From positions 1,550,001-1,614,000 of the forward strand of contig NZ_CP054706.1 in assembly GCF_016495865.1 (NCBI RefSeq): a stretch of 64,000 nt of DNA. Direction: 5' to 3'. The translations under genes and the position numbers were made by a program. This document shows, in pieces, positions 1 to 64,000 of the stretch. This stretch comes from Salicibibacter cibi (GTDB lineage: Bacteria > Bacillota > Bacilli > Bacillales > Marinococcaceae). The notes beneath the pieces were generated by a model. That model was not told where the DNA came from and did not search any database. It saw only the letters and a program-made list of their open reading frames with translations. Within the stretch, counting starts at the first letter, position 1; each line of letters begins with the position of its first letter.

Positions 1-1
1 C

Positions 2-688
2 GATGATTATCCCGAGGAGGCAGCATCTATTGAATCCGTTGGATCGGGAATGGAATTCGACGTGGAACGTGTCCTTGCCCTTGAGCCTGATCTTGTCTTG
101 GATCATGCATCAAGCGGTGATGCTGCGGACGAAGGGCTAGAACAGTTGGAGAACGCAGGAATCGATGTGTTGACGGTCGCCGATCCCCACTCGTTACAGG
201 AGGCTTATGGCGTTATTGAAGATGTGGGCACTGTCGTTAATCGTGAAGCGGAAGCCGAAGACATTATCCAAGGTATTGAAAGTGAAATCGAAGACATCCA
301 ACAGGTCACAAACGAAATCCCGGAAGAGGAGCAAAAGCGGGTATGGATCGAAGTATCCGAAGACCCGGATCTTTATACGACGGGGAGCGATACGTTTATG
401 GATGACATGTTGACAACCGTTGGCGCCAAAAATGCCGCAGAGGATAGCGAGGGATGGGTTGCGTATACGGAGGAAGACGCAGTTGCGTTGGATCCGGATG
501 TAATCATTACGACTTATGGAGACGAAGAAACGATTATGGAAAGAGAGGGCTGGCAAGAAGTGACTGCGATTCAGGACGAGGCTGTCCATAGATTGGACGA
601 GGATCTCTTATCCAGGCCCGGTCCGAGGCTCACAGAAGGACTTCGCACACTTGCCGAGCACATTTATGAAGACGAGTGGACAAACTGA
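2..688 (+). CDS. ABC transporter substrate-binding protein, BtuF/YvrC-like (5' partial)
   Basis: This is the C-terminal part of a metal-chelate or cobalamin binding protein. The reading frame is open from the first bases, so the start, signal peptide and lipobox lie outside the window. Visible features are the segment ending VERVLALEPDLVL, typical of the helical-backbone TroA/BtuF fold, a middle part with VWIEVSEDPDLYTTG, and a C-terminal lobe with LDPDVIITTYG and a final RPGPRLTEGL. It would capture substrate outside the membrane and hand it to the permease and ATPase encoded just downstream, an order matching yvrC-yvrB-yvrA of B. subtilis. Vitamin B12 is inferred from this order; a siderophore or heme cannot be excluded. 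The protein is rich in Asp and Glu, as expected in a halophile. Confidence 0.8.
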   Translation, partial: DDYPEEAASIESVGSGMEFDVERVLALEPDLVLDHASSGDAADEGLEQLENAGIDVLTVADPHSLQEAYGVIEDVGTVVNREAEAEDIIQGIESEIEDIQQVTNEIPEEEQKRVWIEVSEDPDLYTTGSDTFMDDMLTTVGAKNAAEDSEGWVAYTEEDAVALDPDVIITTYGDEETIMEREGWQEVTAIQDEAVHRLDEDLLSRPGPRLTEGLRTLAEHIYEDEWTN

Positions 689-1790
689 TCGCAAGCAAGC
701 CCCACGCATGCTGTATGCCGTGGCAATTCTCTTCCCGGCAGTTATGATTGTTCTCGGCATATCGGCCGGAAGTCAGTCCATCGCCCCGCAGGAAGTGCTC
801 ATGATTTTGGGTGCTTCTTTGTTCGGAACGGAATCGGCAGCCGTTGATGCAATCGAATCGCAAATTGTGATGGATATTCGGCTACCGCGAACGCTCCTCG
901 CCTTTCTCGTTGGAGCAGCTTTGTCTGTTGCAGGTGCGGCATTTCAAGGGTTTTTGCGCAATCCCCTTGCCGACCCGTACACACTCGGCGTCTCTTCAGG
1001 GGCTGCTCTCGGAGCAGTCCTCGTCATTTTTTTTCAACTGACGATTCCGTTTCTAGGGAATTTCACCTTACCTGTGGTGAGCATCGGCAGCGCGCTCGTG
1101 ACGCTTTTGATTTTGTTGGCTTTTGCGAGGACCATGCGCCGTTCATTATCGGCGGAGACAATTATTTTAATCGGCATTATTATTAGCGCCTTCTTTGGCG
1201 CATTTTTGTCGTTATTGATCGCGCTTGCCGGCGAAGAATTGAGACAAGCCGTGCAGTGGTTGCTGGGTAGCGTCGGTATGCGCGGATGGAGTTATGTGCA
1301 TTTAATGGTCCCTTTTTTCCTTATCGGTGCATTGGTGTTGATAGGACATCTAAAGGAGTTGAATGCTTTTTCGTTCGGCTTGGATTTTGCGCGCAATGTC
1401 GGTGTCAGTGTGAAAAGAAGCGGGCTTTTGATATTGACGGGCGCTGCCGTTTTAACGGGCGCAGCGGTTTCCGTTGCAGGGACGATCGGTTTCGTGGGAC
1501 TTGTTGTCCCTCATTTTGTACGGATATTAACGGGCCCTGATCATCGTCATCTTTTGCCGGTGTCGATGTTCATCGGCGGAGGTTTTTTGATCGCGGCGGA
1601 TATCATCGCTCGTCTTGCGCTTGCACCCATGGAGTTGCCCATTGGGGTCATAACTGCACTCGTTGGCGCTCCGATTTTTGCTTATTTACTCATCAGGCAA
1701 CAACGTGTACAGGGGGATAACGGTGTTAAGGGCAGAAAGGATTACGGGCGGTTACGGTGGGCGGGCTGTCGTTCAAGATGTTTCGTTTAG
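666..1790 (+). CDS. ABC transporter permease, FecCD/BtuC family
   Basis: Multi-spanning inner membrane permease of the FecCD family, partner of the preceding binding protein and the following ATPase. Family signatures are visible: DIRLPRTLLAFLVGAALSVA near residue 70, FQGFLRNPLADPYTLGVSSG, GTIGFVGLVVPHFVR and LPIGVITALVGAPIFAYLL. The ATG at 666 overlaps the end of the upstream gene, implying translational coupling; no clear ribosome binding site is seen, and a TTG at 651 is an alternative. The frame runs 68 bases into the ATPase gene, giving an unusual basic, Trp/Cys-containing tail after LLIRQQ. In the neighbouring frame a TAA sits at 1718-1720, next to the ATPase ribosome binding site, so a one-base shift may have extended the protein. 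Confidence 0.88.
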   Translation: MKTSGQTDRKQAPRMLYAVAILFPAVMIVLGISAGSQSIAPQEVLMILGASLFGTESAAVDAIESQIVMDIRLPRTLLAFLVGAALSVAGAAFQGFLRNPLADPYTLGVSSGAALGAVLVIFFQLTIPFLGNFTLPVVSIGSALVTLLILLAFARTMRRSLSAETIILIGIIISAFFGAFLSLLIALAGEELRQAVQWLLGSVGMRGWSYVHLMVPFFLIGALVLIGHLKELNAFSFGLDFARNVGVSVKRSGLLILTGAAVLTGAAVSVAGTIGFVGLVVPHFVRILTGPDHRHLLPVSMFIGGGFLIAADIIARLALAPMELPIGVITALVGAPIFAYLLIRQQRVQGDNGVKGRKDYGRLRWAGCRSRCFV

Positions 1791-3024
1791 GATTGGCGAA
1801 GGAGAGATGCTCGGGATCATTGGCCCGAACGGGAGCGGGAAATCAACATTGCTGCAGCTTTGTATCGGCGCCTTGCCGTTAATGGACGGCGAGGTTTGGC
1901 TTAGCGGACATCGGTTACATACATACAAAGATAAGGAACGGGCGCGGTTGTTAGCTGTCGTGACCCAACAGGCATCTGTTTATTTTTCTTATACGGTACG
2001 AGAATTCGTGGCTTTAGGCCGTTATCCTCACAGACGGCGGTGGTTATCCGTTTTTAACGAAGCAGATGAAGAAGCGATTGCACAAGCGATGGCGGAGATG
2101 GATGTCGATCGTTACCGGGATCAATCGCTACAAACGTTGAGCGGCGGAGAACGACAACGTGTTTACCTTGCCCGGGCACTTGCCCAGCGTCCGGCAGTCA
2201 TTTTATTGGATGAGCCGACGAATCATTTGGATATTGCTTATCAGATGAATTTTTTGGACGCATTAAAACAATGGAACGATGCCAAAGGCAGAGCTGTTGG
2301 TATCATCTTTCATGATCTCAATTTGGCGTCGCTCTATTGTGACCGGGTTCTTCTTTTGGGGGAAGGGGAGCGCAAAGCCTACGGAGAATCGGAGCAGGTG
2401 CTTACGGAAGAACAAATTCAAACACATTACGGAGCTCGCGTAAGCGCCGTCCAACATCCGGTTATGCCAAAACAACAACTGTTGCACTCCCCCGGTATTC
2501 AGACGGAAAAACAGTCCGGAGGAAACCCTCAAGTTAGGGTTGAGGAACAAGCAGCCGTCATCGAACTCCCTGTACCGTTTAACGTATTTTCCGGCCAAAC
2601 ATTCACGCATACATGGAAAAAGCAAATAAACGTCTGCCTCCCCGGGAAAGTGTTTGACACAAAGGTTTCCGGCCCTTTGATCATTGACCGGCATTTTGAT
2701 TGGCATCCGGGAGCGGGAATTCGATTAAAATGCATCGAAGACGTTAACGGAGAGAAGATCATAATGGGAGCGGCGTTACATGCGAATCAAAAAGCTGATA
2801 TTATCGTTCTTCTGTTATCAAAGGTACGGGATGATGCTTTGATGGCTTTGCTCATGGAGCTCACAAAACAATTGGCGGTTTTTTTACACCCGGATCTCGA
2901 ACTGGGCACCATTACGATTGGCAGTAATCCGCAAGGAGAGAGAGGTAAAACGCAAGGTGCTCGCCAAACCGTTAGTGCTGAATTACAAAAGCTCTTACAG
3001 CAGATTCGAACGGTTAGCCCGTAA
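1723..3024 (+). CDS. ABC transporter ATP-binding protein, BtuD/YvrA-like, with C-terminal extension
   Basis: ATPase of the importer. The GTG at 1723 is chosen because AGGGGGA lies just upstream at 1711-1717 and the protein then begins VLRAERITGGYGG. Walker A is GPNGSGKST, the signature is LSGGERQR, Walker B is VILLDEPTNHLD, and the switch His follows in IFHDLNLASLYCDR. These occupy roughly residues 1-250. About 180 further residues follow (from around INVCLPGKVFDTKV to the end), which the ATPase fold does not explain. B. subtilis YvrA is, as I recall, also longer than a plain ATPase, so the extension may be a family trait. I see no CbiZ amidohydrolase signature in it, and its role is unknown. 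Confidence 0.85.
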   Translation: MLRAERITGGYGGRAVVQDVSFRIGEGEMLGIIGPNGSGKSTLLQLCIGALPLMDGEVWLSGHRLHTYKDKERARLLAVVTQQASVYFSYTVREFVALGRYPHRRRWLSVFNEADEEAIAQAMAEMDVDRYRDQSLQTLSGGERQRVYLARALAQRPAVILLDEPTNHLDIAYQMNFLDALKQWNDAKGRAVGIIFHDLNLASLYCDRVLLLGEGERKAYGESEQVLTEEQIQTHYGARVSAVQHPVMPKQQLLHSPGIQTEKQSGGNPQVRVEEQAAVIELPVPFNVFSGQTFTHTWKKQINVCLPGKVFDTKVSGPLIIDRHFDWHPGAGIRLKCIEDVNGEKIIMGAALHANQKADIIVLLLSKVRDDALMALLMELTKQLAVFLHPDLELGTITIGSNPQGERGKTQGARQTVSAELQKLLQQIRTVSP

Positions 3025-3117
3025 AGAAGAAGCCCTGTTAAGTGGTTGCCGTTCTAGATGTTTGTTTTGTCGCATAGGTTCAAAATGGTGGGGAAGGAAA
3101 GGGAGGGTACTTGCTGA

Positions 3118-3294
3118 ATGATGATTGATTATGCGAAACGAATCGCTGTTGTCTTCCTATTTTCATTCGTATTATTTTTAATCATGAATGGATTAACCAT
3201 TGCCATTTCAGGCCTGGAGGCCAATGAAGCGGATCTGCGACCGGCCATGGATGATGCGCTAGCGTTTATGGTGAGCAATGCTTACAGGGTTTGA
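3118..3294 (+). CDS. 58-residue single-pass membrane protein
   Basis: Small frame starting with two ATG codons after a purine-rich GGGAGGG at 3101-3107. The product begins MMIDYAKRIAVVFLFSFVLF; residues about 8-31 form one hydrophobic helix ending near NGLTIAIS. A short soluble tail with acidic residues (LEANEADLRPAMDDALAF) follows. It lies between the importer operon and the convergent serA gene, and ends just before a strong bidirectional terminator. I do not recognise the family. The clean start site, the amphipathic tail and the terminator support a real gene, but without homologues this is a moderate call. Confidence 0.55.
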   Translation: MMIDYAKRIAVVFLFSFVLFLIMNGLTIAISGLEANEADLRPAMDDALAFMVSNAYRV

Positions 3295-3346
3295 AAAAAA
3301 ATGAAGGGGAAAAAGTCCGTAAGGACATTTTCATACGGTTAAGGCC

Positions 3347-3386
3347 AAAAAAGTTGCCGCCTTTAATCGGCGGCAACTTTTTCTAA
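3347..3386. terminator. Bidirectional terminator between the small membrane gene and serA
   Basis: A perfect stem AAAAGTTGCCGCC / GGCGGCAACTTTT with a 7-base loop, flanked by A and T runs on the two sides. It can end transcripts from the left on the plus strand and serA transcripts on the minus strand. Confidence 0.9.
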
Positions 3387-3410
3387 CGCTATCCGAAAGG
3401 ATAAATTGTT

Positions 3411-5012
3411 CTAATGGAATTCAATCGGATCGGCAGCGTGGATTTCTTCAACGGCAGTGAGGTCATTGATAACCGCATCGGAAACTTCCTTGTCTACGGC
3501 CAACATCATGATGGCCTCCCCGCCTTCTTCTTTTCTTCCTACTTGCATTGTTGCGATGTTCACATCGTGCCGGCCGAGCAATTGCCCCATTTTGCCAATG
3601 ACACCGGGCTGATCGCTGTGGCGAATATAGATCAAATGGCCGTTTGGAATCAAGTCTATGTTAAACTCGTTGATTTTTGTGATGCGAGGACCGTAGGCAT
3701 CGATATACGTACCTTGTACGATGAAATCACCGTTAGTTCCGCTTACATGGGCCTCGACGAGATTCGCATACCCATAAGATTCGGAGGTATGGGCTTGTCG
3801 ATAAGTAATGCCCCGTTCTTCTGCTATCACACCGGCATTGACGACGTTGACCGGGGCATCGATGCGCGGAGACAGAAATCCGGCCATGAAGCTGCGCGAC
3901 AGCACGGATGTCTCCTCATGGGCGATCGTTCCGCTAAAGGAAACATCAATATGCTGTACTGCTGATTTGACACATTGACTGACAAAGTGCCCCATTGTAT
4001 TTGTCAACTCATAATACGGACGTATTTTTTCATATAATTCTTCCGATATCGCCGGCAAATTAATGGAATGGGCCGCAGGTGCGCCGTTTAACACTTGGAT
4101 CACTTCCTCGGCAACCTGAATGGCTACACTTTCTTGCGCTTCCACTGTAGATGCGGCGATATGCGGGGTGGCGACTACTTGCGGCATGTCGATCAGGCCG
4201 TAATTGTCTGCAGGTTCATGTTCGAAAACATCGAGTGCGGCACCGGCAACGTGGCCGCTATCCAGTGCTTCTTTCAAAGCCGCTTCATTAATGATTCCAC
4301 CGCGCGCGCAATTTAATATGAAGACACCGGGCTTGGTTTTTGCAAAGTTCTCTTTTCCGAGAAGGTCCTCTGTTTCTTTGGTGAGTGGCGTGTGGACGGT
4401 AATGACGTCAGCGATCTGTAAAAGGTCTTCCAGTTCCAAAAGTTTAACGCCAATTTTTTGCGCGCGTTCTGCGGTTAAAAATGGATCAAAAACGACGGTG
4501 TTCATTTGGAATGCGGCGGCGCGCTTGGCAAGTTCAGTGCCGATGCGTCCCAACCCAATAATTCCCAAGGTCTTGCCGCGAAGCTCTGTGCCCTGAAAAG
4601 CTTTTCGGTTCCATTCATGGTTTTTGAGCGACGTATAGGCTTGTGGGATATTCCGAAACAAAGCCATCATCATCGCGAAGGTATGCTCGGTCGTTGAGAT
4701 CGTGTTCCCATCCGGGGCGTTAATTACAATGACGCCGTGTTTTGTGGCTGCGTGGAGATCGATATTATCAATCCCGACACCGGCTCTGGCCACGATCTTC
4801 AGTTCAGGCATTTGTTCAAGCAAAGCAGCATCCACTTGCGTGGCACTTCGGACGAGCAGGGCAGAAAAGCGTGAGAGATCATCGATCTCATCGGGCTTAC
4901 CTTGCACTACTTCAATTTTTTCGTTTTGTACCAATGGCAGCAAACCGTCTTCACTCATTGTGTCGGAAACGAGCACAGCGTAACTCGTCTCTACATCTGC
5001 TTGTACAATCAA
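3411..5012 (-). CDS. serA: D-3-phosphoglycerate dehydrogenase
   Basis: First enzyme of serine synthesis; oxidises 3-phosphoglycerate to 3-phosphohydroxypyruvate with NAD+. Domains in order: N-terminal substrate domain; Rossmann domain with GLGRIGTELAKRAA; catalytic residues in NCARGGIINEAAL (Arg), the FEHEPAD region (Glu) and ATPHIAAST (His); an intervening domain; and a C-terminal ACT domain (IRHSDQPGVIGKMGQLLG) that usually binds serine for feedback. Length, ~530 residues, is normal. A GAGGAG lies at 5022-5027 in minus orientation. It touches the TTG at 5021 but is well spaced (9 bases) from the TTG at 5012, so I prefer 5012. A two-hairpin repeat begins 7 bases upstream of this site, in the serA leader. 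Confidence 0.95.
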   Translation of the reverse strand: MIVQADVETSYAVLVSDTMSEDGLLPLVQNEKIEVVQGKPDEIDDLSRFSALLVRSATQVDAALLEQMPELKIVARAGVGIDNIDLHAATKHGVIVINAPDGNTISTTEHTFAMMMALFRNIPQAYTSLKNHEWNRKAFQGTELRGKTLGIIGLGRIGTELAKRAAAFQMNTVVFDPFLTAERAQKIGVKLLELEDLLQIADVITVHTPLTKETEDLLGKENFAKTKPGVFILNCARGGIINEAALKEALDSGHVAGAALDVFEHEPADNYGLIDMPQVVATPHIAASTVEAQESVAIQVAEEVIQVLNGAPAAHSINLPAISEELYEKIRPYYELTNTMGHFVSQCVKSAVQHIDVSFSGTIAHEETSVLSRSFMAGFLSPRIDAPVNVVNAGVIAEERGITYRQAHTSESYGYANLVEAHVSGTNGDFIVQGTYIDAYGPRITKINEFNIDLIPNGHLIYIRHSDQPGVIGKMGQLLGRHDVNIATMQVGRKEEGGEAIMMLAVDKEVSDAVINDLTAVEEIHAADPIEFH

Positions 5013-5033
5013 TTTCTCCAACTCCTCTTTTTA

Positions 5034-5125
5034 GCAGGAAAGAAAGTTGATTTATACTTTCTTTCCTGCATAAGTGCAACGAAGGCTTTCGCCATTATAG
5101 GTTGGCGAAAGGCCAAGTTTTCTAA
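5034..5125 (-). repeat. Two-hairpin dispersed repeat, copy 1
   Basis: One member of a ~95-bp family with two adjacent stem-loops. In the family's forward sense it reads: AGAAAACTTGG, hairpin 1 (TTTCGCCA/TGGCGAAA), a linker like TTGCACTTATGCA, then hairpin 2 (GCAGGTAAGAAAG/CTTTCTTACCTGC). This copy is reversed on the plus strand, so it is forward relative to serA, and it lies directly upstream of the serA ribosome binding site. Hairpin 2 carries compensating changes (GCAGGAAAGAAAG/CTTTCTTTCCTGC). Confidence 0.85.
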
Positions 5126-5185
5126 ACGCTCTGATGTATCAAAGCCTAGCGTATGTAAAAATCCCCCGAGCGTAGGGGGTTCCCA

Positions 5186-5491
<306 letters not shown>

Positions 5492-5496
5492 CTATT

Positions 5497-5525
5497 ATTG
5501 TATGACTTGAAAACGTTTATTGCAA
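5497..5525 (-). promoter_or_regulatory. Sigma-A promoter for fer
   Basis: On the minus strand TTGCAA (5525-5520) and TACAAT (5502-5497) are separated by exactly 17 bases, about 45 bases before the fer start. Confidence 0.65.
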
Positions 5526-5623
5526 CCACAAGTGAATTATGAAAAGAAGATTGTCGTTTTCTGTTGTCAAAGTAGCATTGTTCAGTTAATGTACAATTAT
5601 AGAATACCAGGAGTGAGCGTTGC

Positions 5624-5890
5624 ATGATGACAGAAGAACAAAATCGAGATGAACATTATGCGAATCAACGCAGCAGGGAAGAGTCGGCGACGACGCCCCT
5701 GCCGTCAAGATTGGATACACACGGCACACGAAAGAAACGCAAAACACATGAAGATGAAACCGAATCAAATGAGGAAAACCTTGCCACGGCAAGGAACGAT
5801 TATCAAAAAAATCCAGTAATTGCCCGGGTACTCTTGTCCTTGTTCATCGTACTCGTGGTCGTTATTTTGTGGATGGCATTGTTTTCATAA
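5624..5890 (+). CDS. Small membrane-anchored protein at the ypbE position
   Basis: 88-residue protein with a highly polar, charged N-terminal two thirds (many Glu, Arg, Lys, Asn) and one C-terminal hydrophobic helix, VIARVLLSLFIVLVVVILWM. The ATG at 5624 follows AGGAGTGAG. It lies next to fer and upstream of a ypbF-like gene, which is where B. subtilis has ypbE. YpbE carries a LysM domain after its membrane helix; here the frame stops directly after the helix, so no wall-binding domain is present. Function unknown. It could be a shortened YpbE or an unrelated small protein. Confidence 0.65.
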   Translation: MMTEEQNRDEHYANQRSREESATTPLPSRLDTHGTRKKRKTHEDETESNEENLATARNDYQKNPVIARVLLSLFIVLVVVILWMALFS

Positions 5891-5961
5891 AAGAGGTTGT
5901 TCGAAAAGTCCGTCATATCGGCGAAGGTTCGGGCGTATATTTCACCAACGGAGGTGTATGT

Positions 5962-6393
5962 ATGGCTGTTTACAAGGAAGCGTATATGACACCGATTGGA
6001 GAACGCCTGATTCGGGAACTAATTGAAAGAAAGAAAGAAGAAAAAAAGCGGGAACGATTGGTCACCGTCGCCGGTTGGATCACGACGGCAATGTTTGCTC
6101 TCCTGTTGTTTTTATTGTTTTCCATGGCTGAATCAAGCTTCGGGGCTTCAATGATGCAATTTTTTCTTTCTCCTTATGGATTCGTGCTTGTGGCAATATG
6201 CGCCGCGGCTTCCGCTTTTCTCATCATCGAAAAGAAAAAAAGCGACGAGGCGGAAAAAGAATACACCGAACTAAGAAATGAAGTCGTAGACCGATACGAA
6301 GAAATTTGGAATACGGAACAATTGCGCGAATATAGCTATCCATTGTTCGAATGGTTGGAGAGGGAACATGATGTAAATTTATACCATCGATAA
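5962..6393 (+). CDS. ypbF: YpbF-like membrane protein (DUF2663)
   Basis: 143-residue protein beginning MAVYKEAYMTPIGERLIREL. A charged N-terminal helix with the run RKKEEKKRER precedes two hydrophobic segments (about residues 41-60 and 68-89). A long charged helix follows, ending EREHDVNLYHR. The ATG at 5962 is chosen because GGAGGTG lies at 5950-5956; an upstream extension of 31 residues has no such signal. Location beside fer and a ypbE-position gene matches ypbF of B. subtilis. The family function is unknown. Confidence 0.7.
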   Translation: MAVYKEAYMTPIGERLIRELIERKKEEKKRERLVTVAGWITTAMFALLLFLLFSMAESSFGASMMQFFLSPYGFVLVAICAAASAFLIIEKKKSDEAEKEYTELRNEVVDRYEEIWNTEQLREYSYPLFEWLEREHDVNLYHR

Positions 6394-6401
6394 GTGTGAT
6401 G

Positions 6402-6494
6402 TTAGAAAACTCGGCTTTTCGCCAAGCTTTTATGGCGAAAGCCTTCGCCCAACTTATGCAGGTAAGAAAGTTGATGTATACTTTCTTACCTGCC
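6402..6494 (+). repeat. Two-hairpin dispersed repeat, copy 2
   Basis: Forward copy directly after the ypbF-like gene, with hairpin 1 TTTTCGCCA/TGGCGAAA and a perfect hairpin 2 GGCAGGTAAGAAAG/CTTTCTTACCTGCC in the usual order. A terminator follows 10 bases later. Confidence 0.9.
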
Positions 6495-6503
6495 AAGAAG
6501 GAA

Positions 6504-6547
6504 AGAATGGATGATACTCGCTTATAGGAGTCATCCATTCTTTTTTC
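6504..6547 (+). terminator. Rho-independent terminator
   Basis: Perfect 11-bp stem AGAATGGATGA / TCATCCATTCT followed by TTTTTT. It lies between convergent genes and may also serve the minus-strand gene that ends at 6549. Confidence 0.85.
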
Positions 6548-6548
6548 C

Positions 6549-6758
6549 CTACCGGCCCCGGAATCCATTCAAGTATGAGCGGGAAGCCTCATGGGTTAAA
6601 GGATCTGCAATTATGAGACCGATAAAACAAAGAATGATGCCAAGGGTCATAAAAACAAAGGGCAGCACAAGCTTTTTTTTCAAATAGAGAAAAATGAGCA
6701 GCAAAAAAAAACCGGCTCCAAAACAGGCAGCACCTAAAATGAAAACGATATAATCCAT
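6549..6758 (-). CDS. Small two-helix membrane protein
   Basis: 69-residue protein beginning MDYIVFILGAACFGAGFF. Two hydrophobic helices (about residues 3-25 and 30-51) are split by a lysine turn, YLKKKL, and a short polar tail ends NGFRGR. The ATG at 6758 is preceded on the minus strand by GAGGTGG; upstream ATG codons in the same frame lack a ribosome site. Family not recognised. It is convergent with the ypbF-like gene and diverges from the sirtuin gene. Confidence 0.6.
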   Translation of the reverse strand: MDYIVFILGAACFGAGFFLLLIFLYLKKKLVLPFVFMTLGIILCFIGLIIADPLTHEASRSYLNGFRGR

Positions 6759-6862
6759 ATTCCACCTCATTGACGTATTAATCATGTATACTATTATAAA
6801 TAAAATGAAATGAGGATGCCATGAATTTCATGGCAATTTGTCGAAAACGGAGGTATGTTGAA

Positions 6863-7549
6863 ATGGATGGACATCCGAAACGATTGGCAATTTTAACCGG
6901 TGCCGGAATGTCTACGGAAAGCGGCGTACCTGATTTTCGCTCACAAACAGGTTTGTGGGCCAAGCATGATCCGATGCAAACGGCGACTGTTCAAGCCCTT
7001 GAAGATCATTACGATCATTTTCATGCTTTTTACGGCAACCGGCTGGAACGTCTGCAGTCGATCGAACCGCACAGCGGCCATGCCACCATTACGGAATGGC
7101 AAAAGAAAGGAATTGTCTCTGTCATTGCTACCCAAAATGTTGACCGGTTACATCAAAAGAGCGGCAGCGAAAACGTTGCCGAACTGCACGGAAATCTGAG
7201 AGAATTTAGTTGCTACGATTGCAAGGAAGCTGCAAAACAGGAAGATTTTATCGCGAAAAAAACCTGCGATCGTTGTGGTGGAAAACTCCGTCCGAACATT
7301 GTATTATTCGGAGAGCAGTTACCGATGCAAGCTTGGGAATATGCGGCCCGGTGCATAAGGGAATCAGATGTATTGCTCGTTGTTGGGACAAGCCTGCAAG
7401 TAGCTCCCGTTAATCAATTGCCGGAGTTGGCACAGGGCGAAAGTATTTACATCAATGAAGAAATCGACACGCCCGTTCCGTTCACGCGAACGATCCAAGC
7501 AAAAGCAGGGGAAGGGTTGCAAAACTTATCCAAAGAATGGCAAATGTAA
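6863..7549 (+). CDS. cobB: NAD-dependent protein deacylase, sirtuin (Sir2)
   Basis: Removes acyl groups from lysine side chains using NAD+. Motifs: NAD-binding GAGMSTESGVPDFR near residue 12; TQNVDRLHQKSG; the catalytic His in ELHGNL; four zinc cysteines as CYDC and CDRC; and GTSLQVAPVNQLP near the end. Length of 228 residues is typical of bacterial class sirtuins. The start at 6863 follows GGAGG at 6849-6853; an earlier ATG at 6821 would add 14 unconserved residues. It is monocistronic as far as visible, followed by a two-hairpin repeat. A role in controlling acetyl-CoA synthetase is known for family members; the substrate here is not shown. Confidence 0.93.
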   Translation: MDGHPKRLAILTGAGMSTESGVPDFRSQTGLWAKHDPMQTATVQALEDHYDHFHAFYGNRLERLQSIEPHSGHATITEWQKKGIVSVIATQNVDRLHQKSGSENVAELHGNLREFSCYDCKEAAKQEDFIAKKTCDRCGGKLRPNIVLFGEQLPMQAWEYAARCIRESDVLLVVGTSLQVAPVNQLPELAQGESIYINEEIDTPVPFTRTIQAKAGEGLQNLSKEWQM

Positions 7550-7585
7550 AGGGGAACTTCCGCTATACATATGAATGATTCTTTT

Positions 7586-7681
7586 GGCAGATAAGATAAG
7601 TATGAATCAACTTTCTTACCTGCATAAGTTGGGCTGAGGCTTTTCGCCATAAAAGCTTGGCAAAAAGCCAAGTTTTCTAAC
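7586..7681 (-). repeat. Two-hairpin dispersed repeat, copy 3
   Basis: Reverse copy between the sirtuin and MecA-type genes. Hairpin 2 has lost some pairing (GGCAGATAAGATAAG against CTTTCTTACCTGC), while hairpin 1 (TTTCGCCATAAAAGCTTGGCAAAAA) and the end AAGTTTTCTAA are conserved. Confidence 0.85.
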
Positions 7682-7784
7682 CGAAAAGGGCAAGTGACTT
7701 GCGCTTTTAAAGAACGAGAATAAGACCTGTTGAATAACGTATAGAAAAGGCCGGGAAAGGCTGGGTCCAAAAGGAGGGGCGGTT

Positions 7785-8396
7785 ATGCGCCTGGAACGGA
7801 TCGCCGCTAATAAAATAAAAGTGTTTCTAACCTTTGATGATTTAAAAGAACGCGGGTTAACGAAAGATGATTTATGGATGGATCGCCCTCGCGTCCATCA
7901 ACTATTTCGTGATCTTGTGATGGAGGCTGATGCTTCACTCGGCTTTAAGGCCGACGGAACGCTGTCCGTCGAAGTGTTTGCTTTGCCGGCGCAAGGCATG
8001 GTCATTCATATTTCCAAGACGGAAAACGATCATGAAGATGATGATATGATTGAAATGGATATCACCGTAGATGAACGGCAGGATTTATTTTATAAATTTC
8101 ATGATCTAGAGGCAGTATTGCAACTCGTTGCTTTATTAACCCGAATTGGCGTTAAAAACGGTTCGTTCATGTCCATGGATGGGCAATATTATCTTTGCTT
8201 TCCGGTGAGCACGCGCTATTTTTTAGGATATGACCGTTTCGTCGCCCTCATCTCCGAGTTCGGGGAAGCTTGTCCTCATTCGCCCGTCGTCGTGAAAGAA
8301 CACGGGTCATTGCTTATTGAAAAAGAGGCGGTAGCTGTGTTGGCAAGTGCCTTTGGTTTCGGAACCGAATCTGTGGAAATCGAACCCGATTTTTAA
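7785..8396 (+). CDS. MecA-family adaptor protein (YpbH/MecB type)
   Basis: Adaptor that hands substrates to the ClpC ATPase. It has the MecA layout: an N-terminal substrate domain (MRLERIAANKIKVFLTFDDL ... GLTKDDLW), an acidic linker near residues 80-95 (NDHEDDDMIEMDI), and a C-terminal domain with YYLCFPVSTRYFLGYDRFVA that would bind ClpC. Length of 203 residues fits YpbH or MecA. Position next to a gudB-like gene matches ypbH rather than mecA of B. subtilis, where YpbH affects competence and sporulation. AGGAGG lies 10 bases before the ATG. Confidence 0.85.
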   Translation: MRLERIAANKIKVFLTFDDLKERGLTKDDLWMDRPRVHQLFRDLVMEADASLGFKADGTLSVEVFALPAQGMVIHISKTENDHEDDDMIEMDITVDERQDLFYKFHDLEAVLQLVALLTRIGVKNGSFMSMDGQYYLCFPVSTRYFLGYDRFVALISEFGEACPHSPVVVKEHGSLLIEKEAVAVLASAFGFGTESVEIEPDF

Positions 8397-8494
8397 TATA
8401 GTTAAGATGAACCATTACAAGCGAGCAAGTATTTATGAATTGTGATTGGGGATCAATCACTCCCAATCCAATGAACCGCACGGAGGTGACCCTG

Positions 8495-9772
8495 ATGGGG
8501 GAAGAATCGGTGGTTGATTCCGATGAAGAAAAAAGCCATCATCGCTTAACAATCATGCAAGAGCTTATGGTTTCGTCTCTAAAAAAATGGGGGTATGGAT
8601 CTCAAGTTCATGCATTGCTTAAAGAGCCGCTCCGAACGCTTGCCGTTCGAATACCCATAAAATTGGATAGCGGGAAAACCAAGATCTTCACCGGTTTCCG
8701 TGTCCAACATAATGATGCGATTGGACCGGGGATCGGAGGAGTGCGATTTCATCCCGAAGTGACGGAAATAGATGTTCAGGCACAGGCGATGTGGACATCT
8801 CTGCAAGCGGGGGTCATCGATATTCCATATAGTGGAGCGAGTGGCGCAATTGTGTGCAATCCAATGGAATTGTCCTTTCGTGAACTTGAAGCATTGAGTC
8901 GCGGGTACGTTCGGGCCATTATCTCTTTTATCGGACCGACAAAAGATGTCATTGCTCCCGATGCCGGAACCAATACACAAATGATGGCATGGATGCTCGA
9001 TGAATGCAGCCAGTTAAAAACAGATCACTCTCCCGGGTTTATGAGCGGAAAATCGCTGATTTTAGACGGATCGCCCGGAAGGGAAGCGGCTGTCGGGAAG
9101 GGGATCTCGATCACAGCCAAGTCAGCAGTCAAGCGCAGGAAACTTTCGTTGGGAAAGGCCAGTGCCATTATTCATGGCTTCGGAAATGTAGGGACGTATG
9201 TTGCCAAAACATTGAACGATGCCGGAGTAACGATCGTCGGTATCTCCGACGGCCATGGCGCGCTGTACGATCCTGATGGGCTTGATGTGGATTACTTAAT
9301 GGATCGCCGCGATAGCTTTGGGATGGTTACGAACCTTTTTAAAAAATCGATTTCCAAAAATGAACTGCTTGCAAAGGATTGCGATATAATCGTTGATTCT
9401 TCCAGAGATCAAAAGAAGTTAACGTCTCAAGACGTTGAAACAATAAAAGCAGGTATTTTTATCGAAGCCGGCAAGGGAAAGATAACGGGAGAAGCAAGCG
9501 CCCGTTTGCATCAACGTGGGACATGCGTGATCCCTGATCTTTTGACGAGTGCCGCTAACACTGCCACCTCTTATTTTGGATGCGTCCAAAGTAACCAAGG
9601 CTACGTTTGGACAGAAGAAGAAGTGAATCACAAATTGGAAGAGATATTGGAACGGGCATTGACATTGATTGTTGACGCATCGCACAGCCGCAGTGTAAAT
9701 ATGCACGAAGCCGCCCATATGATCGGAATTCAAAAAATGGCGGCAGCAAGCCGTTTGCGCGGATGGGTATAA
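8495..9772 (+). CDS. Glutamate dehydrogenase homologue lacking catalytic lysines (GudB-like pseudoenzyme)
   Basis: Homologous over its full 425 residues to NAD-dependent glutamate dehydrogenase (GudB/RocG) and located where B. subtilis has gudB. The Rossmann motif HGFGNVGTYVAKT and the segment FRELEALSRGYVRAI are retained. Key substrate and catalytic positions are altered. The usual AKGGIRFHP reads GIGGVRFHP (Lys to Ile). SLKCGIVDLPYGGGKGG reads SLQAGVIDIPYSGASGA (Lys to Gln, and the catalytic Lys to Ser). EAANGPTT reads EAGKGKIT, and the conserved ASAGGV reads TSAANT. The Asp in IAPDAGTN is kept. Deamination of glutamate is therefore unlikely. The frame is intact and uses GGAGGTGAC before ATG 8495. 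A regulatory or binding role is inferred: active GDHs also act as regulators (for example of GltC). Confidence 0.88.
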   Translation: MGEESVVDSDEEKSHHRLTIMQELMVSSLKKWGYGSQVHALLKEPLRTLAVRIPIKLDSGKTKIFTGFRVQHNDAIGPGIGGVRFHPEVTEIDVQAQAMWTSLQAGVIDIPYSGASGAIVCNPMELSFRELEALSRGYVRAIISFIGPTKDVIAPDAGTNTQMMAWMLDECSQLKTDHSPGFMSGKSLILDGSPGREAAVGKGISITAKSAVKRRKLSLGKASAIIHGFGNVGTYVAKTLNDAGVTIVGISDGHGALYDPDGLDVDYLMDRRDSFGMVTNLFKKSISKNELLAKDCDIIVDSSRDQKKLTSQDVETIKAGIFIEAGKGKITGEASARLHQRGTCVIPDLLTSAANTATSYFGCVQSNQGYVWTEEEVNHKLEEILERALTLIVDASHSRSVNMHEAAHMIGIQKMAAASRLRGWV

Positions 9773-9987
9773 AGTGAAACTTCCATCAGGGGGCGGTTTT
9801 TCCCTCTGATGGTTTTAAGGAACGCCGGCACTAGCACATCCTGCGGAACCAATCGGGGTGTTAGTCACCCGCTATTTCAGAGATCAGATTTCAGAGGCCT
9901 GAGGTCGGAAAAGGCTTTTTTCAGGGTCTTCCGATTTCCGGCTTCCGATGTCTGACTTCCGGAAAAGCTGGCGTTCACCACCGGGAT
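9773..9987 (+). ncRNA. Bacillaceae-1-like RNA element, copy A (degenerate)
   Basis: A ~215-bp element also found, reversed, at 37760-37959. It begins GTGAAACTTCCATCAG with a hairpin (CCATCAGGGGG/CCCTCTGATGG) and ends ACCACCGGGAT. The core contains CGGCACTAGCACATCCTGC, one loop of the type AUCCU. The other RUCCU hairpin seen in copies B and C is missing here, so this copy may be decayed. Confidence 0.55.
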
Positions 9988-10049
9988 GAGCGGATGAGAT
10001 GTATAGGCCCATTTAGTTTTGGAAAGTGTTAAAGTTGGAGGAATAGCAG

Positions 10050-11042
10050 TTGATACAAGAGAAAATTGTTATCATTGGCGCCGGTCCATGTGGATTGGCG
10101 GCCGCAATCGCTTGCAGGGAAAAAGGATATGATCCCCTTGTCATTGAAAAAGGAAATATTGTCTCCGCCATTTATCACTATCCGACGCATCAAACCTTTT
10201 TCAGCACTGCCAATAAACTGGAGATCGGGGAAGTTCCTTTTATTACGGTAGACCGTAAACCTAGGCGAAGCGAGGCACTTGCATATTATCGGGAAGTCGT
10301 CGAACGAAAACAATTGCGTATCCATACGTATGAAGCCGCAAAAAGCATCCGAAAAACAGAGGATGGAACGTTTGTGGCGGAAACAACGGCTAAAGGGAAA
10401 AAGAAAGCCTATCATGCCGACTATGTAATAATGGCGACAGGCTACTATGATCGTCCGAATGAACTTGGTTGCGAAGGGGAGGACCTCCCCCATGTTTACC
10501 ATTATTTTAAAGAATCCCACCCTTTCCATAGACAAAATGTTGTCGTGATCGGAGGGAAAAATTCAGCGGTTGATGCTACATTGGAGCTGGAAAAAGCGGG
10601 AGCAAATGTCACCGTTCTATACCGGGGAGAGACGTATTCATCAAGCATTAAGCCGTGGATTTTGCCTGAGTTCGAAGGGCTTGTCCGCAAAGAAAGCATA
10701 CGGATGGTATTCGGTGCAAAGGTGACCCGCATAACCGAAAAAAGCGTTTATTTTGAGAAAGACGGCCGGGAAAATGAACTGGACGCCGATTTCGTGTTCG
10801 CGATGATCGGTTATCACCCTGATCATCCGTTTTTAACAGCGGCCGGTGTGGGGATTGACGGAGATACGGGAAGGCCATTTTATGATCCGGAAAGTTACGA
10901 AACGGATGTCCCGGGTCTTTTTATCGCAGGTGTGTTGGCAGCCGGCAATAATGCGAATGAGATTTTTATTGAAACAGGAAGATTTCACGGTTATCGGATT
11001 GTGGATAAAATTGCAAACAGAGAAAATGTAAAGCGAACGTAA
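10050..11042 (+). CDS. ypdA: Bacillithiol disulfide reductase
   Basis: FAD- and NADPH-dependent reductase (Bdr) that returns oxidised bacillithiol to its thiol form. The FAD motif GAGPCGLAAAIAC near residue 10 keeps the cysteine typical of YpdA. A second nucleotide motif, VVVIGGKNSAVDATLEL, lies near residue 165, followed by a C-terminal FAD motif in DVPGLFIAGVLAAGNNANEI. Length of 330 residues matches the family. The start is TTG at 10050, with GGAGGAATAG upstream. It is followed after 13 bases by an asparaginase gene. The bacillithiol synthesis gene bshA is present at 60.8 kb, so substrate is expected to exist. Confidence 0.92.
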   Translation: MIQEKIVIIGAGPCGLAAAIACREKGYDPLVIEKGNIVSAIYHYPTHQTFFSTANKLEIGEVPFITVDRKPRRSEALAYYREVVERKQLRIHTYEAAKSIRKTEDGTFVAETTAKGKKKAYHADYVIMATGYYDRPNELGCEGEDLPHVYHYFKESHPFHRQNVVVIGGKNSAVDATLELEKAGANVTVLYRGETYSSSIKPWILPEFEGLVRKESIRMVFGAKVTRITEKSVYFEKDGRENELDADFVFAMIGYHPDHPFLTAAGVGIDGDTGRPFYDPESYETDVPGLFIAGVLAAGNNANEIFIETGRFHGYRIVDKIANRENVKRT

Positions 11043-11055
11043 GGGGCTTCGAGCG

Positions 11056-12027
11056 ATGAAAAAAATTGCATTGGTCACGACCGGGGGGACGATCGCAAGC
11101 AAAAAGACAGACGGAGGACGCTTGCGTGCCGGGGAAAGAAGCGGTGAAGAACTCGTCGATATGTGTGACGTCCCTTTTAAGTTGGAGTTAGAAATTGTTT
11201 CATTGTTTAACAAACCATCCATCCATCTCGGTTATGAAGATTTATGGCAATTAAAGGCGCATATTGAAGATTTGTTGCTACAGAAAGGAATCGATGGTGC
11301 GGTCGTTACTTCCGGGACAGATACGTTGGAAGAAGTCGCTTATTTTCTGGATTTGACGGTGGAGAACGAAAAGCCTCTTGTCGTTACAGGTTCACAACGA
11401 GGTCCGGATCAAGTGGGAAGTGATGCATTTGTTAATTTGCGAAATGCCATGATCGTCGCTGCCGATGAACAGGCTACCCGGCTTGGTTCGGTTGTCGTTT
11501 TTAATGACCATATTTTTTCTGCAAAATATGTACAAAAAACGCATGCTTCTAATGTACAAGGGTTTCATGCACCGGGATACGGATACTTCGGCATGATTGA
11601 CAATGACCGCGTCAATCTTTATCAACGGCCGCTTTATCGCGATATTTATAAGCCGAAAACCAAGAGGGGGAACTCTCGATCCCAAGTAGAAATTATCAAA
11701 ATCCATTTAGGTTCGTCGCCGTCTTTGCTACGGCTTTTGCTGGAAATGGGGGCGACGGATGGTGTCGTCCTTGAAGGGTTGGGAAGAGGACAAGTTCCAC
11801 CGGCTTTCATGCCGTTGATTGCGAATGCCCGGATCCCGATGGTCGTTACGACGAGCGCAAACGAAGGCGAGGTCTATCCTGCGTATGAATATGAAGGAAG
11901 CACGTATGACCTGATGAATCATGGGGTCATTTTAGGGAAGGATTATAGTAGCCGAAAAGCAAAAATAAAACTGCATGTGCTTTTGGAAACCGGTGTTACG
12001 GAGATTCAGGAAGCGTTCAGTAAATAA
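11056..12027 (+). CDS. L-asparaginase
   Basis: Hydrolyses L-asparagine to aspartate and ammonia. The first catalytic threonine lies in VTTGGTIASKKT near residue 8, the second in TSGTDTLEEVAYFLDLT near residue 80, and the conserved loop is TGSQRGPDQVGSDAFVNLRN. The C-terminal domain contains GVVLEGLGRGQVPP. Length is 323 residues. There is no signal peptide, so it should be cytoplasmic. It lies 13 bases after ypdA, probably in one transcript. Whether it is closer to AnsA or AnsZ of B. subtilis is unclear, so no symbol is given. Confidence 0.9.
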   Translation: MKKIALVTTGGTIASKKTDGGRLRAGERSGEELVDMCDVPFKLELEIVSLFNKPSIHLGYEDLWQLKAHIEDLLLQKGIDGAVVTSGTDTLEEVAYFLDLTVENEKPLVVTGSQRGPDQVGSDAFVNLRNAMIVAADEQATRLGSVVVFNDHIFSAKYVQKTHASNVQGFHAPGYGYFGMIDNDRVNLYQRPLYRDIYKPKTKRGNSRSQVEIIKIHLGSSPSLLRLLLEMGATDGVVLEGLGRGQVPPAFMPLIANARIPMVVTTSANEGEVYPAYEYEGSTYDLMNHGVILGKDYSSRKAKIKLHVLLETGVTEIQEAFSK

Positions 12028-12034
12028 TAGAGAA

Positions 12035-12152
12035 GAACTTCCACCAGAGGGGCTCTTCCTCTGAATGAAGGAAGTCGGTTAAAACCGTCACGTCCTGTGA
12101 CAACGCCGACACTAGCCCATCCTGGGCGTCGAAAACGTTAGTGCCGGCATAT
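12035..12152 (+). ncRNA. Bacillaceae-1-like RNA, copy B (two intact RUCCU hairpins)
   Basis: Two short hairpins with loops matching RUCCU: GTCAC-GTCCT-GTGAC (12087-12101) and GCCC-ATCCT-GGGC (12115-12127). The second is extended by CGAC/GTCG across an ACTA bulge. The Bacillaceae-1 RNA motif is described as two stem-loops with RUCCU terminal loops in Bacillaceae, which this fits well. An upstream hairpin near 12040-12066 (CCAGAGG/CCTCTG) is shared with copies A and C. It lies between the asparaginase gene and a small putative zinc protein. Confidence 0.75.
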
Positions 12153-12175
12153 TCCGGCGAAGGAGGGAAGCGTCA

Positions 12176-12340
12176 GTGACGACGGATACAAGGTATCGCA
12201 TCGTAATCCGTTGCCAGGATTGCGGCGAAAAATATATTTTGCGAGGCCGCCAAAAAGGGGACGGGCAATATGAGACAGGGTTTAAGCGGTGCGTGTGCGG
12301 CAATGAAGATGATTTTGTCATTGAAGCATCTCCGGAGTGA
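12176..12340 (+). CDS. 54-residue putative zinc-binding protein
   Basis: Short frame with GTG start at 12176 and a strong AGGAGGG at 12161-12167. The product begins VTTDTRYRIVIRCQDCGEKY; a CxxC at residues 13-16 and a CxC at residues 39-41 (RCVCGNEDDF) suggest a compact zinc ribbon. It ends VIEASPE. I do not recognise the family. Its cysteine spacing and strong ribosome site argue for a real gene. It follows the asparaginase gene and a structured RNA element, and precedes the insertion sequence; a nucleic-acid or protein contact role is only a guess from the zinc ribbon. Confidence 0.6.
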   Translation: MTTDTRYRIVIRCQDCGEKYILRGRQKGDGQYETGFKRCVCGNEDDFVIEASPE

Positions 12341-12510
12341 CCCTCTTTCCTATCAAACCTATATGAGCTAATTGCGCTGTTTCAAAACCGTTGCCGCACA
12401 AGGGGTGCGAGTGACGTAAAAAAATATTTTCTCCCAAAATCAAACGGAATTAAAGGCTTGGCGAAGGTCAAAAGCACGGATCCTGATACATCGACCCCAA
12501 ATCATAAAAA

Positions 12511-12589
12511 AACAGGTGAAACCGCTCCACTAGTGGGTTAGAATAGTTATAGACAAAAAACCAACTATTACCCTGGAGGGTCACCTGTT
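12511..12589 (+). promoter_or_regulatory. Nested inverted repeats over the transposase ribosome binding site
   Basis: AACAGGTGA (12511-12519) is perfectly complementary to TCACCTGTT (12581-12589), which lies between the ribosome site GGAGGG and the ATG. Inside it, AATAGTT (12542-12548) pairs with AACTATT (12563-12569). An RNA entering from upstream could fold and hide the start. Insertion sequences are known to use such structures to stop expression by read-through. Confidence 0.5.
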
Positions 12590-13885
12590 ATGGCTATTAT
12601 ACCACAAATGAGCTTATTTTCATGGGAAGATCTTGCGGATCTTGGAGATTTGGAACGCTTACGTTTGGTGCTCGATTATTTACCGGATGAAGCGTTGATG
12701 CGAACGTTGGAGAAAAAACGATATAAAGGGCGAAATGAATACCCTGTTCGCGCGATGTGGAATACGATGCTTGCAGGGGTTGTCTTTGAGCACACATCGA
12801 TTGAATCATTGCGTCGGGAATTGAGCCGCAATGGACAGCTACGCGAATTGTGTGGCCTCACCGTGATCGTGCCCCCTGCTTATGTATATACGCGCTTTTT
12901 AAAAAAGCTGCGGGCGCACGAATCAAAGGTTGAAGCGATTTTTGAAACGATGGTGGAACAATTGAGCGAGCTCCTCCCTGATTTCGGGAAGGCCCTTGCG
13001 ATCGATGGTAAGGCAGTAGACTCTTTTGCGAAGGGAAAACATAAGGATGAGGATCCTGACGGACGCCGTGATACCGATGCCGATTATGGGAAGAAAGAAT
13101 ATAAGGGGAAACACAAAGACGGGACGATCTGGAACAAAGTGATCAAATGGTTCGGCTATAAAATCCACCTGATCGTCGACGCGGCCTATGAATTGCCTGT
13201 GGCTTATTCAGTTACGAAAGCATCGGTGCCCGATATTAACGCCGGTCATGATATGATCAATGAGCTTGAAAAAGAACGCCCTTGGCTTTTGGGACAAGCA
13301 GAAACACTCGCCGGTGATCGCGGTTACGATGACACCAAAATGCTTGAGCGGCTGTGGGATGACCATCAAACCAAGCCTGTCATTGATATCCGGGACATGT
13401 GGAAAGATGGCGAGGACACGCGCCAACTGATGGACATTGAAAATGTCACGCATGACTATAAAGGCACCGTGTACTGTCACTGCCCGATGACCGGGAAAGA
13501 GCGCGAAATGGCGAATGGGGGCTTTGAGAAAGATCGAGCCACCCTCAAAAAGCGTTGTCCGGCCAAACAATATGGCATCACCTGTGAAGGACAAGCGGAG
13601 TGTCCGATTGCCCAAGGAATTCGGATTCCGCTCAAGGAGGACCGCCGGATCTTCACACCGATCGATCGAGCCAGTTACACATGGGCGAAGGCATACGCGA
13701 AACGAACGGCCGTGGAACGTGTGAACAGCCGGCTTGACGTCTCCTTTGGCTTCGAACAGCATACCACACGCGGGCAAAAGAAGATGAAAATGAAAACTAG
13801 GTTGGCTCTGTGCACGATGTTGGCGATGGCTTTAGGCCATATCCAAGAAGGCCGCCCGGAAAAAATGCGAAGCTTGGTTTCCTAA
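12590..13885 (+). mobile_element. Insertion-sequence transposase (DDE type, IS1182/IS5-like)
   Basis: 431-residue transposase, apparently intact. The N-terminal region (about residues 45-95: YPVRAMWNTMLAGVVFEH, SIESLRRELSRN, RELCG) is a DUF772-type domain. DDE-type catalytic positions are likely the Asp in LAIDGKAVDSFAKG, the Asp in LAGDRGYDDTKM, and the Glu in KRTAVERVNSRLD. A cysteine-containing insert (CHCP ... CPAKQYGITC) lies between. Start ATG 12590 has GGAGGG upstream. I could not find convincing terminal inverted repeats or a target duplication, so the element limits are open; they lie within about 12341-14110. A hairpin ACCAGG/CCTGGT at 14035-14052 may end its transcript. The IS sits between the small zinc-protein gene and the methionine operon. 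Confidence 0.85.
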
Positions 13886-14110
13886 AAGCATCCACATGTG
13901 GGAAACCGAATTTTAAAACAGTTTTTGTGGATAACAGGGTACGTGTGTCTTTTTTGAGGTATAAAAACGAATGATATTCGAATAGTAGCGATTTTGGTTC
14001 GTGGAAGGAAATTTTAAGGCGTTTTCAACAAAAAACCAGGAGTGAACCTGGTCCCGTTTTTACGCCTAAATCGCAAAAATCGTTACAACGCAAAAAGCTC
14101 TATATCTGTC
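13886..14110. other. Non-coding stretch, 3' flank of the insertion sequence
   Basis: No gene seen. AT-rich sequence with a small hairpin (14035-14052) followed by CCCGTTTTT, possibly the IS terminator. The right end of the element should lie here but I could not place it. Confidence 0.5.
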
Positions 14111-14114
14111 CCTC

Positions 14115-14143
14115 TTGAAACATGACGGAAATTCCTGTAGGAT
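14115..14143 (+). promoter_or_regulatory. Sigma-A promoter of the methionine operon
   Basis: TTGAAA (14115-14120) and TAGGAT (14138-14143) are separated by 17 bases, about 30 bases before the SAM riboswitch begins. Confidence 0.55.
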
Positions 14144-14172
14144 AATGGAACAGCAAAAATAATAATTATTTT

Positions 14173-14340
14173 TTCTTATCAAGAGAGACGGAGGGAAAGG
14201 TCCAAAGATGTCTCAGCAACCAGCTCATCGGAGTCAGGTGCTACTTCCTTCGGAACGGTGGTTCCGGACGATAAGAAGATGCATTCATCACTGGCAGTGC
14301 TTTCTTCTTATTCGATTCACAAGAAGAGGGCATTTTTTAT
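14173..14340 (+). promoter_or_regulatory. SAM-I riboswitch (S-box) with terminator
   Basis: Aptamer: P1 TTCTTATC (14173-14180) pairs with GATAAGAA (14270-14277). The conserved cores AAGAGAGACGGAGGGA, CTCAGCAACC and AGGTGCTAC are all present. Expression platform: a terminator stem TGCTTTCTTCTT (14298-14309) with AAGAAGAGGGCA (14321-14332), then TTTTTTATTTT. The antiterminator is visible as ATAAGAAGA (14271-14279) pairing perfectly with TCTTCTTAT (14303-14311). With SAM bound, P1 holds the first strand and transcription stops; at low SAM the antiterminator forms and the two methionine genes are read. Confidence 0.95.
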
Positions 14341-14383
14341 TTTTACAGATCATGCATATTCAGTAGCATGGGAAGGAGAAGGA

Positions 14384-15508
14384 ATGATGGAGCGGACATA
14401 TACGAAAGAGACAAAGCTTGTTCAATCCGGCAATCGCAGAGATAAACGCACCGGTGCCGTCAATGCGCCGATTTACATGAGCACTGCGTTTGAGCACACG
14501 GGTGTCGGTGAATCAACCGGTTATGATTATGCCCGTACCGGTAACCCAACGCGTGAGGTGCTTGAAGAAACGATCGCCGAATTGGAAGGGGGAACGCACG
14601 GTTTTGCCTGTAGTTCTGGCATGGCAGCGATTCAAGCTGTGCTCAGTTTGTTCTCTCAAGGAGACGAAATCATCGCTTCCGTGGATTTGTACGGAGGTAC
14701 ATACCGATTGTTTCGCCAATACTGGCCGCAATGGGGGGTAGACGTTCGTTATGTTGACCCGAGAGATCTACAAGCCGTTGAGCAAGCAATTGAAAAAAAT
14801 ACGAAGGCGTTATTCATTGAAACACCGACAAATCCTTTAATGCAGGAAGCGGATTTAGATGCACTCAGTCAACTAGCCAAGGAACATGATTTACTTATGA
14901 TCGTTGACAACACGTTTTACACCCCGTTATTGCAACGTCCGATTGAATTTGGCGCGGATATCGTGATCCATAGCGCCACCAAATATTTGGGCGGCCATAA
15001 CGATGTCGTGGCAGGGCTCGTTGTTACCGACGATGACGTGTTGGGGGAACACCTTTTCAATATTCAAAATGGGATTGGAATGACACTTGGAGCTTTTGAC
15101 TCCTGGCTGCTCGTTCGCGGAATGAAAACGTTGGCGTTAAGAATGGAAAAACATCAACAAAATGCCCACGCTGTTTGGGAAATGTTAAAAAAGCATTCGC
15201 TTGTCACGGAAGTTCTCTATCCGGGCAAAGGAGGAATGCTTTCGTTTAAAGTTCAGGATGAGAAGCTCGTCGACCCATTGCTTCGCCATTTACGGCTCGT
15301 TACATTTGCCGAAAGTTTGGGAGGCGTCGAAAGTTTAATGACGTATCCAAGTGTGCAAACCCACGCGGATATTCCTGAAAATGTGCGGATTAAAAACGGC
15401 GTGACAAATGAATTAATGCGTTTATCTTGCGGCATTGAAAATCACGAAGATATTATCGCCGATATTGAATGGGCCTTACAGGAAGCTGAACGAAAGACGC
15501 AAGTATAG
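14384..15508 (+). CDS. metI: Cystathionine gamma-synthase / O-acylhomoserine thiol-lyase family enzyme
   Basis: PLP-dependent enzyme of methionine synthesis that joins an activated homoserine with cysteine or sulfide. Motifs: YDYARTGNPTREVLEE near residue 50, CSSGMAAIQAV, ETPTNPLM, DNTFYTPLLQRPIEFGAD, and the PLP lysine in HSATKYLGGHNDV. The C-terminal part contains SLGGVESLMTYP and LSCGIEN. The ATG at 14384 follows GGAAGGAGAAGG. A longer reading from 14258 would start inside the riboswitch and is rejected. It heads an operon with the next gene, 30 bases on. The B. subtilis partner MetC is not encoded here, so homocysteine may arise by direct sulfhydrylation or from a gene elsewhere. Confidence 0.9.
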   Translation: MMERTYTKETKLVQSGNRRDKRTGAVNAPIYMSTAFEHTGVGESTGYDYARTGNPTREVLEETIAELEGGTHGFACSSGMAAIQAVLSLFSQGDEIIASVDLYGGTYRLFRQYWPQWGVDVRYVDPRDLQAVEQAIEKNTKALFIETPTNPLMQEADLDALSQLAKEHDLLMIVDNTFYTPLLQRPIEFGADIVIHSATKYLGGHNDVVAGLVVTDDDVLGEHLFNIQNGIGMTLGAFDSWLLVRGMKTLALRMEKHQQNAHAVWEMLKKHSLVTEVLYPGKGGMLSFKVQDEKLVDPLLRHLRLVTFAESLGGVESLMTYPSVQTHADIPENVRIKNGVTNELMRLSCGIENHEDIIADIEWALQEAERKTQV

Positions 15509-15538
15509 CCATGGCGGAAAAGAGGGAGAGGGATAAAG

Positions 15539-17362
15539 GTGAAATTTCTGGAAAAATTGAAAGATGAGATTTTAATCGGAGATGGAGCGATCGGCACTTT
15601 GTTGTATGAACGGGGGTATAGTGGTTCGATCGAAGATGCCAATCGTCGCGCGGAGGAGATCGTTGTATCCGCACATCAAGAATATATTGAAGCGGGTGCA
15701 AATGTTATCCAATCAAACACGTATGCCGCCAATCAGCTTAAGTTGGGGAATTATGGATTGGAGCAGGAAACGGATCGGATCAACACCCAGGGAATGCGAC
15801 TGGCAAAACAAGCGGCGAGCGGAAAAGATGTGTATGTAGCAGGGACCATTGGCGGGATTCGTGACGGAAGGGCAAGCTCTTTTACCAATCAAGACATAAA
15901 GGAAGCAACCCAATCGCAAGCGGAAGCGCTTATGGCTGAGGATCCCGATGCCATTCTTTTGGAAACGTACTATGATTTACACGAACTCATACAAGCTGTG
16001 CGGATCATTAAACGGTTATCGCCGGATATGCCGGTGATTGGGAACGTTTCTTTAGGGGATGTAGGTGTTTTGCACGGGGGGATCCCTATCAATGATGCCC
16101 TCTTGCGCTTGTTAAATGAAGGTGCGGATGTTGTCGGAATTAATTGCCGGATGGGCCCTGCCCAAACCATTGCATCATTGGAAGAAGTTTCCTTGCCGGA
16201 AGGGGCGTACCTCTCTGCTTATCCGAATGCAAGCTTACCCGGCATTCAAGATGGCCGCCTCGTTTATCAGTCAAATCCGGATTATTTTAAAAATCAAGCA
16301 GAGGAATTCCGGAATCAAGGGGTGCGCTTATTGGGCGGTTGCTGTGGCACAACTCCGGAACATATCCGTTCCTTTAAGGATAAATTGCAGCATCAAGCCC
16401 CTTTCGTAAAGGAGCGTGCGAAAGGATCGACTGTACGCGAACAAGCCTCGGCCGAGGTCGGAAATACCCTTCGGCTGGATAAGGAGGATCCCTCCATCAT
16501 CGTGGAACTTGATCCGCCCAAGTCATTGACGAAAATCGATAAATTTATAAAAGGGGCGAAGGCGCTTCACGAGGCAGGTGCCGATGCGGTTACGCTCGCG
16601 GATAATTCCCTGGCCACCTCCCGCATCGATAACCTTGCCGCATCGACGCTAATCAAACAGCAGGCAGGTGCCCATCCCTTGCTTCATATCGCTTGCCGGG
16701 ATCGGAATTTAATCGGCATGCAATCGCACTTGCTTGGATTACATGCGTTGGGAATCAGAGATGTGCTCGCGGTTACCGGCGACCCGACGAAGGTGGGGGA
16801 TTTCCCGGGAGCCAGTTCAGTATATGATCTTACCTCTTTTGACCTCATTCGACTGATTAAGTCTATGAATGAAGGTTTCAGCCATTCCGGGCGACCGTTA
16901 GGGTTACAAACGCAATTTACCGTCGGTGCCGCATTCAACCCAAATGTAAGTTCCATGGATAAAGCGGTGAAACGATTGGAGAAAAAAATCGTGGCAGGGG
17001 CCGATTTCGTGATGACACAGCCGATCTACGATGTAGAGACTTTGCAACGTTTAAAAGAAGCGTCTGCCCATCTGGATATCCCTATTTACATTGGCATTAT
17101 GCCTTTAATCAATGAACGAAATGCTGAATTCTTGCACAATGAGGTCCCGGGCATTCAACTTACGGAGCAGGTGCGAAAGCGTATGGCTGCTTGCAAAGGA
17201 GATGTCCAAAAAGGAGAAGAAGAGGGATTGGCAATCGCAAAAGAATTACTGGAAGCCAGTCTTGACTTGTTTGGTCGTCTATACTTAATTACCCCGTTTT
17301 TGCGCTATCACATCACGGCTGCGCTTACCAATGATGTTAAAGCTAGATCTTTTAACGTTTAA
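15539..17362 (+). CDS. Bifunctional homocysteine S-methyltransferase / methylenetetrahydrofolate reductase (YitJ type)
   Basis: 607 residues with two domains. Residues about 1-290 are a homocysteine S-methyltransferase with zinc ligands in GINCRMGP and GGCCGTTPEHIRS. Residues about 315-600 are a methylenetetrahydrofolate reductase (IVELDPPKS, ALGIRDVLAVTGDP, GADFVMTQPIYD). It would make 5-methyltetrahydrofolate and methylate homocysteine to methionine, completing the pathway started by the upstream gene. The start is GTG at 15539 after AGGGAGAGGG. Regulation is by the shared SAM riboswitch, and a terminator follows. Length and layout match B. subtilis YitJ. Confidence 0.93.
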   Translation: MKFLEKLKDEILIGDGAIGTLLYERGYSGSIEDANRRAEEIVVSAHQEYIEAGANVIQSNTYAANQLKLGNYGLEQETDRINTQGMRLAKQAASGKDVYVAGTIGGIRDGRASSFTNQDIKEATQSQAEALMAEDPDAILLETYYDLHELIQAVRIIKRLSPDMPVIGNVSLGDVGVLHGGIPINDALLRLLNEGADVVGINCRMGPAQTIASLEEVSLPEGAYLSAYPNASLPGIQDGRLVYQSNPDYFKNQAEEFRNQGVRLLGGCCGTTPEHIRSFKDKLQHQAPFVKERAKGSTVREQASAEVGNTLRLDKEDPSIIVELDPPKSLTKIDKFIKGAKALHEAGADAVTLADNSLATSRIDNLAASTLIKQQAGAHPLLHIACRDRNLIGMQSHLLGLHALGIRDVLAVTGDPTKVGDFPGASSVYDLTSFDLIRLIKSMNEGFSHSGRPLGLQTQFTVGAAFNPNVSSMDKAVKRLEKKIVAGADFVMTQPIYDVETLQRLKEASAHLDIPIYIGIMPLINERNAEFLHNEVPGIQLTEQVRKRMAACKGDVQKGEEEGLAIAKELLEASLDLFGRLYLITPFLRYHITAALTNDVKARSFNV

Positions 17363-17380
17363 CAACCTTCTTTTTTATTT

Positions 17381-17410
17381 GTCTGCCTTAATGGCAGACT
17401 TTTTTCTTTT
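17381..17410 (+). terminator. Terminator of the methionine operon
   Basis: Perfect stem GTCTGCC / GGCAGAC with loop TTAAT, followed by TTTTTTCTTTT. Confidence 0.9.
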
Positions 17411-17488
17411 GTACGTATAAATTCCGGTTTTTCTCGAAAAATAAAGGCAATGAAAGTAAGTTTAAGTGAAAAGAAGGAGGTAAGGCAA

Positions 17489-18466
17489 ATGGAAGGGAGC
17501 GTTCGCTACTTCCTTGCAACGCTAATCGTGGCAGGTGGCGTTCTGGGATTTGCCACTGACAGGGGTGAAGCCTTTAGTGATCAAATCATCCAGCAAGGTG
17601 CTACCGGAGATGATGTTGTAGAGTTGCAAGCCAGACTTCAATACATCGGTTATTTTGATCAAACCATTGATGGTGTGTTTGGCTGGGGCACGTATTGGGG
17701 AGTTCGTGAATACCAAGAGGCATTTGGAATGGAGGTGGACGGACTCGTCGGTTCGCAAATGAAAAAACGTTTGGAAAAAACAACGGAATATGACGAGCAA
17801 CACGTACAAGAAGCGTTGGAAAATGCGCGTGAATTCACCCATTATGGAAGCACGCCGAACGAGATACAAAAAGGACCGAAAGGAAGCGGCGAAGCAGAAG
17901 AAGAAAAACAGGCTCCCGAAGCTGAAGAAGCGCCGCCGGAAGAAGCGCCTACCGATGAAGAACCACCCGCTCCGGAAGATACGGCAGATGAAGAAGCCCC
18001 TGAACCGGACGCAGAAGAAGGTGCACAACCGGAGACAGGTGATGAGCAGCCTAATGAAGGACAGGACGACCAAGCGAACGTTCAAAAAGCAATGAATGCT
18101 CCGGACGGTTACTCGGACAATGATATACAGATTATGGCAAATGCGGTTCATGGAGAGGCGAGAGGGGAGCCTTACGAAGGAAAAGTAGCTGTTGCGGCCG
18201 TTATTATTAACCGTACCGATGATCCCGAATTTCCGGACACGGCAAATGAAGTTATATTTGAACCGAGAGCTTTTACGGCGGTTGCGGATGGGCAGATTTA
18301 TTTAGAGCCGGAAGAAGAAGCACGCGAGGCTGTTTTGGATGCGATTAATGGCCAGGATCCATCGAACGGAGCCGCTTATTATTACAACCCGGAAACGGCC
18401 ACATCGGAATGGATTTTTAGCCGTGATGTGCACACAGAAATCGGAAAACACGTGTTTGCAGATTAA
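17489..18466 (+). CDS. sleB: Spore cortex-lytic enzyme
   Basis: Lytic transglycosylase that breaks spore cortex peptidoglycan in germination. Order: a signal peptide (YFLATLIVAGGVLGFA); a peptidoglycan-binding domain with GATGDDVVELQARLQYIGYF and DGVFGWGT; a long linker at about residues 138-210 made almost only of Glu, Pro, Ala and Asp; then the cell-wall hydrolase domain with DIQIMANAVHGEARGEPYEG, where the Glu is catalytic, and AAVIINRTDDPEFP. The linker is longer and more acidic than I expect for SleB, fitting salt adaptation. Start at 17489 follows AAGGAGG. It is paired with ypeB, 14 bases on, as in all Bacillus spores. Confidence 0.94.
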   Translation: MEGSVRYFLATLIVAGGVLGFATDRGEAFSDQIIQQGATGDDVVELQARLQYIGYFDQTIDGVFGWGTYWGVREYQEAFGMEVDGLVGSQMKKRLEKTTEYDEQHVQEALENAREFTHYGSTPNEIQKGPKGSGEAEEEKQAPEAEEAPPEEAPTDEEPPAPEDTADEEAPEPDAEEGAQPETGDEQPNEGQDDQANVQKAMNAPDGYSDNDIQIMANAVHGEARGEPYEGKVAVAAVIINRTDDPEFPDTANEVIFEPRAFTAVADGQIYLEPEEEAREAVLDAINGQDPSNGAAYYYNPETATSEWIFSRDVHTEIGKHVFAD

Positions 18467-18480
18467 TAGGAGGTGATTGG

Positions 18481-19833
18481 ATGTTTCGAGCAATTCTCAT
18501 TGCTGTCTTATCGGTTGCCCTGATTGGGACCGGCGTGTTCGCGTATAACGAACACCAGGAAAAGGAAGCACTGGCGATTAGCCATGAAAACAATTATCAA
18601 AAAGCATTTCACCAACTCGCCTTTCACCTGGATCATATGCAAGACGAGTTAGGAGCGTCCTTGGCAACAAACGGCCTTTCCAACATGACCGGATCGATGG
18701 CCGAGGTGTGGCGAATTTCATCATTGGCACATAGTGATATGGGTGACCTGCCGATGGGTATCGTTCCGATAGACAAAACAGAAGAATATTTGTCCAATGT
18801 TGCTGACTTTACCCATGATGTCGCTATTCGGGATCGGGCCGATGAACCATTATCCGATGACGAATATGAACAACTGGAAACGTTTTATGAACAAGCGGGC
18901 GAACTATCCGGGGATCTGCGCGGCGTACAAGCCAATGTCCTCGCCGATGATATTCGTTGGGCAGATATCGAAGCGGATTTGGTGGCCAACACAGACCCCG
19001 GGGAAGGGACAGCCATCGATGGCATCCAACAAATCGATGAAAAAGCGAAAGGTTTTGGCGAAAATAATTGGAACGACGATACCGGATTTCCTGTCGACGT
19101 AGGAGAACGACTTGCGAATGTGGTGGAGGATAAAGAAAAATTTGATGAAGAAGAAGCCGTTGAATGCGCACGTGAATTTCTAAATACCCCGGATGAGGCG
19201 AATGCAGAGGTCCATGAACAGGGGGAAGGGCTTCCCTATGAAGGATATAAAGTTTATGTTGAAGATCCGGACGGGGAGAGCAATTACGCTGTGGAAATGA
19301 CGGCACGAGGCGGGTTGCCGACGTCGGTGATGCAAGACCGCCCGATTACGGAGACGAATATCAGCTTAAATGAAGCATCCGAAATTGCCGCTGATTTTCT
19401 CGATGAACGAGGATTCGATGATGTAGAGCTTGTAGACAGCAAGCAATATGATTCGATCGGAACCTTTCAATTTGTTCCAACTGTGAATGATGTGCGTTTG
19501 TATCCGGACGCGATCATTATGAAAGTGGCGCTTGACGATGGAGATGTCGTTGGCTATAAAGGAACCGATTACTTGGCGAATCATCGCGAACGCCACGATT
19601 TGGAGCCGGAGCTTGAATTGGAAGAAGCATTAGATGAAATACACGAGAATGTGGAAGTTAGAGAAGAGCATTTGGCAGTGATTGAAAACCAAACCGGCGA
19701 AGAAGTATTAACGTATGAGTTGTATGGAACGATGAACGATGACACGTATCAATTGTTTATCAACGCGAATGACGGGACGGAAGAAGACGTCAAGCGCATG
19801 CAAGGGGCAGAACCTGTCTACGATACATTGTAA
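18481..19833 (+). CDS. ypeB: Germination protein YpeB
   Basis: Partner needed for SleB to localise and stay stable in the spore. The first ~20 residues (FRAILIAVLSVALIGTGVFA) form a membrane anchor or uncleaved signal. A long helical region follows (NYQKAFHQLAFHLDHMQDEL), and the C-terminal part (about residues 220-445) carries repeated PepSY-type units, each with an ISLNEASEIAADFL-like helix. Length of 450 residues matches the family. A strong AGGAGGTG precedes the ATG. Expression in the forespore is expected from family knowledge, although I found no clear sigma-G promoter upstream of sleB. Confidence 0.93.
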   Translation: MFRAILIAVLSVALIGTGVFAYNEHQEKEALAISHENNYQKAFHQLAFHLDHMQDELGASLATNGLSNMTGSMAEVWRISSLAHSDMGDLPMGIVPIDKTEEYLSNVADFTHDVAIRDRADEPLSDDEYEQLETFYEQAGELSGDLRGVQANVLADDIRWADIEADLVANTDPGEGTAIDGIQQIDEKAKGFGENNWNDDTGFPVDVGERLANVVEDKEKFDEEEAVECAREFLNTPDEANAEVHEQGEGLPYEGYKVYVEDPDGESNYAVEMTARGGLPTSVMQDRPITETNISLNEASEIAADFLDERGFDDVELVDSKQYDSIGTFQFVPTVNDVRLYPDAIIMKVALDDGDVVGYKGTDYLANHRERHDLEPELELEEALDEIHENVEVREEHLAVIENQTGEEVLTYELYGTMNDDTYQLFINANDGTEEDVKRMQGAEPVYDTL

Positions 19834-19838
19834 AAAGG

Positions 19839-19876
19839 AACCGGCGAATGGTGATGGCTATTCGTCGGTTTTATTA
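19839..19876 (+). terminator. Terminator of sleB-ypeB
   Basis: Stem AACCGGCGAAT / ATTCGTCGGTT with one wobble pair, followed by TTATT. Confidence 0.75.
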
Positions 19877-20042
19877 CAACAACCCCGTTGTTAGTTTCAA
19901 TGTCGGATATAAAATTTAATATTCTTTTTTTTCGGCTAATAATAGCCAATCGTTTGTCTTGTATACGCTTGTATGGTAAGCTTAAAGCAGTGTTCGGGTC
20001 GCCCCGACATAATGATATCAGCTTCTACATACGGGGGACAAT

Positions 20043-20723
20043 ATGCACAAGATAAACATCGCCATTGATGGGCCGGCTGGTTCGGGAAAGAGCACAGTCG
20101 CGAAAGAAGTAGCTGCAAAACTATCGTATCTATACATCGATACAGGGGCGATGTATCGCTCTCTTACTTTTCGTGCATTACAAGCGCAAGTATCCGAAAA
20201 AGACGAACAATCGCTTATCCAATTATTAAAAGAGATGGAGATCACCCTCAAGCAACAACGTGATGGCGAAGTGCAGGTGCTTGTGAACGGAAAGCGGCTC
20301 GGAGAGGAAATTCGCACACAAACGGTTACAGCGAAAGTCTCTGAAGTTTCTGCCCATCGAAAAATTCGAGAAGAAATGGTGGCCAGGCAGCAACAGTTAG
20401 CGAAACAGAAAGGGGTCGTCCTCGATGGGAGGGATATCGGTACTTACGTACTTCCCGGTGCCGAATTGAAAATATACATGGATGCATCAGTGGAAGAAAG
20501 AGCGAAACGAAGGCATTTGGAGAATATAGAGAAGCAGCGCCCTTCGGATATCACCACAACGAAAGAAGCGCTTAAACGGCGTGACGAGCTTGACCGGGAG
20601 CGGCCGATCGCTCCTTTGCAGCAGGCGGAGGATGCGATGCTCATCGATACGACAAACGCAACGATCGAAGAAGCGGTCGAACGCATTTGTCTCATCGCCC
20701 GAGAGAAGGAGAATGAAGGTTGA
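20043..20723 (+). CDS. cmk: Cytidylate kinase
   Basis: Phosphorylates CMP and dCMP with ATP. The Walker A motif GPAGSGKSTVAKEVA is at residue 10, followed by YIDTGAMYR. The NMP-binding region contains VVLDGRDIGTYVLP, and the lid region has ERAKRRHLE and RRDELDRERPIAPL. Length of 226 residues is normal. It overlaps the following acyltransferase gene by one base pair group (stop TGA shares a base with ATG 20723), so the two are translationally coupled, as cmk and plsC-type genes often are. Confidence 0.95.
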   Translation: MHKINIAIDGPAGSGKSTVAKEVAAKLSYLYIDTGAMYRSLTFRALQAQVSEKDEQSLIQLLKEMEITLKQQRDGEVQVLVNGKRLGEEIRTQTVTAKVSEVSAHRKIREEMVARQQQLAKQKGVVLDGRDIGTYVLPGAELKIYMDASVEERAKRRHLENIEKQRPSDITTTKEALKRRDELDRERPIAPLQQAEDAMLIDTTNATIEEAVERICLIAREKENEG

Positions 20724-21318
20724 TGTTATACAGGATCGGTAAGCTGCTTAGCCGTGTCGTTCTATCCTTGGTTTTTTTCGCCAAAATTGAGGGAAAAGAA
20801 AATATACCCGCAGAAGGACCCGTCATTATTTGCAGCAATCATAAGAGCAACTTTGACCCTCCGTTGCTCGGATCTTACATCAAACGCCCTCTCCGATTCA
20901 TGGCGAAAGAAGAAATGTTCGCCTCAAAAAGGTCCGCGTTTTTATTTACAAAGTTGGGAGCCTTTCCGGTGAAAAGGGGGGGAGCGATCGCGGAGCCCTG
21001 CGGAAAGGAATAAACGTTCTCGGGAACGGGGAAATGATGCTGCTTTTCCCGGAAGGGAACCGTACTAAGACGGGTGAAATGAAAGAAGAAGGGCTTGCCG
21101 GCGCCGGCTTTTTTGCATTGAAAAGTGAAGCAATTGTCATCCCTGCGTATGTACGGGGGACTTACAAGCCTTTTCGCAGAATGTGGCTTCGTTATGGGCA
21201 GCCGGTTCCACTCGAGGATTTACGAAATGAAAAAGCATCATCCCGGAAAGTAACCGAACAAATTATGACCCACATCCGGATGCTGAGGGATGAAATGGAA
21301 GGGTTGCAAAAACGTTAA
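20723..21318 (+). pseudogene. 1-acyl-sn-glycerol-3-phosphate acyltransferase (PlsC family), frameshifted
   Basis: Lysophosphatidic acid acyltransferase interrupted by a frameshift. The first part, to about residue 88, has the catalytic box as SNHKSNFDPPLL and ends FPVKRGG. The frame then runs to a stop at 21011-21013. The second part continues in another frame with RGALRKGINVLGNGEMMLLF, LFPEGNRTKTG and PAYVRGTY. The break lies in a run of seven G at 20976-20982; eight G would restore one ~198-residue PlsC (KRGGSDRGALRKG). It could be a true mutation, a sequencing or assembly error, or slippage that still makes some full protein. Known bacilli have another plsC elsewhere. Confidence 0.85.
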
Positions 21319-21354
21319 CATCATTCTTTCATTTTTACTGAAAGGGTTTTGTAT

Positions 21355-21443
21355 AAGAAAACTTGGGTTATCGCCAAGCTTATAGGCGAAAGCCTTCGTT
21401 GCACTTAGGTAGGTAAGAAAGTTGATCTATACTTCTTACCTGC
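21355..21443 (+). repeat. Two-hairpin dispersed repeat, copy 4
   Basis: Forward copy between the plsC remnant and the S1-protein gene. Hairpin 1 is TTATCGCCA..TAGGCGAAA with weakened pairing; hairpin 2 is GTAGGTAAGAAAG/CTTCTTACCTGC. It ends about 30 bases before the ypfD ribosome binding site. Confidence 0.85.
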
Positions 21444-21488
21444 AAAAAAGAGTTTTGTTCCCGACAAGGGTAAGGAGGCAAATCGGCA

Positions 21489-22643
21489 ATGGACGAAGAA
21501 ATGAACAACGAAATGGCTAATGTGAAAGAGTTCAACGTGGACGATATCGTTAGCGGAAATGTAACGAAAGTGGAAGAAAAACAAGCGTTTGTAGACGCTG
21601 GATACAAAGTAGACGGCATCATACCGATTAGTGAAATTTCCAGCTTGCACGTGGAAAAAGTATCGGACGTTTTAAACGAAGGCGACGAAGTGGAGCTGAA
21701 AGTCATTAAATTGGAAGATGACGAGCTTGTCCTCTCTCTTCGCGGGGCACGTGCCGACAAAGCGTGGGCATCTTTGCAAGAGGCATTTGAACAAGAAGAC
21801 TTGATCGAAGCAGAGGTAGCGGAGATCGTCAAAGGGGGCCTTGTCGTTGATGTAGGTGTCCGCGGTTTCATTCCCGCATCGCTCGTTGAGCAGCATTTCG
21901 TCGAGGATTTCTCCGAATATAAAGGGAAACAGTTGGAACTTAAAATTATTGAAATTGATCCGGAAGATAACAAACTGATCCTTTCGAGAAGAGCGGTGCT
22001 TGACGAAGAAGAAGGTCACCGGAAAAAAGAAGTGCTTGATAATCTCGAAATCGGCGCAGAAGTGACAGGGAAAGTTCAACGGTTGACTTCTTTCGGTGCA
22101 TTCGTCGATGTCGGCGGGGTTGACGGATTGGTTCATATCTCGCAAATGGCCCATCACCGCGTAGAATCTCCGGGAGAGATCGTAAAGGAAGGCGAAGAAG
22201 TTCAAGTTAAGATTTTGGGCGTTGACCCGGAGAGAGAACGTGTATCTTTGTCGATTAAAGAAACGCTTCCCGGGCCTTGGACACTTATTGAAGGTCAGTT
22301 TCAACCGGGAGATGTTATTGACGGCCAAGTAAAAAGGCTTGTCTCTTTCGGGGCTTTTGTAGAAGTTGCTCCGGGAGTGGAAGGGCTTGTCCATATTTCT
22401 CAGATCGCCAACCGTCATATCGGAACACCTGGCGAAGTGCTTGAAGAAGGACAAGCGGTTCAAGTGAAAATACTTGATATTAACCCATCGGATCAAAGAA
22501 TTTCGCTCAGTATTCGCGAGCTGGAAGAAGAAGGGACTACTGAAAGCAAAGTTCAACGGGAATTTGAAGAGCCGGAGGAAGACCATACTGGTTTTTCATT
22601 TGGAGACATGATTGGTGACCAACTCGATAAATATCGTAAATAA
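21489..22643 (+). CDS. ypfD: 30S ribosomal protein S1 homologue (YpfD)
   Basis: RNA-binding protein with four S1 domains in 384 residues. They start near residues 11 (FNVDDIVSGNVTKVEEKQAF), 100 (DLIEAEVAEIVKGGLVVDVG), 185 (IGAEVTGKVQRLTSFGAFVD) and 270 (PGDVIDGQVKRLVSFGAFVE). Domains 3 and 4 are the closest to the RNA-binding consensus, with GLVHISQ repeated. This four-domain form is typical of low-GC Gram-positives, where it is not a strict ribosomal protein. AAGGAGG lies 10 bases before ATG 21489. A strong terminator follows, so it is probably transcribed alone. Confidence 0.92.
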   Translation: MDEEMNNEMANVKEFNVDDIVSGNVTKVEEKQAFVDAGYKVDGIIPISEISSLHVEKVSDVLNEGDEVELKVIKLEDDELVLSLRGARADKAWASLQEAFEQEDLIEAEVAEIVKGGLVVDVGVRGFIPASLVEQHFVEDFSEYKGKQLELKIIEIDPEDNKLILSRRAVLDEEEGHRKKEVLDNLEIGAEVTGKVQRLTSFGAFVDVGGVDGLVHISQMAHHRVESPGEIVKEGEEVQVKILGVDPERERVSLSIKETLPGPWTLIEGQFQPGDVIDGQVKRLVSFGAFVEVAPGVEGLVHISQIANRHIGTPGEVLEEGQAVQVKILDINPSDQRISLSIRELEEEGTTESKVQREFEEPEEDHTGFSFGDMIGDQLDKYRK

Positions 22644-22676
22644 CAATTGTTTTAGGACACAAAAGTGAAGCGAAAG

Positions 22677-22712
22677 CAATCGGCGAATCGTTGGATTCGC
22701 CGATTGTTTTCC
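22677..22712 (+). terminator. Terminator of ypfD
   Basis: Perfect 13-bp stem CAATCGGCGAATC / GATTCGCCGATTG followed by TTTT. Confidence 0.9.
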
Positions 22713-22720
22713 GCTTGGAA

Positions 22721-22800
22721 AATAAGACACTTTCATATCTGCATAAGTTGGGTGAAGCCTTCCTCAATAAAAGCTTGGCGAAAATCCAAATTTATCTAAC
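22721..22800 (-). repeat. Two-hairpin dispersed repeat, copy 5 (degenerate)
   Basis: Recognisable by CATATCTGCATAAGTTGGGTGA, AAAGCTTGGCGAAAA and TTTATCTAAC, but hairpin 2 has largely lost pairing. This looks like an old copy that is no longer maintained. Confidence 0.6.
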
Positions 22801-22878
22801 GTCTTTAAGTTGGCAGCCCCCTGTCTATGAATCTTTGTTCCTGTCCATAATGGAGGATGTCCGGACAGGAGGATTCAT

Positions 22879-23481
22879 ATGGAGTATGTGTTATTTTTTT
22901 GGTTCGCTTGGATGCTTTGGATTGTTGCCATGTTTTTTATGCAAAGGACTAAGGGACAGACCTTTCTTTCCGCTGCTATTTTGCTGGCGATCATCCATGT
23001 GCCAATAACATTATCGCTCGGCGTTGTGGAATTATCGGCAGCGTATGGGATTGTTATCACGCTTGCATGTGTATGGACCGGAGTTTTACCGGTTGCTCAT
23101 AAATGGAAAGTCATTGTACTTGCCGCTGCACTCATGCTTTTATATGCAAGTTTTCAGCTCATGGTTTGGTATAATCCGGTTATTTTTCTGCTTGGTGAAA
23201 CATGGATACCCGCTGTTGTGCTTTCCTTTGTAACGGTATTTTTTCATGGACATTCGGAAAGTCGGTATCCGTTGGTTCTGTTGGCATTTGCTTTCGGTGA
23301 ACTGATTGCTGCCGTTACCGTTATGCCGTTAACGGGAAACCTATACTTGGCAGATGCGTTTTTTTATAATACATTGGCCACCGTACTTGTCTTCCTGGTG
23401 TGTTGGCATTGGTTAGAGCAATTAACATGGAGACTGATTGGTATGAGCAATGCCAAACGATCAAGTAGCCTGCCGTTATAG
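22879..23481 (+). CDS. yphA: YphA-like integral membrane protein
   Basis: 200-residue protein made of about six hydrophobic helices with short loops, starting [20 protein letters not shown]. Position between ypfD and der is the same as yphA of B. subtilis, whose length is also about 200 residues. The family has no known function. The C-terminal tail is short and basic ([10 protein letters not shown]). The ribosome site GGACAGGAGG lies close before ATG 22879. Confidence 0.75.
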
Positions 23482-23552
23482 ATGAGATGTGGCTGAATGG
23501 GAGAGAAGACGCGTGCAGCGCGTACAGATTGAGAACGAGGAGGAAGGCAAAA

Positions 23553-24869
23553 ATGTCAAAACCGACCGTTGCGATCGTGGGTCGCCCAAATGTGGGAAAA
23601 TCTACGATTTTCAACCGTATTGTCGGCGAGCGGATCGCTATTGTTGAAGACATACCGGGGGTCACCCGTGATCGTATATATGGAGAAGGAGAGTGGCTCA
23701 ACCGCATGTTTCATTTAATCGATACAGGCGGGATTACGTTTGATGAGGAGCCATTATTGGAACAAATGCGCCAACAGGCTGAAATTGCAATAGAAGAAGC
23801 GGACATTATCCTTCTGCTCGTGAACGGGCGTGACGGGGTGACAGCTGCCGATGAAGATGTTTCGAATCTATTGTACCGTTCGAACAAACCGGTAGTGATC
23901 GGTGTAAATAAGGTAGATAACCTCGAGATGCAGCCGCAAATTTATGATTTTTATCAATTGGGGCTTGGGGAACCTTTTCCAATATCCGGTGCACATGGTC
24001 GCGGAATCGGTGATATGTTGGATGAAGTTTTCAGCTATTTTCCCGCGAAAGATGACGGTGACCTTGAGCCTGACACCATCCATTTTGCCGTGATTGGCCG
24101 CCCGAACGTCGGAAAATCTTCTTTGGTGAACGCGATTCTCGGCGAAGAACGGGTGATTGTAAGTGAGGATGCAGGCACAACAAGGGATGCGGTTGATACC
24201 GGTTTTACGAAGGATGAGCAAAAATATCGCATTGTCGATACGGCCGGAATGAGAAAACGGGGAAAAGTATACGAAAAGACGGAAAAATACAGCGTGTTAC
24301 GGGCGCAAAGAGCGTTGGAACGCGCGAATGTCGTTCTCGTTGTTATTGACGGCGAGGAAGGCATCATTGAACAAGATAAAAAAATTGCAGGCTATGCCCA
24401 TGAGTCGGGCCGGGGTGTCATTATTGTCGTAAATAAATGGGACGCGATTTCGAAAGACGAGCGCACAATGGACGCATTTACAGATCAGATTCGCAAAGGA
24501 TTCGCTTTTCTTTCCTATGCGCCGATTGCCTTCGTATCGGCCAAAACGAATCAACGCGTTCAAAAAATTCTCCCTGTCGTCCAGCGCATTTCGGAAAACC
24601 ATCAAATGCATGTGCCGACCCATGTAGTTAATGATGTCATTCTTGACGCGGTTTCCATGAACCCGACACCAACCTCCGGGACGAAACGATTGCGCATTAA
24701 TTATGCTACCCAAGTGGCCGTTGGTCCGCCCACATTTGTCGTATTTGTTAATGATCCGGAGTTGCTTCATTTTTCTTATCGGCGTTTTTTGGAAAACAGT
24801 TTGCGAGAAGCTTTCGCATTTGAAGGGACACCTATAAAAGTGATTGCCCGTAAAAAAAATGACCCATAG
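23553..24869 (+). CDS. der: GTPase Der (EngA), ribosome assembly
   Basis: Double GTPase needed for 50S subunit assembly. The first G domain has [14 protein letters not shown] near residue 10, DTGGI and NKVD; the second has [14 protein letters not shown] near residue 185, [10 protein letters not shown] and NKWD. A KH-like domain fills the last ~85 residues ([15 protein letters not shown]). Start at 23553 follows GAGGAGG; a reading 22 residues longer has no support. Length is 438 residues, as in B. subtilis. It lies in the conserved ypfD-yphA-der-gpsA order. Confidence 0.96.
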
Positions 24870-24892
24870 TTTTTAAAGCTGTTTCCATTATT

Positions 24893-24988
24893 TGGCAGGT
24901 AATAAAATATAAATCAACTTTCTTACCTGCATAAGTGCAATGAAGGCTATTCGCCAAGCTTTTATGGCGAAAAGCCAAGTTTTCTAAC
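24893..24988 (-). repeat. Two-hairpin dispersed repeat, copy 6
   Basis: Reverse copy between der and plsY. It includes GGCAGGTAATAAAAT with CTTTCTTACCTGC, ATTCGCCA/TGGCGAAAA and the end AAGTTTTCTAAC. It stops a few bases before the plsY ribosome binding site. Confidence 0.9.
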
Positions 24989-25015
24989 ACGGAGAGGGGA
25001 GGGGGAGCCTTAGCG

Positions 25016-25651
25016 ATGGATGTACTTATCGCCGGTGTGATGGCTTATTTGTTGGGATCGTTGAGTGTCAGCTATATCATTACGCAAAAAGTTAAGAAAG
25101 TCGATATCCGCCAATATGGGAGCGGAAATGCGGGAGCGACGAATACGTTAAGGGTGCTTGGAAAAGGTCCTGCAATTTTGGTGCTCGCACTAGACTGTTT
25201 GAAAGGTGTGATCGCCGTTTGGTTCGGTTTCTGGGCTGAAAGCTTATTTAGGGGGACGGGCCTTTCCCTTTTCGAAGGATATGAAGGGTGGGCTCCGGCA
25301 ATTAGCGGACTGTTGGCTATATTCGGTCATAATTGGCCGATCTATCACCGTTTTCGCGGCGGGAAAGGGGTGGCCACAACCATTGGTGTAATCGCGGCAT
25401 TGATTTTTTTTCCGGCCATCTATGTAGGAATTGTCGCGATTTTGGCAGTAGTGATTACGCGCTATGTATCACTCGGCTCCATCATTTTTGCGTTTGCTAC
25501 CCCGTTCCTCCTTTTCGTTACGATGAATTATTATGGACATCCGTGGCCTTATTTTTACCTTACTTGTGTCGTAGGTGCAATGTCTTTGTGGCGGCACAGA
25601 ACGAATATCCAACGGTTGGTCAATGGAGATGAAAGTAAACTTGGACAATAA
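25016..25651 (+). CDS. plsY: Glycerol-3-phosphate acyltransferase (acyl-phosphate dependent)
   Basis: Membrane enzyme that transfers an acyl group from acyl-phosphate to glycerol-3-phosphate, the first step of phospholipid synthesis. Conserved cytoplasmic loops are visible: GSGNAGATNTLRVLG near residue 38, HNWPIYHRFRGGKGVATT near residue 106 and LWRHRTNIQRL near the end. Five hydrophobic helices fit the family, and length is 211 residues. GGGGAGGGGG precedes the ATG. It is 29 bases before gpsA, which makes its substrate, so the pair forms a metabolic unit. Confidence 0.95.
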   Translation: MDVLIAGVMAYLLGSLSVSYIITQKVKKVDIRQYGSGNAGATNTLRVLGKGPAILVLALDCLKGVIAVWFGFWAESLFRGTGLSLFEGYEGWAPAISGLLAIFGHNWPIYHRFRGGKGVATTIGVIAALIFFPAIYVGIVAILAVVITRYVSLGSIIFAFATPFLLFVTMNYYGHPWPYFYLTCVVGAMSLWRHRTNIQRLVNGDESKLGQ

Positions 25652-25680
25652 GGCGTAATTCAACCAACGGGGGGCTATGT

Positions 25681-26694
25681 ATGGGAGCAAAAAAAGTGGC
25701 TGTTTTGGGAGCAGGAAGTTGGGGAACCGCCCTCGCGATTGTGCTCGCTGATAACGGACACGACGTTACGATTTGGGCGCGTCGTTATTCCCAGGCGAAA
25801 GAAATGAATGAGCACAAAACGAACGAACAATATTTGAGCGACGTCACTCTTCCGGAGAATATAACGGTGACGACGGATGTGAAAGAGGCGGTTAAGGAGC
25901 GCGATGCGGTTATCATCAGTGTTCCTACCTCAGGCATTCGCGAGATGACACGCCAATTGCTGGAAGCTAATCGAAAAATCCCACTTGTCGTTCACGCTAC
26001 AAAAGGGATCGAACCGGATACGCTTTTGCGGGTGTCGGAAATGATGGAGGAGGAGGGCATACACAAATTGAGTTCCAATTTGGCCGTGTTGTCCGGACCG
26101 AGTCATGCCGAGGAAGTGGCCAGGCGGCAACCGACGACGGTCACCGTTTCATCACAAGTGATGAATGCTGCCAAGATGAGCCAAGATTTGTTTATGAATA
26201 CCCAGTTTCGTGTATACACGAGTCAAGATATGGTTGGGGTAGAATTAGGCGGAGCGTTAAAAAATGTGATGGCCCTCGGGGTCGGACTTGCGGAAGGCTT
26301 GGGGTATGGAGATAACGCCAAGGCGGCAATCATGACGAGAGGAATCGCCGAAATGACACGCCTTGGAACAAAACTCGGGGCCGATCCGTTAACATTTGCA
26401 GGCTTATCGGGACTTGGAGATTTGATCGTCACTTGCACAAGCAAATATAGCCGAAATTGGCGCGCCGGATATCGGTTGGGCCGGGGGGTCTCACTCGATC
26501 AAGTGCTTGAGGAGATGGGAATGGTCGTGGAGGGGGTGAAAACGACACAAGCCGTCTCGCAATTGGCAAAAAAGGAAGGTGTCGAAGTCCCTATCACAAC
26601 TGCGATTTATGATTGTCTATTTAACGGCCAATCGCCGGTCCGAGCCGGACAATTACTAATGGACAGAGACCCTAAAAAAGAAACGGAACATTAA
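25681..26694 (+). CDS. gpsA: Glycerol-3-phosphate dehydrogenase [NAD(P)+]
   Basis: Reduces dihydroxyacetone phosphate to sn-glycerol-3-phosphate. The N-terminal Rossmann motif is VAVLGAGSWGTALAIVLADN. HATKGIE and LSGPSHAEEV follow, and the catalytic Lys lies in ELGGALKNVMALGVG; GDNAKAAIMTRGIAEM and GLGDLIVTCTSKYSRN complete the C-terminal domain. Length is 337 residues. It follows plsY directly, matching its role as supplier of the acyl acceptor. The start ATG at 25681 is preceded by GGGGGG. Confidence 0.96.
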   Translation: MGAKKVAVLGAGSWGTALAIVLADNGHDVTIWARRYSQAKEMNEHKTNEQYLSDVTLPENITVTTDVKEAVKERDAVIISVPTSGIREMTRQLLEANRKIPLVVHATKGIEPDTLLRVSEMMEEEGIHKLSSNLAVLSGPSHAEEVARRQPTTVTVSSQVMNAAKMSQDLFMNTQFRVYTSQDMVGVELGGALKNVMALGVGLAEGLGYGDNAKAAIMTRGIAEMTRLGTKLGADPLTFAGLSGLGDLIVTCTSKYSRNWRAGYRLGRGVSLDQVLEEMGMVVEGVKTTQAVSQLAKKEGVEVPITTAIYDCLFNGQSPVRAGQLLMDRDPKKETEH

Positions 26695-26804
26695 CGAAAT
26701 GCCCATTTCCCACCTCTCACCTCCCACTTCCAGAAACGCTCACACCTTTTTCATATCTTCATATAATGGGGATGAGTTATTAATATGGAAAGGGATGAGC
26801 GGAT

Positions 26805-27062
26805 ATGAGTCGTCATGATTCAATCTTTGATCATATTCAAAACAAAACAAATGTAGATCAAGGAGATTTGCAAAATTTGGCAAGCGCGGCCCAAGGCGCG
26901 AACTTTAAAGATGAGGAAACGGTTCGACAACTCATCCATGATGTGGCGCAAATGGCGGGTGTCCGAGTGTCAAAAGACAAAGAAGAATACTTGGTGCATG
27001 CGATTACCAACAACCAGGTTCCCCTAGATTTTGCATCATTAAGCGAACTATTTCGGGATTAG
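26805..27062 (+). CDS. Sporulation protein of the SpoVIF (YjcC) family
   Basis: 85-residue soluble, mostly helical protein. It matches the SpoVIF pattern: a short N-terminal FDHIQNKTNV, then DLQNLASAAQGANFKDEETV, RQLIHDVAQMAGVRVSKDKE and a final LDFASLSELF. SpoVIF helps build the spore coat late in sporulation in B. subtilis, where its gene is at another locus, so this may be a paralogue. Position before spoIVA places it among sporulation genes. An AT-rich CATATAAT lies upstream at about 26757-26766 and could be a sporulation-type minus-10. Confidence 0.8.
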   Translation: MSRHDSIFDHIQNKTNVDQGDLQNLASAAQGANFKDEETVRQLIHDVAQMAGVRVSKDKEEYLVHAITNNQVPLDFASLSELFRD

Positions 27063-27069
27063 TCCTTTT

Positions 27070-27094
27070 TGGGCGAAAAGCCAAGTTTTCTAAC
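27070..27094 (-). repeat. Two-hairpin dispersed repeat, copy 7 (fragment)
   Basis: Only the outer end remains, GGCGAAAAGCCAAGTTTTCTAAC, identical to that end of copies 3, 6 and 8. The second hairpin is missing. Confidence 0.7.
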
Positions 27095-27411
27095 TGGGCG
27101 TTCGTCAAGCGCGTTCCGGGGATGTTACGCATAGGATATCAAGAACCATATCCTCAAAGGGTTCCACCTTTTTTGGAAGAAAGGTTTAGTTAGCCGGAGA
27201 TCTTCGTCTCCGGTTTCTGTCATTTGGACAACCCTGTTTCCGTTTTGTCACTCATGCCTATGCGCAATCCATTCATGAAGCCCGAAATTGGAGAAGTGCG
27301 CTCTGCACGGTCGGCATGGAGCCGCCATAAACGGAATGAACCATCTGTCACGGTCGCCATGGAGCGACTCGCTGTGCTATAATGTGACAGGGTTTAAAGG
27401 AGGGTAACTTT
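27095..27411. other. Non-coding stretch before the yphE-like gene
   Basis: No gene seen. It holds a hairpin CCGGAGA/TCTCCGG at 27194-27213 followed by TTTCTG, a possible weak terminator. Two near-identical 17-mers, CACGGTCGGCATGGAGC (about 27307) and CACGGTCGCCATGGAGC (about 27350), lie ~43 bases apart. An extended minus-10, TGCTATAAT, ends at 27383 and probably serves the next gene. Confidence 0.5.
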
Positions 27412-27612
27412 GTGAGCGCGTTAGATACAATGTGGCTTTCTTTTGTCGGTTTATTTCTCATGTTCGTCTCCTCCATCACTGCATTGCTTGGCCGCCAGAA
27501 ACTGTCCGGTTTTTTTCGGTTTCTCGTCCTTGCTTTTTCATTCATTTGCTTATTGGTGGCCGGGATTATCATGCTCGTTGTTGTATTGCCGGGCTCAAGG
27601 GCTGATTTATAG
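27412..27612 (+). CDS. Small membrane protein, DUF2768 family (YphE-like)
   Basis: 66 residues with two hydrophobic helices (about residues 7-23 and 32-58), the first containing MWLSFVGLFLMFVSSITALL. It starts with GTG at 27412 after AAAGGAGG. Length and position between gpsA and yphF correspond to yphE of B. subtilis, a DUF2768 protein of unknown function. It shares a base with the next frame's upstream end and is probably co-transcribed with the lipoprotein gene. Confidence 0.7.
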   Translation: MSALDTMWLSFVGLFLMFVSSITALLGRQKLSGFFRFLVLAFSFICLLVAGIIMLVVVLPGSRADL

Positions 27613-27626
27613 TGGAGGTGTCTCAC

Positions 27627-28355
27627 TTGCTGCGGCAATTAAGACGATTCGCGATCTTTGCTGTTTGTTTACTCATTGTCAGCGGTTGTTTTTATCCCCA
27701 AGATACCGAATCCGAAGATCACCAGGGCCATCCACAGGCGGAGCAACTTCAATCGGTGCAAACCGCCGTAGAGGAGTATCAATCTGCTCACGGGGTACCG
27801 CCGATTGATGATTTCGAAGGGGATACCAATCTGTACGAACGTTATCAAGTTGATTTCCAAGCACTTATTCCCGGCTATATGCAGGAAGCGCCTACCAGCT
27901 CCTATGAAAATGGCGGCAATTATCATTATACATTGATTAATGTGGAGGAAGATCCGGAAGTGCGGGTCATTGATGCGATAATCTTACAAGAAGCCCGGGA
28001 TGTTGAGCGAGACATTCGTGAATATGAGCGGGCGAATGAATTTCCGCCGATCGAAGATATGGTAGGCCCGGGTGTATTTTCATTGGATTATGAACGTTTA
28101 GGCTATGATGAGCCGCCAACGGTAGAGAGTCCTTATTTTGCGACGACACTGCCCCTGTATCTTGACGAGAGCGGGGAAGTCATCATTGATTACAGCAGCG
28201 ATTTGAACCGCATCCTTCAAGAAGGAGAGCCGGAAATCGGGGATGAAGATGATATTCGTTCGATTTTGACGGATGAGTTTGCCGTATCCCCTGTATTATC
28301 AAGGCCTTACACGATTGAAAATGGAGAACCGGCATTTACGGATAAAAGAGATTAA
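27627..28355 (+). CDS. yphF: YphF-like lipoprotein
   Basis: 242-residue lipoprotein. The TTG at 27627 lies 7 bases after GGAGGTG; an in-frame GTG at 27612 overlaps that ribosome site and is less likely. The signal sequence ends LIVSGC, so the Cys is lipidated. The mature part shows an internal duplication: VQTAVEEYQSAHGVPPIDD near residue 47 resembles VERDIREYERANEFPPIED near residue 128. It is strongly acidic. It matches yphF by position (before spoIVA) and length. Function is unknown. Confidence 0.75.
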   Translation: MLRQLRRFAIFAVCLLIVSGCFYPQDTESEDHQGHPQAEQLQSVQTAVEEYQSAHGVPPIDDFEGDTNLYERYQVDFQALIPGYMQEAPTSSYENGGNYHYTLINVEEDPEVRVIDAIILQEARDVERDIREYERANEFPPIEDMVGPGVFSLDYERLGYDEPPTVESPYFATTLPLYLDESGEVIIDYSSDLNRILQEGEPEIGDEDDIRSILTDEFAVSPVLSRPYTIENGEPAFTDKRD

Positions 28356-28367
28356 AGGTATTGTTCT

Positions 28368-28414
28368 AAACCTCTTTTTTTCTATCTATATATAGAGAGA
28401 AAGGGGTTTTTTAT
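28368..28414 (+). terminator. Terminator after yphF
   Basis: Long stem AACCTCTTTTTTTCTAT / ATAGAGAGAAAGGGGTT with wobble pairs, followed by TTTTTTAT. Confidence 0.75.
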
Positions 28415-28504
28415 ATGGCGATTGATCTCCCTTTATGAAAATAAAAATATGGACTTCATCCAATAGCGATTGGCATCTTAGCCAAGGAATTCGAATGATG
28501 AACG

Positions 28505-28533
28505 TCATAAAGATATGGACAACATCATATGAT
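28505..28533 (+). promoter_or_regulatory. Possible sigma-E promoter of spoIVA
   Basis: TCATAAA (28505-28511) and CATATGAT (28526-28533) with a 14-base spacer resemble the mother-cell sigma-E pattern, and spoIVA of B. subtilis is read by sigma-E. The transcript would carry repeat copy 8 in its leader. Confidence 0.45.
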
Positions 28534-28557
28534 GGAGTAGCAATCACACATTTCTTT

Positions 28558-28650
28558 GGCAGGTAAGGAAGTATAAATCAACTTTCTTACCTGCATAAGT
28601 GCAACTAAGGCATTTCGCCGTAAAAGCTTGGCGAAAAACCAAGTTTTCTA
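28558..28650 (-). repeat. Two-hairpin dispersed repeat, copy 8
   Basis: Reverse copy with GGCAGGTAAGGAAGT / ACTTTCTTACCTGC, TTTCGCCGTAAAAGCTTGGCGAAAA and the end AAGTTTTCTA. It lies between the possible sigma-E promoter and the spoIVA ribosome binding site. Confidence 0.9.
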
Positions 28651-28687
28651 GGAACGGAAGTGTATATTTTAGAACGGAGGGGATCTC

Positions 28688-30169
28688 GTGGAAAAAGTGG
28701 ATATCTTTAAGGATATCGCGGAACGCACAGGAGGGGATATTTACTTAGGCGTAGTCGGTGCTGTGCGGACGGGAAAATCTACATTTATCAAGAAATTTAT
28801 GGAACTTGCCGTCCTTCCGCACATGGATGATGAAACGGATCGAATTCGAACGCAGGATGAATTGCCGCAAAGCGCTGCGGGGAAAACGATTATGACAACA
28901 GAACCGAAATTTGTCCCGAATACAGCTGTAGAACTGCATGTAGATGAAGGTCTAGACGTCAATGTAAGGTTTGTTGATTGTGTCGGATATGCAGTGTCCG
29001 GGGCAAAGGGGTACGAAGATGAGCATGGCCCTCGTATGATCAATACCCCGTGGTACGAAGAGCCGATCCCGTTTCAAGAAGCAGCTGAAATCGGCACACG
29101 CAAGGTCATCCAGGAGCATTCAACCCTAGGTGTCGTCGTAACGTCGGATGGAACAATCGGCGAATTGCCACGGGAAGAATACGTGGAAGCGGAAGAACGT
29201 GTTATCGAAGAATTAAAAGAAGTGGGTAAACCGTTTATCGTGATCGTGAATTCAACGCAGCCCCATCATCCGGATACAAGGGAGCTCCAACATCATCTCG
29301 AAGAGACCCATGATGTTCCCGTGCTTCCTTTAAGTGTGGAGTCCATGTCCGAACACGACATTTACCGTGTGCTCAGAGAAGTGCTTTTTGAATTTCCGGT
29401 GCACGAGGTGAACGTAAACCTACCCAGCTGGGTTATGGTTCTCAATGAAGATCACTGGTTGCGCAGGGAGTATGAAGAATCGGTAAAAGATACGGTGAGA
29501 GATATTAAAAGGCTTCGCGATGTCGATCGTGTCGTTGGCCATTTTGGTGAGGATTACGAATTTATTGATTCAGCTTCCCTCGCAGGGATGGAAATGGGGA
29601 TGGGCGTTGCAGATATCGATTTGTTTGCACCGGACGATCTTTATGACCGGATTCTAAAAGAAGTTGTCGGTGTAGAAATACGGGGAAAAGATCATCTCTT
29701 GCAATTGATGCAAGATTTCGCCCATGCAAAAAGCGAATACGATCTTGTCTCCGATTCGTTGAAAATGGTAAGACAAACCGGCTATGGCATTGCGGCTCCG
29801 GCCCTTGCCGATATGAGTTTGGATGAGCCGGAAATCATTAGGCAAGGGTCACGCTTTGGGGTCCGCTTGCGTGCTGTTGCCCCGTCGATTCACATGATTA
29901 AAGTGGATGTCGAGTCAGAGTTTGCTCCGATCATCGGTACGGAAAAACAAAGCGAAGAACTTGTCCGTTACCTCATGCAAGATTTTGAAGAAAATCCACT
30001 CTCGATTTGGAATTCCGATATCTTTGGCAGATCGTTGAATTCCATTGTACGAGAAGGGATCCAGGCAAAAATATCGCTCATGCCCGAGAACGCACGCTAT
30101 AAGCTGAAAGAAACCCTGGAGCGAATTATTAATGAAGGCTCGGGTGGTTTGATCGCGATAATTCTTTAA
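28688..30169 (+). CDS. spoIVA: Stage IV sporulation protein A, spore coat base ATPase
   Basis: Mother-cell protein that polymerises on the forespore surface using ATP and forms the base for the coat. The Walker A motif GAVRTGKSTFIKKF is near residue 25, followed by DETDRIRTQDELPQSAAGKT, and the Walker B-like RFVDCVGYAVSGAKG is near residue 97. Middle and C-terminal domains are conserved, the end reading NEGSGGLIAIIL, whose last residues matter for membrane localisation in B. subtilis. Length is 493 residues against 492. GTG at 28688 follows CGGAGGGG. Confidence 0.96.
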   Translation: MEKVDIFKDIAERTGGDIYLGVVGAVRTGKSTFIKKFMELAVLPHMDDETDRIRTQDELPQSAAGKTIMTTEPKFVPNTAVELHVDEGLDVNVRFVDCVGYAVSGAKGYEDEHGPRMINTPWYEEPIPFQEAAEIGTRKVIQEHSTLGVVVTSDGTIGELPREEYVEAEERVIEELKEVGKPFIVIVNSTQPHHPDTRELQHHLEETHDVPVLPLSVESMSEHDIYRVLREVLFEFPVHEVNVNLPSWVMVLNEDHWLRREYEESVKDTVRDIKRLRDVDRVVGHFGEDYEFIDSASLAGMEMGMGVADIDLFAPDDLYDRILKEVVGVEIRGKDHLLQLMQDFAHAKSEYDLVSDSLKMVRQTGYGIAAPALADMSLDEPEIIRQGSRFGVRLRAVAPSIHMIKVDVESEFAPIIGTEKQSEELVRYLMQDFEENPLSIWNSDIFGRSLNSIVREGIQAKISLMPENARYKLKETLERIINEGSGGLIAIIL

Positions 30170-30172
30170 TAA

Positions 30173-30206
30173 CGTTCCTCCGTTCATCGGGGGTTCGTTT
30201 TTTTTG
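30173..30206 (+). terminator. Terminator of spoIVA
   Basis: Imperfect stem CGTTCCTCCG / CGGGGGTTCG (two central T-T mismatches) followed by TTTTTTTT. Confidence 0.7.
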
Positions 30207-30449
30207 CCAAGGGAGTGCAGGAAGGAAAAAACCGTTAGCTCGCCAATCGAAGAAAATAGAATCGCAAATTCGATCGCGGATACTGTTTTGTCCCGAAATT
30301 TGACATATTTCACACCACTTCTCCCATAGTCGAATTCAAGCCGCCGTGTGGGGGCTTTTTTTAATTATACTCTCATCCCCGAGCAAAAAATATTTCTTTT
30401 TCCTGCCATAGTGTTACAATAATAATAGCGTGCGAAAAGCGCGAATCGA
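30207..30449. other. Non-coding stretch where hbs would be expected
   Basis: B. subtilis has hbs (HU protein) between spoIVA and folE. No HU-like reading frame is present here on either strand. A hairpin AGCCGCC/GGGGGCT at about 30332-30350 followed by a T run is seen, and little else. Confidence 0.6.
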
Positions 30450-30478
30450 TTGCTTTTAAGCATTTGCTGTGCTAAAAT
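30450..30478 (+). promoter_or_regulatory. Sigma-A promoter of folE-mtrB
   Basis: TTGCTT (30450-30455) and TAAAAT (30473-30478) are separated by exactly 17 bases; folE starts 38 bases later. Confidence 0.65.
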
Positions 30479-30515
30479 CTCTAGCGATTAACCAGTAGTG
30501 GTAGGAGGTTCAAAA

Positions 30516-31070
30516 ATGGACCATGAAAAAATACAAGCAGCGGTTCGGCAATTGCTTGAAGCAGTTGGTGATGACCCGGACCGTGAAGGTGTGTTGGAAA
30601 CGCCCGCGCGTGTTGCGCGCATGTACGAAGAAATTTTCAGCGGTCTTCATGAAGATCCGGAAACCCATTTGCGCACAATTTTCGGTGAAGAACACGAGGA
30701 GCTCGTACTCGTGAAAGATATCACTTTTTATTCTATGTGCGAACATCACCTTCTTCCTTTTTTTGGACAGGCACATATTGGATATATCCCGAAGAACGGG
30801 ATGGTAACAGGACTCAGCAAGCTTGCCCGTGCGGTGGAAACGGTGGCGCGCAGGCCGCAGTTACAAGAAAGGATCACTTCCGACGTTGCCAATGCCCTTG
30901 TGGAAACCCTTGACCCTCACGGTGTCATCGTTGTCGTTGAGGCTGAACACATGTGCATGACGATGCGGGGCATCAAAAAACCGGGGAGCACAACCGTTAC
31001 TTCTGCAGTACGCGGCGTTTTTGAAAAAGACGCTTCTTCTCGTTCGGAAGTGTTGGCTCTATTAAAATAA
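30516..31070 (+). CDS. folE: GTP cyclohydrolase I
   Basis: First enzyme of folate synthesis, making dihydroneopterin triphosphate from GTP. Zinc ligands are the Cys in [12 protein letters not shown] with the first following His, and the second Cys in [26 protein letters not shown] and [20 protein letters not shown] are family motifs. Length of 184 residues is usual. ATG 30516 follows TAGGAGG. It is cotranscribed with mtrB, 14 bases on, exactly as mtrA-mtrB in B. subtilis, a long-known pairing of folate synthesis with tryptophan control. Confidence 0.95.
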
Positions 31071-31084
31071 GGAGGTGTAGACGT

Positions 31085-31303
31085 TTGCGCGAAAACGATT
31101 TTTTTGTTGTCAAGGCAGAGGAAGACGGCGTTAACGTGATAGGACTTACACGGGGGAATACTACCCGTTTTCACCATTCCGAAAAGCTTGATGCGGGGGA
31201 AGTAATGATTGCTCAATTTACGGAGCATACTTCTGCCGTAAAAGTCCGGGGGAAAGCCACGATTCAAACCAGCCATGGGGAAATGAAAACAGAAGGTTCT
31301 TGA
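31085..31303 (+). CDS. mtrB: Tryptophan RNA-binding attenuation protein (TRAP)
   Basis: 72-residue subunit of the 11-mer ring that binds RNA with GAG and UAG triplets when tryptophan is bound. The conserved parts are [52 protein letters not shown] and IQTSHGEMK. Lys and Arg residues of the RNA contact (KVRGKA) are present. Starts with TTG at 31085 after AAGGAGGTG. Its expected target, a leader with twelve such triplets, is found before trpE at 40644-40723. Confidence 0.96.
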
Positions 31304-31412
31304 GCGTGGATTTCTTCGGGAGAATGAGGGAACTGTGCTATAATAACAACGGTTATCTTAATCTAGAAAGGCGACAAACGCCTGCGAGGTCATCCGGAAC
31401 GGAGGAACAACG

Positions 31413-32192
31413 ATGGAATGTGTGCGGACAGAGCAAAAACAGCTGAAGTGTGCGACGGAGAAATTTAATAAACTTTCCCATCATCCGTTTTTGGTTACGT
31501 ACGGAATCGAACCAAATCATGATGAGGATAAAACAATTTTATTATTGCACGCGATTGAGAACCATGATTTTGATTGGGTGGATAAATCGGAACGGGTCAC
31601 CACCGCGATGCTTGTCGAAGCCGCACTTACTGCCCATGAACATATTCCATTACATAACAACGACACCGCAGAAGTAAAAAAAAATCAATTAACGGTGTTG
31701 GCTGGGGATTTATACAGCAGTTTGTACTATTATCGGCTGGCAAAAATGGCGGATATACCGCTCATCCGTTTGTTCAGCGAATCCATCCAAACAATGAACG
31801 ATGCCAAGGCGTGTTTACACTCCCACAATTGGAAAACTGCGGAGGAACTTGAGCAATTAATCGTGGATATGGAATCCACACTGATTGTTAATTTGGCAAA
31901 ATTTTACCGTCAAGAGATGATCCTTCGAACCGCTCCCCATTTTTTGGCAATAAAAAGAATGAAAGAGACGATACAGACAATTGAGGAAGGAGGCGCGCAG
32001 GGTCAAGAATCGCCGATCCCGCTCTCTCCATTGTTGTCGGGACAACGTCCATATGAAGAAAGACATTTCCTGAAGAAAAACCTCAAAACGGTGTTAACGA
32101 AGCAGCAAACACTTCTGCAAGAAGGGCTGGAAAACGTTAGAGATAACCTGCCCGCTCTTCTTTCGGACCGAATAATGGCGGTCCTCCCCTGA
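31413..32192 (+). CDS. hepS: Heptaprenyl diphosphate synthase component 1
   Basis: Small subunit of the two-part enzyme making the C35 side chain of menaquinone; it works with HepT, encoded 3 kb downstream. Helical protein of 259 residues. It is recognised by position after mtrB, and by AALTAHEHIPLHNND and QLTVLAGDLYSSLYYYRLAK, typical of HepS. It has no DDxxD motif of its own, as expected for this subunit. GGAGGAAC precedes ATG 31413. The sequence diverges more between species than that of HepT, so the call leans partly on gene order. Confidence 0.85.
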   Translation: MECVRTEQKQLKCATEKFNKLSHHPFLVTYGIEPNHDEDKTILLLHAIENHDFDWVDKSERVTTAMLVEAALTAHEHIPLHNNDTAEVKKNQLTVLAGDLYSSLYYYRLAKMADIPLIRLFSESIQTMNDAKACLHSHNWKTAEELEQLIVDMESTLIVNLAKFYRQEMILRTAPHFLAIKRMKETIQTIEEGGAQGQESPIPLSPLLSGQRPYEERHFLKKNLKTVLTKQQTLLQEGLENVRDNLPALLSDRIMAVLP

Positions 32193-32224
32193 TCGGTGAT
32201 CACTGTACAAAAGGGTGTATTCAA

Positions 32225-32983
32225 ATGAATAAAAGCAAAGAAAACCACGTGCATGACGTTTTCGAGTCGATCTCAAACCGATATGACCGCATGAATGGCG
32301 TGATCAGTTTAAAGATGCACACCCGATGGAGAAATGACATGATGAAGCGCATCCATTTTCCCCCTGTTTCAAATGTATTGGATGTGTGCGCGGGGACTGC
32401 AGATTGGACGATTGCGAGTGGCGGCCATCTTCAAGGCGGAGAAGCGATCGGCATTGACTTCAGTGAACGAATGTTGGAGGTGGGAAGGGAAAAAGTCCGG
32501 AAAGCCGGATTGGAAAACGTTCGTTTAATCCATGGGAACGCCAGCCGACTGCCTTTCAGTGCCGATTTGTTTGATGTCGTAACCATAGGATTTGGATTAC
32601 GGAACGTCCCGGACCCGCACTTGGCGTTAAGAGAGATGCTGCGTGTGCTCAAACCGGGTGGACAAGTCCTTTGCCTGGAAACATCCCAACCGGAAAACGT
32701 GTTTTTTCGTCCTCTATACGGCTTTTATTTTCAACGTATCATGCCAAAACTCGGGAAATGGTTTACCGGTACGGATAAATATGAATGGTTGAATGAATCT
32801 ACGATGAATTTCCCAAACAAACAAACGCTTGCCGATTGGTTTGCCGGTGCCGGTTTTGAAAATGTCGGTTATTGTAGCTATGCTTGCGGGGCAGCTGCCG
32901 GGCACTGGGGGTATAAACCAGGGAGAAAAGGGTCTGCAGATCCCCACGTCCCACATCTAGAAAAGAGAGGGAAACTTGTGTGA
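32225..32983 (+). CDS. menG: Demethylmenaquinone methyltransferase
   Basis: SAM-dependent methyltransferase for the last step of menaquinone synthesis (UbiE/MenG family). N-terminal FESISNRYDRMNGVISLKMH, SAM motif VLDVCAGTADWTIA near residue 54, GIDFSERMLEVGREK, and ITIGFGLRNVPDPHLALREM-like core with FGLRNV are all present. Length of 252 residues is a little longer than usual through a polar C-terminal tail after WGYKPGRK. The next gene's GTG start overlaps its stop, so the downstream prenyltransferase is coupled. Confidence 0.93.
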   Translation: MNKSKENHVHDVFESISNRYDRMNGVISLKMHTRWRNDMMKRIHFPPVSNVLDVCAGTADWTIASGGHLQGGEAIGIDFSERMLEVGREKVRKAGLENVRLIHGNASRLPFSADLFDVVTIGFGLRNVPDPHLALREMLRVLKPGGQVLCLETSQPENVFFRPLYGFYFQRIMPKLGKWFTGTDKYEWLNESTMNFPNKQTLADWFAGAGFENVGYCSYACGAAAGHWGYKPGRKGSADPHVPHLEKRGKLV

Positions 32984-33843
32984 TACGGAAAATTAGGATC
33001 ATATTCGAAATGATAAAATTTGAACATACCATTTTCGCGCTTCCTTTCGCATATATGGGGATGATTCTCGGGAGCTTTGAAATTAACGGGAGTTGGCCAA
33101 CCCTCTCGCAATGGATTTGGGTAACCGTCGCCATGTTTGGAGCCAGAAGTGCAGCCATGAGTTTAAATCGGCTGATTGATGCAACCATTGACAAACGCAA
33201 TCCGCGTACGGCTGAGCGGGCAATACCTGCCGGTCTTATTACTTACCTCGAAATCATTGCTTTTATCATTGTTTCTTTTGCTTTGTTTTTTACGGCCGCT
33301 TTTCAATTGAACATGCTCGCTGTGTACTTGCTGCCGATCGCGGTTTTCTTTTTGACGTTTTATTCTTATACGAAGCGGTTTACGTGGCTATGCCATTTTA
33401 TTCTCGGCATGACGATTGCCATTGCCCCTTTAGGGGGGTGGGTCGGAGCAACAGGCGGATTGCACCCCGAAAGCTTTTTGCTTTTCTTGGCCGTTATGTT
33501 TTGGACGGCCGGTTTTGATATTATTTATGCAACCCAAGATGTTGAGCATGATAAATCGGTAGGCCTTTACTCCGTACCGGCCCGCTTTGGCATTAAGCGT
33601 GCCTTGCAAACAGCCAGAGGGAGCCATATTGTGAGCATTGTTGCGCTTTTTTCCCTCTTTTTCTTATCGGAGCTTGGTATTGTATATTTAATCGGGGCTT
33701 GTATATCGGCAGCGATTATGATTTACGAGCATTCACTCGTATCCGAGAGTGATCTTTCAAATGTAAATGTGGCTTTCTTTACAATGAACGGCATCGTCAG
33801 TATGGTGATGTTGGCATTTACGATTGGAGATTTTATTCTATGA
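32980..33843 (+). CDS. UbiA-family prenyltransferase (menaquinone, MqnP-like)
   Basis: Membrane prenyltransferase with about eight helices. The first Asp-rich motif is NRLIDATIDKRNPRTAERAI near residue 63, and the second is DIIYATQDVEHDKSVGLYS near residue 182. Both fit UbiA enzymes that attach a polyprenyl chain to an aromatic acid. The sequence resembles 4-hydroxybenzoate-type transferases more than MenA. With UbiX- and MqnA-type genes directly following, the most likely role is prenylating the naphthoate of the futalosine pathway (MqnP). Start GTG 32980 overlaps the menG stop; its own stop overlaps the next ATG. Confidence 0.85.
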   Translation: MIRKIRIIFEMIKFEHTIFALPFAYMGMILGSFEINGSWPTLSQWIWVTVAMFGARSAAMSLNRLIDATIDKRNPRTAERAIPAGLITYLEIIAFIIVSFALFFTAAFQLNMLAVYLLPIAVFFLTFYSYTKRFTWLCHFILGMTIAIAPLGGWVGATGGLHPESFLLFLAVMFWTAGFDIIYATQDVEHDKSVGLYSVPARFGIKRALQTARGSHIVSIVALFSLFFLSELGIVYLIGACISAAIMIYEHSLVSESDLSNVNVAFFTMNGIVSMVMLAFTIGDFIL

Positions 33844-34436
33844 AGCAACGACAGCCGATTTATACGGTAGGGATGACTGGTGCAAGTGGATCGATTTATG
33901 GGGTTCGTCTCGTCCAAACGTTGTTAAAACAAGGAGTGAAGGTTCACTTTCTTATGTCCGGCGCCGCCTGGCAAGTATTTGAGCAGGAACTTGAGTTGGA
34001 TGTAACGGACAAAGAAGCTTGTTTGCATCATCTGTTTCCGGAAGGCGATCTGCATGTTCATGGATTGCAAAACTTTTCTGCGCCGGTCGCCAGCGGCTCC
34101 TATCGGAATGATGGAATGGTTATCGTCCCATGTTCGATGGGGACGTTATCAAAAATTGCCAACGGCAATTCCGGGAGTCTTCTTGAACGAAGTGCCGACG
34201 TTGCCCTGAAGGAAGGGCGTAAACTAGTGATCGTTCCCCGCGAAACACCTTTGCATGCTATCCATCTCGGAAATATGAAGGCCGTTGCAGAAGCGGGTGG
34301 GGTTATTATTCCGGCAATGCCCGGTTTTTATCACAGACCGAAGACGCTTGATGATCTCGTCGATTTTGTTGTCGGAAAAATACTGGATCGATTGGATGTC
34401 GAACATCAGCTCTTTACACGTTGGGGAGATGATTGA
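33840..34436 (+). CDS. UbiX-family flavin prenyltransferase (MqnM-like)
   Basis: Makes prenylated FMN, the cofactor of UbiD-type decarboxylases. Motifs: GMTGASGSIYGVRLVQTLL near residue 12, VPCSMGTLSKIANGNS near residue 98, and VPRETPLHAIHLGNMKAVAE near residue 139 with its Arg-Glu-Thr. Length of 198 residues is normal. In futalosine menaquinone clusters a UbiX relative (MqnM) works with a UbiD relative (MqnL); no UbiD-like gene is in this window. It overlaps the previous gene by ATGA and abuts the next, so it is within one operon. Confidence 0.88.
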   Translation: MKQRQPIYTVGMTGASGSIYGVRLVQTLLKQGVKVHFLMSGAAWQVFEQELELDVTDKEACLHHLFPEGDLHVHGLQNFSAPVASGSYRNDGMVIVPCSMGTLSKIANGNSGSLLERSADVALKEGRKLVIVPRETPLHAIHLGNMKAVAEAGGVIIPAMPGFYHRPKTLDDLVDFVVGKILDRLDVEHQLFTRWGDD

Positions 34437-35294
34437 ATGGTACGTGTCGGTGAAATCCTTTATACAAACGTACACCCTTTCTTTTTTTACATGGATCGGG
34501 AAAAATTAAGCGCTCATAGCCGGTTCATCCCAAGCATACCGGCGAGGTTAAATGATGCGATGAGCCGGGGGGAAATCGACGTTGGCGCGATCTCGTCTTT
34601 CGCTTACGGGAAAGACGCCGAGAATTTGGTCCTTATGCCTGATCTGGCCGTTACGTCCCATGGGTCCGTCGGATCGATCTTTCTTTTCTCGAAGGTTCCC
34701 ATTGAAGAATTGGATGGAAAAAAAATCGCGCTTACCCATAGTTCAGCAACTTCCACGCATCTTTTGAAAATCATTTTGCAACGTTTCTATGGGCACGAAA
34801 AACTCAGCTATACAACGATGATGCCCGTATACCAGGATATGATAGCTGAACATGATGCTTGTTTGTTGATCGGGGATGATGCCATCCAAGCGAGTTGGCT
34901 CGAACAAGGGCAGATGTATGTTTATGACTTGGGGGAAAAATGGTATCATTTCACAAAGATGCCGATGACGTTTGCCGTGTTCGCGATGCGAAAACAAGCG
35001 CTTGAGCAGGAACCGGAAGCTTTAAAAGCGCTATATTATGATTGGAAGCAAAGTGAGGAACAGGCCCGTGCGGACGACTATGAACAATTGGCTCATTCGG
35101 TCGTGAAAGATCATGGCGGAAACGTTCGTTTTTGGCAAGGATATTTCCGGAAATTGCAGTACCGATTCGGACCCAGGGAACAACGGGGCCTTCTTCATTT
35201 TTACCGACTGGGCTTTGAAGAAGGGTATTTGCCTTACGATGTCGATCATTTGAACGTGTGGGACATCGACATAGGCATTCATTCCATTAATTGA
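34437..35294 (+). CDS. mqnA: Chorismate dehydratase, futalosine pathway
   Basis: Periplasmic-binding-protein-like fold enzyme that removes water from chorismate to give 3-enolpyruvylbenzoate, the entry to futalosine menaquinone synthesis. Family features: VRVGEILYTNVHPFFF at the start, ARLNDAMSRGEIDVGAISSF near residue 36, PDLAVTSHGSVGSIFLFSK near residue 67, LTHSSATSTHLLKIIL near residue 99, and LLIGDDAI. Length of 285 residues fits MqnA. It starts directly at the stop of the UbiX-type gene. Its substrate is made by the aro genes 3-15 kb downstream. Confidence 0.88.
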   Translation: MVRVGEILYTNVHPFFFYMDREKLSAHSRFIPSIPARLNDAMSRGEIDVGAISSFAYGKDAENLVLMPDLAVTSHGSVGSIFLFSKVPIEELDGKKIALTHSSATSTHLLKIILQRFYGHEKLSYTTMMPVYQDMIAEHDACLLIGDDAIQASWLEQGQMYVYDLGEKWYHFTKMPMTFAVFAMRKQALEQEPEALKALYYDWKQSEEQARADDYEQLAHSVVKDHGGNVRFWQGYFRKLQYRFGPREQRGLLHFYRLGFEEGYLPYDVDHLNVWDIDIGIHSIN

Positions 35295-35307
35295 AAGGGA
35301 AACCGCC

Positions 35308-36279
35308 ATGAAATTAAAGGACCTTTACATGTATCTACGAGGGGATATTCATCGTATCGAAACGGAGATGGGCGATGCAGTTTTAGAAGCTTCTCCCGTT
35401 CTTGAAGAAGCGACGTTGCAATTGCTCGAAGCAGGAGGAAAACGAATTCGGCCTGTATTTATGCTGCTGTGTGCCAAATTCGGAAATTATGACATTCAAA
35501 AACTTAAAGATGCCGGTGTCGCTTTGGAGTTCATTCATATGGCGTCGCTCGTACACGATGATGTCATTGATGATTCCGATCTTCGCCGCGGCAAAGAAAC
35601 GGTGAAGGCAAAATGGGATAACCGTGTGGCTATGTATGCCGGTGACTATTTGTTCGGGAAAGCCATCAGCCGCGTTTCTCTATTCAAAGAGCAAGGCATT
35701 CACGAAGCTATGTCCCAGTCGATGCATGAAATGGTGCTCGGCGAAATCGAACAAATTCGTTTTAAATATGAATGGAACCAGAATGTGAGAACGTATTTCC
35801 GTAGAATTAAGCGCAAAACAGCTGTATTGATCGCGAGCAGTTGCAAAATAGGAGCCCAAGCTGCCGGCGTTTCCCGCCGGGAGCAACGAACACTTGCCCA
35901 CTTTGGGCATCAAGTGGGGATGGCTTATCAGATCACCGACGATATTTTGGATTTTACGAGCTCGGAGGAAAAACTCGGGAAACCGGCCGGCGGCGACTTG
36001 TTACAAGGGAATATTACGCTTCCGGTTCTTTTTGCCATGGAGAAGCGCCCTTCTTTTAAAAATGAACTGATCCGGTCATTTGCGGGTGGGCTACCTTCGA
36101 GGGAGAAAATGGGCGAATTGCTTGAACAAATCATTGAAAGCGGCGGGATTGAACATTCCAGGCAAATAAACGAGCGCTATTTGCAAAAAGCGTATGAATC
36201 CCTGGAAGCATTGCCGGATATCCCCGCTCGCCGATCCCTTTATGATATCGCTAACTTTATTAGTTCCCGCGAACATTAA
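35308..36279 (+). CDS. hepT: Heptaprenyl diphosphate synthase component 2
   Basis: Catalytic subunit of the chain-length-determining prenyl synthase. The first Asp-rich motif is [15 protein letters not shown] near residue 83, and the second is [20 protein letters not shown] near residue 208. [12 protein letters not shown] lies near residue 44. Length is 323 residues. It pairs with hepS at 31.4 kb; between them lie the methyltransferase and the prenyltransferase cluster, so one transcript can supply tail synthesis, attachment and ring methylation. A purine-rich GAAAGGG precedes the ATG. Confidence 0.94.
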
Positions 36280-36335
36280 CGAGAAGTTTCAATTCAGGGA
36301 AAAGAGATGGTATACTAGGGTGCGGACAAGTGTTT

Positions 36336-36427
36336 TAGTAAACTTGGCTTTTCGCCCAGCTTCAATGGCGAAAGCCTTAGTTGCACTTATGCAGATAAGA
36401 AAGTTGATGTATACTTTCTTACCTGCC
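36336..36427 (+). repeat. Two-hairpin dispersed repeat, copy 9
   Basis: Forward copy with CTTTTCGCCCAGC..ATGGCGAAAG and GCAGATAAGAAAG / CTTTCTTACCTGC. It lies between hepT and ndk and ends about 19 bases before the ndk ribosome binding site. Confidence 0.88.
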
Positions 36428-36463
36428 AAAAAAATGATGGATGAAAGAGGAGTGGAAAATTTC

Positions 36464-36859
36464 ATGGAAAAAACATTTATAATGGTGAAACCGGATGGCG
36501 TGAAGCGACAATTAATTGGGGAGATCGTCAGCCGTTTTGAAAAACGGGGCTATCTGTTAACGGATGCAAAAATAATGACGATCAGCCGCGAAACAGCAGA
36601 AAACCATTACGGTGAACATAGCGATAAACCCTTTTTCGGAGAGTTGGTAGACTTTATTACCTCCGGACCTGTTTTTGCAATGATTTGGGAAGGCGAAAAC
36701 GTAGTGGAGAATGCTCGGACGATGATGGGAGCTACAAATCCGAAAGATGCGGCACCGGGATCCATCCGGGGAGATTACGCAGTGAACGTTGGCCAAAATA
36801 TTATCCATGGGTCAGATTCAACGGAAAGTGCTGAAAGAGAGATTGGTTTATTTTTCTGA
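36464..36859 (+). CDS. ndk: Nucleoside diphosphate kinase
   Basis: Balances nucleoside triphosphate pools by ping-pong transfer through a phosphohistidine. The N-terminal [20 protein letters not shown] is typical, and the catalytic His is in [17 protein letters not shown] near residue 115. The 131-residue length is normal. ATG 36464 follows AGAGGAG; the open frame extends upstream through repeat copy 9 and that extension is rejected. Position after hepT and before cheR is as in B. subtilis. Confidence 0.95.
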
Positions 36860-36868
36860 TTCGATATA

Positions 36869-36895
36869 GCCGGCCATTATGGCCGGTCGCTTTGT
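36869..36895 (+). terminator. Weak hairpin after ndk
   Basis: Stem CCGGCCA-like / TGGCCGG with loop TTA and the following CGCTTTGTT. The T tract is short, so termination may be partial. Confidence 0.45.
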
Positions 36896-36912
36896 TATGT
36901 GAGGAGAGGGAC

Positions 36913-37698
36913 ATGGAAGAAGATTACAATTATTTCAAATCTGCGGTTTTGGAACGGACAGGAATTGATTTAGCGTTGTACAAAGAACGGCAAATGAAGC
37001 GGAGGCTTGAATCGCTGTATAAACGGCATCGTTTTTCGTCTTTTCGTGTTTTTTTCCATGAAGGGATGCTAAATGACCCCGCTCTTTTGCAAGCTTTTCT
37101 CGATAAAATGACGATCAACGTGTCAGAATTTTACCGAAATAAAAGCCGTTGGGATTTCTTTGAAGAAGTGATTTTGGCTGAGTTGCTGAAGACGCGACAA
37201 CAGTTGAAGTTTTGGTCGGCAGCCTGTTCCTCGGGGGAAGAAGCGTATACGGCGGCCATCATCGCGAATAAACATCGTGGTCTCTCGGGTGTTTCAATCA
37301 AAGCGACAGATATAGACGCGGAGGCTTTGAAAAAGGCAGATGCCGGTTTTTATAAAGAAACCTCGTTACGGGAAGTGCCAACGGAGGAGATGAGGCGTGC
37401 TTTCGACCAAGAAGCAAACGGTTACCGCATCAAACCAATGTTTAAGGAAGCGGTTCGATTCCAAAACCACAACCTGTTGGCGGATCCTTATCCTTGCGGC
37501 AATGACTTAATCATCTGCCGAAACATTCTCATCTATTTCACCACTCCCGCCAAAGATCAAATTCTTCGCGGTTTTAACGATGCGCTTAAGGATGGCGGCT
37601 TTCTTTTCGTCGGGAACACAGAGCAAATTTTTTCACCCGAAACCTATGGATTTGAGCATGTTGGAAACTTTTTTTACCGCAAACGAAAGAATCTGTAA
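36913..37698 (+). CDS. cheR: Chemotaxis protein methyltransferase
   Basis: Methylates glutamates on chemoreceptors using SAM. N-terminal CheR domain: FKSAVLERTGIDLALYKERQ and TINVSEFYRNKSRWDFFEE. SAM domain: FWSAACSSGEEAYTAAII near residue 99, IKATDIDAEALKKAD near residue 130, and IICRNILIYFTTPAKDQILR near residue 202. Length is 261 residues. ATG 36913 follows GAGGAGAGGG. It is located away from other chemotaxis genes, as in B. subtilis, where cheR also lies between ndk and aroF. It suggests a motile organism. Confidence 0.94.
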   Translation: MEEDYNYFKSAVLERTGIDLALYKERQMKRRLESLYKRHRFSSFRVFFHEGMLNDPALLQAFLDKMTINVSEFYRNKSRWDFFEEVILAELLKTRQQLKFWSAACSSGEEAYTAAIIANKHRGLSGVSIKATDIDAEALKKADAGFYKETSLREVPTEEMRRAFDQEANGYRIKPMFKEAVRFQNHNLLADPYPCGNDLIICRNILIYFTTPAKDQILRGFNDALKDGGFLFVGNTEQIFSPETYGFEHVGNFFYRKRKNL

Positions 37699-37759
37699 CC
37701 CTTTCTTGATGAGGCTGTTTATGATATAATTTACTGCATAAAAGCGTTAAAGAATATTT

Positions 37760-37959
37760 ATCCCGGTGGTAAGCGCCCGTAATCTCAGAAGTCAGAAAAG
37801 ACCTTTTCCGGAAACGAGGAATGATCGGAAAAGCGGGCGCTAAACCCCTATTGCGACGCACAGGATGTGCTAGTGTCGGCGTTGCCACAAGACGTGGCGG
37901 TTTTAGCCGGCGTTCCTTAAAACCATCAGGGGAAAAACCCCTCTGATGGAAGTTTCACT
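37760..37959 (-). ncRNA. Bacillaceae-1-like RNA element, copy C
   Basis: Reverse complement of the element in copy A, conserved end to end from GTGAAACTTCCATCAG to ACCACCGGGAT. Read on the minus strand it has GCCAC-GTCTT-GTGGC (37898-37884) and GCAC-ATCCT-GTGC (37870-37858), the latter extended by CGAC/GTCG. One loop fits RUCCU exactly, the other differs by one base. It lies antisense between cheR and aroC. Confidence 0.7.
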
Positions 37960-37989
37960 TTATATATACATAGAGACAGGAGGAAGAAC

Positions 37990-39162
37990 ATGCGCTATTT
38001 AACGGCCGGTGAATCTCATGGTCCGGGACTGACAACGATTATAGAAGGGGTGCCGGCACATCTTCCGCTTGCCCAAAGCGACATCAACGATGAACTAAAG
38101 AGACGCCAGGGCGGATATGGCCGCGGCCGGCGCATGAAAATCGAAAAAGACCTCGTGGAAATTACGAGCGGCGTACGCCACGGGAAAACGACGGGCGCGC
38201 CCATAGCACTTTCGGTGACAAACGATGACTTTGTGCACTGGTCAAAGGTGATGGGTGTAGATGCCTTGCATCCCGAAGATGAAAAAATGGTCAGAAATAA
38301 AACAATCTCGCACCCCCGCCCGGGGCACGCGGACTTGAATGGGGCAATCAAGTACAACCACCGTGACATGCGCAATGTGCTTGAACGTTCTTCGGCACGT
38401 GAAACGACGATGCGCGTGGCAGCCGGAAGCGTGGCGAAAAAGCTGTTAAAAGCTCTGGGCATTACCGTCGGCGTCCATGTGCTCAACATTGGCGGGGTCA
38501 AAGCGGACGCAAATTACAGTGATGTCCACGATTTAATCCGGCGAGCTGAAAACTCCGATGTCCGCTGTGTCGATGAAGCGGCAAGCGAAAAAATGAAAGA
38601 AGCGATTGATGAAGCCAAAAAAAATGGCGATTCCATCGGTGGCGTCGTCCAAGTTGTGGCGGAAGGAGTTCCTATCGGTGTCGGGAGCCATGTTCATTAT
38701 GACCGCAAGCTGGACGGAAAACTTGCAGGTGCGGTAATGAGCATCAATGCCTTTAAAGGCGTCGAGGTCGGTATCGGTTTCGAAGCAGCAAATCTTCCCG
38801 GCAGTCAAGTCCACGATGAAATTGCTTGGGACGAAGGGAAAGGCTATCACCGCAAAAGCAATCGTCTCGGCGGTTTTGAAGGCGGGATGACAAATGGCAT
38901 GCCGATTAAGATCAACGGGGTGATGAAGCCGATCCCTACGCTTTATAAACCGTTGCAAAGTGTGGATATTGCTTCAAAGGAACCTTTTTCCGCGTCTATT
39001 GAGCGTTCGGACAGCTGTGCTGTTCCTGCGGCAGCAGTCGTTTGTGAAAATGTCATTGCGTTTGAACTTGCGGATGCCATCGTGGATATGTTCGGCCATG
39101 ATCGTTTTGATCGCATCCAAGAAGCGGTTGATCGCCATCGCGGTGAAGCGAGTGAGTTTTAA
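37990..39162 (+). CDS. aroC: Chorismate synthase
   Basis: Last step to chorismate, removing phosphate from EPSP with reduced FMN (called aroF in B. subtilis). Conserved: [15 protein letters not shown] at the start, [15 protein letters not shown] near residue 38, [20 protein letters not shown] near residue 108, [14 protein letters not shown] near residue 136, and [13 protein letters not shown] near residue 290. Length of 390 residues is standard. GGAGGAAG precedes ATG 37990. First gene of the aromatic supraoperon; its stop overlaps the aroB start. Confidence 0.97.
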
Positions 39163-40250
39163 TGCAAACGATTGATGTGGCTTCTTCTTCGCACACGTAT
39201 ACGATTACGGTTGGAAAGCAATTGAGATTGTCCCCGTACAAGTATTTGCCGGACAATTTCCCCCGAAAAAAAAATCGGCTTCTCATTCTTGCCGATGAAA
39301 CGGTTGCTTCCTATTATTTGGAAGATGTGCGCACGGCATACGCAGAAAAGCTGCCTGTGCATACGTACGTGCTTCCCGTGGGTGAAGAGATGAAATCATT
39401 TTCCGGATATGAGGAATTATTAAGCGCCTGTTTGCAAACGGGATTGGATCGCGAGAGTGCGATCATTGCCCTCGGTGGCGGTGTGATTGGTGATTTGGCA
39501 GGATTTGTGGCTGCCACTTATATGCGCGGCATTTCTCTTGTGCAAATGCCGACGACGTTGCTTGCCCACGACAGCAGCATCGGCGGGAAGACCGGAATCA
39601 ATCATCCGGAGGGCAAAAATTTGATCGGCGCTTTTCACCAGCCCGAGGCCGTGATCTATGACATAGAGATGCTTGATACCTTGCCGAAAAAGGAATGGCT
39701 ATGCGGGTTTGGTGAAATGATTAAGCATGGGTACATCGCAGATCCACAGTTGCTTGAACAACTTAAACAATTGAATCAATGCGCTGCCCTTACAATCAGT
39801 GATAAACTGCTGGCCTCCTCGATAGCCGTAAAAAAAGAGATCGTTCACGAAGACGAACGGGAGCAAGGCATCCGCGCGTATTTGAATTTTGGGCACACCC
39901 TTGCCCACGCTTTGGAACAAACAGCAGGTTATGGGATGCTGACCCATGGAGAAGCGGTTGTGAACGGCATGGTTTTTGCCTTGTATGTCGGCCGCCGACT
40001 CGGATATGACGGCCCTGATGCTGCTGAGGAACTGCGGTGGTTGCGCGCATTCGGATATTCATTTACGCCTTTGAAGCAAATGGATTCCGCTCGAATCTTG
40101 CAAGCAATGAAGCATGACAAAAAAAATCGCGGAGGCAGCGTTCGCTATGTGGTGCTCGCTGATGCCCAACAACCGATCATCGTTACGCTTGACGATGAAC
40201 AACTTTTAACATACATGGATGCTTTCAAGAAGGAGATGGAGGTTACATGA
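39162..40250 (+). CDS. aroB: 3-dehydroquinate synthase
   Basis: NAD- and metal-dependent cyclase of the shikimate pathway. LILADETVASYYL near the start, ALGGGVIGDLAGFVAATYMR near residue 106, PTTLLAHDSSIGGKTGINHP near residue 129, and the metal ligands in GFGEMIKHG, LNFGHTLAHALEQ and HGEAVVNGM. Length is 362 residues. ATG 39162 shares a base with the aroC stop. The following gene aroH starts inside its last codons, so aroC-aroB-aroH are tightly coupled as in B. subtilis. Confidence 0.96.
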   Translation: MQTIDVASSSHTYTITVGKQLRLSPYKYLPDNFPRKKNRLLILADETVASYYLEDVRTAYAEKLPVHTYVLPVGEEMKSFSGYEELLSACLQTGLDRESAIIALGGGVIGDLAGFVAATYMRGISLVQMPTTLLAHDSSIGGKTGINHPEGKNLIGAFHQPEAVIYDIEMLDTLPKKEWLCGFGEMIKHGYIADPQLLEQLKQLNQCAALTISDKLLASSIAVKKEIVHEDEREQGIRAYLNFGHTLAHALEQTAGYGMLTHGEAVVNGMVFALYVGRRLGYDGPDAAEELRWLRAFGYSFTPLKQMDSARILQAMKHDKKNRGGSVRYVVLADAQQPIIVTLDDEQLLTYMDAFKKEMEVT

Positions 40251-40639
40251 GAGGCATTCGCGGAGCAACAACGGTTGATTATAATGAAGCAGAACATATA
40301 TGGACACGGACGAGAAGGTTACTCGCGGAAATGATCGAGGCAAACAATGTCCGTCCCGACCAAGTGGTTCACATGTGGTTTACCGTAACATCCGACATTG
40401 ATGCAGCCTTCCCTGCGAAAGCCGTCCGCATGCTTCCGGGAGACTGGTCATATGTGCCCGTGATGTGTGCGACGGAAATTCCGGTGCCGGACAGCTTGCC
40501 GCGATGCATTCGTGTGATGGTAACGGCAAATACGAAAGTTTCCCCGCGAGGGATCCGGCATGTCTTTCAGGAAGATGCCATTAAACTAAGGCCGGATTTG
40601 ACAAAACAAGCCGGCGGGGATTATGCTAAAAAAGAGTAA
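40247..40639 (+). CDS. aroH: Chorismate mutase, AroH type
   Basis: Monofunctional mutase that turns chorismate to prephenate. It begins MRGIRGATTVDYNEAEHIW, carrying the active-site Arg, and continues with TRRLLAEMIEANNV, FTVTSDIDAAFPAKAVR and MCATEIPVPDSLPRCIRVMV. Length of 130 residues matches the Bacillus trimeric AroH class. It is the last aro gene before the trp leader; a promoter-like sequence inside its 3' end (40598-40627) probably starts the trp transcript. Confidence 0.95.
   Translation: MRGIRGATTVDYNEAEHIWTRTRRLLAEMIEANNVRPDQVVHMWFTVTSDIDAAFPAKAVRMLPGDWSYVPVMCATEIPVPDSLPRCIRVMVTANTKVSPRGIRHVFQEDAIKLRPDLTKQAGGDYAKKE
40598..40627 (+). promoter_or_regulatory. Sigma-A promoter for trp leader, inside aroH
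   Basis: TTGACA (40598-40603) and TATGCT (40622-40627) with an 18-base spacer. The transcript would start about 10 bases before the first TRAP triplet. Confidence 0.55.
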
Positions 40640-40772
40640 AGGATAGTCGAGAAATATAGAATGAAAATGAGATGAGTGGAGAAGAGCAAGCGTCGAGAAG
40701 AGTTGAGACCAGTTGAGGTTTAGTGTGTCCTTCAGCCACTCATCCCGTTACCCCGGGATGAGTGTTTATTAA
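40640..40772 (+). promoter_or_regulatory. TRAP-binding leader and attenuator of the trp operon
   Basis: Twelve GAG/TAG triplets lie at 40644, 40649, 40657, 40669, 40674, 40679, 40684, 40695, 40700, 40705, 40715 and 40721, most spaced by 2-3 bases, as needed for the 11-subunit TRAP ring. The terminator is a perfect 11-bp stem CACTCATCCCG (40737-40747) / CGGGATGAGTG (40754-40764) followed by TTTATT. A competing antiterminator is visible: GATGAGTGG (40671-40679), within the TRAP site, pairs perfectly with CCACTCATC (40736-40744). Bound TRAP would block it and stop transcription. Confidence 0.95.
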
Positions 40773-40855
40773 TAACGAAACTATGAAAACCTCCGATTGC
40801 CATCTTCCGGTGCCTTCCCGCGTTTCTCTTTTTCAGGAGAGAGGTGTATCGATGC

Positions 40856-42352
40856 ATGGTCACATCCTTTGATTCCTTTGTAAAAGAATGCGAAGATTAC
40901 CGACTTGTTCCCATCATTGAGCGCATGTTTGCTGATACGACGACGCCGATTCAAATGTTCCGGCAATTGCAGGATAGCGCCGTCTGTTTATTGGAAAGCA
41001 ATGACCGTACGTCCGAGTGGTCGCACTATTCATTTGTCGGTTTACACGCTGCTTATCAGATGATGGAAAACAAACAAGGATTTCAACTCACAAAAGCGGA
41101 CGGAACAGTGCTTGTCACGGAATCGGATATGCAAACAGCGTTCCAACAGGCTTTTCAAGCTTTGAGGCCATCCCCGGCTGCTGATAGTGATGTCCCTTTT
41201 CCGGGGGGAGCCGTTGGCGCCCTTCCTTATGATGCGATCGTGCATGAGGAAAAAACGATTGACAAACCGAAAGAAGAGGCAATCGAATCGGTACACTTTC
41301 TGTTTTGTGAGACGATGATCGCCTTTGATCATGATCATGCAACCATTACGATCGTCCATTACAAAGATTGCGAGGGAAGAGTGGCGGAGGATGTTTACCG
41401 GGAAGGAAAGGATTATGTTGATGCGCTTGTGAAGCGTATGCAAGAAAGCAATCAATCCAGTTTTTCCGGTAAATTGCCGGAGAAAAGCGCTCCTTCTTTT
41501 GAAAGAGTGGCAACGAATTTTACCCGCGAAGCTTTTTTGGAAGCCGTGGAAAAAATTAAAGCGTATATTGCACAAGGTGATGTGTTTCAGACCGTCCTTT
41601 CCCAACGGTTTGAGTGTGATATTCACACATCGGCGTTTACGATCTATCGGGTATTGCGCCAATTAAATCCTTCTCCGTATATGTTTTTTCTGAAACTGGG
41701 AGAGAAAGAAATTGTCGGGAGTTCACCGGAACGTCTTGTGGAAGTAAAGAAAGGCGAAGTGGAAATCCACCCAATTGCCGGTACGAGAAAACGAGGCAAA
41801 AGTAAACAAGAAGATGACGTGCTTGCCGAAGAAATGCTCGCGTCGCCGAAAGAGCGGGCAGAACACCAAATGTTGGTTGATTTGGCAAGAAATGATGTTG
41901 GACGTGTGGCACGCTACGGGACAGTGCGGACACCGGTTTTTATGGAAGTCGGGAAATTTTCCCATGTGATGCATATTCTTTCAAAGGTTAGAGGCGAATT
42001 GCATGCGGATGTTCATCCGCTGACGGCTTTGCTTGCCGGATTTCCGGCCGGGACTGTGTCAGGTGCTCCGAAGGTGCGGGCAATGGAAATTCTCCAGGAG
42101 TTAGAACCGACAAACCGCGGCATTTATGCCGGGGGAATTGCCTACATCGCTTATAACGGCTATGTCGATTCCTGCATCGCAATTCGAACCATGGTGGTAC
42201 AGAACAATCGCGTTCGCATCCAAGCCGGAGCCGGAGTCGTTGCCGACTCGGTGCCGGAAGAAGAGTACGAGGAAACGATGAATAAAGCAGCGGCGCTTTT
42301 TAGTGCCATTGAAATTGCAGAAGAGATGAGTATAGGGGAGATGAGCAAATGA
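40856..42352 (+). CDS. trpE: Anthranilate synthase component I
   Basis: Converts chorismate to anthranilate, using ammonia supplied by a glutaminase partner. The N-terminal part has the feedback region VCLLESND (LLES motif). The C-terminal chorismate-binding domain has VFQTVLSQRFE, SPYMFFLKLGEKEIVGSSPE, PIAGTRKRGKS, HQMLVDLARNDVGRVA and FPAGTVSGAPKVRAMEI. Length is 499 residues. ATG 40856 is preferred; an in-frame GTG at 40844 touches the purine-rich ribosome site. No trpG follows, as in B. subtilis, where PabA from the folate operon is shared. Control is by the TRAP leader. Confidence 0.95.
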   Translation: MVTSFDSFVKECEDYRLVPIIERMFADTTTPIQMFRQLQDSAVCLLESNDRTSEWSHYSFVGLHAAYQMMENKQGFQLTKADGTVLVTESDMQTAFQQAFQALRPSPAADSDVPFPGGAVGALPYDAIVHEEKTIDKPKEEAIESVHFLFCETMIAFDHDHATITIVHYKDCEGRVAEDVYREGKDYVDALVKRMQESNQSSFSGKLPEKSAPSFERVATNFTREAFLEAVEKIKAYIAQGDVFQTVLSQRFECDIHTSAFTIYRVLRQLNPSPYMFFLKLGEKEIVGSSPERLVEVKKGEVEIHPIAGTRKRGKSKQEDDVLAEEMLASPKERAEHQMLVDLARNDVGRVARYGTVRTPVFMEVGKFSHVMHILSKVRGELHADVHPLTALLAGFPAGTVSGAPKVRAMEILQELEPTNRGIYAGGIAYIAYNGYVDSCIAIRTMVVQNNRVRIQAGAGVVADSVPEEEYEETMNKAAALFSAIEIAEEMSIGEMSK

Positions 42353-43377
42353 TGACAACGCGTGTTTTACAGTCCCTCCTCGAGGGAGAAACTCTTTCGG
42401 AAGAAACGGCTGAGTCGGTCATGACTGAAATGATGAGTGGAGAGGTGGAAGAGAGCCAAATCGGGAGCTTATTAACCGTTCTTCGCTATCGAAATGAAAC
42501 CGTTGAGGAGTTAACGGGATTTGCGCGAGCGATGCGCAAAAACGCCGTTCCCGTTTCCAGGCCGCTCCATACACGCTTGCTTGATACGTGTGGAACAGGA
42601 GGAGACGGACGTTCCACCTTTAACATTTCGACGGCGACGGCCATTGGGGTTAGCGCATGCGGGGTCGCTGTCGCAAAACACGGGAATCGTTTTGTTTCCT
42701 CAAAAAGCGGCAGTGCTGATGTGCTGGAGCAGTTAAATGTCCCCATTGACACCGATCCGTCCGATTTGGAAACGGCGATTAATGAAAAAGGACTCTCTTT
42801 TTTGTATGCCCCCTTGTATCATCAAGCGATGAAACATGTGGCAAAAGCGCGGAAATCGTTGGGATTCCGTACGATTTTTAATCTTGTCGGCCCTTTGACG
42901 AACCCTGCCAATGCCGACGTGCAAGTCGTCGGCGTGTTTGATAAGGATTATGGTAAAATGATGGCAGAGGTGTTAAAACGCTTGGGGACGGAACGGGCGT
43001 TGTTTGTCACCGGCGAGGACGGCATTGATGAGATTACGATCAGCGGGAAAACGTATGTGACTGAATTAGATGGAGGCCGTATACGTTCGTATACGATCGA
43101 ACCGGAGATGTTCGGAGTGCAAAGAGGCGCCCTTTCCGATATCCAAGTGTCTTCCGTCGCCGAAAGCGCTACGCTTATCCGGGATATTTTTAGCAATCGT
43201 GCATCGGAGAGCGCCACGGAAGTATTTTTGCTTAATATGGCTGCCGGGCTGTATGTGAGCGAGATTGAAAAAAGCTGGGAGGACGCTTACAAACGCGCGC
43301 GTCATGCGTTGACGGACGGTGCGATTCTTGCCCATCTTAGGCAATTGCAAAGAAAGGCAGGGAAAATTCATGCTTGA
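42349..43377 (+). CDS. trpD: Anthranilate phosphoribosyltransferase
   Basis: Joins anthranilate to phosphoribosyl pyrophosphate. Motifs: DTCGTGGDGRSTFNISTATA near residue 80, KHGNRFVSSKSGSADVLEQL near residue 106, and FRTIFNLVGPLTNPAN near residue 165. Length is 342 residues. ATG 42349 overlaps the trpE stop, and its own stop overlaps trpC, showing a tightly packed operon. Confidence 0.96.
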   Translation: MMTTRVLQSLLEGETLSEETAESVMTEMMSGEVEESQIGSLLTVLRYRNETVEELTGFARAMRKNAVPVSRPLHTRLLDTCGTGGDGRSTFNISTATAIGVSACGVAVAKHGNRFVSSKSGSADVLEQLNVPIDTDPSDLETAINEKGLSFLYAPLYHQAMKHVAKARKSLGFRTIFNLVGPLTNPANADVQVVGVFDKDYGKMMAEVLKRLGTERALFVTGEDGIDEITISGKTYVTELDGGRIRSYTIEPEMFGVQRGALSDIQVSSVAESATLIRDIFSNRASESATEVFLLNMAAGLYVSEIEKSWEDAYKRARHALTDGAILAHLRQLQRKAGKIHA

Positions 43378-44140
43378 GAAAATCGTCGACCGAAAAAAAG
43401 AAGACTTAAAATTTTTCCAGCTCCCTCGCCGGGAAGAAATAAAGCGTCATTCGTTCAAGCAAGCCCTCGCTTATGCTGCCAATCGTGACGGGATCGGTCT
43501 AATCGCGGAAATTAAACGTGCGTCTCCATCAAAAGGCGTACTGGCAGAAGACCTTGATGTCGTCGAAAGAGCAAAAGCGTACGAAGCGGGAGGTGCCGAT
43601 GCCATCTCCGTGCTCACGGATGGCCCTTATTTCCAAGGCTCCATCATGGATTTAGTCGCGGTAAAACGAGCGGTGAATGTGCCGGTGTTGCGCAAAGACT
43701 TTATCGTTGATGAACGGCAAATTGAAGAAAGTGCACGCATCGGTGCCGACGCGATTTTGTTGATCGCATCGGTCCTTGAGCCCGACCATTTAAAAGACAT
43801 GGCCGAGATGGCCCAGGCGATAGGTTTGGAAACGCTCGTGGAAGTGCATACCAAAGATGAACTTGAACGTTTGCTCGATGTGTATGGTCCTTCAATGATC
43901 GGGATTAACAATCGCAATTTGCAAACATTTGCAACAGACACGGAACAGACTCGGGCGCTTTCCGCTTCTGTTCCGGCAGGCAGTTTTATCATAAGCGAAA
44001 GCGGTATTCACAGCGCCGGAGATGTTACTTTTGTAGCAAAAGCAGGTGCCAAAGCGATGTTAATCGGAGAAAGGCTTGTATCCGATGGCGACCCCGAAAA
44101 AACGATCCCGGATCTAAAGAAAGGGGCGTTGCTCGGGTGA
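43370..44140 (+). CDS. trpC: Indole-3-glycerol phosphate synthase
   Basis: TIM-barrel enzyme of tryptophan synthesis. LIAEIKRASPSKGVLAED near residue 44 carries the catalytic Lys and Ser-Pro-Ser phosphate loop. VPVLRKDFIVDERQIEES near residue 104, ETLVEVHTKDELERL, IGINNRNLQTFATD and IISESGIHSAGDV complete the active site. Length is 256 residues. ATG 43370 overlaps the trpD stop, and the trpF GTG overlaps its stop. Confidence 0.96.
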   Translation: MLEKIVDRKKEDLKFFQLPRREEIKRHSFKQALAYAANRDGIGLIAEIKRASPSKGVLAEDLDVVERAKAYEAGGADAISVLTDGPYFQGSIMDLVAVKRAVNVPVLRKDFIVDERQIEESARIGADAILLIASVLEPDHLKDMAEMAQAIGLETLVEVHTKDELERLLDVYGPSMIGINNRNLQTFATDTEQTRALSASVPAGSFIISESGIHSAGDVTFVAKAGAKAMLIGERLVSDGDPEKTIPDLKKGALLG

Positions 44141-44787
44141 CAGGCATTAAATTTTGCGGACTGCAATCAAAGAAAGATGTAGAAAACGCGGTTGCCGCGG
44201 GAGCGACTGCTCTTGGCTTCGTGTTTGCAACCAGCAAACGCCAAGTGGCACCGGAAGCTGTCAACGAGTGGCTTGCTTCGGTTCATTTGCTTGAACAAAA
44301 AACGGTGGCCGTTTTTGTGGACCCGGATGCTACAGAAATAAAGACGATGCTGGAAAAGGTTTCCGTAGACGTATTGCAATTTCATGGGGATGAATCTCCG
44401 GAATTTTTAAGGGAAATCAAAAAAAGCACAGGCAAACAAGTGATCAAGGCGTTTCGCCATCAGAAAAAGACGCTTGACTTGTTTAGCGCTTTTGCCCCTG
44501 TTGCGGATGGATTTATCGTGGACGCCGGAACAAAGATTCAAAAGGGGGGAACCGGCAAACGTTTTGACTGGAGAGCCGTCCCTGTATATGTACACTTTGC
44601 GAGGCAATTGCATCGGCCTCTATGGATCGCGGGGGGTGTCTCGCCGGAAAATGTGCCGGAACTATTATCTTTTCAGCCCGATGGCATTGACGTATCCAGT
44701 GGGATCGAAACCGAACAGCAAAAAGATCGTAATAAAATGGAAACCATCACAAAGCAGGTGAGAGAAGATGGCTATGTCGTATCCTGA
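44137..44787 (+). CDS. trpF: Phosphoribosylanthranilate isomerase
   Basis: Isomerises phosphoribosylanthranilate in a small TIM barrel. It begins [20 protein letters not shown], with the catalytic Cys in IKFCGL, followed by [26 protein letters not shown], the catalytic Asp region [20 protein letters not shown] and GIDVSSGIE at the end. Length is 216 residues. GTG start at 44137 overlaps the trpC stop. Codon overlap continues into trpB. Confidence 0.95.
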
Positions 44788-45967
44788 TATACGCGGCCGA
44801 TATGGAGAGTTTGGCGGAAAATATGTGCCTGAAACGGTGATGGCCGCGCTTGAGGAACTGGAAACCGGCTTTCAAGAGGCACTGGCGGATCCGACGTTTA
44901 TGGAAAACTATCATGAGGTGTTGCAATCGTACGCAGGAAGAAGTACGCCACTCACGCATGCGAGTCGTCTATCGAAGCATGTCGGCGGTGCAAAAATCTA
45001 TTTAAAAAGAGAAGATTTGTTGCACACCGGAGCCCATAAAATCAATAATGCCATTGGGCAGGCGCTCTTGGCGGTGCGGATGGGAAAGAAAAAAATTGTC
45101 GCGGAAACGGGCGCCGGACAGCACGGCGTCGCCACCGCCACCGCCGCCGCTAAATACGGATTGGAATGCAAGATTTTTATGGGTGCGAAAGATATGGAAC
45201 GGCAACGCCTCAACGTTTTTCGCATGGAATTATTAGGCGCCGAAGTTGTATCGGCAACAAGCGGAAGCCAAACATTAAAAGATGCGACAAATGAAGCGAT
45301 TCGCTACTGGGTCGCCAATGTTGATGATACGATGTACTTGATCGGCTCTGTTGTCGGCCCCCATCCATACCCGCAAATCGTCCGTGAATTCCAGCGTGTC
45401 ATCGGAGACGAGGCGAAAGCTCAGCTGGAAGAAACGCCTGCAGCCGTCGTTGCCTGTGTCGGCGGCGGGAGTAATGCAATGGGAATATTCAGCGCGTTTC
45501 TTGCTGATGAACATGTGCGGCTATACGGGGCGGAAGCTGCGGGGCATGGCATTGACACAAACGATCATGCCGCGAGCCTTAGCAAAGGAAGCCCGGGCGT
45601 GATTCACGGCGCACTCACGTATTTGCTGCAAGATGAAGCAGGCCAAATTAGCGAACCTTACTCGATCTCGGCGGGGCTGGATTATCCCGGGATCGGACCG
45701 GAACACGCCTACCTGTCCGAGTCGGGGCGTGTAAGCTATGAAGCAATTAGCGACGAAGAAGCGATGGATGCCCTCGTGCTGCTTACAAAAACGGAAGGAA
45801 TTTTGCCTGCCCTTGAAAGCGCGCACGCGCTTGCATTAGCGATGAAAAAGGCGAAGGAGATGCCATCGACGGAGCAAATGCTCGTTTGTTTGTCCGGACG
45901 AGGCGATAAAGACGTAGAAACGATAAGCAATGTGCAAAAAGGAAAGGAAGCCCACGAAGATGAATAG
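44768..45967 (+). CDS. trpB: Tryptophan synthase beta chain
   Basis: PLP enzyme that joins indole with serine. It starts [20 protein letters not shown] after a short lead. The PLP lysine is in [17 protein letters not shown] near residue 88, [14 protein letters not shown] follows, and the phosphate loop is [11 protein letters not shown] near residue 233. The monovalent-cation region and ESAHAL are conserved at the C-terminus. Length is 399 residues. It overlaps trpF upstream and trpA downstream; both subunits form the alpha2-beta2 complex with an indole tunnel. Confidence 0.97.
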
Positions 45968-46760
45968 CGTTGAACAAGCTGCTCGCGCAGCAAACGACCA
46001 GTTGTTTATCCCCTACATGATGGCTGGGGACCCCTCCTTTGACGCTTCCGTTGAGATCGCCTTCACCCTACAGGAGAGTGGTGCCCATATTTTGGAATTA
46101 GGTGTTCCGTATACGGATCCGCTCGCTGACGGTCCGGTGATTCAAGAAGCCAGTATGCGAGCGCTTGAAGAAGAGATGACCCTTTCGAAAACATTTTCAC
46201 TCGTACGCGCCATTCGTGATCGGGGTGTAACGATCCCGATTGTTCTTTTTTGTTATATTAATCCTTTATTAAGGTATGGAATTGACGGCGGTGTCGATGC
46301 AGCGGCTAATGCAGGCGCAGACGGTTGGTTGATCCCGGATCTCCCGTATGAGGAAAATGAAGAAGTGCGCCGTCGTTGTCACCAAAATGAATTGGCGCTC
46401 GTCTCCCTAGTTGCCCCGACTTCATGGGAACGCATACAAAAAATAGCTATGCAAGCGGAAGGTTTTTTATACTGCGTATCAAGTTTGGGAGTCACCGGCG
46501 TTCGGAAAACATTTGACGGTCGATTAGACGCATTTTTGCAAGAAGCCAAACGATACAGCAACGTGCCGCTCGCCATTGGCTTTGGCGTTTCCAGCAATGA
46601 GCAAGTAATGGCGATTCACGGAGAAGGATACGGGGTGATCGTCGGAAGCGCGATTGTACGGGAAATCGGCAAACATAAAGAAGCTTTGCGACAAGCGGAT
46701 TTGCGCCCGCAAGCATTGAAAAATATCCAATCATTTGTGGAAACGCTCGTTTCGTCGTAA
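45960..46760 (+). CDS. trpA: Tryptophan synthase alpha chain
   Basis: Splits indole-3-glycerol phosphate to indole. [15 protein letters not shown] near residue 17, the catalytic Glu in [20 protein letters not shown] near residue 44, the second catalytic Asp in [14 protein letters not shown] near residue 120, and [12 protein letters not shown] near residue 170. [10 protein letters not shown] and the phosphate region GVIVGSAIV follow. Length is 266 residues. The ATG at 45960 overlaps the end of trpB, and AAGGAAG lies just upstream. Confidence 0.96.
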
Positions 46761-46795
46761 GATGATTGCAAGAAAAAGAAAAGGTGAGCGAAACT

Positions 46796-47893
46796 ATGAA
46801 TCTCAAAATGAAGCCCATTGTCGACGATTTAAAACCATATGAACCGGGGAAACCGATAGAAGTAGTGAAAGAGGAGTTAGGGCTTGAGTCGGTGATCAAG
46901 CTTGCTTCCAATGAAAACCCCCACGGCTCTTCCCGAACCGTGCAAAAACAGTTACAAGATGCAGAGATGCCAAACCTGTATCCGGACGGGCATGCGCGAG
47001 AACTGCGGCTAGCCGTTGCCGACCATCTGCAAGTAAAAGAAGGCCAATTGTTATTTGGCGCCGGTTCCGATGAAGTGATTTTACTCCTTTGCCGGGCAAT
47101 GTTAACAGCACAGACGAACACCGTGATGGCGGCACCGACGTTTTCCCAGTATAAACAAAATGCAGCGGTTGAAGGGGCGAAGATTGTTGAGGTTCCCTTA
47201 AAAGACGGAGTGCACGATTTAGATGCGATGGCGGATGCCATCGATGATGAGACCCGCATTGTGTGGATTTGCAATCCGAATAACCCCTCCGGCACGTATG
47301 TGAGCACTGCTACGTTTTCCGCTTTTATGGAACGGGTGCCGAGCGATGTGCTTGTCGTCAGTGATGAGGCGTATGGAGAATATGTAGAGGCGGATGATTA
47401 CCCGGATACGCTTGCGATGCTGGATACGTATGAGAACTTGTTAATTTTGCGCACGTTTTCGAAAATGTATGGCCTTGCCGGGTTAAGAGTCGGGTATGCG
47501 GTCGGTGCTCAAGCTTTGATTTCGAAATTGGAACCGTTAAGGCCGCCTTTTAATACAACGACATTGGCCCAGAAAGCAGCCATCGCCGCCCTTAATGACC
47601 AGGCGTTTGTGCAAGACTGCCGGGAAAAGAATATGCGCGAAAAAAACAAGCTGCAAACCTTTTTCCGGGAAATTGGTTGTTCTCCTTATCCCAGTGAAAC
47701 GAATTTTCTTCTCGTGGACGTAGGAGTAAACGGGGATCGTGTTTTTGACGCCCTTCTGCACCGGGGGATCATTGTGCGTTCCGGGGAAGCGCTCGGTTTT
47801 CCGAATTGCATTCGCGTCTCAATCGGAACGGAAAAAGAAAACGAACAATTTATGGCGAGTTTCTCGGAATGGATAAACTTGCAAAATGCATAA
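46796..47893 (+). CDS. hisC: Histidinol-phosphate / aromatic aminotransferase
   Basis: PLP aminotransferase placed in the aromatic supraoperon, where it serves histidine as well as tyrosine and phenylalanine synthesis in B. subtilis. Motifs: IKLASNENPHGSS near residue 32, LFGAGSDEVILLLCRA near residue 82, WICNPNNPSGTYVS near residue 156, and the PLP lysine in RTFSKMYGLAGLRVGYA near residue 217. C-terminal PSETNFLLVD and RVSIGTEKENEQF. Length is 365 residues. ATG 46796 follows AAGGTGAGCG. Confidence 0.94.
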   Translation: MNLKMKPIVDDLKPYEPGKPIEVVKEELGLESVIKLASNENPHGSSRTVQKQLQDAEMPNLYPDGHARELRLAVADHLQVKEGQLLFGAGSDEVILLLCRAMLTAQTNTVMAAPTFSQYKQNAAVEGAKIVEVPLKDGVHDLDAMADAIDDETRIVWICNPNNPSGTYVSTATFSAFMERVPSDVLVVSDEAYGEYVEADDYPDTLAMLDTYENLLILRTFSKMYGLAGLRVGYAVGAQALISKLEPLRPPFNTTTLAQKAAIAALNDQAFVQDCREKNMREKNKLQTFFREIGCSPYPSETNFLLVDVGVNGDRVFDALLHRGIIVRSGEALGFPNCIRVSIGTEKENEQFMASFSEWINLQNA

Positions 47894-47994
47894 AGAAAGA
47901 AATTGGATTGGGCGAAATCGGTGAAAAGAACCGATTTCTTCATCCAAACTAAACGTGCATGCGGCTCGGCTAACGAAAGGAATAGGTGAATGGT

Positions 47995-49128
47995 ATGGAA
48001 AATGATACACCTGCGCATCCGCATGAATGCCCAAAAGCTGTAGTTATTGGTCTGGGCCTGATCGGCGGCTCGGTGGCTCTCGCCATTCGCGCTCGCCATC
48101 AAGTACATATTACCGGCGTTGATGTGCATGAAGCCTCTTTGCGCATGGCAAAAGCGTTGGAAATCATCGATGAAGGGCATACAACGATGGAAGAAAGCGT
48201 TCAACATGCAGATGTCATCATTATCGCCACTCCGGTCTCAAAGACATTGGAAATGATAGATGAAATTGCCAGCCTTCCTTTGAAGGATGGCGTGATCATT
48301 ACAGATGTGGGCAGTACCAAAGGAACGGTGATGGCAGAAAGTGAGCGTCTGTTTCACACGAAAGAAGCCACATTTATCGGCGGTCATCCGATGGCAGGCT
48401 CTCATAAAAGTGGGGTGCAAGGTTCCAGGGGCGATTTGTTCGAAAATGCATTTTATTGTTTAACCCCCGGTAAAAACGCAGATGCATCAGAGGTCGAGCG
48501 TTTGAAACGGTGGTTAAACGGGACAAATGCGCACTTTATCGAATTGGATCCCAATCTTCATGACTTGTTCGCAGGCAGCGTAAGCCACCTGCCACATATC
48601 GTTGCGGCCTCGCTCGTCCATCAATTGGCAGAATTGCAACAGGACCACCCGGTACTCGGAGATCTTGCCGCTGGCGGATTTAAAGATATCACCCGCATTG
48701 CTTCGGCGAACCCGGTCATGTGGCGAGATATTTTAATGCATAACAAACATGTGCTCCTACCAATGATGGAGCGTTGGCAGTCGGATATGCAAACGATTCA
48801 AAACTTGATCGAAGAAGAAAACGATACGGGATTACAACAATTTTTTTCAGTAGCTAAGCAACATCGTGACGGTTTGCCGTCCAAAAAGAAAGGGGCCATC
48901 CCTTCTTTTTATGATTTGTTTGTGGATGTTGCGGACCACCCGGGCGTTATCTCGGAAGTAACGGGAATACTCGCGGACAAAGGCATAAGTATCACGAATA
49001 TCCGCATCATGGAAGCTCGCGAGGATATCATGGGGGTGCTGCGATTGAGTTTCCGAAAAGAGGCAGATCGGCAAAAAGGCATGGATTGCCTGGAAGCTGA
49101 ACAATTCAGTGTCTACATCAGTGAATGA
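47995..49128 (+). CDS. tyrA: Prephenate dehydrogenase with ACT domain
   Basis: NAD-dependent oxidative decarboxylation of prephenate, for tyrosine. The Rossmann motif AVVIGLGLIGGSVALAIRA is near residue 15, followed by IIIATPVSKTLEMID, DVGSTKGTVM, GGHPMAGSHKSGVQGSR (catalytic His) and AGGFKDITRIASANPVMWRD. The last ~80 residues form an ACT domain (DVADHPGVISEVTGILADKG) for feedback by tyrosine. Length is 377 residues. ATG 47995 follows AGGTG; an in-frame GTG at 47986 lies within that site. Confidence 0.95.
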   Translation: MENDTPAHPHECPKAVVIGLGLIGGSVALAIRARHQVHITGVDVHEASLRMAKALEIIDEGHTTMEESVQHADVIIIATPVSKTLEMIDEIASLPLKDGVIITDVGSTKGTVMAESERLFHTKEATFIGGHPMAGSHKSGVQGSRGDLFENAFYCLTPGKNADASEVERLKRWLNGTNAHFIELDPNLHDLFAGSVSHLPHIVAASLVHQLAELQQDHPVLGDLAAGGFKDITRIASANPVMWRDILMHNKHVLLPMMERWQSDMQTIQNLIEEENDTGLQQFFSVAKQHRDGLPSKKKGAIPSFYDLFVDVADHPGVISEVTGILADKGISITNIRIMEAREDIMGVLRLSFRKEADRQKGMDCLEAEQFSVYISE

Positions 49129-49142
49129 TCGGAGGGTTGTAT

Positions 49143-50441
49143 ATGGACAAGGAAACGATTACTGCTTCAAAAGCCTTGCGCGGAAGCACAACGGTACCCG
49201 GTGATAAATCCATTTCCCATCGCGCAGTGATGTTCGGAGCGATCGCTCACGGCCGTACGACTGTGAGCGGGTTTTTAGACGGAGAAGATTGCCGGCGAAC
49301 CATTGCTTGTTTTCAAAAAATGGGCGTAGCCATTCAATATGATCAAACCCTTGGGACGGTTGTCATTGACGGACGAGGAATGGAAGGATTAAATGAACCT
49401 TCGGAGCTGCTGGATGTCGGTAATTCCGGAACGACGATCCGACTTATGCTCGGGATTTTGGCAGGGCGGCCATATTTTTCTGTTGTGGCCGGTGATGAAT
49501 CAATCGCAAAACGGCCAATGGCGAGAATAACCGAACCATTACGGTCGATGGGAGCACAAATTCATGGGCGGCGAAACGGAACGTATACGCCAATCGCGAT
49601 TCCCGGTGGGGGAAATAAATTAACGGGGATCGAATACAGCCTTCCGGTTGCGAGTGCACAAGTAAAGAGCGCGATATTATTGGCCGGATTACAGGCAGAG
49701 GGAAAGACAACCGTCCGGGAGGAATATCGTTCGCGAGACCATACTGAGCGTATGCTACAAGCGTTCGGAGCCAGGGTTGATGTTTCCGGTAACGAGGTTT
49801 CCGTCTCCGGCGGGCAGACGTTACAAGCCCGTGACGTGGAGATCCCCGGGGATATTTCTTCCGCTGCCTTTTTGCTCGCAGCCGCATCGATCGTGAAAGA
49901 CAGCTGTTTACGCATTAAAAACGTCGGTGTAAATCCTACGCGTACAGGCATCATTGAAGCCCTTGTTGCGATGGGAGGAGATGTGACGTTCGAAAATGAG
50001 CGCACCCTCAGCGGTGAACCTGTTGCTGACATTATGGTCCGGGAAAAAACGTTGCATGGCGCTACAATCTCCGGGTCGCTGATTCCGCGTTTAATTGATG
50101 AACTTCCCGTTCTAGCGGTTATTGCGACGCAGGCAAAAGGACGTACTGTCATTAAGGATGCTGCGGAGTTAAAGTTTAAAGAGACTAATCGAATTGATAC
50201 GACGGCTAAGCAATTGCGTCAACTGGGGGCGCAAATACAAGCAACGGAAGACGGCTTCATCATCGAGGGGCCGACCCCCCTCACCGGTGCGGAAATCAGC
50301 AGTTACAATGATCACCGGATCGGAATGGCGTTTACGATCGCCGGTTTAATTGCAAAAGGTGAAACGACGATCCATGGCGCTCGGGCGGCTGCCGTCTCTT
50401 TCCCGAAATTTTATACAACGTTACGTTTGCTAAATGATTAA
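49143..50441 (+). CDS. aroA: 3-phosphoshikimate 1-carboxyvinyltransferase (EPSP synthase)
   Basis: Transfers enolpyruvate to shikimate-3-phosphate (called aroE in B. subtilis). PGDKSISHRAVMFGAIAHGR near residue 18 and LDVGNSGTTIRLMLGILAGR near residue 88 are the active-site signatures, with SAQVKSAILLAGL, EYRSRDHTERMLQAFGA, LKFKETNRIDTTAKQL and YNDHRIGMAFTIAGLIA following. Length is 432 residues. ATG 49143 follows CGGAGGG. It is the last gene of the aromatic supraoperon in this window; ypiA follows after ~500 bases. Confidence 0.96.
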   Translation: MDKETITASKALRGSTTVPGDKSISHRAVMFGAIAHGRTTVSGFLDGEDCRRTIACFQKMGVAIQYDQTLGTVVIDGRGMEGLNEPSELLDVGNSGTTIRLMLGILAGRPYFSVVAGDESIAKRPMARITEPLRSMGAQIHGRRNGTYTPIAIPGGGNKLTGIEYSLPVASAQVKSAILLAGLQAEGKTTVREEYRSRDHTERMLQAFGARVDVSGNEVSVSGGQTLQARDVEIPGDISSAAFLLAAASIVKDSCLRIKNVGVNPTRTGIIEALVAMGGDVTFENERTLSGEPVADIMVREKTLHGATISGSLIPRLIDELPVLAVIATQAKGRTVIKDAAELKFKETNRIDTTAKQLRQLGAQIQATEDGFIIEGPTPLTGAEISSYNDHRIGMAFTIAGLIAKGETTIHGARAAAVSFPKFYTTLRLLND

Positions 50442-50489
50442 AAATGAGAGGGTGCTTTTACGGCGAAACCCTTCGCCCGGGGAAAAATA

Positions 50490-50711
50490 TTTAGGGATTG
50501 TTGAACAACTTGCAGCTATCAGCTGAAGCCGGGATGCCGCTTCCATGGCTTCGCTTTCCGCGGACGAACGGGCAAGCCTCCTCGCGCAAAACCGGCACTG
50601 CAGGGTCTTGACGCGTCCGTTTTTCCGCTGGAGGCTCGCCATTGCAGCACCGTCCCTCCGTACGTTGCCAGAAGTGCAAGGGTTTTTTTGCTTATAGGAT
50701 GGATTTCCTTG
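50490..50711 (+). repeat. Fold-back repeat R3, copy a
   Basis: A ~220-bp element present three times within 6 kb. It begins TAGGGATTGTTGAACAACTT, then CAGCTATCAGCTG (small hairpin), GCTTCCATGGC, and a long imperfect hairpin in which CGGACGAAC..CAAGCC pairs with a CTTGACGCGTCCG arm. It ends AAGTGCAAGGG, CTTATAGGATGGATTTCCTT. This copy keeps an extra AGCACCGTCCCTCCG segment. Short reading frames across it are by-products. Confidence 0.8.
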
Positions 50712-50742
50712 CAAGTTAATTTATAACCCTGCTAAAAAATCA

Positions 50743-50779
50743 TTGACAATGCCCCGGGGTGCTTTTATAATAATAATCA
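50743..50779 (+). promoter_or_regulatory. Consensus sigma-A promoter overlapping a Fur-box-like operator
   Basis: TTGACA (50743-50748) and TATAAT (50766-50771) are separated by exactly 17 bases. The 15 bases at 50765-50779 (TTATAATAATAATCA) match the Fur box TGATAATNATTATCA at 12 of its 14 defined positions and cover the minus-10 and start region. Binding of Fur with iron would block transcription. Confidence 0.7.
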
Positions 50780-50876
50780 GCGTATGGTTTCTCTCCACTC
50801 CTATCCATAATCTTAGAGCAATTTTGGCTCGACCTGAAATGTAAGCGTTTACTCGCAATGCATTCAGGTTTTTTTT
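50779..50876 (+). ncRNA. Candidate iron-responsive small RNA (FsrA-like)
   Basis: The promoter at 50743-50771 leads to no gene before a strong terminator: stem ACCTGAAATG (50832-50841) with CATTCAGGT (50861-50869), then eight T. The product would be about 98 nt. It has a pyrimidine-rich unstructured part (CTCTCCACTCCTATCC, 50791-50806), the sort of C-rich stretch used by FsrA of B. subtilis to base-pair near ribosome sites of iron-protein mRNAs. The Fur-like operator supports iron control. FsrA identity is inferred from features, not from an alignment. Confidence 0.6.
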
Positions 50877-50952
50877 ATGCGTTTCGTTTGCTATACTTGA
50901 GAGGGATTAGACATTAAATGAATAGGAGCCTATCGCAGAGAGGGAGATTTTT

Positions 50953-52221
50953 TTGCAGACAGAAATGGAACGGGCGCTTGGCCTTATTGAGCAAGGGGAT
51001 GTGCAAGGCGGCCTGCAAAAAATAAGCGGGATCGAGAAAAACGCCGACGATGATCAACTGTTTGAAATTGCCACGCTTTATCAATCGCTCGGCCATCCGC
51101 AGGAAGGGCTCCGAATTGCCGACAAACTATTGGCCACGTATCCGTTTGAAGGAAGCCTGTTGACGCTGAAAGCGGAAGCGGCCATTGACTTGGACCGGGA
51201 AGAAGAAGCGATTGATTTGCTGGAATCGATTGATACGGCTGATGATGCCTTTGTGGAAGCGCAGATGTTGCTCGCTGATTTGTATCATCTCCAAGGGCTT
51301 GAGGAAGTAGCGGAAAGGAAATTGTTTTTGGCACTTGAGCAAGCGCCGGAGGAACCGGTTTTATTGGCGGGCATCGGGAGTTACTACGTTGAACAAGGGA
51401 GTTACCAAAGCGCCATTCCATACTTAAAACAAGCGCTTCAAGAAGGGTTTGATCCGAAAGAATCGAATCTGCACTTGCTTTTGGCCGAGTCCTACAGCAA
51501 TACGGGAGCATTTGAAACGGCAATGACTTATTACGATCAAGCTACCGAAGATCAAAAAGAACCGCGCGCATTGTTTGGGTTCGGGTTTACTGCATTGCAA
51601 CTCGGTGACTATAAAACAGCGATGGAACAACTCGAAGCTTTACGGGAGGCCGATCCCGAATACACTAGCTTGTATGCTCCGCTAATCGAGGCGTACGAGG
51701 CGGAGCGGCAGTATGAAAAAGCTTTGAAAACCGCTGAAGCTGGTTTGGAAGCGGACGAATACAATGAACATCTCTATGCAGAAGCGGGACGCTTTCAACA
51801 TGCCTTCGGAGAGCTGGAAAAAGCGGAGGATCATTTGCGGCAAGCGCTTGCGCTTAATCCCGGGAATGTGGATGCAAGCGCCAAATTGTTGGAAATATAT
51901 GCTGATATGGAACGAAGCGATGATATAAAAAAAACCATTGAAGAGTTGCGGGAAGCAGGCGAAGATGACCCAATGCTTACTTATTACGAGGGGAAAGCCC
52001 ATTATATCGATGATGAAATCGAAGAAGCATTGCCGTTCTATGAACGAGCCGCTGCATATTTGGGAACAAATGGAGAAGCATTGGAAGAGTATGGAAACCT
52101 TTTGTTGGAAAACGGCAGACAAAAAGAAGCCCTTTCCGTTCTCGTCGATGCGCTGCAGTACCAGCCTGATAATCATGAATTGGCAATGTTTGTGGAAGAG
52201 TTACAATCCCGTGAACAATAG
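50953..52221 (+). CDS. ypiA: Tetratricopeptide-repeat protein YpiA
   Basis: 422-residue protein built of about 12 TPR-like helical pairs, for example YVEQGSYQSAIPYLKQALQE, GDYKTAMEQLEALREADPEY and GELEKAEDHLRQALALNPGN. It is very acidic and has no signal or membrane helix, so is cytoplasmic. It starts with TTG at 50953 after GAGAGGGAG. Position after the aromatic operon and before ypiF matches ypiA of B. subtilis. TPR proteins act as protein-binding scaffolds; the partner is not known. Confidence 0.88.
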   Translation: MQTEMERALGLIEQGDVQGGLQKISGIEKNADDDQLFEIATLYQSLGHPQEGLRIADKLLATYPFEGSLLTLKAEAAIDLDREEEAIDLLESIDTADDAFVEAQMLLADLYHLQGLEEVAERKLFLALEQAPEEPVLLAGIGSYYVEQGSYQSAIPYLKQALQEGFDPKESNLHLLLAESYSNTGAFETAMTYYDQATEDQKEPRALFGFGFTALQLGDYKTAMEQLEALREADPEYTSLYAPLIEAYEAERQYEKALKTAEAGLEADEYNEHLYAEAGRFQHAFGELEKAEDHLRQALALNPGNVDASAKLLEIYADMERSDDIKKTIEELREAGEDDPMLTYYEGKAHYIDDEIEEALPFYERAAAYLGTNGEALEEYGNLLLENGRQKEALSVLVDALQYQPDNHELAMFVEELQSREQ

Positions 52222-52303
52222 CATGTTTTTTCTTTATGGACTGGCTTTTTTTCACGCAAATCCGTTATAATTGTATGCAGATGTTGAAAAAGGAGTTCCC
52301 GCA

Positions 52304-52774
52304 ATGCGATGGCAAACGGCAGATATTGATACGTATCAACAATCCCAATCCTATGTGGACACGGCTCTCGTTCCTCTTTTATCCGTTTCCCTAGGGGAGG
52401 AGATGAAGAACCACGTAGCGATGGGGGAATATATATCTTTGATTGCGATGGAAATGGAAAAGCAGTTTCGCGGGAGATTATTGCAACTGCCTCCGCTCGT
52501 CTACCCGCAGAATGAACCCCGGGAAGAGCTGCTTCGGCACGTGGGCGTTTGGGTCGATGAATTGAAAGCGAATGGAAAAAATCACGTGATCTGGATAACG
52601 TCAGACCCTGCGTGGAAAAATGATGAAAATGACCTCCCCGGTCTTTTGCTATGGTTCCCGCATTTGCCCATCGAGCACATGGACAAGAAGTTACAACAAA
52701 AGACGATGAACGAGCAAATGAAAGAAATTCTGCCGCAAGTAATGAAGGAATGGCAAAAGGAAAACGGCATATAA
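52304..52774 (+). CDS. ypiF: YpiF-like protein (DUF2487)
   Basis: 156-residue protein starting MRWQTADIDTYQQSQSYVDT, with conserved-looking GEYISLIAMEMEKQFRGRLL near residue 45 and HVIWITSDPAWKNDEND near residue 98. ATG 52304 follows AAAGGAG. No membrane helix. It lies just before the qcr operon, as ypiF does in B. subtilis. The DUF2487 family has no known function. The ypiB gene that normally sits between ypiA and ypiF is absent; the two are only 82 bases apart here. Confidence 0.82.
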   Translation: MRWQTADIDTYQQSQSYVDTALVPLLSVSLGEEMKNHVAMGEYISLIAMEMEKQFRGRLLQLPPLVYPQNEPREELLRHVGVWVDELKANGKNHVIWITSDPAWKNDENDLPGLLLWFPHLPIEHMDKKLQQKTMNEQMKEILPQVMKEWQKENGI

Positions 52775-52783
52775 AAACATATG

Positions 52784-52984
52784 TAGGGATTGCTGAACAA
52801 CTTGCAGCTATCAGCTGAAGCCGGGGGGAAGTCGCTTCCATGGCTGCGCTTTCCGCGGACGAACGGTCAAGCCTCCTCGCGCAAAACCGGCGCTGCGGGG
52901 GCTTGACGCGTCCGTTTTTCCGCTGGAGTCTCGCCATTGCAGAAGTGCAAGGGTTTTTTGCTTATAGGATGGATTTCCTTGCAT
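52784..52984 (+). repeat. Fold-back repeat R3, copy b
   Basis: Same orientation as copy a, running from TAGGGATTGCTGAACAACTT to TAGGATGGATTTCCTT. The long hairpin is clearest here: GCGGACGAACGGTCAAGCC (52855-52873) faces GGCTTGACGCGTCCG (52899-52913), and the inner CTCCTCGCGC faces GCGCTGCGGGG. The AGCACCGTCCCTCCG segment of copy a is missing. Confidence 0.8.
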
Positions 52985-53074
52985 CCAGTTTTGACAACAG
53001 CAACGGAAAATGCTTATGTGCCAGTCTTTTTTCGTTATTCAGCAGTCCCTATGGAAGTACCTTTGTGCAAAAGA

Positions 53075-53104
53075 TTGACATGCTCTGAGCCGCTAGGCTA
53101 TTAT
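53075..53104 (+). promoter_or_regulatory. Sigma-A promoter of qcrABC
   Basis: TTGACA (53075-53080) and TATTAT (53099-53104) with an 18-base spacer. The leader to qcrA is about 130 bases. Between repeat R3b and this promoter I see nothing else. Confidence 0.6.
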
Positions 53105-53243
53105 GTATATGTCTTAATCTTGTCCGTTTATTCGAGCGGCAACGGCGAAAAGGTACAAATATCGCACCACCGTTCAATAATATCCCGGCATCATAGAGAG
53201 CGAAACTTTCGTGAAAAGTTTTCAAGAACGTAGGGGGAGTAAA

Positions 53244-53741
53244 ATGGAGAAAAATCACAACGTATCAAGACGACAATTTTTAACCTATGCGTTATTAGGT
53301 ACGGGCGGTTTTATGGCCGCTGGATTGATCATGCCTATGGTTCGGTTTGGCGTGGATCCCATATTGCAAGCCGATGCAGAAGAGGACATGATTGACGTAG
53401 CGGGAGTAGATGAATTGACGGATGTGCCCCAAGCCTTTGATATGGAATATGAACAGGATCACGGATGGCATGTGGAGCAGGTGACGGAAACGGTATGGAT
53501 GTTTTTGGACGGTGAAGAGGTTGTCGCACTATCGCCGACCTGTACGCACTTAGGTTGTACAGTGAGCTGGGGGACAGATGCGGATAATCCGGAACAGTTC
53601 TTTTGCCCCTGCCACTTCGGAAGGTTCGAAAGAGACGGAACGAACGTTCCTGGAACGCCACCGACGGAACCGCTACACCGTTATGATCACGACGTCCGCG
53701 ACGGCAGAGTATTACTGGGTAATCCATCACCACAAGTCTAG
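53244..53741 (+). CDS. qcrA: Menaquinol-cytochrome c reductase iron-sulfur subunit (Rieske)
   Basis: Rieske [2Fe-2S] subunit of the bc complex. The N-terminus NVSRRQFLTYALLGTGGF has a twin-arginine-like motif before one membrane helix. The cluster ligands are in CTHLGCTVSW near residue 103 and CPCHFGRFERDG near residue 123, with two Cys and two His, and the usual disulfide cysteines are present. GTPPTEPLHRYDHDV follows. Length is 165 residues. ATG 53244 follows TAGGGGGAG. Heads the qcrABC operon, taking electrons from the menaquinol whose synthesis genes are at 31-36 kb. Confidence 0.95.
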   Translation: MEKNHNVSRRQFLTYALLGTGGFMAAGLIMPMVRFGVDPILQADAEEDMIDVAGVDELTDVPQAFDMEYEQDHGWHVEQVTETVWMFLDGEEVVALSPTCTHLGCTVSWGTDADNPEQFFCPCHFGRFERDGTNVPGTPPTEPLHRYDHDVRDGRVLLGNPSPQV

Positions 53742-53755
53742 GAGGGGCATTGATA

Positions 53756-54427
53756 ATGTTACAACGTATCTACGATTGGATTGATGATCGTATAGATGTC
53801 ACCCCACTATGGCGGGACGTGGCTGATCACGAGGTGCCCGAACACGTAAACCCCGGGTACCATTTCTCGGCATTTGTATATTGCTTCGGGGGATTGACGT
53901 TTTTTACGGTCGTTATCCAAATTCTATCCGGCATGTTTTTGACGATGTATTACGTACCCGATATTGTGAACGCACACGCGTCTGTGGAGTATTTGCAGAC
54001 TGATGTGGCGTTTGGGATGATTGTGCGCGGGATGCACCATTGGGGAGCCAGTGTTGTTATTGTCATGGTGTTTCTACATACGTTACGGGTATTTTTCACA
54101 GGCTCATACAAAAAACCCCGTGAAATTAACTGGGTTGTAGGTGTGCTGCTATTTTTCATTATTTTAGGCCTTGGGTTCACCGGCTATTTACTCCCGTGGG
54201 ATATGAAGGCTTACTTTGCCACCCAAGTCGGCTTGGAGATTGCCGAAAGCGTTCCCGTTGTCGGGGACTTGATAAGCAACTTGTTGGCCGGAGGAGAGTT
54301 CATCGGAGCACAGACGCTTACGCGTTTCTTTGCCATCCACGTTTTCTTCTTGCCGGGAGCATTGCTCGGGCTCATTGCCATTCATTTTATTATGATTCGC
54401 AAACAGGGCATATCCGGACCACTATAG
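53756..54427 (+). CDS. qcrB: Menaquinol-cytochrome c reductase cytochrome b subunit
   Basis: Short b6-type cytochrome b with four membrane helices. Heme-ligand histidines lie in GMHHWGASVVIVMVFLHTLR and FFAIHVFFLPGALLGLIAIH. The cysteine in FSAFVYCFGGLTFF near residue 42 corresponds to the site of the extra covalent heme in Bacillus. GFTGYLLPWDMKAY is the quinone-site region. Length is 223 residues. ATG 53756 follows GAGGGGC. The C-terminal half of a full cytochrome b is supplied by QcrC. Confidence 0.95.
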   Translation: MLQRIYDWIDDRIDVTPLWRDVADHEVPEHVNPGYHFSAFVYCFGGLTFFTVVIQILSGMFLTMYYVPDIVNAHASVEYLQTDVAFGMIVRGMHHWGASVVIVMVFLHTLRVFFTGSYKKPREINWVVGVLLFFIILGLGFTGYLLPWDMKAYFATQVGLEIAESVPVVGDLISNLLAGGEFIGAQTLTRFFAIHVFFLPGALLGLIAIHFIMIRKQGISGPL

Positions 54428-54457
54428 GAAATTGCCCCCAATAAGTTGAAATGAGGT

Positions 54458-54498
54458 AAACCCTATGGTGCTTGCCATTAAAGGCGAGTTCCGGGTTT
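54458..54498 (+). promoter_or_regulatory. Hairpin between qcrB and qcrC
   Basis: AAACCC (54458-54463) with GGGTTT (54493-54498) and an inner TTGCC/GGCGA, followed by TCC. It has a terminator shape without a good T run. It may tune the ratio of qcrB to qcrC mRNA or protect an mRNA end. Confidence 0.4.
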
Positions 54499-54523
54499 TC
54501 CTAAACTCTGAGGAGGGGAACCG

Positions 54524-55429
54524 ATGCATCGAGGAAAAGGAATGAAGTTCGTTACGGACTCCAGAATTCCGGAACGCGAACATCGCATGGAAAACATACC
54601 TAAAGATTATTCGGAATACCCCGGCAAGACAGAGGCTTTTTTCCCGAACTATTTGCTGAAGGAATGGCTTGTCGGCGCTGTATTCCTCATCGGCTTTCTC
54701 TGTTTAACGGCCGCTCATCCTGCGCCGCTTGAACGGGAAGCTGATCCTATGGATTCGAGTTATATCCCATTACCGGACTGGTTTTTCCTGTTTTTGTATC
54801 AACTGCTTAAATATCAATATGCATCCGGCGATTACGTTGTCCTGGGTACGGTCATCCTTCCCGCACTTGCTTTTGGCGCATTAATATTGGCGCCGTGGCT
54901 CGATAATGGACCGGAACGAAGGTTGTCCAAGCGGCCGATTGCAACCGGGATGATGACGCTCGGGGTTATGGCTGTCATTTATCTAACCTGGGAATCGGTC
55001 GATCAACATGACTGGGAAGCAGATGCAGAACAGGCCGCCATGGATGATGAAGACATTCAGGAAGTCGATCAAGATATCGAGGGTTACGATATCTATCAGG
55101 CGCAGGGGTGTATTTCTTGTCACGGGGAAAACATGGAAGGGAACCCCGGTGTCAATGGACCTCCCCTATATGACCTTCCTTATGACGCGGAAGGCGTTGC
55201 CGAAATTTCCCAAGAAGGGATCGGAGAAATGCCGGCGGATATGTTTGATGGAACGGAAGAAGAATTGCAAATTCTATCCGAATACGTTGTTGACGGCGGT
55301 GGCACGAACGAAGAACTGGAATACCTGGATGAAGGTGACGCCGACGGAGATGACGCAGAAGAAGATGAAGACGACGAAAATGGCGATGATGAAGATAACG
55401 GTGAAGAAGACGCAGAAGAGGAAGCATAG
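54524..55429 (+). CDS. qcrC: Menaquinol-cytochrome c reductase cytochrome b/c subunit
   Basis: Fusion of a subunit-IV-like part with a cytochrome c domain, as in Bacillus. Residues about 40-150 hold three membrane helices (LPDWFFLFLYQLLKYQYASG is the conserved segment). The c-type heme motif CISCH is in IYQAQGCISCHGENMEGNPG near residue 200, and a Met ligand lies in GIGEMPADMF. After the heme domain there is a ~35-residue tail made nearly only of Asp, Glu, Gly, Asn and Ala, making the protein 301 residues against about 255 in B. subtilis. It faces outside the membrane, so the tail is probably a salt adaptation. GAGGAGGGG precedes ATG 54524. Confidence 0.93.
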   Translation: MHRGKGMKFVTDSRIPEREHRMENIPKDYSEYPGKTEAFFPNYLLKEWLVGAVFLIGFLCLTAAHPAPLEREADPMDSSYIPLPDWFFLFLYQLLKYQYASGDYVVLGTVILPALAFGALILAPWLDNGPERRLSKRPIATGMMTLGVMAVIYLTWESVDQHDWEADAEQAAMDDEDIQEVDQDIEGYDIYQAQGCISCHGENMEGNPGVNGPPLYDLPYDAEGVAEISQEGIGEMPADMFDGTEEELQILSEYVVDGGGTNEELEYLDEGDADGDDAEEDEDDENGDDEDNGEEDAEEEA

Positions 55430-55438
55430 TGACGTTAG

Positions 55439-55468
55439 AAAAAAGCTGACCAATGTCAGCTTTTTTCA
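55439..55468 (+). terminator. Terminator of qcrABC
   Basis: Stem AAAAAAGCTGAC / GTCAGCTTTTTT with loop CAAT. Confidence 0.9.
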
Positions 55469-55513
55469 TCCTGCTCAGCAGCATTTCAGCATATCAAATG
55501 GGGAGTGGCCGGT

Positions 55514-56113
55514 TTGCGAATAGTCATTGGTTTTTTAGCCCGTCCGTCCATGCTATGGGTGTTGTTATTCATCAACGGCGGGGGTACGCTATATGGATTT
55601 TATTGGTATGAAGGGCAGCTGGCGCAAACGCCTGCTTATTTTCTGCCTTTCGTTCCTGATAGCCCAACCGCCAGCTTGTTTTTTACCGGGGTGTTGGCGG
55701 CATTTCTTTTGCGTAAACATATCGGGCTATTGGAAGCATTCGCGGCAGTCACGCTCATGAAATATGGCATTTGGGCAGTAGTCATGAATTTGGGTGCCGA
55801 TCTCATGGGAGGACCGGTGAATTGGCAAAATTACATGTTGATCGCCTCCCACTTTGGGATGGCGTTGCAAGCTGTGTTGTTTTTGCCCTATTACCGCATT
55901 AAACTCTGGCATCTTGTTGTGGTAGGAATTTGGACCGTCCATAACGATATCATTGACTACGTTTTTGGAATGCATCCTTGGGTAAGCCCGGCTTTGATGC
56001 CCTATATCGATCATATCGGCTATTTTACCTTTTGGCTTGGGTTGGCAGCGATCGCTATTGTTTACATTTTCAATGTGCGCCACCATCGGTATCGTCTTTC
56101 TTTGCCCCGTTAA
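55514..56113 (+). CDS. ypjA: YpjA-like membrane protein (DUF1405)
   Basis: About 199 residues with six hydrophobic helices, beginning LRIVIGFLARPSMLWVLLFI. The TTG at 55514 is 8 bases after GGGGAG (55500-55505); an in-frame GTG at 55505 overlaps that site. Notable conserved-looking stretches are FINGGGTLYGFYWYEGQL, LMKYGIWAVVMNLGADLM and VHNDIIDYVFGMHPWV. Position after qcrC matches ypjA of B. subtilis. Function unknown. Confidence 0.85.
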   Translation: MRIVIGFLARPSMLWVLLFINGGGTLYGFYWYEGQLAQTPAYFLPFVPDSPTASLFFTGVLAAFLLRKHIGLLEAFAAVTLMKYGIWAVVMNLGADLMGGPVNWQNYMLIASHFGMALQAVLFLPYYRIKLWHLVVVGIWTVHNDIIDYVFGMHPWVSPALMPYIDHIGYFTFWLGLAAIAIVYIFNVRHHRYRLSLPR

Positions 56114-56196
56114 CGTATTTGCTGATTCTTCCCTTTCAAATCTTTGATTTGGTGGGGGATGAATCGGCTCTTTTTATTTTTACGTAAAAATAAAAA

Positions 56197-56386
56197 TCCT
56201 TGCACTTCTGGCAACGTATGGAGGGATGACGCTGCAATGGCATAGACATTAAAACGGACGCGTCAAGCCCCTGCAGCGCCGGTTTTGTGCGAGGAGGCTT
56301 GACCTTCGTCCGCGGAAAGCACAGCCATGGAAGCGACATCCCCCGGCTTCAGCTGATAGCTGCAAGTTGTTCAGCAATCCCTAAAT
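56197..56386 (-). repeat. Fold-back repeat R3, copy c
   Basis: Reverse orientation: it reads from AAATCCTTGCACTTCTGGCA, through GACGCGTCAAGCC, to the start sequence as GTTGTTCAGCAATCCCTAAATA. Several base differences from copies a and b, but the hairpin arms still pair. Confidence 0.8.
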
Positions 56387-56601
56387 AAATGGTTTCGACT
56401 GTAGGCCAAGGCCCTGTCCGAGCAGTATAAAACAAAGCCCCGGAAGATGATGTAAGACGCGGTTCACATAGAACAAAGCTATCGTCTATGAAAAGGGAAG
56501 CTCCATCAAAATCTTTGATTTAGGAGGAGAGGTTCACCTGGTCTACTCTTGTCCTTTTTTTCATATGCTCTTGGTAAGAGGACAAGGGAGGGGGCTGTTC
56601 G
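56387..56601. other. Non-coding stretch before ypjB
   Basis: No gene seen. AAATCTTTGATTT at 56509-56521 repeats exactly at 56138-56150 on the other side of R3 copy c. A hairpin CTTGTCC / GGACAAG (about 56548-56587) lies just upstream of the ypjB ribosome binding site and could hide part of it. Confidence 0.45.
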
Positions 56602-57384
56602 GTGCGCGGCTGGTTAATCATGCTTGCGGCGGTGATCTTTCTTGTAGGTATCGGCGCGGAGCAGGAAGAACAAGGACATGAAGAATGGGCATACATCGAT
56701 GCCGAAGCCGAAGAAATCGTTGCACTCGTTCAATCCGAAAATAATGAAGAAGGGCGGGCCCGGGTGCAGGCACTTGCCGATGAGTTAACAGAAGCAGATT
56801 ATGAGACAATGGCATTGGATGTTCACGATATGGGCACGATTATAATGAGTTATGAACGCCTACAAGGGGCGCTTACGGAAGTGTCACTTGCTCGGGATGA
56901 ACGACTTGCGCAGGCTTTGGGTTTTCATTATGCCGTTGATGCCGTCCTTCATCCGGAAAATCCGAAGTGGAAAGAAACAAGGCGTGATGTCGAAGAGCAA
57001 TTGGCCCAGTTACGGGATGCAGTGTCAGAAGGCGGGAGTTCTTTTCAACATGCGTGGAATGATTGGAGGAAAACATTTGAAATGATTTATCCAGCGGCGA
57101 CGTTGCGTTTGTCGCCGTCCGAACGCGAAGAAGTGCGTTCGCTCGTTACATTCATGGAAGAACATAGCCACCGTTTGAAAGATGAAAAGGAAGCGCAGCC
57201 GTTTTTTGATGCGCTGGAAGCGCAAATGATTCGTTTATATGAAGGCGACATCGAGGAAAATGATCCATCATTAATCGCGGTCATTGCTATCATTAGCGGA
57301 GCGATTTTGCTTTCGCTCTCGTATACCGGATGGAAAAAATATCGGGGTGAAGCAAGCCGGAACCGGAGAAGGCGTGATCGTTGA
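56602..57384 (+). CDS. ypjB: Sporulation protein YpjB
   Basis: 260-residue protein with an N-terminal signal (VRGWLIMLAAVIFLVGIGA), a long acidic helical outer domain and one C-terminal membrane helix (DPSLIAVIAIISGAILLSLS) followed by a basic tail, KYRGEASRNRRRRDR. GTG at 56602 has GGGAGGGGG upstream. Middle segments (HYAVDAVLHPENPKWKE, AATLRLSPSEREEVRSL) and position after ypjA agree with ypjB of B. subtilis, a sporulation-linked gene whose exact role is unclear. Confidence 0.82.
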   Translation: MRGWLIMLAAVIFLVGIGAEQEEQGHEEWAYIDAEAEEIVALVQSENNEEGRARVQALADELTEADYETMALDVHDMGTIIMSYERLQGALTEVSLARDERLAQALGFHYAVDAVLHPENPKWKETRRDVEEQLAQLRDAVSEGGSSFQHAWNDWRKTFEMIYPAATLRLSPSEREEVRSLVTFMEEHSHRLKDEKEAQPFFDALEAQMIRLYEGDIEENDPSLIAVIAIISGAILLSLSYTGWKKYRGEASRNRRRRDR

Positions 57385-57445
57385 CGTAAACACGCACTTT
57401 CATTAAAATAAAAGTAGGGTTGGAGAGAAGTGTGGAGGTGAAAGC

Positions 57446-58129
57446 ATGGATTTAATGACGCTTTTGATTTATTTTGCCCTGATTATGATTATCCCTATTT
57501 ATGCGCAAATGCGTGTGAAATCCACGTACAGCAAATATTCGCAACTAAGTAACAGTTCGGGGATGACAGGCGCACAAGTGGCGATGAAAATCATGCAAGA
57601 TAATGGTATTTATGATGTCAATGTTGAACCAGTCAAAGGAAAACTTACAGACCATTATGATCCCCGTTCGAAAACGGTGCGGTTATCGGAAGATAACTAT
57701 TATGGAACTTCAATTGCCGGCACATCCGTCGCGGCACACGAAGTAGGACACGTCATTCAGGATGCGGAAGATTACAGTTTTATGCGCCTTCGTTCTTCGC
57801 TCGTTCCCGTAGCGAGTTTCGGTTCGAACGCGGCAATCTTTTTGATTATTGGCGGGATGCTCCTGCAATTCAGCGGTTTGATGCTCGTCGGGATTTTCGC
57901 GATGGCCGCGGCGGTCGTGTTCCAACTCGTTACCTTGCCGGTTGAATTTAACGCAAGCAGCCGGGCGATGACACAGATGGTCTCAAGCGGCATCATTCGC
58001 AACGACGAAGAAAAAGAATCAAAAAAGGTATTGAACGCCGCTGCTCTTACGTACGTGGCGGGTGCGCTCGTCGCCGTATTGGAACTTGTTCGCTTCGTCC
58101 TCATGTATGTGATGATGAACAACGACTAA
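57446..58129 (+). CDS. Membrane zinc metallopeptidase (YugP family)
   Basis: Membrane-bound neutral zinc protease. The active site HEVGH is in SVAAHEVGHVIQDAEDYS near residue 95, with the downstream Glu ligand probably in LPVEFNASSRAMTQM. About four hydrophobic helices surround it (LLIYFALIMIIPIYAQM at the start; AIFLIIGGMLLQFSGLML; LVGIFAMAAAVVFQLV; ALVAVLELVRFVLMYVMM). Length of 227 residues fits YugP. In B. subtilis yugP is at another site. The target proteins are not known. GGAGGTG precedes ATG 57446. Confidence 0.9.
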   Translation: MDLMTLLIYFALIMIIPIYAQMRVKSTYSKYSQLSNSSGMTGAQVAMKIMQDNGIYDVNVEPVKGKLTDHYDPRSKTVRLSEDNYYGTSIAGTSVAAHEVGHVIQDAEDYSFMRLRSSLVPVASFGSNAAIFLIIGGMLLQFSGLMLVGIFAMAAAVVFQLVTLPVEFNASSRAMTQMVSSGIIRNDEEKESKKVLNAAALTYVAGALVAVLELVRFVLMYVMMNND

Positions 58130-58144
58130 TTAATTGTAAACCAT

Positions 58145-58178
58145 GCGCCAGGGAGCCCCACGGCCCCGGCGCTTTTTG
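58145..58178 (+). terminator. Terminator after the zinc peptidase gene
   Basis: Stem GCGCC.GGG / CCC.GGCGC followed by TTTTTG. Confidence 0.8.
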
Positions 58179-58279
58179 TTATGCGTAACAATGAGGGTGT
58201 GTTAGCTGGGTCATTTCCGTTTGGCTGATAATTTAACGATTTCGGCTGATAAAGTAGAAAAAGCCTGTAGTCCTTTATG

Positions 58280-59152
58280 TTATTGCAACGGCTTTTGTTC
58301 GTCATCGAATGTAAATCCTTCCCCGGCAATATCTTGAACGTTGGAGATGGATACGAACGCTAAAGGATCGACTTTGTCGATAATGTTTTTTAAACGGGTG
58401 ATTTCATGACGGCTGACGACACAATAAAGAATTTCCTTATTCGTACCGGTGAAAGAACCGCGTCCGCTAAGGAGCGTTGCCCCTCGATTCATTTCGAGCA
58501 GGATTGCATCTGCAATAGCCGCGCTGTTTTCTGATATAATAAAGGCAGCCTTTCCGGAATAGGCACCTTGCTGGATGAAATCTACAACCCTGGACGCCAC
58601 AAATACGGCAACAAGTGTATACATCGCTTCTCGGTAATTTAAATAGACGAGCGAGGAAACAATGACCATCGCATCGATGATGAAGAGCGTCCGACCCATA
58701 CTTACACCAGAATAGTTAAACATAAGTTTGGCGATAATGTCGGCACCGCCGGTCGTCCCCCCGTATCGGAAGACCATTCCCAAACCTGTCCCGATAAAAA
58801 CGCCGGCGAAGAGTGCGGCAAGCGTAAGGTCGTCTTGAAGCGGGACGTCAACAATCCGGTAGGTTTGGAATAACCATAGAAAAAAGGAAAGCCCAAACGT
58901 TCCGATCAATGTGTAAATGAAAAGGGAACGGCCAAGGACACGATACCCGATAAAAAACATGGGAATGTTGAGCACGATGTTGGAAATTGCGGGATCAATT
59001 GTGAAAACGAAAAAAAGGATAAGGGTAATCCCCGTAAATCCACCGTCGGCAAGATTATTTTCCATGTTAAAATAAACGAGTCCGAACGACATGAGCGCAG
59101 TTCCGAGCAGCACTAAAATGACGCGTTTGCCGTGTTGAAAAAAATGTTTCAA
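58280..59152 (-). CDS. ypjC: YitT-family membrane protein (YpjC-like)
   Basis: 290 residues with an N-terminal five-helix DUF161 membrane unit (VILVLLGTALMSFGLVYFN, DGGFTGITLILFF, RYGGTTGGADIIAKLM) and a C-terminal soluble DUF2179 domain (AAFIISENSAAIADAILLEM, GSFTGTNKEILYCVVSRHE, FVSISNVQDIAGEGF). The TTG at 59152 follows AAAGGAGG on the minus strand. This is the only minus-strand gene in the last 50 kb, and it has the position of ypjC in B. subtilis. Transport or signalling has been suggested for the family, but no function is shown. Confidence 0.88.
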   Translation of the reverse strand: MKHFFQHGKRVILVLLGTALMSFGLVYFNMENNLADGGFTGITLILFFVFTIDPAISNIVLNIPMFFIGYRVLGRSLFIYTLIGTFGLSFFLWLFQTYRIVDVPLQDDLTLAALFAGVFIGTGLGMVFRYGGTTGGADIIAKLMFNYSGVSMGRTLFIIDAMVIVSSLVYLNYREAMYTLVAVFVASRVVDFIQQGAYSGKAAFIISENSAAIADAILLEMNRGATLLSGRGSFTGTNKEILYCVVSRHEITRLKNIIDKVDPLAFVSISNVQDIAGEGFTFDDEQKPLQ

Positions 59153-59247
59153 GTGCGTGCCTCCTTTGTCGTGAGGTAAGCCCATCATATTATAGGCGTT
59201 TTTGACGTAAGGGGCAAATGTTCAAAAAAGAAAGGGAGGAAGAAACG

Positions 59248-59607
59248 ATGAACGAGCCATCAATGAAAGCGATGCAATCGGAAGTGGACGAATACATAGG
59301 CCAGTTTAAAGAAGGTTATTTTTCTCCGTTGGCCATGCTGGCACGTATGTCGGAAGAGGTTGGTGAATTGGCACGGGAAGTTAATCACTACTATGGGGAA
59401 AAACCGAAGAAAACAAATGAACAGGAAAAGGAAATGGAAGAAGAACTCGGTGATCTTCTCTTCGTGCTCATTTGTTTTGCCAACTCGCTTGATATTGATT
59501 TGACAGAGAGTTTTACAAGCGTCATGCATAAATTTAACGATAGGGATCGTAATCGTTGGACATCCATTATTAATGAAGGAGAGGGAAATAACAATGGCGA
59601 GTCGTGA
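59248..59607 (+). CDS. ypjD: MazG-like nucleotide pyrophosphohydrolase (YpjD)
   Basis: 119-residue all-alpha NTP pyrophosphohydrolase. Metal-binding motifs are [17 protein letters not shown] near residue 28 and [20 protein letters not shown] near residue 62, with FNDRDRNRW at the end. Family members remove abnormal or excess nucleotides (dCTP-type or canonical dNTPs). ATG 59248 follows AAGGGAGG. Its end overlaps the start of dapB, as in B. subtilis, so they are co-translated. Confidence 0.88.
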
Positions 59608-60385
59608 TATTCGTATTATTTTGGCGGGACCGCGTGGCAAAATGGGCACGGCGGCCCGGGATTTGATTGCCCATACCGCACATTTTTCACTTGTTGCCTG
59701 TGTGGACCATAAACCGCAAACAGAGACACATTTTTCGGACGGGGATGTTCCAATCTTCACGGATGCTGACCGCTGCTTTTCCGAGGTGGAAGCGGATGTG
59801 TTGATTGATTTAACAACACCGCAAGCGGCAAAAACCCATTTGGAAATCGCACTCGATCATCACGTTCGTCCTGTGATCGGTACGACGGGGTTCACGGATG
59901 AGGAAATTGAACAGTTAAGGGCAAAAGCAGAAAGTAAGTCTCTGGGTGCCATGATCGTGCCGAATTTTGCAATAGGTGCGGTGTTAATGATGAAATTTTC
60001 ACAAATGGCGGCCCGATATTTCGATGATGTAGAGATTATCGAGCGGCATCATGACCGCAAACTAGATGCTCCGTCGGGTACAGCTTTAAAAACTGCGAAC
60101 CTCATTTCCGACGTTCGCGGAGAGAAAAAACAAGGGCATCAGAATGAAAGCGAGACGCTCGAAGGCGCTAGAGGCGGACAGGTCGAAGGAATGCCGATTC
60201 ACAGTGTTCGTTTACCGGGCCTTGTGGCTCATCAAGAAGTTGTCTTCGGCGGCAGTGGACAAACGTTAACGATACGGCACGATTCCATTGACCGCGGTTC
60301 GTTTATGCCGGGTGTGAAACTGGCAGTGGAAACGGTAATGGCGACAAAAACGCTCATTTACGGGCTCGAGCAGGTTATCGAGTGA
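59594..60385 (+). CDS. dapB: 4-hydroxy-tetrahydrodipicolinate reductase
   Basis: Step of lysine and dipicolinate synthesis. Rossmann motif [23 protein letters not shown] start (LAGPRGKMG), then [41 protein letters not shown], the catalytic [14 protein letters not shown] (Lys and His), and [20 protein letters not shown]. Length is 263 residues. ATG 59594 follows GAAGGAGAGGG. Dipicolinate is needed for spores and lysine for the cell wall. Coupled to the mazG-like gene upstream and mgsA downstream. Confidence 0.95.
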
Positions 60386-60387
60386 TC

Positions 60388-60807
60388 ATGAATATTGCTC
60401 TGATTGCTCATGACCGTAAAAAAGAGGAAATCGTCAACTTCACCATTGCCTACCGGCATATTTTAGCTGCTCATGCTCTCTTCGCCACGGGAACGACCGG
60501 AAAACGTATTTCCGAAGCGACGGATCTCCCCATCACCCGTTTTTTATCCGGACCGTTAGGCGGGGATCAACAGTTGGGTGCGCGTGTAGCGGCAGGGAAG
60601 CTTGATTTGGTTCTCTTTTTTCGTGACCCTTTGCAAGCCCAACCGCATGAACCTGATATTACCGCGCTGATTCGCCTTTGTGACGTACACGAAGTTCCGA
60701 TTGCGACGAACATGGGCACGGCTGAAATCCTTGTGGGCGCCTTGAACGACGGAGCTTTTCATTTCCACAAAAAGGAAACCTGCGATAGAGATAGCCGCCA
60801 TGAATAA
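60388..60807 (+). CDS. mgsA: Methylglyoxal synthase
   Basis: Converts dihydroxyacetone phosphate to methylglyoxal, a relief route under sugar-phosphate stress. [18 protein letters not shown] at the start, [10 protein letters not shown] near residue 36, [15 protein letters not shown] near residue 53 and [15 protein letters not shown] near residue 80 include the catalytic Asp residues and His. Length is 139 residues. It begins 3 bases after the dapB stop. Methylglyoxal is detoxified with bacillithiol in these bacteria, fitting the bshA gene 33 bases on. Confidence 0.94.
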
Positions 60808-60840
60808 CCGGAAGGGTAGGAGGGTAGGTTCTGTTTTACT

Positions 60841-61974
60841 ATGAAAGCCTTAAAAATCGGGATCACATGTTATCCCACCGTTGGCGGATCCGGTATTGTA
60901 GCAACCGAGCTTGGCAAACGCTTGGCGGAAAAGGGGCATGAGATCCATTTTATTACGTCCGGCTTACCTTTTCGGTTGGACCGAGCTTATACGAACATTA
61001 ATTTCCATAAGGTGGAAGTTAACCAATATCAAATTTTTCGATATCCTCCCTATGACTTAACATTGGCCAGTAAAATGGCAGAAGTTACCGAAAGGTATGA
61101 TTTGGATCTTTTGCATGTCCATTATGCCGTTCCTCATGCCGTTTCCGCTGCTCTTGCCAAGGATATGAGCGGCGGGAACGTGAAAGTAATGACGACGCTG
61201 CATGGCACGGATATTACCGTGCTTGCCAATGACCCGTCCTTGCAAAATATTATCCGTTATGGAATTAATCGTTCGGATAAGGTTACGGCCGTGTCCCGCT
61301 TTCTCGTTAATGAAACAAAAGAACAATTGGACATTGCAAAGCATATGGAGCCGGTTTATAATTTTGTCCCGCCAAATATTGCCGTGCCCGCCAATCAGCA
61401 TGCATTACGGCGAAGTTACGACATCAAAGATGATGAAGATGTGATCGTACATATGTCTAATTTTCGTCCGGTGAAAAGGGTCGAAGACGTAGTTCGCGCT
61501 TTTCGTCTCATACGGCAAGAAAAACGAAGCAAGCTGCTTCTGATTGGGGACGGCCGGGAACGAAATTCGATTGAAGAACTTGTCGAAGCGGAAGGCATCC
61601 AAGAAGATGTCTTATTTCTCGGCAATCAAAGCCGCATTTATGAACTGATTTCCCTTGCCGATGCTATGCTTTTGCTATCGGAAAAGGAAAGTTTCGGCCT
61701 TACGGCATTGGAAGCGATGGCCGTCGGTGTGCCGGTCATCGGCACCAATATCGGGGGCATTCCTGAGGTGATCTGCGATGGAGAAACGGGGCTGATTCGC
61801 CCGGTTTACGATTATGAAGCAGCCGCCGAGGCAACACTTGCGATTCTTAACGATAAAGCGATGCATCGTCGAATGTCCAATGCCGCAAAGACGCGTGCAT
61901 TCTCGAAATTCAATAGTGATACGATCGTCGCCAGCTATGAAAAACTTTACGCGGAAATGTTGGAACGGCCATGA
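60841..61974 (+). CDS. bshA: N-acetyl-alpha-D-glucosaminyl L-malate synthase
   Basis: GT4 glycosyltransferase for the first step of bacillithiol synthesis, joining GlcNAc to L-malate. Conserved: IGITCYPTVGGSGIVATELG near residue 6, HVHYAVPHAVSAAL near residue 96, TTLHGTDITVL near residue 119, HMSNFRPVKRVEDVVRAF near residue 205, and the sugar-nucleotide motif SEKESFGLTALEAMAVGVPV near residue 280. Length is 377 residues. The bshB1 deacetylase gene, which precedes bshA in B. subtilis, is not present between mgsA and bshA. The cca gene starts within its last codons. Confidence 0.95.
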   Translation: MKALKIGITCYPTVGGSGIVATELGKRLAEKGHEIHFITSGLPFRLDRAYTNINFHKVEVNQYQIFRYPPYDLTLASKMAEVTERYDLDLLHVHYAVPHAVSAALAKDMSGGNVKVMTTLHGTDITVLANDPSLQNIIRYGINRSDKVTAVSRFLVNETKEQLDIAKHMEPVYNFVPPNIAVPANQHALRRSYDIKDDEDVIVHMSNFRPVKRVEDVVRAFRLIRQEKRSKLLLIGDGRERNSIEELVEAEGIQEDVLFLGNQSRIYELISLADAMLLLSEKESFGLTALEAMAVGVPVIGTNIGGIPEVICDGETGLIRPVYDYEAAAEATLAILNDKAMHRRMSNAAKTRAFSKFNSDTIVASYEKLYAEMLERP

Positions 61975-63113
61975 CTACAAACAATGAATGGCAGTTGGGA
62001 CTCTCCTTGCTGCAAACATTGGCAAGCGATGGGCATGATGCATATATTGTCGGCGGAGCTCTTCGCAATTGGCTTTTAAAAGAAGCTTCCGCTGACCTTG
62101 ATATCGTCACCTCGGCAACGATGGATGAACTGGAGGGCATTTTCCCAGAGGCGGCCATCATTGGAACGAACATTCCGCTCCTTTCCATGATGAAGGCCAA
62201 AGTGCGTGTGGAAATCAGTGAATTACAAGGGCACTCACTGATGGAGAATTTAGCGGCAAGAGATTTTACCGTAAACGCGATAGCCATAAATGAAAGGGGA
62301 GAATGGATCGATCCTTTTTATGGAAAGGTCGATATTGAACGCCAAGTGCTTCGGCTTGTCCGCGAGGATTCGATTCAATCGGACCCTCTGCGTATGCTGC
62401 GTGCCGCTCGCTTGGTGGCTGACTACCAATTCACGGTCGATCCCCGTGTTGCAAAAAGTAGCAAAGCAGAGCGTCAGCGCATAAATACAATCGCAGCCGA
62501 AAGAATCGGGGAGGAATTGAACCGTTTGTTGCGAAGCCGCGATGCTGCTTCCGGGATGCAATGGTTAGCCGAGCAAGGCATCCTTTCGATTTTATGTCCG
62601 GATGCCACACGGTTACATAAACCTCCCGTCTTTTCGGCGTTGCATAAAGTCAATACGCTTGTGGAAAAATGGGTGGTATTTTTCTATCTGCTCGGAGAGG
62701 AAAACGTGCGCCATTGCTTGAAAAAGTGGCGATTACCGAAAACAATGGCAAAAAAAGCGGAACAATTGTTTTTTTATACGAAAAGGCGAATGGAGGCCCC
62801 GTGGGATCGGTGGCGCCTCTATGAGGCCGGAAAAACGACAGCTTTGGCTGCGGAGAAGATGGCGCACATTCTCTCGGGTTCGGTTCCCGGAGGAGTAATG
62901 AATGTGAGGAGCCTTTTGGCTGAACTGCCGATTCAAAGCCGGCATGAGCTGGCCGTTTCTCCGCTTGAAATCAGCACCCATATGAATTGGGAACCAGGAC
63001 CATGGCTCGGGGACATGTTGCATGCGTTGGAATTGGCCGTGGTGGAACAACAGGTGGCAAATGAGCGAGCGGCGTTACTTACTTGGGCAAAGGAGCGTTT
63101 GTATGAAACATGA
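61971..63113 (+). CDS. cca: CCA tRNA nucleotidyltransferase
   Basis: Adds or repairs the 3'-CCA end of tRNA. N-terminal catalytic part: YIVGGALRNWLLKEA near residue 24, metal-binding ADLDIVTSA, AARDFTVNAIAI, and nucleobase-selecting DPLRMLRAARLVADYQF near residue 139. The usual GGxxRD reads GGALRN, with Asn for Asp. The C-terminal helical body is conserved in length, giving 380 residues overall. Start ATG 61971 overlaps the bshA stop; the birA ATG lies inside its end. Confidence 0.93.
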   Translation: MTTNNEWQLGLSLLQTLASDGHDAYIVGGALRNWLLKEASADLDIVTSATMDELEGIFPEAAIIGTNIPLLSMMKAKVRVEISELQGHSLMENLAARDFTVNAIAINERGEWIDPFYGKVDIERQVLRLVREDSIQSDPLRMLRAARLVADYQFTVDPRVAKSSKAERQRINTIAAERIGEELNRLLRSRDAASGMQWLAEQGILSILCPDATRLHKPPVFSALHKVNTLVEKWVVFFYLLGEENVRHCLKKWRLPKTMAKKAEQLFFYTKRRMEAPWDRWRLYEAGKTTALAAEKMAHILSGSVPGGVMNVRSLLAELPIQSRHELAVSPLEISTHMNWEPGPWLGDMLHALELAVVEQQVANERAALLTWAKERLYET

Positions 63114-64000
63114 TCTGTTGCAAGTGTTAACGGAAATGCAGGACGGCTATGTTTCCGGACAGCAAATAAGCGACCGCTTAGGAGTGAGTCGAACAGCCGT
63201 ATGGAAACATATGGAAGATTTACGCAAAGAAGGGTATGTAATCGAAGCCATTCCCCGGAAAGGTTATCAATTGAAAACACGTCCGGAAACATTAAGCGAA
63301 GCTGAAATCAAAGCCGGCTTATCGACAAAAAGCATTGGGCAGACAACTTTTTTTAAATCAAAAGTGACCTCGACGCAAACGCTTGCAAAAAAGGCCTATC
63401 GTGAAGGAACCCCCCATGGAACAGCGATCGTTGCCAGTGAACAAACTGGAGGAAGGGGACGGATGGAACGGCCGTGGCAATCGCCGGAACAGACGAGCGT
63501 CAGCGTATCCATCGTTGTCAAACCGGACATATCGATCAGAGAAGCACCGCAGTTAACATTAGTGACTGCGGTTGCGGCAGCAGAAGCGTTGGAACAAACG
63601 ACGCAACTTCCTGTGCAAATCAAATGGCCGAACGATATATATATTAATAACCGAAAAGTTTCGGGCATTTTGACGGAAATGCAAGCGGAAGCGGACAAAA
63701 TGCAAATGATGATCGTCGGGATCGGATTAAATATTAATCAAAAACAAGCCCAATTTCCCGAAGAGCTCCAGGAAAAAGCGACGTCATTATACGTGGAAAG
63801 CGAAAAGGAATGGCCGCGGGCACATATTCTGCAGGCTTTGTTTATTTCTTTTGAAAAATGGTATGACACTTGGATTGAAAATGGATTTGATTACATTCGC
63901 GAAACGTGGGAAAAGTATGCGGCGCTTTATGAGCGGCCGGTAAAAGCCGTGCAGGGCAACACAACCGTAGTTGGGCACATGCTAGGTATTAATCGTGAAG
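63103..64000 (+). CDS. birA: Biotin-[acetyl-CoA-carboxylase] ligase and biotin repressor (3' partial)
   Basis: Starts at ATG 63103 after AAAGGAGC, overlapping the end of cca, and runs off the window with about 299 codons read. Residues 1-60 are a winged helix DNA-binding domain (VSGQQISDRLGVSRTAVWKH). The ligase domain follows: VASEQTGGRGRMERPWQSP near residue 108, QIKWPNDIYINNRKVSGIL near residue 173, and MMIVGIGLNINQ near residue 204. It attaches biotin to carboxyl-carrier protein and represses biotin genes. Only the last ~25 residues should be missing. Confidence 0.94.
   Translation, partial: MKHDLLQVLTEMQDGYVSGQQISDRLGVSRTAVWKHMEDLRKEGYVIEAIPRKGYQLKTRPETLSEAEIKAGLSTKSIGQTTFFKSKVTSTQTLAKKAYREGTPHGTAIVASEQTGGRGRMERPWQSPEQTSVSVSIVVKPDISIREAPQLTLVTAVAAAEALEQTTQLPVQIKWPNDIYINNRKVSGILTEMQAEADKMQMMIVGIGLNINQKQAQFPEELQEKATSLYVESEKEWPRAHILQALFISFEKWYDTWIENGFDYIRETWEKYAALYERPVKAVQGNTTVVGHMLGINRE

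Follow-up and report, generated by a model that had tools for sequence, protein, structure and literature searches.

Can the regulatory role of a glutamate dehydrogenase (GDH) persist without catalysis? The Bacillus subtilis GDHs RocG and GudB are reported to have second, regulatory roles, acting on and controlling GltC (PMC6794564; PMC10938345), and GltAB is described as binding and inactivating GudB (PMC10938345; PMC9522360). The question is raised here by a gene within a window of 64,000 nucleotides from Salicibibacter cibi (genome of 3.81 Mb in one contig), which encodes a GDH homologue devoid of the three lysines characteristic of these enzymes (referred to below as lysine-less). Laboratory mutants of RocG were reportedly used by Gunka et al. 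in 2010 to look at regulation versus catalysis. The present case is a natural experiment over four genera, in which the catalytic residues are gone, the gene has stayed and the known partner GltC was not found, and it makes a non-catalytic GudB function directly testable. In their titles and the beginnings of their abstracts, the open-licence PMC papers listed by the searches describe no such GDH, those on Salicibibacter, Geomicrobium and Natribacillus included. Annotations as 'glutamate dehydrogenase' at this locus may stand for proteins without that activity.

The gene, its ribosome-binding site and the codons concerned are the following:

8482–8489, plus strand: Shine-Dalgarno sequence GGAGGTGA of gdh, the same in all four aligned Salicibibacter genomes
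8495–9772, plus strand: gdh of the gudB locus, 425 amino acids, very probably a pseudoenzyme (PF02812 and PF00208 over cut-off; alignments)
8732–8734, plus strand: codon 80, Ile replacing K89 (alignment)
8804–8806, plus strand: codon 104, Gln replacing K113 (alignment)
8840–8842, plus strand: codon 116, Ser replacing the catalytic K125, Ser in all eight intact lysine-less orthologues
8960–8962, plus strand: codon 156, Asp retained (equivalent of D165), Asp in seven of the eight intact lysine-less orthologues and Glu in S. kimchii

The numbering of K89, K113 and K125 is taken to be that of the Clostridium enzyme. The frame is open with no internal stop, and its ATG start at 8495 is unchanged across the four aligned Salicibibacter genomes. 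The product belongs to the ELFV dehydrogenase superfamily (PF02812, 143.8 bits with a cut-off of 25.3; PF00208, 166.4 bits with a cut-off of 23.4), and in the PDB it matched GudB and RocG of B. subtilis best (E 2.6e-139 or better), aligned from residue 7 or 17 through the C-terminal end with 46–48% identity, the closest being GudB from the GltAB-GudB complex (7mfm). When aligned with GudB (7mfm, 3k8z) and RocG (3k92), the protein has GPGIGG for GPTKGG, SLQAGV for SLKCGI and SGASGA for GGGKGG, so that of the residues expected in a GDH the three lysines are missing and only the Asp corresponding to D165 is present. The same alignment showed EAGKGKIT for EAANGPTT and TSAANTATS for ASAGGVTVS, with the Asp of APD and the GFGNxG motif retained. 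The description given in the initial annotation (lysines exchanged for Ile, Gln and Ser, the motifs EAANGPTT and ASAGGV altered, the catalytic-region Asp kept, frame and ribosome site intact) was thus accurate. The protein also missed the NCBIfam GDH equivalog cut-off (best 340.8 bits against 750), which carries little weight since these models are archaeal or NADP-type and a lysine-keeping GDH (L037) scores under the cut-off as well.

The nearest homologues were found in Salicibibacter cibarius (84% identity), S. halophilus (81%) and S. kimchii (75%). Among the 120 homologues listed, 114 keep K,K,K,D at the positions of the three lysines and the Asp, and the remaining six comprise this protein and the five closest to it, from S. 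cibarius, S. halophilus, S. kimchii, Natribacillus halophilus and Geomicrobium halophilum, which have Ile or Leu, Gln and Ser instead of the lysines. Chance or sequencing error behind the lysine loss is excluded, as five other named species carry the same changes. A profile search brought 80 new proteins among the 120 matches listed, all of them K,K,K,D. The pattern K,K,K,D was present in 292 of the 305 proteins gathered from the matches listed, and all three lysines were lost in the manner of this clade only in the protein studied, P0002–P0006, P0121 and P0122. A single additional genus, with the genomes G010, G018, G023 and G026, has I, H or Q, and S at the same locus. Altogether, a locus gdh with none of the three lysines occurs in 10 of the 29 family genomes, and these ten represent four genera and one clade. 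In a midpoint-rooted tree of 33 proteins, the eight intact lysine-less proteins and P0122 were split off by a branch with support 100/99. The D165 equivalent is Glu in both S. kimchii and P0122. A contig scan with the single protein yielded two loci only.

The genes adjoining gdh in a conserved order are:

7785–8396, plus strand: mecA-type adaptor gene, upstream neighbour (PF05389, syntenic)
10050–11042, plus strand: ypdA-type pyridine nucleotide-disulphide oxidoreductase gene, downstream neighbour (PF13738)
11056–12027, plus strand: asparaginase gene, third gene of the conserved order (PF00710)

The PF13738 gene downstream of gdh is presumably ypdA and is so named here. The order mecA-gdh-ypdA-asparaginase, close to which lie serA and a sirtuin gene, was found in four Salicibibacter genomes, Natribacillus, G007, G010 and G018, and the same four-gene order was found in the lysine-keeping genome G014. 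Since mecA lies directly upstream and the mecA-gdh-ypdA core is also present in Sutcliffiella halmapala (L036), the gene appears to occupy the gudB locus, as the initial annotation had said in placing it beside a MecA-type adaptor, and by both sequence clade and locus it is a gudB orthologue. When 1.5 kb flanks were examined, gdh adjoined ypdA in 19 of the 29 family genomes (ten lysine-less, six K,K,K,D, two K,K,K,E in G009 and G017, and one K,Q,K,D in G012) and not in the other 10. Ten genomes are thus without a locus gdh while ten others keep the gene minus its lysines. Two of the genomes with no gdh beside ypdA (G019 and G027) carry a GudB-type gene elsewhere.

Several other elements were noted in the window. 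A DDE transposase gene (12590–13885) lies between the asparaginase gene and a Cys/Met operon and was not seen at this place in three other Salicibibacter genomes. A SAM riboswitch (14173–14277) precedes the genes for a Cys/Met PLP enzyme and for a fusion of homocysteine methyltransferase with MTHFR. The search for RNA elements gave no match within gdh, and two Bacillaceae-1 RNAs were located at 12064–12128 (plus strand) and 37857–37922 (minus strand). Three intergenic copies of a dispersed repeat of about 90–100 bp, perhaps a MITE, are found near the locus (5027–5128, 6401–6500 in inverted orientation, and 7598–7683).

Departures from K,K,K,D also occur outside the clade: K,Q,K,D in G012, K,K,K,E in G009 and G017, K,E,K,D in P0225, M,K,K,E in Bacillus sp. 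JCM 19034 and in P0200 of Halalkalibacter hemicellulosilyticus, and I,R,Q,D in P0157, which has also lost all three lysines but with other replacements. The odd gdh adjoins ypdA in G012, G009, G017 and JCM 19034. In the last of these (L035, 5932–7221, same locus) the GDH is an independent odd copy and highly diverged, with K89 replaced by Met and D165 by Glu. As the odd copies, all but P0225, are placed in the tree apart from the lysine-less clade, several of them on long branches, the sequences suggest that GDH residues were probably lost more than once in these relatives. Scans for the gene order with P0200 and P0157 (397 genomes each) revealed no close relatives of the two (best identity 48% and 66%), and K,K,K,D was kept in all 35 loci fetched, which were the best matches and no random sample; odd copies thus seem to be rare.

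Selection on the lysine-less gene was estimated in two ways. Pairwise maximum-likelihood omega, in a run to which the longest ORFs contributed some upstream codons, was 0.35, 0.20, 0.23, 0.23 and 0.24 for five Salicibibacter pairs, 0.09 against Natribacillus, 0.07 for G006–G007 and 0.04 for G010–G018. The branch model covered 418 codons in 16 genomes; of the 19 that have a locus gdh in this family, G012, G023 and G026 were dropped. With a background omega of 0.027 (eight genomes, K,K,K,D in six of them and K,K,K,E in two), it assigned 0.214 to the branches within Salicibibacter, 0.255 to S. kimchii, 0.042 to the G010/G018 tips, 0.114 to their stem and 0.095 to the deeper lysine-less branches; omega on deep branches is rough because three deep branch lengths hit the bound. 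An omega of 1 was rejected in all four lysine-less classes tested (0.04–0.26), namely Salicibibacter, S. kimchii, the deeper branches and the G010/G018 tips (LR 161, 45, 398 and 201). The G010/G018 tips did not differ from the background (LR 2.0), whereas the deeper branches did (LR 35.6). Catalytic residues lost in combination with omega below 1 across species make the protein very probably a pseudoenzyme under selection. Both the sharing of the substitutions by orthologues and the purifying selection that the initial annotation had looked to were found. Neither neutral decay nor retained lysines, which it had held to count against its reading, appeared within the clade; the lysines are kept at the locus in 6 of the 19 genomes that have a gdh there, more distant ones.

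The constraint is unevenly distributed over the protein:

8615–8929, plus strand: substrate and oligomerisation domain, residues 41–145, with all three replaced lysines (omega 0.10, tightest in Salicibibacter)
9170–9394, plus strand: adenosine (ADP) half of the dinucleotide fold, residues 226–300, with GFGNVGTY and GISD (omega 0.13)
9395–9574, plus strand: nicotinamide side, residues 301–360, with the clade-fixed P301D, A303S and A351T (omega 0.34)

With shared branch lengths, regional omega in Salicibibacter was heterogeneous (LR 50.9, p 9e-10), with 0.10 for residues 41–145, 0.126 for 226–300, 0.34 for 301–360 and 0.48 for 361–425, each significantly below 1, and omega of 1 was rejected for these four regions in each of three lysine-less sets. 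Heterogeneity was also detected in G006–G007 (p 3e-6) and G010–G018 (p 0.018), where omega was low throughout and highest in the N-terminal 40 residues. The control pair G015–G021, with little divergence, showed no significant heterogeneity (p 0.37). Identity among the six core lysine-less proteins was 0.85 in residues 76–145, 0.81 in 226–300 and 0.60 in 301–350. From both the regional omega and the identity mosaic it follows that the region of the three lost lysines is among the best kept. Of the nicotinamide-side residues, three of the eight intact lysine-less proteins keep the Asn of AAxxNQ and none keeps that of EAANG. The NAD fold, said to remain, is thus preserved in its adenosine half and not on its nicotinamide side.

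Ten positions are fixed in all eight intact lysine-less proteins for residues found in none of 132 lysine-keeping relatives, which are partly redundant and were taken as active by assumption. Six of these replacements (S116, N122, I153, D301, S303 and T351) fall in what we take to be the old active-site motifs. The equivalents of R205 and S380 are retained in all eight.

On balance, we favour the reading that the protein is a nucleotide-binding GDH scaffold which lost catalysis once, in situ, and was kept in a non-catalytic role. It rests on the loss of the lysines with an intact frame, the confinement to one clade, the conserved position, the purifying selection, which in Salicibibacter weighs most on the substrate domain and the ADP-binding half, and the ten shared changes. 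A GudB-type GDH would have lost its activity at its own locus in the ancestor shared by Salicibibacter, Natribacillus and the Geomicrobium group, after which the gene would have been kept as that of a non-catalytic protein. This protein is predicted still to form the GDH hexamer and to bind an adenine nucleotide through the retained half-site, its lysine-free pocket may perhaps take a new small ligand, and it would act by binding a putative partner in nitrogen or redox metabolism, which would not be a recognisable GltC, nor GltAB in every member. It might be described as the 'trigger' half of a trigger enzyme minus the enzyme. Against this reading, lysine-keeping GDHs and, in the Salicibibacter pairs, the neighbouring genes are more tightly constrained, the D165 equivalent has become Glu in S. 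kimchii and P0122, the frames are broken in G023 and G026, two Salicibibacter regions could not be told from neutral when fitted separately, and no neighbour gene names a partner. A binding or regulatory role had been suggested for this copy; purifying selection and shared substitutions speak for it, and the partners then named found no support. The protein resembles GudB and RocG of B. subtilis in locus type, fold and the identity to their solved structures given above; unlike it, those two are active, have all three lysines and have the partner GltC. A further GDH-like protein, Staphylococcus aureus YwlG, is described as a possible pseudoenzyme in glutamate metabolism, about half the size and 11% identical to GudB homologues (PMC9522360).

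More tentatively, the gudB orthologue of these halophiles could have turned into a dedicated sensor or scaffold, whose refitted pocket reads an adenine nucleotide together with a ligand and controls a partner. This proposal builds on the pocket without lysines, on the six clade-fixed active-site replacements and on a lineage without GltC. The sensing of NAD(H) suggested earlier is half plausible, in that the adenosine half is conserved and the nicotinamide half is not.

It is rather unlikely that the lysine-less GudB still docks on GltAB as in the counter-enzyme complex of B. subtilis, steadying or tuning it. Such binding is documented for GudB there (PMC9522360; PMC10938345), among solved structures the GudB from this complex comes closest, and the GltA central domain was found in 26 of the 29 family genomes, including 9 of the 10 lysine-less ones (the copy in G026 is in pieces with stops). 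The domain is missing, however, in S. kimchii (G001), G009 and G012. S. kimchii and G012 lack the small subunit, which was searched in 13 genomes, and S. halophilus (G002) carries it split over two frames. S. kimchii gave no gltA or gltB match at all (S. cibi itself has gltAB), which excludes GltAB as a partner common to all members, and yet the omega of the S. kimchii tip is not significantly higher than that of its congeners (LR 0.6). With gltA missing in three genomes and the split small subunit in S. halophilus, some members of the family seem to be losing their glutamate synthase.

Equally doubtful is the reading that the pocket was rebuilt for a new role in catalysis or ligand sensing; in its favour are the ten clade-fixed replacements, six of them in the presumed old active-site motifs, and the retained equivalents of R205 and S380. 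The nicotinamide side and the C-terminus evolve loosely in Salicibibacter, though, unlike a working redox site, and the neighbouring genes suggest no substrate. A change of the amino-acid substrate alone is unlikely since a distant ELFV protein of S. cibi (L048), which no NCBIfam model names as a LeuDH, keeps K113 and K125.

The precedent for a regulatory subunit in a mixed hexamer with an active GDH is GdhA of Thermus thermophilus, a leucine-responsive GDH homologue without catalysis, kept for regulation and reported to work in a 4:2 hexamer with the active GdhB (PMC9570180). Candidate partners do exist: besides the lysine-less protein, S. cibi encodes two GDHs in which the three lysines are intact (L046, an NADP-GDH by NF006929 over cut-off, and L047), and G007 additionally carries the lysine-keeping GudB-type L037. 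Nevertheless, L046 and L047 are 25–28% identical to the lysine-less protein and neither is of the GudB type, and 9 of the 10 lysine-less genomes, that of S. cibi included, have no second GudB-type match at E 1e-50. This rules out an obligate mixed hexamer with GudB and leaves the mixed hexamer put forward in the initial annotation without support and improbable. Moreover, unlike Thermus GdhA, the lysine-less protein is a gudB orthologue in place.

That the gene is a relic in slow decay is still less probable. Speaking for it, omega exceeds that of GDHs with their lysines, and in pairs of Salicibibacter genomes it amounts to 1.2 to 5 times the value of the neighbour genes (0.06–0.19). The frames are broken in G023 and G026. 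The C-terminal half is loosened in Salicibibacter, and when its regions were fitted separately, neutrality was not rejected for residues 301–360 (0.68, LR 1.4) and 361–425 (0.59, LR 2.9); these fits are superseded by the one with shared branch lengths, in which the contrasts are milder (0.34 instead of 0.68 for 301–360). The rejection of omega of 1 in four branch classes and in four regions of three lysine-less sets nevertheless largely refutes a neutral relic, omega is only 0.04 in G010/G018, and in G023 and G026 a neighbour is likewise split or gltA is broken or short, so that sequencing error is likely there. The protein is comparable to cryptic GudB-CR of B. subtilis 168 as an apparently inactive gudB product. 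GudB-CR is, however, reported to owe its inactivity to an 18-bp repeat and to be unstable and degraded (PMC6794564; PMC4285742), whereas the lysine-less GDH carries point replacements fixed over four genera.

Finally, regulation of GltC, the partner first proposed by analogy with RocG and GudB, can practically be dismissed, as a GltC orthologue was found in none of the 10 lysine-less genomes, where the best LysR match had E 1.1e-44 or worse, unless a very divergent LysR protein took over. With a query that we take to be the B. subtilis GltC sequence, orthologues were found in 11 of the 29 family genomes (49–59% identity, E 4e-98 or better; three with a stop within the match), and genera g2, g11 and g12 were also without one in this search. 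No LysR gene, judged by size and N-terminus only, was recognised beside gltA in 11 gltAB loci of 11 genomes. In 10 of its 11 genomes, the exception being G011, the GltC orthologue has another PF02812 gene no more than about 2 kb away (loci L136–L143 and genomes G016, G022 and G025), and in this family GltC may control that nearby GDH rather than gltAB.
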